A stretch of 16,114 nt of DNA from Lachnospiraceae bacterium (GTDB lineage: Bacteria; Bacillota; Clostridia; Lachnospirales; Lachnospiraceae): positions 1-16,114 of the forward strand of contig JAFUXY010000354.1 of NCBI GenBank assembly GCA_017477005.1. Direction: 5' to 3'. The number at the start of each line of letters is the position of its first letter. Position 1 is the stretch's first letter. A program made the position numbers and the translations under genes. Positions 1-16,114 of the stretch are shown here, in pieces. The notes beneath the pieces were generated by a model that was not told the DNA's origin, made no database searches, and saw only the letters and a list, made by a program, of their open reading frames with translations.

Positions 1-732
1 AAACTGCCGCGAGGCGAAGGGTACAAAGGCGGCGTCAAGCTGCCAGGAATCCTCGTCGATATCCAGAAGCACAAATCCCTTTTCTCCGCATTCGTGAAAA
101 TTCCGCCCCTCGAGGCAGCCGGGATAGCAGCATACGCCCCGCTCGTCCAGACGGCCGAATTTGTAGCTATGCACATGCCCCAGCGCCAGATAATCGATGA
201 ACTTTCCCTTGAATTGCGAGAGCTGGATACTGTGTGTCCGGTCTCTGCCGACATATCCGGGCTCCTGTCCGTGCAGAGTGACGATATTAAATTTGGATTC
301 ATCTAATATCAGATTCACCGACATGGTCTTGACATTCTCTTCGGTGATTTCCCGCCCGGAGATCACAATATTGCCGTACTCATAGGTCGTCCACTCTTCT
401 TCAAACATCCTTAAATTTTTCGGAAGTTCTTCTTCCGGTATATCGCTCAGGAAATCATTCTTTCCATGATTCCCCTTCAGATACAGAAAGTCGATGTCCG
501 GATGCTGGACAATCTCTTCAAACACCCGCCGTCTTGCGCTTTTCCGGATATGGGGCTTGTCAAACAGATCCCCGGAAATCAAAATGACAGAGACCTTCTG
601 CTCTTCGGCATACGCCACCATCCGCGAGAAAGTCTCCAGCATTTCCAGCCTCCGCTCCCTGGTTTGTTCGGGGCTCAGGCTGCTCTCAATTTTCGAATCC
701 AAATGCAGATCCGCTACATGTATAATTTTCAT
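1..732 (-). CDS. SbcD/Mre11-like metallophosphoesterase (3' part off the left edge)
   Basis: Calcineurin-like phosphoesterase of the DNA-repair exonuclease group (SbcD/YhaO-like), cytoplasmic. 244 codons are visible and the frame is open to base 1, so the C-terminus is missing. The family's metal-site motifs appear in order: D8-x-H10 (ADLHLD), G54-D55 in GDLFDKP, G87-N88-H89 in GNHG, H154 in TLHGQ and G185-H-V-H188. The usual aspartate after GNH is replaced by glycine (GNHGKND), a small deviation. The ATG at 730-732 follows an AGGAAGGG ribosome binding site. It lies 48 bases after the GH13 gene, on the same strand, so it is probably the distal part of the hup-ftsH operon. In this family the next gene is often an SMC-like ATPase (SbcC/YhaN); that would lie outside the window. 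A nuclease role is family knowledge; the exact substrate cannot be read here. Confidence 0.85.
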   Translation of the reverse strand, partial: MKIIHVADLHLDSKIESSLSPEQTRERRLEMLETFSRMVAYAEEQKVSVILISGDLFDKPHIRKSARRRVFEEIVQHPDIDFLYLKGNHGKNDFLSDIPEEELPKNLRMFEEEWTTYEYGNIVISGREITEENVKTMSVNLILDESKFNIVTLHGQEPGYVGRDRTHSIQLSQFKGKFIDYLALGHVHSYKFGRLDERGVCCYPGCLEGRNFHECGEKGFVLLDIDEDSWQLDAAFVPFASRQF

Positions 733-780
733 AACCCTTCCTAATTCGAAATATGGCAACGGTTCAGATAATCGAAACCG

Positions 781-2817
781 CTACGAAATATGTCTCAACA
801 CCACCGACGTATAGGGCTTCAGGGACATCACCAGCCGACCGCCCTCTACCGCACGCTCGATGGGCATGATCGAATGCCCGCTTCGATATACAACAAGCAC
901 CTGCTGAATCGTACAATTCCACGGTACGTCCGCCTGCCAGACCGGGAGCGCGACCTCGATCGAATCGCCCCCGCTGTTGATCGCCACGATCACCTGTTCC
1001 TTGCTCGTGAATCGGGCATAGCTCACCAAATGGCGCCCGGTCTCCAAAAACATGAACGATCCAAGCCGCAGCGCCTCGCTCTTGCGATGCAAAAAGATCA
1101 CATCCCGGTGGAAATCGATCAAATCCGTCCGCTCCTTGCCCCACGGATAGGTGCGGCGGTTGTCCGGATCGGTGAAGCCCACCTGCCCCGCCTCGTCCGC
1201 ATAATAAATCGTCGGCGCGCCGGGCCAGGTCAGCTGCATGACCACGGCCTCTTTGAGAATGGCGATATCAATGTCCTCGGAAGCCGCCTGCGAGCCAAGC
1301 TGCGCCACCCGCCCTACCTTGTGATTTGTCCGTGTCAAAAACCGCGAATGATCGTGGTTGGAAAGCTCGTTCATGGCGCAGTAGAGAGACGGCGTCATGA
1401 ACATCGACATACAGTGTCGCATGGTCATCTCAAACCGCTTTCCATCCCCCACCGCATCCCATTCAAAGCGGTCGGAATGCTTCTCCATCCCTGTGAAAAA
1501 GAACGAAACAGGCTCCATGAACGCATCATAATTCATGATCGTGTCCCATTCCTTGCCGGACAGCCAGCTTCTCGCATCTCCATAATGCTCCGCCAGGATC
1601 ACTGCCTGGGGATTGGCTGTCTTCACGGCCTTTCGGAACCGATTCCAGAACTGGTGGTTGAACTCCTCGGAATGCCCGAGATCCGCCGCCACATCCAGCC
1701 TCCATCCGTCGCAATTGTACGGCGGTGACACCCATTTGGCCGCCACCTGCAGCACATAGTCGCACAGGCTTTCGCTGTTTTCATAATTCAGCTTCGGAAG
1801 CGTATCGTGCCCCCACCACCCATCATAGGAGCCGTTGTACGGCCAGTCCTTGTCGTTGTAAAAATGGAAGAAATCCCGGTAGGGACTCTCCTCTGAAATA
1901 TACGCCCCGGGTGGATAGCCCGGCTCATGCTCGTAGAGCTTCTCCCTGTCCAGCCACTTGTTGAACGAACCGCAGTGATTGAAGACCCCGTCCAAGATCA
2001 CGCGGATTCCTTTTCGATGCGCCTCGGCTACAAAGTCCGCAAAGAACTGGTTCGAAGCCTCCAGATTCGCCTTGTCCGTCACCCGACGGATGTACTTTGT
2101 CGCATGGGAATTGTCGCCGTCTCCCTCCTGCAGCAGCTCTCCGCCATCGTGGACGATCTTGCCGAAATGCGGATCAATATAATCATAATCCTGGGTGTCG
2201 TACTTGTGGTTGGAGGGCGAGACGAAGATCGGATTGAAATAGATCACCTCCACGCCCAGACTCTTGAGATAATTCAACTTCTGCCGAACGCCCTCCAAGT
2301 CCCCGCCGTAGAACTCCGTCACGTCGAATTCCTTCGGAAACCGATCCCACTGCTCCACATGGTGGACATGGCCGGAAATATAGTTGTACTCGTCCGTCTC
2401 GACGCTGTTGGTCGGATCTCCGCAGAAAAACCGATCCACGAGGATCTGATACATGACCGCGCCCTTCGCCCAATCCGGCACCGAAAAGCCCGGCGCAATG
2501 CAAAAACGATAGGTCGGACGCACATCCTCCGAGACACCGAATCGATCCAGATACACAATCTCCGGACCACTTTGAATTTCAAAATAATAGATAAACGAGT
2601 CCTCGTTCATACGGACTGTCGTTTTGTAATAATCAAAACGGTCGTCTGTACGATATTTCAGCATGACCACGCGGTCGTCCCCTTCCGTGCGCAGACAGGC
2701 ACTCGTCACATCGTCCTTTGCGGTTCGCAAAATAATATGAACCGACTCCCCCGGCATAGGCTCTGTCGGAATACGATACTCCGCTGTTCCATCTGAAAAA
2801 ATCGCCTCTCGATTCAT
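781..2817 (-). CDS. Intracellular GH13 alpha-amylase-family hydrolase (neopullulanase/cyclomaltodextrinase-like)
   Basis: Retaining alpha-glucan hydrolase, probably acting on maltodextrins or cyclodextrins in the cytoplasm, since no signal peptide is present. Length 678 residues. An N-terminal beta-sandwich of about 110 residues resembles the CBM34-type domain of GH13_20 enzymes. The TIM barrel starts near residue 115 (GAVMYQILVDRF). Region I is DGVFNH (D276, H281), the nucleophile is D375 in GWRLDVAADL, the acid/base is E410 in ILAEH, and the third carboxylate is D489 in SNHD. All catalytic residues are therefore present. A GTG at 2842-2844 would extend the protein by nine residues and overlap the ftsH stop, but the ATG at 2815-2817 has AGAAGGG (2824-2830) at ideal spacing, so I chose it. 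It follows ftsH by 23 bases. The exact specificity (neopullulanase, cyclomaltodextrinase or maltogenic amylase) is not resolvable by eye. Confidence 0.9.
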   Translation of the reverse strand: MNREAIFSDGTAEYRIPTEPMPGESVHIILRTAKDDVTSACLRTEGDDRVVMLKYRTDDRFDYYKTTVRMNEDSFIYYFEIQSGPEIVYLDRFGVSEDVRPTYRFCIAPGFSVPDWAKGAVMYQILVDRFFCGDPTNSVETDEYNYISGHVHHVEQWDRFPKEFDVTEFYGGDLEGVRQKLNYLKSLGVEVIYFNPIFVSPSNHKYDTQDYDYIDPHFGKIVHDGGELLQEGDGDNSHATKYIRRVTDKANLEASNQFFADFVAEAHRKGIRVILDGVFNHCGSFNKWLDREKLYEHEPGYPPGAYISEESPYRDFFHFYNDKDWPYNGSYDGWWGHDTLPKLNYENSESLCDYVLQVAAKWVSPPYNCDGWRLDVAADLGHSEEFNHQFWNRFRKAVKTANPQAVILAEHYGDARSWLSGKEWDTIMNYDAFMEPVSFFFTGMEKHSDRFEWDAVGDGKRFEMTMRHCMSMFMTPSLYCAMNELSNHDHSRFLTRTNHKVGRVAQLGSQAASEDIDIAILKEAVVMQLTWPGAPTIYYADEAGQVGFTDPDNRRTYPWGKERTDLIDFHRDVIFLHRKSEALRLGSFMFLETGRHLVSYARFTSKEQVIVAINSGGDSIEVALPVWQADVPWNCTIQQVLVVYRSGHSIMPIERAVEGGRLVMSLKPYTSVVLRHIS

Positions 2818-2840
2818 ATGATTCCCTTCTAGTTCCTGGC

Positions 2841-4724
2841 TCACATGTCTTCTACGCGAACCCCCTCTGATTCCAAAACATCCTCTGCCTTCACGAACAC
2901 CTCATCGCCGAACAGCGCTTCAAACTCGCTGCGCCCGATCTTTTCCTTTTCCAACAGCAATGCGGCCGCCCTGTGCAGCACATCCTCGTGCGCCTGAATC
3001 AACTCCCTCGCCTTGTCGTAGCATTCTTCTACGATGCGCTTGACCTCACCATCGATGGTCGCGGCAATATCCTCGCCGTACCCCCGTATGTGGCCATAAT
3101 CACGCCCCAAAAACACCTCTTCCTCGTCCTGCACATACGAAATTGGCCCGATCGCCGAAGAAAAGCCGTATTTCGTCACCATCTCCCTGGCCGAACGCGT
3201 CGCTTTTTTCAGGTCGCTCGATGCGCCAGTGGTAATATCGTCCAAGATCAGCTCTTCTGCGACCCTGCCCCCCAAAGAGACGATGATATCCTGCAGCATC
3301 TTCCCCTTGGTGTTGAACATATCGTCGTTTTCCGGCAGCGGCATCGTGTATCCGGCCGCGCCCATACCTGTCGGGATGATCGACACCGAATACACCGGTC
3401 CCACATCGGGCAGCACATGGAAGAGGATCGCATGCCCGGCTTCATGGTAGGCGGTAATCCGCTTTTCTTTCTCGCTGATGATCTTGCTCCGCTTCTCAGT
3501 ACCGATACCCACCTTCACGAACGACTGCCGGATATCGGCCTGCTCGATGAAATGGCGGCTATCCTTGGCCGTGCGAATTGCGGCCTCATTCAACAAGTTC
3601 TCCAGATCCGCCCCGGTGAAACCCGCCGTCGTCTGCGCGATCTGCTTCAGATCCACGTCGTCCGACAGACGCTTGTTTTTTGCATGGACATTTAATATCT
3701 CTTCGCGTCCTACCACATCCGGCCGTCCCACGAATACCTTTCGGTCGAACCGTCCCGGCCGCATGATCGCAGGATCCAATATATCGACCCGGTTGGTCGC
3801 CGCCATCACGATGATTCCCTCATTGTCGCTGAAGCCGTCCATCTCGACCAGCATTTGGTTGAGCGTCTGTTCCCGTTCATCGTGTCCGCCGCCCATACCG
3901 GAGCCCCGCCGCCTCGCCACAGCGTCGATCTCGTCAATGAACACAATACAGGGCTTCCTCGCCTTGGCCTCTTTGAAAAGGTCGCGAACCCGCGAAGCGC
4001 CCACGCCCACAAACATTTCCACAAAATCCGATCCGGAGATGGAGAAAAACGGCACGCCCGCTTCTCCCGCTACGGCCTTTCCCAACAGCGTCTTTCCAGT
4101 ACCGGGAGGCCCGACCAGCAGCAGCCCCTTCGGAATCCGTGCGCCGATCTGCGTGTACTTGTCCGGAGACTTCAGAAAATCCACAATCTCCCAAAGCTCC
4201 TCCTTCTCCTCCATCAAGCCTGCCACGTCCGAAAACCGGATATCCACCTCGTCCCGATCCGTAATCCTCGCCTGACTGCGACCAAAATTCATCATCCGGT
4301 TGTCTCTGGTTGCACCTGCGGACATGGCCTGCCCCATCTGCCCGTTCATCATGATCATGAACAGGATGAACAGAGCGGCCACCACGATGATCACCGGCAG
4401 CATATCCTGTACCCACTGATTCTGGGGTACATTGTTCATCGAATACGGAACGCCCGCCGCGACAAGCTGGTCCTGAAGGAGATTCACATCCGATACATAG
4501 AGCGTGAATTCCGCCTCCTGATCCTTGATCTTGATATGCGCCGCCCCCGTTGGTACCTGCTCATTTTGGTCGATGACGACCGAGATCACCTCCCCCTCCG
4601 CAATCGCCGCATCCAACTGACCCTGCGTATACGTCGGCCCAGGATTGGCGGAGAAATACAGCCAAAAAAAGATGATCATGATCATCAGCAAAATATAGAA
4701 ACCAAATCCACTTCCCTGTCTCAA
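2841..4724 (-). CDS. ftsH: ATP-dependent zinc metalloprotease FtsH
   Basis: Membrane-anchored AAA+ protease that degrades misfolded membrane proteins and regulatory proteins. 627 residues, a normal length. Membrane segments are at about 9-26 and 109-126, with a small extracytoplasmic domain between them. Walker A is GPPGTGKT (205-212), the pore loop is FVEMFVGVG (from 234), Walker B is IVFIDEID (260-267), and the second region of homology is MAATNR...RPGRFDR (307-328). The zinc site is HEAGH (427-431), with D504 in TTGASSD as the likely third ligand. The start is a TTG at 4722-4724, placed seven bases after a GGAGG site at 4732-4736. No ATG lies near that site; the first in-frame ATGs are inside the first membrane segment. 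It lies 46 bases after hpt, as in the widespread Firmicutes tilS-hpt-ftsH cluster. Confidence 0.98.
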
Positions 4725-4731
4725 AAACGAT

Positions 4732-4736
4732 CCTCC
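4732..4736 (-). promoter_or_regulatory. Ribosome binding site that fixes the ftsH TTG start
   Basis: The minus strand reads GGAGGATCGTTTTTG: a full GGAGG seven bases before a TTG codon in frame with FtsH. The next in-frame methionines lie inside the first membrane helix and have no comparable site. Confidence 0.75.
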
Positions 4737-4770
4737 GATCGCAACGCCACGAAAGGCATTGCCTAAAACC

Positions 4771-5295
4771 TCAATCCGACTCCAACACGCCTATGTAGGG
4801 CAGATTGCGATACTTTTGGTCGAAATCCAGCCCATAACCGATCACAAACAAATTCGGAACGGCAAATCCCACATAATCCACCGCCACATCCACCTCTCTG
4901 CGATCCGGCTTGTCCAAAAGCGTCGCCACGCGCACGGATTTTGCACCCCTGTCCTTGAACAGCGAAAGCAACGCCTGCAGCGTATGTCCCGAGTCCACGA
5001 TATCATCCACGATGATCACATGCCGCCCCTCCATAGAAAGCTCCACGTCGAGGTCGAACTTCACCTTGCCCGAAGAGGCTGTGCCGCTGCCGTAGCTCGA
5101 CGCTTTGACAAAATCCAGCGTCAGCGGCAGATCGATCCGTTTCGCCAGATCGCAGGCGAAAAAGCACGATCCCCTCAGCGTACAGACCAAAAACACGCTC
5201 TCTCCCTTGTAGTCCTCAGTAATCTGCTGCCCCATCTGGGCAATCCGTTGCGCAATCTCTTCCTCCGGCAGCAAAACACGGATATTTTTGCTCAT
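4771..5295 (-). CDS. hpt: Hypoxanthine phosphoribosyltransferase
   Basis: Purine salvage enzyme that transfers ribose-5-phosphate from PRPP to hypoxanthine (and usually guanine), giving IMP or GMP. 174 residues, normal for the bacterial enzyme. The PRPP-binding motif [13 protein letters not shown] lies at 93-105, the early loop CTLRGSCFF at 38-46, and a C-terminal segment with [17 protein letters not shown] is typical of bacterial Hpt. The ATG at 5293-5295 is preceded by AGGAAGGA, which overlaps the tilS stop region, so translation is probably coupled to tilS. In Bacillus, HprT and TilS have been linked to control of ftsH; whether that applies here is only inference from the shared gene order. 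Confidence 0.97.
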
Positions 5296-5307
5296 GCTCC
5301 ATCCTTC

Positions 5308-6774
5308 CTAACCAATCCCAGCCCCATCCGCCATTTCGTCGCGGACGACGCTGCATGTCAATACCTGCACGGTGTCCTCATCCACAAAAAACAGAGGACA
5401 GTCACGCACCCCGACGACCCAGAAGATCTCATCCCTGGCCAAAACCACCGGAATCCGTTCCCGGCCTTCCCTCGGCACCTTTGCATCGATCAACAATCTT
5501 GCTATTTTTTTGTGCTTTCCGTCCTTGGAAATCGCTATGCGATCACCTGGTTTCGGAAAACGCACACATACTTTGTCTATTCTATCATAATTTACCCAAA
5601 TAGAAAAGAAATCTTTTTCCTTTCCTGTGTCAAAATCTCCTTTTCCGGGACAATTCCGGGCAAAATCCACGGAAAAACGTATTTTTTGCCTACCAAATAG
5701 CACTATTTTCGTCTCCCCAGGCTGCATTTTCGGAAGAAAAAACACCTCTCCGGCCGCTTTCTCTTTTATTTTTGGGTGCGAACTTCCTCGCCCCTTCCTC
5801 AAATACAGTTTTTCATAACCGCTTTCGACGAAATACTCTCCGGGAAGATCGATCCTTGCCCCTGCGCCGCCAGAGGCCAGACGAAGCGCCGCGCGCACCT
5901 GCCCAAACGAAACCTCCGGCGAACAGTCCGCCAGCCAACGATGCATCACCTCCCCGGCCAAGGCTGGAGAAAGCGACCGAAGCGCCGCCTTGTCGATCCC
6001 AGACTCTCCCCCGCTCCCTTCTATGGACAGGGCGTGTTCGCGAAGAAAGCCGTCCGCCTTCGCCTCCATAAAGTCCTTCACCTGCCCCATCGTCGCGGCC
6101 GTTTGCGCCATATGCGCCGCCGCCTGTGGGTTTGCCCGGGCAAGCATCGGCATTACCTGATTGCGGACAAAATTTCTGGCATAATCGTCGCTCGCATTGC
6201 TCGAATCCGTCCGCCAGCTCTGCCCGCAATCCCGCAGATACGCTTCGATCTCGGCCCGCGAAACACATAAAAGAGGACGAATGATCTCCGTGTCCTCCAA
6301 TTTCACTCTGGCTCGTATGCCGCAGAGCCCCGCCAGCCCCGTCCCCCGGACCAGGGACAACAGCATCGACTCCGCACAGTCGTCCCTGTGGTGCGCCAAA
6401 GCGACCTTCGCCGCCTTTTGGCCCTCCTTGGCATAATGCCAGTACAGCCGCCTGCGAACTATTCTCCCGGCCTCCTCGAGCCCGATTTTTTCTCTCCGGG
6501 CAAAAGCCGGGACATCCACTCGCTCCACATAGCAGCGGACGCCTCTACTCTCACAGAGCGAACGCACAAACCGCTCGTCCTCGTCCGCCTCCGCTCCCCG
6601 GATACCGTGGTGGATATGGAGGACTTCAAACGATAGCTCCCACTCCTTTGCCAGCCAATCCAGCAACAAAAAAAGACAGACGGAATCTGCTCCACCGGAA
6701 ACTCCCGCCAGCACGGAATCCCCCCGTTTCAGCATACCCTCTGTCTCTATAAAATCTCGGATCCTGCGTCTCAT
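5308..6774 (-). CDS. tilS: tRNA(Ile)-lysidine synthase TilS
   Basis: Modifies C34 of the CAU-anticodon isoleucine tRNA to lysidine using ATP and lysine, so that AUA codons are read as isoleucine; essential in most bacteria. 488 residues, at the long end of the family. The PP-loop ATP motif SGGADS is at 26-31, followed by the typical HHGIRGAEADEDERFV segment and ALAHHRDDCAES. A substrate-binding region follows, then a C-terminal domain from about residue 370 ending in FPKPGDRI and a PLFFVDED-type segment. The start ATG lies two bases after the stop of the division gene upstream and has no strong ribosome binding site, so coupling is likely. It ends 12 bases before hpt. Confidence 0.97.
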   Translation of the reverse strand: MRRRIRDFIETEGMLKRGDSVLAGVSGGADSVCLFLLLDWLAKEWELSFEVLHIHHGIRGAEADEDERFVRSLCESRGVRCYVERVDVPAFARREKIGLEEAGRIVRRRLYWHYAKEGQKAAKVALAHHRDDCAESMLLSLVRGTGLAGLCGIRARVKLEDTEIIRPLLCVSRAEIEAYLRDCGQSWRTDSSNASDDYARNFVRNQVMPMLARANPQAAAHMAQTAATMGQVKDFMEAKADGFLREHALSIEGSGGESGIDKAALRSLSPALAGEVMHRWLADCSPEVSFGQVRAALRLASGGAGARIDLPGEYFVESGYEKLYLRKGRGSSHPKIKEKAAGEVFFLPKMQPGETKIVLFGRQKIRFSVDFARNCPGKGDFDTGKEKDFFSIWVNYDRIDKVCVRFPKPGDRIAISKDGKHKKIARLLIDAKVPREGRERIPVVLARDEIFWVVGVRDCPLFFVDEDTVQVLTCSVVRDEMADGAGIG

Positions 6775-6776
6775 AA

Positions 6777-7073
6777 TCAGCGTTCTCGGAAAATAATCTC
6801 GTTGGGCGACACCAGACCCAGCTTGCTCTTTGCCATGTTCTTGGTGTACTCCTCCGATTTCGTATACGTCTCATAATCCGAGAGCTCTTTTTGCTTCTCC
6901 TGCTGCTCCGAAAGCTGCTGCTTCAGATCCGCCTCGCGGGAAGCATACTCCTCGCTCTTGTCGTAGAGCATCACGAGCTGAACCGTCATGAACGCAATCA
7001 AAAGCCCTATCATGAGTAGGAAATAAAGGCGGCCGGTCCGCCTTGTCTGTCTTTGACCTCTTATTTTTTTCAT
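6777..7073 (-). CDS. divIC: DivIC/FtsB-family septum formation protein
   Basis: Small bitopic cell-division protein. In this family it forms a coiled coil with FtsL and belongs to the FtsQ/DivIB-FtsB-FtsL complex that activates septal synthesis. 98 residues from the ATG at 7071-7073. A basic cytoplasmic tail (KKIRGQRQTRRTGR) is followed by one membrane helix (about residues 17-37) and a heptad-like coiled coil rich in E, Q, K and L (about 38-72). The close, SKLGLVSPNEIIF, matches the family's common ...lG.v.pgE.. ending. A GTG at 7115 would add 14 residues that look unlike the family. The ribosome binding site is weak for either start. The stop is two bases before tilS. Confidence 0.88.
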   Translation of the reverse strand: MKKIRGQRQTRRTGRLYFLLMIGLLIAFMTVQLVMLYDKSEEYASREADLKQQLSEQQEKQKELSDYETYTKSEEYTKNMAKSKLGLVSPNEIIFRER

Positions 7074-7186
7074 AAGCACACACACCAATGAATGCGGAAA
7101 CGCCCATTGAGGCACATTTGCCTATCGGTATTTCCCTTCACAAGAGGTTTGGAGTCCCCACAATTCCAAGCCCTGTTCCACTACGA

Positions 7187-7444
7187 TTACAATAGTTTGT
7201 ACAGTCCGGCGGCCTCCTCCTTCTTCGTCGTGTCCTTCAGCTCCAAAATCTCTGCCTTCACGACGCGATCCCCGAACACAATCTCCAAAACGTCTCCAAC
7301 CTTCACCTTCGTGGAGGGCTTCGCCGCATTGCCATTCACCAGGACTCTCCCGGCTTCACAGGCTTCTGCGGCGACCGTCCGACGCTTGATCAATCTGGAA
7401 ACCTTCAAAAATTTGTCGATCCTCATGCCCGATTCAGCCGACAT
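7187..7444 (-). CDS. rqcP: S4-domain RNA-binding protein RqcP (YabO)
   Basis: Small S4-fold RNA-binding protein. In Bacillus, RqcP works with RqcH in ribosome-associated quality control, helping add C-terminal alanine tails to stalled nascent chains on the 50S subunit. 85 residues as given. The S4 core MRIDKFLKVSRLIKRRT is followed by GRVLVNG and KVGDVLEI, all characteristic. Two starts are possible. The ATG at 7444 has AAGGA eight bases upstream and overlaps hup by 11 bases. The ATG at 7426 gives the family's usual MRIDKF start but has a poorer site. I kept the longer form. Gene order hup-rqcP is conserved in Firmicutes. Confidence 0.92.
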   Translation of the reverse strand: MSAESGMRIDKFLKVSRLIKRRTVAAEACEAGRVLVNGNAAKPSTKVKVGDVLEIVFGDRVVKAEILELKDTTKKEEAAGLYKLL

Positions 7445-7712
7445 TCACAGCATCCTTGAGCGCCTTGCCCGCCTTGAACTTCGGTGCCTTGGAAGCCGGA
7501 ATAATAATCTCTTCCTTGGTCTGCGGATTGCGTCCCTTTCTCTCGCCTCTCTCAGCCACCTCAAAGGTTCCAAATCCCACGAGCTGGATCTTCTCACCCT
7601 TCGAAAGCTCCTCGGCGATGATCTCTGTAAACGCTTTCAGTGCATTCTCGGCGTCCTTTCTCTGGAGTCCTGCCCTGTCCGCAATCGCTGAAACCAATTC
7701 TGTCCTGTTCAT
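7434..7712 (-). CDS. hup: HU-family nucleoid DNA-binding protein
   Basis: Histone-like dimeric protein that bends and compacts DNA. 92 residues, standard length. It starts MNRTELVSAIADRAGL and carries the family signature GFGTFEVAERGERKGRNP, followed by the DNA-binding beta arm and the closing ASKAPKFKAGKALKDAVN. The ribosome binding site GGGAGGAG lies just before the ATG. It is the first gene after a strong promoter and probably heads the operon running down to ftsH and beyond. Its stop lies inside the rqcP frame. Confidence 0.97.
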   Translation of the reverse strand: MNRTELVSAIADRAGLQRKDAENALKAFTEIIAEELSKGEKIQLVGFGTFEVAERGERKGRNPQTKEEIIIPASKAPKFKAGKALKDAVNVG

Positions 7713-7733
7713 AATACATTCTCCTCCCTAATC

Positions 7734-7760
7734 AGCACTTTGTGTATCTCATACAGTGCT
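7734..7760 (-). other. Hairpin in the hup 5' untranslated leader
   Basis: The 27 bases start AGCACT and end AGTGCT, giving six base pairs, then one mismatch and about four more pairs (one a G:T wobble) around a short loop. It lies between the expected transcription start (about 7788) and the ribosome binding site. No T tract follows, so it is not an intrinsic terminator. It may stabilise the mRNA or bind a regulator; no function can be assigned. Confidence 0.5.
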
Positions 7761-7795
7761 TTCGCATTTTCTAATAAAGCGCAAATTGTTTCTAC

Positions 7796-7823
7796 ATTAT
7801 AAAGGTTTTGTGGGTTTTGTCAA
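7796..7823 (-). promoter_or_regulatory. Sigma-A-type promoter of hup and the downstream operon
   Basis: On the minus strand a perfect TTGACA (7818-7823) and a perfect TATAAT (7796-7801) are separated by 16 bases. This is the strongest promoter-like sequence in the window and leaves a leader of about 75 bases before hup. A strong promoter fits the abundance of HU. Confidence 0.85.
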
Positions 7824-7832
7824 GCATATATC

Positions 7833-8343
7833 GTGGAATTGACAGACCTATCTCATTATTCGAAAGAGAACGAGGGCTACTTTCCCCGTTTTGCATTTAT
7901 CGAATCGCTCAAGAAAAGTCTGGACGGCATAGAAAACCTCAGGAAGATCCGGGGAAAACGCCATTATTGGAATTTTGAAAGGCTGCCAGGATCTGGTATT
8001 TCGTATCTCTTCTGTGGGTTTTGACTGGTATCCCACCATTTGCAGATTTGTCAGACAGACGAAGCTGTACACAAAAACAGTAACAATCGTGCGAGACGCA
8101 GAATCGACGGGCATGGGCAATGCGTGTTATCTTTCACTGGACGGAATAAACAGGTACGACAAAATGCCTAAAGCCGTTTTTTTGCAAGAAGCAAAGGATG
8201 GCATGGGAAAATGCGTTGGTGAGGGGATAATGCTCATTTATCTGATTGATCTGGAAGACACATGGAACATTTTCTCATCCGACTCTCCGACAAAGGTTAA
8301 ACAGATAGAAATAGTTTGCCCAGTTTGTCCCTATTTTTCATAG
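7833..8343 (+). pseudogene. Unrecognised frame, possibly frameshifted remnant
   Basis: I do not recognise this. Two overlapping plus-strand frames lie here: 7833-8024 (GTG start, 63 residues) and 7975-8343 (TTG start, 122 residues), offset by one base. Joined by a frameshift near 7980-8020 they would give one protein of about 165 residues. The second frame has plausible composition (for example RFVRQTKLYTKTVTIVRDAE and GEGIMLIYLIDLEDTW). Neither start has a convincing ribosome binding site, and the 5' end abuts the hup promoter. The DNA is more AT-rich than its neighbours. The stop at 8341-8343 runs into the convergent toxin remnant. It could be a decayed acquired gene or chance open frames. 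Nothing else is visible in 7833-8330. Confidence 0.3.
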
Positions 8344-8502
8344 TCCTGCAAATCATGGAAAATGTAGTCCACAAACACGGTATCACCGTCCGTATGGAAT
8401 AGCATGACATAGTTGTGGCGGCGCAAGTGGATTTTCTTAATGCCCCGTTTCGCCAAACGGGGATTGTCCGACTGCTTTATGTCGAACTCGATATTTTTTC
8501 AT
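8331..8502 (-). pseudogene. Truncated RelE/ParE-like toxin gene
   Basis: The minus-strand frame from 8489 to the stop at 8331-8333 encodes 52 residues, EFDIKQ...KRGIKKIHLRRHNYVMLFH...DTVFVDYIFHDLQDYEK. I recognise this as the C-terminal half of a RelE/ParE-superfamily toxin of the type common in gut Clostridia. The family is usually about 100 residues, so roughly the first half is missing. An ATG at 8500-8502, one base after the antitoxin stop, starts MKKYRVR but is in a different frame and stops after 21 codons. Removing one A from the A6 run just after that ATG would give MKN-IEFDIKQ and join the start to the toxin frame. The antitoxin upstream appears intact, as expected of a decayed pair. 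Confidence 0.6.
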
Positions 8503-8503
8503 C

Positions 8504-8779
8504 TCAAATCCCCAGCTCCGCGCTAATTTCGTCTAATGCTTCATCCATATCCTGATGCTCGCCGTTTTGGGACTGCACGATAGAACGATCAATTGCGGCG
8601 AGCAGCTCATCTTCGACCAGCGGCTTCATGGGACTGTCCGCCGTCAATGCGACCTGTGCATAGGAAAATACCCGCTGCACATCGCTGTCCGGCAAAATAT
8701 CCAACACCTCATGCGTCCTTTTCCTTATATCCTCGGCATTGCCGACTGTGCGGCTTTGGGTTGCTGCTAAACTTGGCAT
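8504..8779 (-). CDS. Putative type II antitoxin
   Basis: 91 residues from the ATG at 8777-8779, which has AAAAGGAG at good spacing. A longer frame from 8848 exists but lacks such a site. I recognise no named domain. The middle (EVLDILPDSDVQRVFSYAQVAL) looks helical, and the acidic tail (DMDEALDEISAELGI) resembles toxin-wrapping C-termini of type II antitoxins. The antitoxin assignment rests mostly on position: one base before a RelE/ParE-like toxin remnant in the same direction, the usual antitoxin-toxin order. It overlaps the preceding 77-residue frame by 13 bases. It may be retained to neutralise related toxins elsewhere, or may simply not have decayed yet. Confidence 0.6.
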   Translation of the reverse strand: MPSLAATQSRTVGNAEDIRKRTHEVLDILPDSDVQRVFSYAQVALTADSPMKPLVEDELLAAIDRSIVQSQNGEHQDMDEALDEISAELGI

Positions 8780-9000
8780 AATCCGTACTCCTTTTTGCAA
8801 ACTTGCTCTAATTCCCCTAAAATTGAAAGCACCTCTTGTTTCTGCCATTCTTCCGTGTTATTTACATCACGCTCAAATATCTCACTCCATTCCGAATGTT
8901 CACAATCCATATATTCAAATCGATACCGTATTCTTACACTCTGTTTCTCTTTAAGCTTCAATGCCATATTCTCATCTTCACTATTATATTCCTCTAACAT
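8767..9000 (-). CDS. Unknown small acidic protein, 77 residues
   Basis: Not recognised. Charged, soluble, no membrane segment: RIRYRFEYMDCEHSEWSEIF then a helical stretch (EEWQKQEVLSILGELEQVCKKEYGL). Two starts are possible, ATG 9000 and ATG 8967 (MALKLKEKQ); neither has a strong ribosome binding site, and the 9000 start lies inside the BrnT remnant in another frame. The end overlaps the putative antitoxin start by 13 bases, which suggests one transcript. It may be a complete accessory gene or the tail of a longer one disrupted at the BrnT junction. Confidence 0.5.
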   Translation of the reverse strand: MLEEYNSEDENMALKLKEKQSVRIRYRFEYMDCEHSEWSEIFERDVNNTEEWQKQEVLSILGELEQVCKKEYGLCQV

Positions 9001-9064
9001 AATCTATACCATGTTTTTCAGCATTTATTTTGTTTTTATTTTCATCCCATTCAAATAAATACAT
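8984..9064 (-). pseudogene. brnT: N-terminal remnant of a BrnT (DUF497) toxin
   Basis: A 26-codon frame beginning MYLFEWDENKNKINAEKHGI and stopping at 8984-8986. FEWDE-NK-x-N-x-x-KHGI is the highly characteristic start of BrnT ribonuclease toxins, normally about 90 residues. The ATG at 9062-9064 has AAGGA seven bases upstream, so the expression start is intact but the body of the gene and any BrnA antitoxin are missing. The break coincides with the start of the unknown 77-residue frame, which suggests a deletion or recombination joint. Confidence 0.6.
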
Positions 9065-9097
9065 TCCCCATTCCTTTTCTATTTCAAGCAAAACCCC

Positions 9098-9790
9098 TCA
9101 TTTAATCGTAATATCTCCGACCGAAACATCCACCTTGATGAAATTCTTGCCGTCCTTCTTTTTATACGGGGATTTTCTCTCCTTGCCGCCCACCTTGATA
9201 GTACCAACATCGGTGGCCAGCGAAAGAGAGGTGTCCTTGATCGATACCGAATCCTTGACCAAAACATCCGAGACGTTTCCGTCCACGTCCAGCTCCTGGA
9301 TCTGGCAGCCCTCAATCGTGCAATCTCCCGCAGCCGGTTTCAAGGAAATTTTATCGACCGAAATATCTCTGACTGAAAAATCCCCGGCTGCTACATCCAC
9401 ATCCACAGATGTCAACGAGGCCTTTTTGGGCACTGTGATATTCAGCGTAGCGGAAAGATTGTTCTTGGGAGCAGAATTGTCCGAATGAATCAAAAGCGTC
9501 TTCTTGCTGACCTCCGCTTCGATTGGATAGTCCGCTGTCCGTGTAATTTCGATGGAATACCCATCTCCCCACTCGATATTCACATCCGCGCTCATCAAAT
9601 CCACGGAGACCTTGTTGAACTTTTTCAGCTCCTGCTCCTCCTCGACGCTTTCCTTGCCCTTGAGTGTCTGCTTCACTCCAGAGGTAATCGATTTCACCTG
9701 ACTTGTCACCTTTTTGCAGCCGGAAAGCGACACGGAACAACACAATAGCAGCATTCCTACAGCGATTAGCCTAATTCTGTTTTTTTTCAT
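9098..9790 (-). CDS. DUF4097-like lipoprotein
   Basis: Exported lipoprotein of 230 residues. The signal peptide (MKKNRIRLIAVGMLLLCC) ends in the lipobox LSGC with lipidation at Cys25, so it should be anchored on the outer face of the membrane. The mature part is built of short beta-strand repeats alternating in S, D, V and I (SVDLMSADVNIEWG, SVDVDVAAGDFSVRDISVDK, ELDVDGNVSDVLVKDS), the right-handed beta-helix pattern of DUF4097/adhesin-like proteins. Function is unknown for the family. The ATG at 9788-9790 has AGAGGA at good spacing; an upstream in-frame start at 9829 would overlap proB and spoil the signal peptide. It lies 22 bases after proB and shares its promoter. Confidence 0.85.
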   Translation of the reverse strand: MKKNRIRLIAVGMLLLCCSVSLSGCKKVTSQVKSITSGVKQTLKGKESVEEEQELKKFNKVSVDLMSADVNIEWGDGYSIEITRTADYPIEAEVSKKTLLIHSDNSAPKNNLSATLNITVPKKASLTSVDVDVAAGDFSVRDISVDKISLKPAAGDCTIEGCQIQELDVDGNVSDVLVKDSVSIKDTSLSLATDVGTIKVGGKERKSPYKKKDGKNFIKVDVSVGDITIK

Positions 9791-9812
9791 ATTGCATCCT
9801 CTTTCTACTGCC

Positions 9813-10610
9813 CTACGCTCGTCCGACAAACAGGGTTCCTCTTTCCTGCCCGGCTACAATCTCATCCAATATCGATGGATCTTTTCCGTTCGTGATAATC
9901 ACATCGACGCCCTGGCGCGTCGCGATATCCGCCGCCTGCAGCTTTGTCCGCATACCTCCGGTCCCCCGCCTCGACCCGGCGCCTCCGGCCAAGGTATAGG
10001 TAGATTCATCGATGCAGTCAATCCGCTTGATCAACGTCGCGTCCTTGAATAGACGGGGATCCTTGTCATAAAACCCATCGATATCCGACAATATGATCAG
10101 CTTGTCCGCCTTGCAAAGCACAGCCACCACGGCGGACAGCATATCGTTGTCTCCGAACAGCTTCTCTTCAGATTCAATCTCTGTATAGCTCACGGAATCG
10201 TTTTCGTTCACGATCGGAATGATCTCCTGTTCCAAGAGCGCTTCGAAGGTATTGGCAAGATTTTCCTTTTTTTCCTCAACCTTGATGTCGTCTGCGTTCA
10301 GCAAAATCTGCGCGACCGTCTTGTTGTAATACCCAAAAAACTTGTCGTACAAAAACATATTTTCACATTGACCGACTGCTGCCGCTGCCTGCTTCATCCG
10401 CAGCTCCTTTGGTCGTTCTTCGAGGTGCATCTTTTGGGCACCCACCGCGATCGCCCCGGAAGAAACCAAGATCACATCGTTGCCCTTGTTGTGCATATCT
10501 GCGAGCGCCAGTGCCAGCGACTCAAAGGTGCGAAGATTGCTGTTTCCCAGTTCGTTTGTAAGCGTGGAGGTACCTACCTTCACTACGATTCGTTCTTTCC
10601 GACGCTTCAT
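9813..10610 (-). CDS. proB: Glutamate 5-kinase ProB
   Basis: First step of proline synthesis: ATP-dependent phosphorylation of glutamate to gamma-glutamyl phosphate, cytoplasmic. 265 residues: the amino-acid kinase domain only, without the C-terminal PUA domain found in the E. coli enzyme. Motifs are VVKVGTSTL (9-17), VSSGAIAVGAQ, IVNENDSVS, FGDNDMLSA, LSDIDGFYDKDPR and GTGGMRTKLQAA. The start is the ATG at 10608-10610 behind AAAGGAG; a longer frame to 10652 adds only an atypical tail. proA, the usual partner, is not adjacent; a lipoprotein gene follows instead. Confidence 0.95.
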   Translation of the reverse strand: MKRRKERIVVKVGTSTLTNELGNSNLRTFESLALALADMHNKGNDVILVSSGAIAVGAQKMHLEERPKELRMKQAAAAVGQCENMFLYDKFFGYYNKTVAQILLNADDIKVEEKKENLANTFEALLEQEIIPIVNENDSVSYTEIESEEKLFGDNDMLSAVVAVLCKADKLIILSDIDGFYDKDPRLFKDATLIKRIDCIDESTYTLAGGAGSRRGTGGMRTKLQAADIATRQGVDVIITNGKDPSILDEIVAGQERGTLFVGRA

Positions 10611-10666
10611 CCAGTCTTTCTCCTTTGTCGTTTCCGAAGATCCATTTCCCAAAATCCATTTCCTTC

Positions 10667-10694
10667 ATTCTACACTCATTTTCTGATTTTTCAA
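10667..10694 (-). promoter_or_regulatory. Promoter of proB
   Basis: On the minus strand TTGAAA (10689-10694) and TAGAAT (10667-10672) are 16 bases apart, just downstream of the glycosyltransferase stop and about 57 bases before the proB ATG. Confidence 0.6.
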
Positions 10695-10731
10695 GTGATT
10701 CTTTGGATTGGAGCGGAAAACGCACAGGTCT

Positions 10732-11748
10732 CTAATTGAACCCCATCACCCTTTGCGCCAGCTTGTAGGCGCGTACCGAAATGAACCTTCCGAAGCGGCC
10801 TGGAAGCTGCATGGTGCCGCCCAGCACGCCATAGCGCAGATGCCGGTAGGTTCGCCTGTCCTTGTTTCGGATGTACCGCCAGAGTTCCTTCACCTTCCGC
10901 AGATTCTCCTTGTCCTTCGACACATAGCCGATCGAGGTAGAGACGACAGTAATCATCTCAAGATACGAAAGCATGTACTCCCGCAGATGCTTCTCCTCGA
11001 TCGCCCACGGATCCACGAGGTCGATCATCATATAATTGACCCGGAGCTGCTGGTCGATGCGGCGCACCATCGTCTTTTCCGCCACGGACTGTCCCTCGCG
11101 GCCGATATAATACCGATAAAAATCCACGTTCAAGTAATAAAATTTCTTGACATACGGAAGCGGAATATACACAAACAAATTGTCCACATAAAAGGTGTGC
11201 TCCGGCAGCGTGAGTCCGGATTTCCGCAGCATTTCCGTGCGATAGATCACCGAATGCATCAGGATCGAAAAGCCCTTGATGTTTCGCTTCATGTTCTCCC
11301 AGCCGATGACCCTGTCCCTTGGAAACAGAGGAGTGTACATCATATGGCGTTTGCGGCGCTTCCCCTCCTTTTCATAGACATAATTCGTAAGCAGCATGTC
11401 AATCTCTTCATGGTCGCTCTCGAGGCGTTTCAGGGTGGAAAGCACCTTTCGATAGGCCGCGTCGTCCACCCAGTCGTCGGAGTCCACTACCTTGAAGTAT
11501 TTGCCCGTGGCCTGCTGGATCCCGGTATTGACCGCGCCCCCATGTCCTTTGTTTTCCTGGTGGATCGCCCGTACAATATTGGGATATTTCTGCTCGTATT
11601 CATCGGCCACATGCCCGGTCATATCGGTTGAACCATCGTTGATAATCAAAATCTCCACGTCCTCCCCGCCAGGCAGCAGGGATTCGATGCATTTGTCCAT
11701 GAAGCTCTCCGAATTGTAGCTCGGAATCGCAAAAGTCAGCAATTTCAT
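10732..11748 (-). CDS. Family 2 glycosyltransferase
   Basis: GT-A-fold glycosyltransferase of 338 residues using a nucleotide sugar, probably for cell-surface polysaccharide or teichoic acid. The N-terminal catalytic domain has FAIPSYNSESFM, the NDGSTD motif (37-42), NKGHGGAVNTGI and the metal-binding VVDSDDW (D89, D91, D92). The C-terminal half is basic and aromatic, without membrane helices, and resembles the glycosyltransferases commonly encoded alone in Clostridia. Acceptor and donor cannot be inferred. An ATG at 11757 directly abuts AAGG and is too close to it; the ATG at 11746-11748 sits eight bases from AAGGA, so I chose it. It has its own promoter and diverges from ribU. Confidence 0.9.
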   Translation of the reverse strand: MKLLTFAIPSYNSESFMDKCIESLLPGGEDVEILIINDGSTDMTGHVADEYEQKYPNIVRAIHQENKGHGGAVNTGIQQATGKYFKVVDSDDWVDDAAYRKVLSTLKRLESDHEEIDMLLTNYVYEKEGKRRKRHMMYTPLFPRDRVIGWENMKRNIKGFSILMHSVIYRTEMLRKSGLTLPEHTFYVDNLFVYIPLPYVKKFYYLNVDFYRYYIGREGQSVAEKTMVRRIDQQLRVNYMMIDLVDPWAIEEKHLREYMLSYLEMITVVSTSIGYVSKDKENLRKVKELWRYIRNKDRRTYRHLRYGVLGGTMQLPGRFGRFISVRAYKLAQRVMGFN

Positions 11749-11783
11749 AAAACCCATCCTTATTTACCAATTTGTACTATGTG

Positions 11784-11798
11784 TTATCTCAAAGATAA
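11784..11798. other. Small palindrome overlapping the glycosyltransferase promoter
   Basis: TTATCT-CAA-AGATAA is a perfect six-base inverted repeat around three bases. It covers part of the -10 element and the expected transcription start of the minus-strand promoter, a position typical of operators. It could be chance in AT-rich DNA. Confidence 0.35.
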
Positions 11799-11823
11799 TA
11801 CCTATTCTTCGGCAATTATTCAA
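11795..11823 (-). promoter_or_regulatory. Promoter of the glycosyltransferase gene
   Basis: On the minus strand TTGAAT (11818-11823) and TATTAT (11795-11800) are 17 bases apart, about 45 bases before the start codon. Confidence 0.65.
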
Positions 11824-11854
11824 GGATATTTCAGCAAAAATCTCAATCCCCCCC

Positions 11855-11883
11855 TTGAACCCCTGCTGATTCTGTGCTATGAT
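11855..11883 (+). promoter_or_regulatory. Promoter of the FMN-riboswitch/ribU transcript
   Basis: TTGAAC (11855-11860) and TATGAT (11878-11883) are separated by 17 bases. Transcription would start about 11890, ahead of the leader hairpin and the riboswitch. It lies about 30 bases from the divergent glycosyltransferase promoter. Confidence 0.7.
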
Positions 11884-11900
11884 GATTTTCGACAAATTTA

Positions 11901-11941
11901 CCTGTACCGTTGAAGCATCCAAAATGCTTCAACCATACAGG
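11901..11941 (+). other. Extended hairpin between promoter and riboswitch
   Basis: A perfect ten-base stem, GTTGAAGCAT (11909-11918) and ATGCTTCAAC (11924-11933), closes a CCAAA loop. Outside it, CCTGTA (11901-11906) pairs with TACAGG (11936-11941) across a two-by-two internal loop. The hairpin would begin about ten bases into the RNA and ends nine bases before riboswitch helix P1. No T tract follows on either strand, so it is not a normal terminator. Confidence 0.7.
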
Positions 11942-11949
11942 AGGAAATA

Positions 11950-12136
11950 TCTTCGGGGCAGGGTGAAATTCCCGACCGACGGTGAGGCTCTTTCGATACC
12001 ACACAGCGTTATTTTGAAAGAGACGAGTCCGTGAGCCGATGGTGGTTTGATTATTTTTGACTTCAAAAAAAGATGCTGCCATTGGTTGAACGTGGTCCAA
12101 ATCCACTACCGACAGTACAGTCTGGATGGGAGAAGA
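11950..12136 (+). promoter_or_regulatory. FMN riboswitch (RFN element)
   Basis: Recognised by its conserved blocks: TCTTCGGGGCAGGGTGAAAT at the 5' side, CCCGACCGACGGT, GAGTCCGTGAGCC (from 12025), GGTCCAAATCC (from 12094), and the closing GTCTGGATGGGAGAAGA. P1 forms from TCTTC (11950-11954) and GAAGA (12132-12136). One variable arm is closed by CTCTTTC/GAAAGAG (11988-11994 and 12016-12022), and a second AT-rich arm spans about 12044-12070. In this class, FMN binding stabilises the aptamer and turns off downstream genes. The next gene is the riboflavin transporter ribU, and an intrinsic terminator lies between, which fits control by premature termination. Confidence 0.95.
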
Positions 12137-12178
12137 ATTCGAAAGACAGCGTGGTCTGTTTTTGGTGTGATCGTATCC

Positions 12179-12211
12179 ATTGCCTTTGGAGATTTTCCAA
12201 GGGCAATTTTT
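12179..12211 (+). terminator. Riboswitch-controlled intrinsic terminator
   Basis: ATTGCCTTTGGA (12179-12190) pairs with TCCAAGGGCAAT (12196-12207) over twelve positions, one of them a G:T wobble, around a GATTT loop. A T run follows directly. It lies between the FMN aptamer and the ribU ribosome binding site, as expected for transcriptional attenuation. Confidence 0.88.
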
Positions 12212-12264
12212 AATAGGAAACGCTTCCCTTTGCATTTCCTGAACCAAAAAAGGAGGACTTTTTT

Positions 12265-12891
12265 ATGAGCGATTTCACACAAACCAATCCATCCGGGACG
12301 ATGCGCGGCACGCGAATGGGGAAACAGGTACGCTATATGACGGCCACCGGGCTGCTGTCCGCCGTTGCCTTTATTCTACAGTTTTTTGAGTTCTCCGTTC
12401 CGCTGATGCCTTCCTTCATCAAAATGGACCTTTCGGATCTGCCGGAGCTGATCGGCGCCTTCGCGCTCGGTCCCTTTGCGGGCGCTATGATCGCCCTGAT
12501 CAAAAACCTGATCCACCTTCCGCTGTCGCAGACAGGCGGCGTTGGCGAACTCTGCAACTTCCTGCTCGGCGCCTGCTTCGCCGTGACCGCGGGCACGATC
12601 TACAAGCTGCACAAGACGAAAACAGGCGCTATCGCAGCCTCCCTCATCGGCGCTGTCTGCATGGCCGTCCTGTCGTTCCCGATCAACCTGTTCATTACCT
12701 ATCCATTCTATGAACTGATGATGCCCCGGGAGGCCATTGTAGCCGCCTACCAGGTGATCCTGCCTCGGGTACAGACCTTGGCCGAATGCCTTCTCATCTT
12801 CAACGTGCCGTTCACCTTTGTGAAGGCGATGCTCTCGGTCGGGATTACGATGGTTGTGTACAAGCGGCTCTCGCCGATCCTTCATGGATAG
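12265..12891 (+). CDS. ribU: Riboflavin ECF transporter S-component RibU
   Basis: Membrane substrate-binding component that captures riboflavin and works with the shared EcfA/A'/T energising module, which is not in this window. 208 residues, normal length, with about six hydrophobic segments. Characteristic features are GLLSAVAFILQFFEFSVPLMPSF, FIKMDLSDLPELIGAFALGP, and KNLIHLPLSQTGGVGELCNFLLG, the conserved RibU loop. The ATG follows AGGAGG at good spacing. The FMN riboswitch upstream independently supports riboflavin as substrate. The stop overlaps the start of the downstream sensor frame by eight bases. Confidence 0.95.
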   Translation: MSDFTQTNPSGTMRGTRMGKQVRYMTATGLLSAVAFILQFFEFSVPLMPSFIKMDLSDLPELIGAFALGPFAGAMIALIKNLIHLPLSQTGGVGELCNFLLGACFAVTAGTIYKLHKTKTGAIAASLIGAVCMAVLSFPINLFITYPFYELMMPREAIVAAYQVILPRVQTLAECLLIFNVPFTFVKAMLSVGITMVVYKRLSPILHG

Positions 12892-13831
12892 GGAGCTATT
12901 CAAAAAAGAACTTGCGCAAATGACGCAGGATAAGGAAAAGCGTATGAAGCAAGACAAATCCCGCAAAGCCATACACAAAATTATTTTCATAGAGGTCATC
13001 GTATTCCTGCTTCTGACCGGCGCCTTGTTCGCCGGTCTTTTGGTCATGACGGTTCGTCCGTACGACACGCTGATCTCGGAGCATCTGTCGAATCTAAAGG
13101 AATCGATCGAGGTGTATCGCAAGGCTGAATCGGATTCCGAAAAGAGTATTGTCGATTGTCTGCAGCTCCAAGTCGATGCGCTCGGCTGGATGATTCGCCA
13201 CGGTCTGTTGGAACCCACGCCGGAGGCCCTGCGCCCCTATGTGGATCTCCTGCATGCCGAAAATATTCTGATCTTGGATCCCGAATACAATGTGTTGGAA
13301 ACGGTGCTGCCGGTGGAGGACAAGCCCGATCAGATCACTGGTCCCGGAACCAAAATCAGCGACGACCGGGCTCTTGTTCTGGAGATGGACTTTGCCCAAT
13401 TGGAAGAAATGTTCAACGAAGCGCTGTCCTGGGAAAAAGGCACCAGCGAAACCGTGATCGGCCGACAGGGATACGCCTTTTCGGTCAACAAAGAAACCAA
13501 CGAGATCACACACCACCGGGACAAGGCTCTGGAAGGACAGACCGTTCAATGGCTGGCAGGTCAGCCGGAAAAGATGGCGGATGGAAAGATGGGGCTTTTG
13601 CAGGTCGGCAATGAGCTGTTGTACGGCACGCTGTCTTTGGAAAAAACCGAGCATTACTATGATGAATACGTGGTTTGCGCCGTGCCTCTCATAGAAATCG
13701 CCACCCCGATCTTCGCGAACATCCAGGCCTTCCTGTGGGTCTTTTTGCTGATTACCGTTTTATTTACCTGCTATCTGGTCTTTTCTCTCGGAGAAACAGA
13801 TACGGTTTCAACGGATATATTGAAGCAATAA
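12884..13831 (+). CDS. Membrane Cache-like sensor, N-terminal part of an interrupted sensor/MscS gene
   Basis: 315 residues ending at an in-frame TAA (13829-13831). A charged cytoplasmic start is followed by membrane helix 33-56, an extracytoplasmic region 60-277 and membrane helix 279-300. The extracytoplasmic part contains GRQGYAFSVNKETNEITHH (193-211), which resembles the closing strand pattern of Cache ligand-binding domains; the ligand is unknown. The ATG at 12884-12886 overlaps the ribU stop and lacks a ribosome binding site, so translation is probably coupled. After the TAA the same frame continues at once into another membrane helix and a second homologous sensor module, so I read this as the N-terminal third of one gene of about 1,010 codons. 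Alternatively it could be a separate sensor subunit. Confidence 0.7.
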   Translation: MDRELFKKELAQMTQDKEKRMKQDKSRKAIHKIIFIEVIVFLLLTGALFAGLLVMTVRPYDTLISEHLSNLKESIEVYRKAESDSEKSIVDCLQLQVDALGWMIRHGLLEPTPEALRPYVDLLHAENILILDPEYNVLETVLPVEDKPDQITGPGTKISDDRALVLEMDFAQLEEMFNEALSWEKGTSETVIGRQGYAFSVNKETNEITHHRDKALEGQTVQWLAGQPEKMADGKMGLLQVGNELLYGTLSLEKTEHYYDEYVVCAVPLIEIATPIFANIQAFLWVFLLITVLFTCYLVFSLGETDTVSTDILKQ

Positions 13832-15919
13832 TTGATCTCCTATTCCTTTCTGGGGATGATCGTCGTCTTTGTCGTTTCCATGTTCTGGTCCAGGCTGAAT
13901 GCGGTTTCGGACTTTGCTTTAAGCTGCCGGAACCGGGCAGACGACGCAGTCCGAACAGTGGAATCCTACGAACGATCCACGGATCAGATTCAGGAGTTTT
14001 ACAACGACGAGTACCTGATCCGGTGCCGCCTCGCAGCGGATATTATCACAAAGGCGCCCGCATACCGCACGAGAGCCGGTATGAAAGAGATTGCGAACTT
14101 GCTCGGCGTGAACTATGTGTATCTCTTCGATCAGAGCGGAACGGTCGCCGTCACCAACTCTCCGTTTGACCATTTCACACTGAGCGAAAACGAGTCCGAT
14201 CAGTCTTATGCGTTTTGGCCGCTGTTGGACGGCAATGATTTTGTTGTGCAAGAACCCCTTCCCGACGATGTATCCGGAAAATGGATGCAGTACGTCGGCG
14301 TTTCCCTGCGAAATGAAGAGGATCTGGCGGATGGATTCGTCCAGATCGGCGTCCATCCCAAAGAATATGAACAGATTGTCGAAAATATGAATCTCTCCAC
14401 CAAGTTGAACGCGATCAATATTGCCAACCGTGGTTTCGCGTTCGCCGTCGATGAAGAGACAAAAACGATCACTTATGCGCCGAGGAAAAAATGGGTTGGG
14501 AAGGCCGCAGAAAAAATCGGCATCAAGGACGAAAAGATTGCAGACGATTTTGTTGGTTATTTGAAAATAAAGGACACGCTCTATTTTGCGGCGGCGGAAG
14601 AAATCGGCTCCAACGACCAGCTTGTCTTCGTCGTGATTCCGTGGGACGACCTGCGTTCCGGACAATGGGGCTTTGTAGTGCTGACCTCCCTGCTGGCGCT
14701 CTTCACTATGCTTGGGATGTCGTGGATTGCGCTGCGGAGGCTGAACGAAGCCGAGGGCGAGGCAGTGACTACGGAAGATTGCGCGGATACGGACGAATCT
14801 GCGGCGGATCGCCTGAGTGAGAAAACTCCTTCGGAGGATCGCCCGGATACGGATGGAATCACAGAGGAACGCACAAATGCAGACCCCCCTCAAACAGCAG
14901 AAAATACTCCGTCCAAACCGAAACGGTTCCGCTGGCTCGACGCATGGGGGATTACGATCAACCAGCAGCTTGAAGCCCGCTGGAAGACTTCGCATCAGCC
15001 TTGGAAGCTGAGCTCCGCCGGTGAAAAGACGTTCCGATTGTTTCAAATTGGCATCTTTATTTTCAGCCTGTTCATCGCCTGGGTGCGGCTGTTCGGGGAA
15101 TCCGTTCTGCCGAAGGATTCGATCATCGTCTACATCATTCAGGAACAGTGGGAAAAGGGGCCGAATATCTTCGCGGCGGCGGCCTGCCTGATGATCCTAT
15201 GCCTCATTTACGCCGCTGTGAAAATTGCGGATCGGATTTTGTACAGCCTGGCCCGGATCTCCGATACCCGGACTGAGACCGTCTGCCATCTGCTGCGCAG
15301 CCTGATCGCCTACGGGTCGGTCATCGCGACCCTGTATTACTGTCTGGCGCAGTTCGGCGTCAACACGAGAACCCTGCTGGCTTCCGCCGGTATCCTGTCC
15401 CTCGTGATCGGTCTTGGCGCGCAGGGACTCGTCACGGATATTGTCGCGGGATTGTTTATTATCTTTGAGAATCAGTTCGCCGTAGGCGACTACGTTCAGG
15501 TCGGAGATTGGCTGGGATTTGTGACCGAAATCGGCATCCGCACCACGAAGATTTCCTTTCAGGGCGAGGTGAAATGCTTCAACAACAGCGACATTCGCGG
15601 CGTGCGCAATCTCTCCGCCAGCGACACTTCGATCGCCAACTGCGAAATCGGCTTCTCCTACGAAGATTCGCTGACAAAGTTGCAGGAGATTTTTGACCAG
15701 GAGCTGCCCTTGCTGCAAGAGAAGATCGATGGCGCCACAGGACAGGCGACCTGCTTTGGCATTGTCCGATTGGAGGACAGCGCCATCGTGATGAAATTCC
15801 AACTCCCCTGTGAAAGCCGGAAAAAAGCACGGGTACAGGCGGCATTCTACCGGGAACTGCTGCTGCTTTTGGAACGCAACCAGATCGAGTTGCCTTATCC
15901 GCATATGACCATCGGGTAG
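13832..15919 (+). CDS. Cache-like sensor plus MscS mechanosensitive channel, C-terminal part of the interrupted gene
   Basis: 695 codons counted from the TTG directly after the TAA. A membrane helix (2-19) is followed by a sensor region (20-275) with IANRGFAFAVDEETKTITY (197-215), homologous to the module upstream, and another helix (about 278-302). An acidic linker (303-362) has three ten-residue units (318-347). Channel helices follow at about 404-420, 447-470, 491-510 and the pore helix 515-545 (SLVIGLGAQGLVTDIVAG). The MscS beta domain starts at FAVGDYVQVGDWLGFVTEIGIRTTKI, and a C-terminal domain ends HMTIG. Family knowledge: MscS proteins form heptameric tension-gated pores. No ribosome binding site precedes the TTG, or the ATG at 13856 at a useful distance. 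So this half is made by readthrough or reinitiation, or not at all. Confidence 0.75.
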   Translation: MISYSFLGMIVVFVVSMFWSRLNAVSDFALSCRNRADDAVRTVESYERSTDQIQEFYNDEYLIRCRLAADIITKAPAYRTRAGMKEIANLLGVNYVYLFDQSGTVAVTNSPFDHFTLSENESDQSYAFWPLLDGNDFVVQEPLPDDVSGKWMQYVGVSLRNEEDLADGFVQIGVHPKEYEQIVENMNLSTKLNAINIANRGFAFAVDEETKTITYAPRKKWVGKAAEKIGIKDEKIADDFVGYLKIKDTLYFAAAEEIGSNDQLVFVVIPWDDLRSGQWGFVVLTSLLALFTMLGMSWIALRRLNEAEGEAVTTEDCADTDESAADRLSEKTPSEDRPDTDGITEERTNADPPQTAENTPSKPKRFRWLDAWGITINQQLEARWKTSHQPWKLSSAGEKTFRLFQIGIFIFSLFIAWVRLFGESVLPKDSIIVYIIQEQWEKGPNIFAAAACLMILCLIYAAVKIADRILYSLARISDTRTETVCHLLRSLIAYGSVIATLYYCLAQFGVNTRTLLASAGILSLVIGLGAQGLVTDIVAGLFIIFENQFAVGDYVQVGDWLGFVTEIGIRTTKISFQGEVKCFNNSDIRGVRNLSASDTSIANCEIGFSYEDSLTKLQEIFDQELPLLQEKIDGATGQATCFGIVRLEDSAIVMKFQLPCESRKKARVQAAFYRELLLLLERNQIELPYPHMTIG
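14783..14872 (+). repeat. Three 30-base (10-codon) repeats in the channel linker
   Basis: The linker reads as three ten-residue units, each ending in DR or ER: ADTDESAADR, LSEKTPSEDR, PDTDGITEER. At DNA level GGATCGCC recurs 30 bases apart (14806 and 14836) and CGGATACGGA 60 bases apart (14784 and 14844), so the units arose by tandem duplication and have since diverged. Confidence 0.55.
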
Positions 15920-15937
15920 GAAGCCTTTCCTACCCGA
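15912..15937. terminator. Shared convergent terminator hairpin
   Basis: TCGGGTAGGAA (15912-15922) pairs perfectly with TTCCTACCCGA (15927-15937) around a GCCT loop. Each arm contains the TAG stop of one of the two convergent genes (15917-15919 plus, 15930-15932 minus). A short T-rich stretch (ATATCTTTT) follows on the plus strand; none follows on the minus strand, so termination may be stronger for the channel transcript. Confidence 0.75.
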
Positions 15938-16114
15938 ATATCTTTTCCAAAATCCCTACATATTCCTGATACACCGACAGGTCACTAAGCTCCGAGACGA
16001 TGTCGGCGACCGAACGGTAATACCATTCCTGCTCGGCCGGATCCTTCATATTGAATTTGTCCCAGACGCCGCTGCCCTGCTTCTCAAAATCCCGCAGGGT
16101 GCTTCGCATATTCG
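15930..16114 (-). CDS. Unrecognised protein, C-terminal 61 residues (5' part off the right edge)
   Basis: The minus-strand frame is open from the right edge to the TAG at 15930-15932. The visible residues are charged and helical (STLRDFEKQGSGVWDKFN, EWYYRSVADIVSELSDLSVY, then EYVGILEKIFG). There is no membrane segment and no motif I can name. Codon use looks like that of the neighbouring genes, and the frame ends in a convincing shared terminator, so I believe it is a real gene; its function cannot be inferred from this fragment. Confidence 0.6.
   Translation of the reverse strand, partial: NMRSTLRDFEKQGSGVWDKFNMKDPAEQEWYYRSVADIVSELSDLSVYQEYVGILEKIFG

Follow-up and report, generated by a model that had tools for sequence, protein, structure and literature searches.

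A probable nonsense codon in a tandem-sensor MscS channel gene of a Lachnospiraceae bacterium

Two long open reading frames of a Lachnospiraceae contig (JAFUXY010000354.1; the whole 16,114-nucleotide stretch analyzed is called the window here) stand in the same register and are separated by a single TAA. The locus could hold two genes, one gene with a regulated stop, or one gene broken by a mutation. A preliminary description made from the sequence had favored one ancestral gene with one nonsense codon, and the present analysis leads to the same view. The locus is probably a single ancestral tandem-sensor MscS gene, coding for two successive dCache-like sensors and an MscS pore, that came to carry a single in-frame nonsense codon; the change is most likely recent and of the ordinary loss-of-function kind.

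Reading frames, start codons and predicted products

The sequence was re-read, and the register and coordinates given in the preliminary description were reproduced. On the forward strand, ATG 12884 (or likelier ATG 12944) to TAA 13829–13831 and TTG 13832 to TAG 15917–15919 form one frame, and the TAA is the sole sequence between the two parts. The stop-to-stop segments on either side of it span 335 and 695 codons, and no further in-frame stop was found within the approximately 3 kb of the interrupted gene. In the readable sampled contigs, 13 pairs of same-frame ORF neighbors were split by one stop (three of them in the window; the 12 other pairs were judged by eye alone, without homology searches). 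In all 13 pairs an ATG, GTG or TTG occurs among the first 11 codons of the second ORF, and the pair count by itself therefore does not set the present pair apart. Both pieces, when aligned, matched single proteins of relatives, and the shared frame is therefore more than chance.

The upstream neighbor (12265–12891, forward strand) encodes the substrate-binding (S) component of an ECF transporter (Pfam PF12822, 3.5e-30), has a strong Shine-Dalgarno sequence before its ATG, and overlaps ATG 12884 by 8 bases. Four candidate starts of the upstream part of the channel gene were scored: TTG 12854, ATG 12884, ATG 12920 and ATG 12944. ATG 12884, which lies inside the end of the transporter gene, has a Shine-Dalgarno score of −1.7 kcal/mol. 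ATG 12944 has the best of the four (AAGG type, −5.1 kcal/mol, spacing 6) and, by eye, matches the point at which most aligned relatives begin; it, rather than ATG 12884, is the likely start. The upstream part thus extends over 12944–13831 (forward strand) and is 295 aa long (315 aa from ATG 12884). With this start the ancestral gene would have had about 991 codons; the single gene of the preliminary description stands, and its length of about 1,010 codons is replaced.

Before the downstream frame, TTG 13832 has a weak Shine-Dalgarno sequence (−3.3 kcal/mol at spacing 12), and Shine-Dalgarno scoring found no ribosome-binding site before the next in-frame ATGs, 13856 and 13880. The downstream start had been described as lacking a ribosome-binding site; a weak one is present, and a good one is indeed missing. 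The start of the downstream frame and the stop of the upstream frame do not overlap, which does not correspond to two-cistron coupling. Of 13 other start codons scored in the window, some of them alternatives for one gene, eight were at −5.0 or better and five between −2.4 and −4.4. As those five are also weak, a weak site alone does not exclude translation of the downstream part, and the weak downstream starts argue, not decisively, against its efficient translation.

Read through the stop, the product would be a protein with two dCache-like sensors and an MscS channel. In the model of the upstream part (pLDDT 80, pTM 0.60) two long helices flank a mixed alpha/beta sensor, and the part is predicted to run as membrane helix, extracytoplasmic sensor, membrane helix and short tail, ending at the TAA. 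The downstream part (13832–15919, forward strand; 695 codons, then TAG) was modeled (pLDDT 75, pTM 0.46) as a membrane helix, a second sensor, a membrane helix, a low-confidence linker and an MscS channel domain. By position, the TAA sits at the basic end of a loop, immediately ahead of the third membrane helix.

The channel assignment rests on two Pfam matches in the downstream part, to the MscS membrane helices 2/3 (PF21088, 26.1 bits, E 8e-6, cut-off 23.1 bits) and the MscS beta domain (PF00924, 48.4 bits, E 1e-12, cut-off 20.2 bits), and on the alignment of the model to MscS structures (Foldseek match to MscS 3udc, E 1.2e-15). The MscS C-terminal domain (PF21082) was not listed for the window and was found in 6 of 30 alignment members. 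For the upstream sensor, the best Foldseek matches were dCache ligand-binding domains, PctA first (E 6e-6), and the downstream sensor matched the dCache domain 6iot (E 2.9e-10). "dCache-like" is a moderate claim, since the TM-scores of both halves to dCache entries in Foldseek were low (about 0.2–0.43) and the Pfam dCache_1 gathering score of 45 bits was not reached (14.0 bits in the downstream part, no match in the upstream part). The same domain scored 34.3 bits in the relative P0002, and 16 of 30 alignment members matched it at E 0.01. In profile comparison the two sensors were homologous to each other with 99.5% probability over 215 columns, as the preliminary description had held, and neither matched the channel part.

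Relatives across the stop codon

The search of the protein collection returned 33 matches: the 695-aa protein of the window itself, 26 proteins of 948–1,069 aa covering 98–100% of the query, and six with lower coverage. The closest relative, P0002 (978 aa), is about 51% identical over the downstream part; P0003 (1069 aa) and P0004 (980 aa) are likewise single open frames. P0001, the downstream protein, falls in a 90% cluster of three member sequences on one contig. Another match, P0020 (575 aa), begins inside sensor 2, perhaps as a further broken copy, perhaps because its contig ends there. A scan of contigs gave 80 loci at 26–38% identity, mostly small MscS genes of Bacilli.

For the alignment with the read-through sequence, 29 of the 33 matches were used (P0001, P0020, P0032 and P0033 were left out). 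All 29 are continuous across the TAA column, which holds mostly Lys (19), and Gln in five, Arg in three, Gly in one and Ile in one; none is split at the same place. Database proteins are free of stops by nature, so 29 of 29 measures the continuity of the protein and is not a count of broken copies, and the DNA of relatives serves as the independent check. In the nearest genomes the downstream part lay within longer open frames, of 964 (G003), 966 (G004) and 951 (G038) codons. G003, G004 and G005 are genus-mates of the window genome; the frame of G005 runs for 886 codons to near the contig end and departs from its near-twin P0002 in the last approximately 140 bases. The preliminary description had named two separate proteins with conserved signals in relatives as the outcome contrary to its reading. 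Such relatives were not found; aligning close relatives gave one full-length protein, continuous in protein and in DNA, as expected for one ancestral gene with one nonsense codon.

Over the downstream part, the window was 0.46–0.52 identical to P0002–P0004, against 0.45–0.48 among these three; over the upstream part the values were 0.26–0.32 and 0.27–0.33, respectively. Because there is no extra downstream divergence and no second lesion, the nonsense change, judged from sequence, is probably recent. For the upstream half, the window lay farther on average from six outgroups than did the other three proteins (mean distance 3.80 vs 3.37–3.51), and its terminal branch (1.11) was longer than those of P0002 and P0004, not that of P0003; a mild relaxation of constraint in this half is possible.

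The TAA could also be an assembly or strain-mixture error in a gene that is intact in the living cell. The window genome (G000) is an incomplete draft (76.4% complete, 538 contigs) and the G+C of its readable sampled contigs spans 0.39 to 0.55, so the bin may be mixed; the presence of no second in-frame stop in the channel gene would also fit an error. Consensus errors that create a stop by chance are, however, rare at short-read error rates, and the protein collection searched held no near-identical intact copy. The upstream half alone, or residues 1–315 of the read-through, had no match there, not even P0002 or itself; the word-based filter probably missed distant relatives, and this empty search shows only the absence of a near-identical copy. 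An artifact is considered unlikely.

Functional fission, in which the cell would produce an upstream sensor and a one-sensor channel as separate proteins that cooperate in the membrane, would also predict a stop in the loop between two complete, self-contained sensor modules. Each half appears in the models as a self-contained membrane protein, and the downstream half is without extra divergence. The weak ribosome-binding site of the second part and the absence of a split at the TAA place in all 29 aligned relatives speak against fission, as do two interruptions elsewhere in the family (below): one sits within a sensor and the other directly behind the first membrane helix, positions at which fission would not be expected to give working parts. 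We regard fission as very unlikely.

Interruptions elsewhere in the family

Tandem-sensor MscS genes were collected as DNA from overlapping sets of 61, 397, 6, 397, 392, 3 and 1 genomes. Among the 33 genes seen, 28 were open, two were cut by contig ends and three were interrupted. A script was used to dissect 28 of the 33, giving three interrupted, one cut (G000 C17) and 24 open, of which G143, G166 and G297 run past the examined piece and were called open from frame lengths. Also called open were G261 C61, G335 C21 and G354 C101 (frame lengths) and G157; G269 is the second gene cut by contig ends, and G005 was counted as open.

The interrupted genes are those of the window (TAA), G031 (TGA) and G380 (TAA), each at a different place, which indicates three separate events. 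In G031 the TGA lies inside sensor 1, where P0005 has Arg, and a frame of 870 codons follows it. In G380 the TAA directly follows the first membrane helix, at about codon 36; its genus-mate G719 has an open gene that is 84% identical to it over 1,033 aligned positions. Stop places that are not shared, together with the intact congener of G380, point to sporadic nonsense rather than conserved recoding. Outside the count of 33, G357 carries mid-contig just the 153 C-terminal residues (61% identical to P0005), and the surrounding 7.7 kb did not yield the remainder of the gene; it is either a truncated remnant or a misassembly.

As a control, a GH13 enzyme gene was present in 26 of 28 genomes as 26 near-complete copies (the window's own included) and one partial copy, with no interruption; one flagged stop, in G065, was terminal. 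Compared with 3 of 33 tandem-sensor genes, the one-sided Fisher P was about 0.17 (0.16 and 0.15 with slightly smaller counts), which is not significant. As the control gene is also the shorter one, an excess of interruption was not shown. A second control, a chemoreceptor, gave only two matches and was of no use for comparison.

Programmed readthrough or stop-start reinitiation at TAATTG, giving a minor full-length product or two regulated products, had been offered as the alternative in the preliminary description, and the 695 open codons past the stop with a TTG immediately after it speak for it. The stop is, however, not common to relatives, the other interruptions lie elsewhere and that of G031 is a different codon. 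None of the downstream starts has more than a weak Shine-Dalgarno sequence, the RNA around the stop folds like its shuffles (z −0.36), and a U after UAA is regarded as a context of efficient termination. The 17 tRNA genes detected by ARAGORN include none with an ochre anticodon, which is a weak point in a genome that is 76.4% complete. Programmed recoding is highly improbable on these grounds. Reassignment or efficient suppression of TAA in the organism, for which nothing but the open frame itself speaks, has to be set against this same tRNA set and against the 30 of 126 ORFs of at least 100 aa (readable sampled contigs; picked by length, some spurious) that TAA closes, and its likelihood is close to nil.

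Under the preferred reading, that of an acquired nonsense codon, the codon would have arisen in a short loop, cytoplasmic by topology, between the two sensor modules. Translation stopping at the TAA would yield a membrane-bound sensor without a pore, and the pore half, for want of a good ribosome-binding site, would be translated poorly or not at all, so that channel function would be lost or strongly reduced. A bolder proposal is that tandem-sensor MscS genes are repeatedly switched off by single stops (3 of 33, at different places, with one truncated remnant besides) and regained through reversion, the channel being a frequently lost, conditionally harmful trait, or that in the window's species the halves are now a separate sensor and channel; we think this has only a slim chance of being correct.

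The intact family and known systems

The broken gene is ordinary in itself and serves as a warning against taking its two frames for two genes; the intact sensor-channel family is of greater interest. Where relatives have the gene whole, its sensors presumably recognize a small ligand outside the cell and adjust the pore's conductance or tension threshold. With two chemoreceptor-like sensors attached to an MscS pore, a bacterium could tie the setting of its osmotic release valve to the chemistry of its surroundings. The tandem-sensor MscS gene follows a gene for a family 3 solute-binding protein in 5 of the 5 loci examined, all in one branch, which suggests a candidate ligand.

Searches of an open-licence library showed, among the titles and abstract beginnings listed, no paper on a two-sensor MscS architecture, which is not proof of novelty. 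In passages of a Cache-domain census, ion channels appear solely as subunits of calcium channels and related domains, and the word "mechanosensitive" does not occur (PMC4822843).

The pattern at the locus, one stop in an otherwise open frame with intact relatives, is that of ordinary nonsense pseudogenes, and no difference from them was identified. The channel part is like the MscS family (3udc, 3t9n; E. coli MscS) in sequence and fold, whereas the gene as a whole also encodes, on the N-terminal side, two large sensor modules that bring membrane helices of their own, and is interrupted by a stop. MscK of E. coli, described as a large MscS member gated by force and external potassium (PMC9653487), resembles the window product in being a large member of that family; the channel part scores better with small MscS (3udc, 2.5e-53) than with MscK (5e-20). 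The sensors resemble by fold search the ligand-binding domains of the dCache chemoreceptors PctA, Mlp24, Mlp37 and Tlp3, from which the window product differs in missing the Pfam dCache_1 cut-off and in having a channel, not a signalling domain, as its predicted output.

Interrupted relatives in other genomes

Two relatives of the tandem-sensor MscS gene were found to be interrupted in other genomes. The copy in genome G031 (locus L143:3467-6538, minus strand) carries a lone in-frame TGA within the first sensor module, and the copy in genome G380 (locus L148:1501-4611) has a TAA directly after the first membrane helix. The ribosome-binding site ahead of the G380 gene was judged strong by eye, and in G719, a congener of G380, the gene is open.

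Possibly truncated or artefactual copies

A mid-contig fragment in genome G357 (L245:3841-4299) encodes the final 153 residues only and is 61% identical to the relative P0005. Inspection of the surrounding 7.7 kb did not reveal the remainder of the gene, and the fragment is either a truncated remnant or a misassembly. In genome G005, the frame diverges from the otherwise almost identical P0002 at L139:9480-9623, close to the contig end, and the departure is probably a contig-end artefact. The family member P0020 (575 aa) has its N-terminus inside the second sensor and may represent a further broken copy or a contig end.

Composition of the G000 bin

The G+C content of the readable contigs in G000, the bin of the window, ranged from 0.39 to 0.55 (e.g., L142 and L178 vs. 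the window), and the A+T-rich contig C17 carries a second tandem-sensor MscS gene, distantly related to that of the window. Given this spread and the second gene, more than one organism may be represented in the bin.

Gene neighbourhood in one branch

In one branch, the gene directly upstream of the tandem-sensor MscS gene encodes a family 3 solute-binding protein (PF00497) at all five loci read (L241, L242, L243, L244, and L148). This neighbour was not seen at G003, G004, G005, G031, and the window, as assessed by eye except for G005. An aquaporin-family gene (PF00230) adjoins the pair at two of the five loci (G114 and G229). These solute-binding and aquaporin-family neighbours could possibly represent a ligand supplier and an osmotic cluster.
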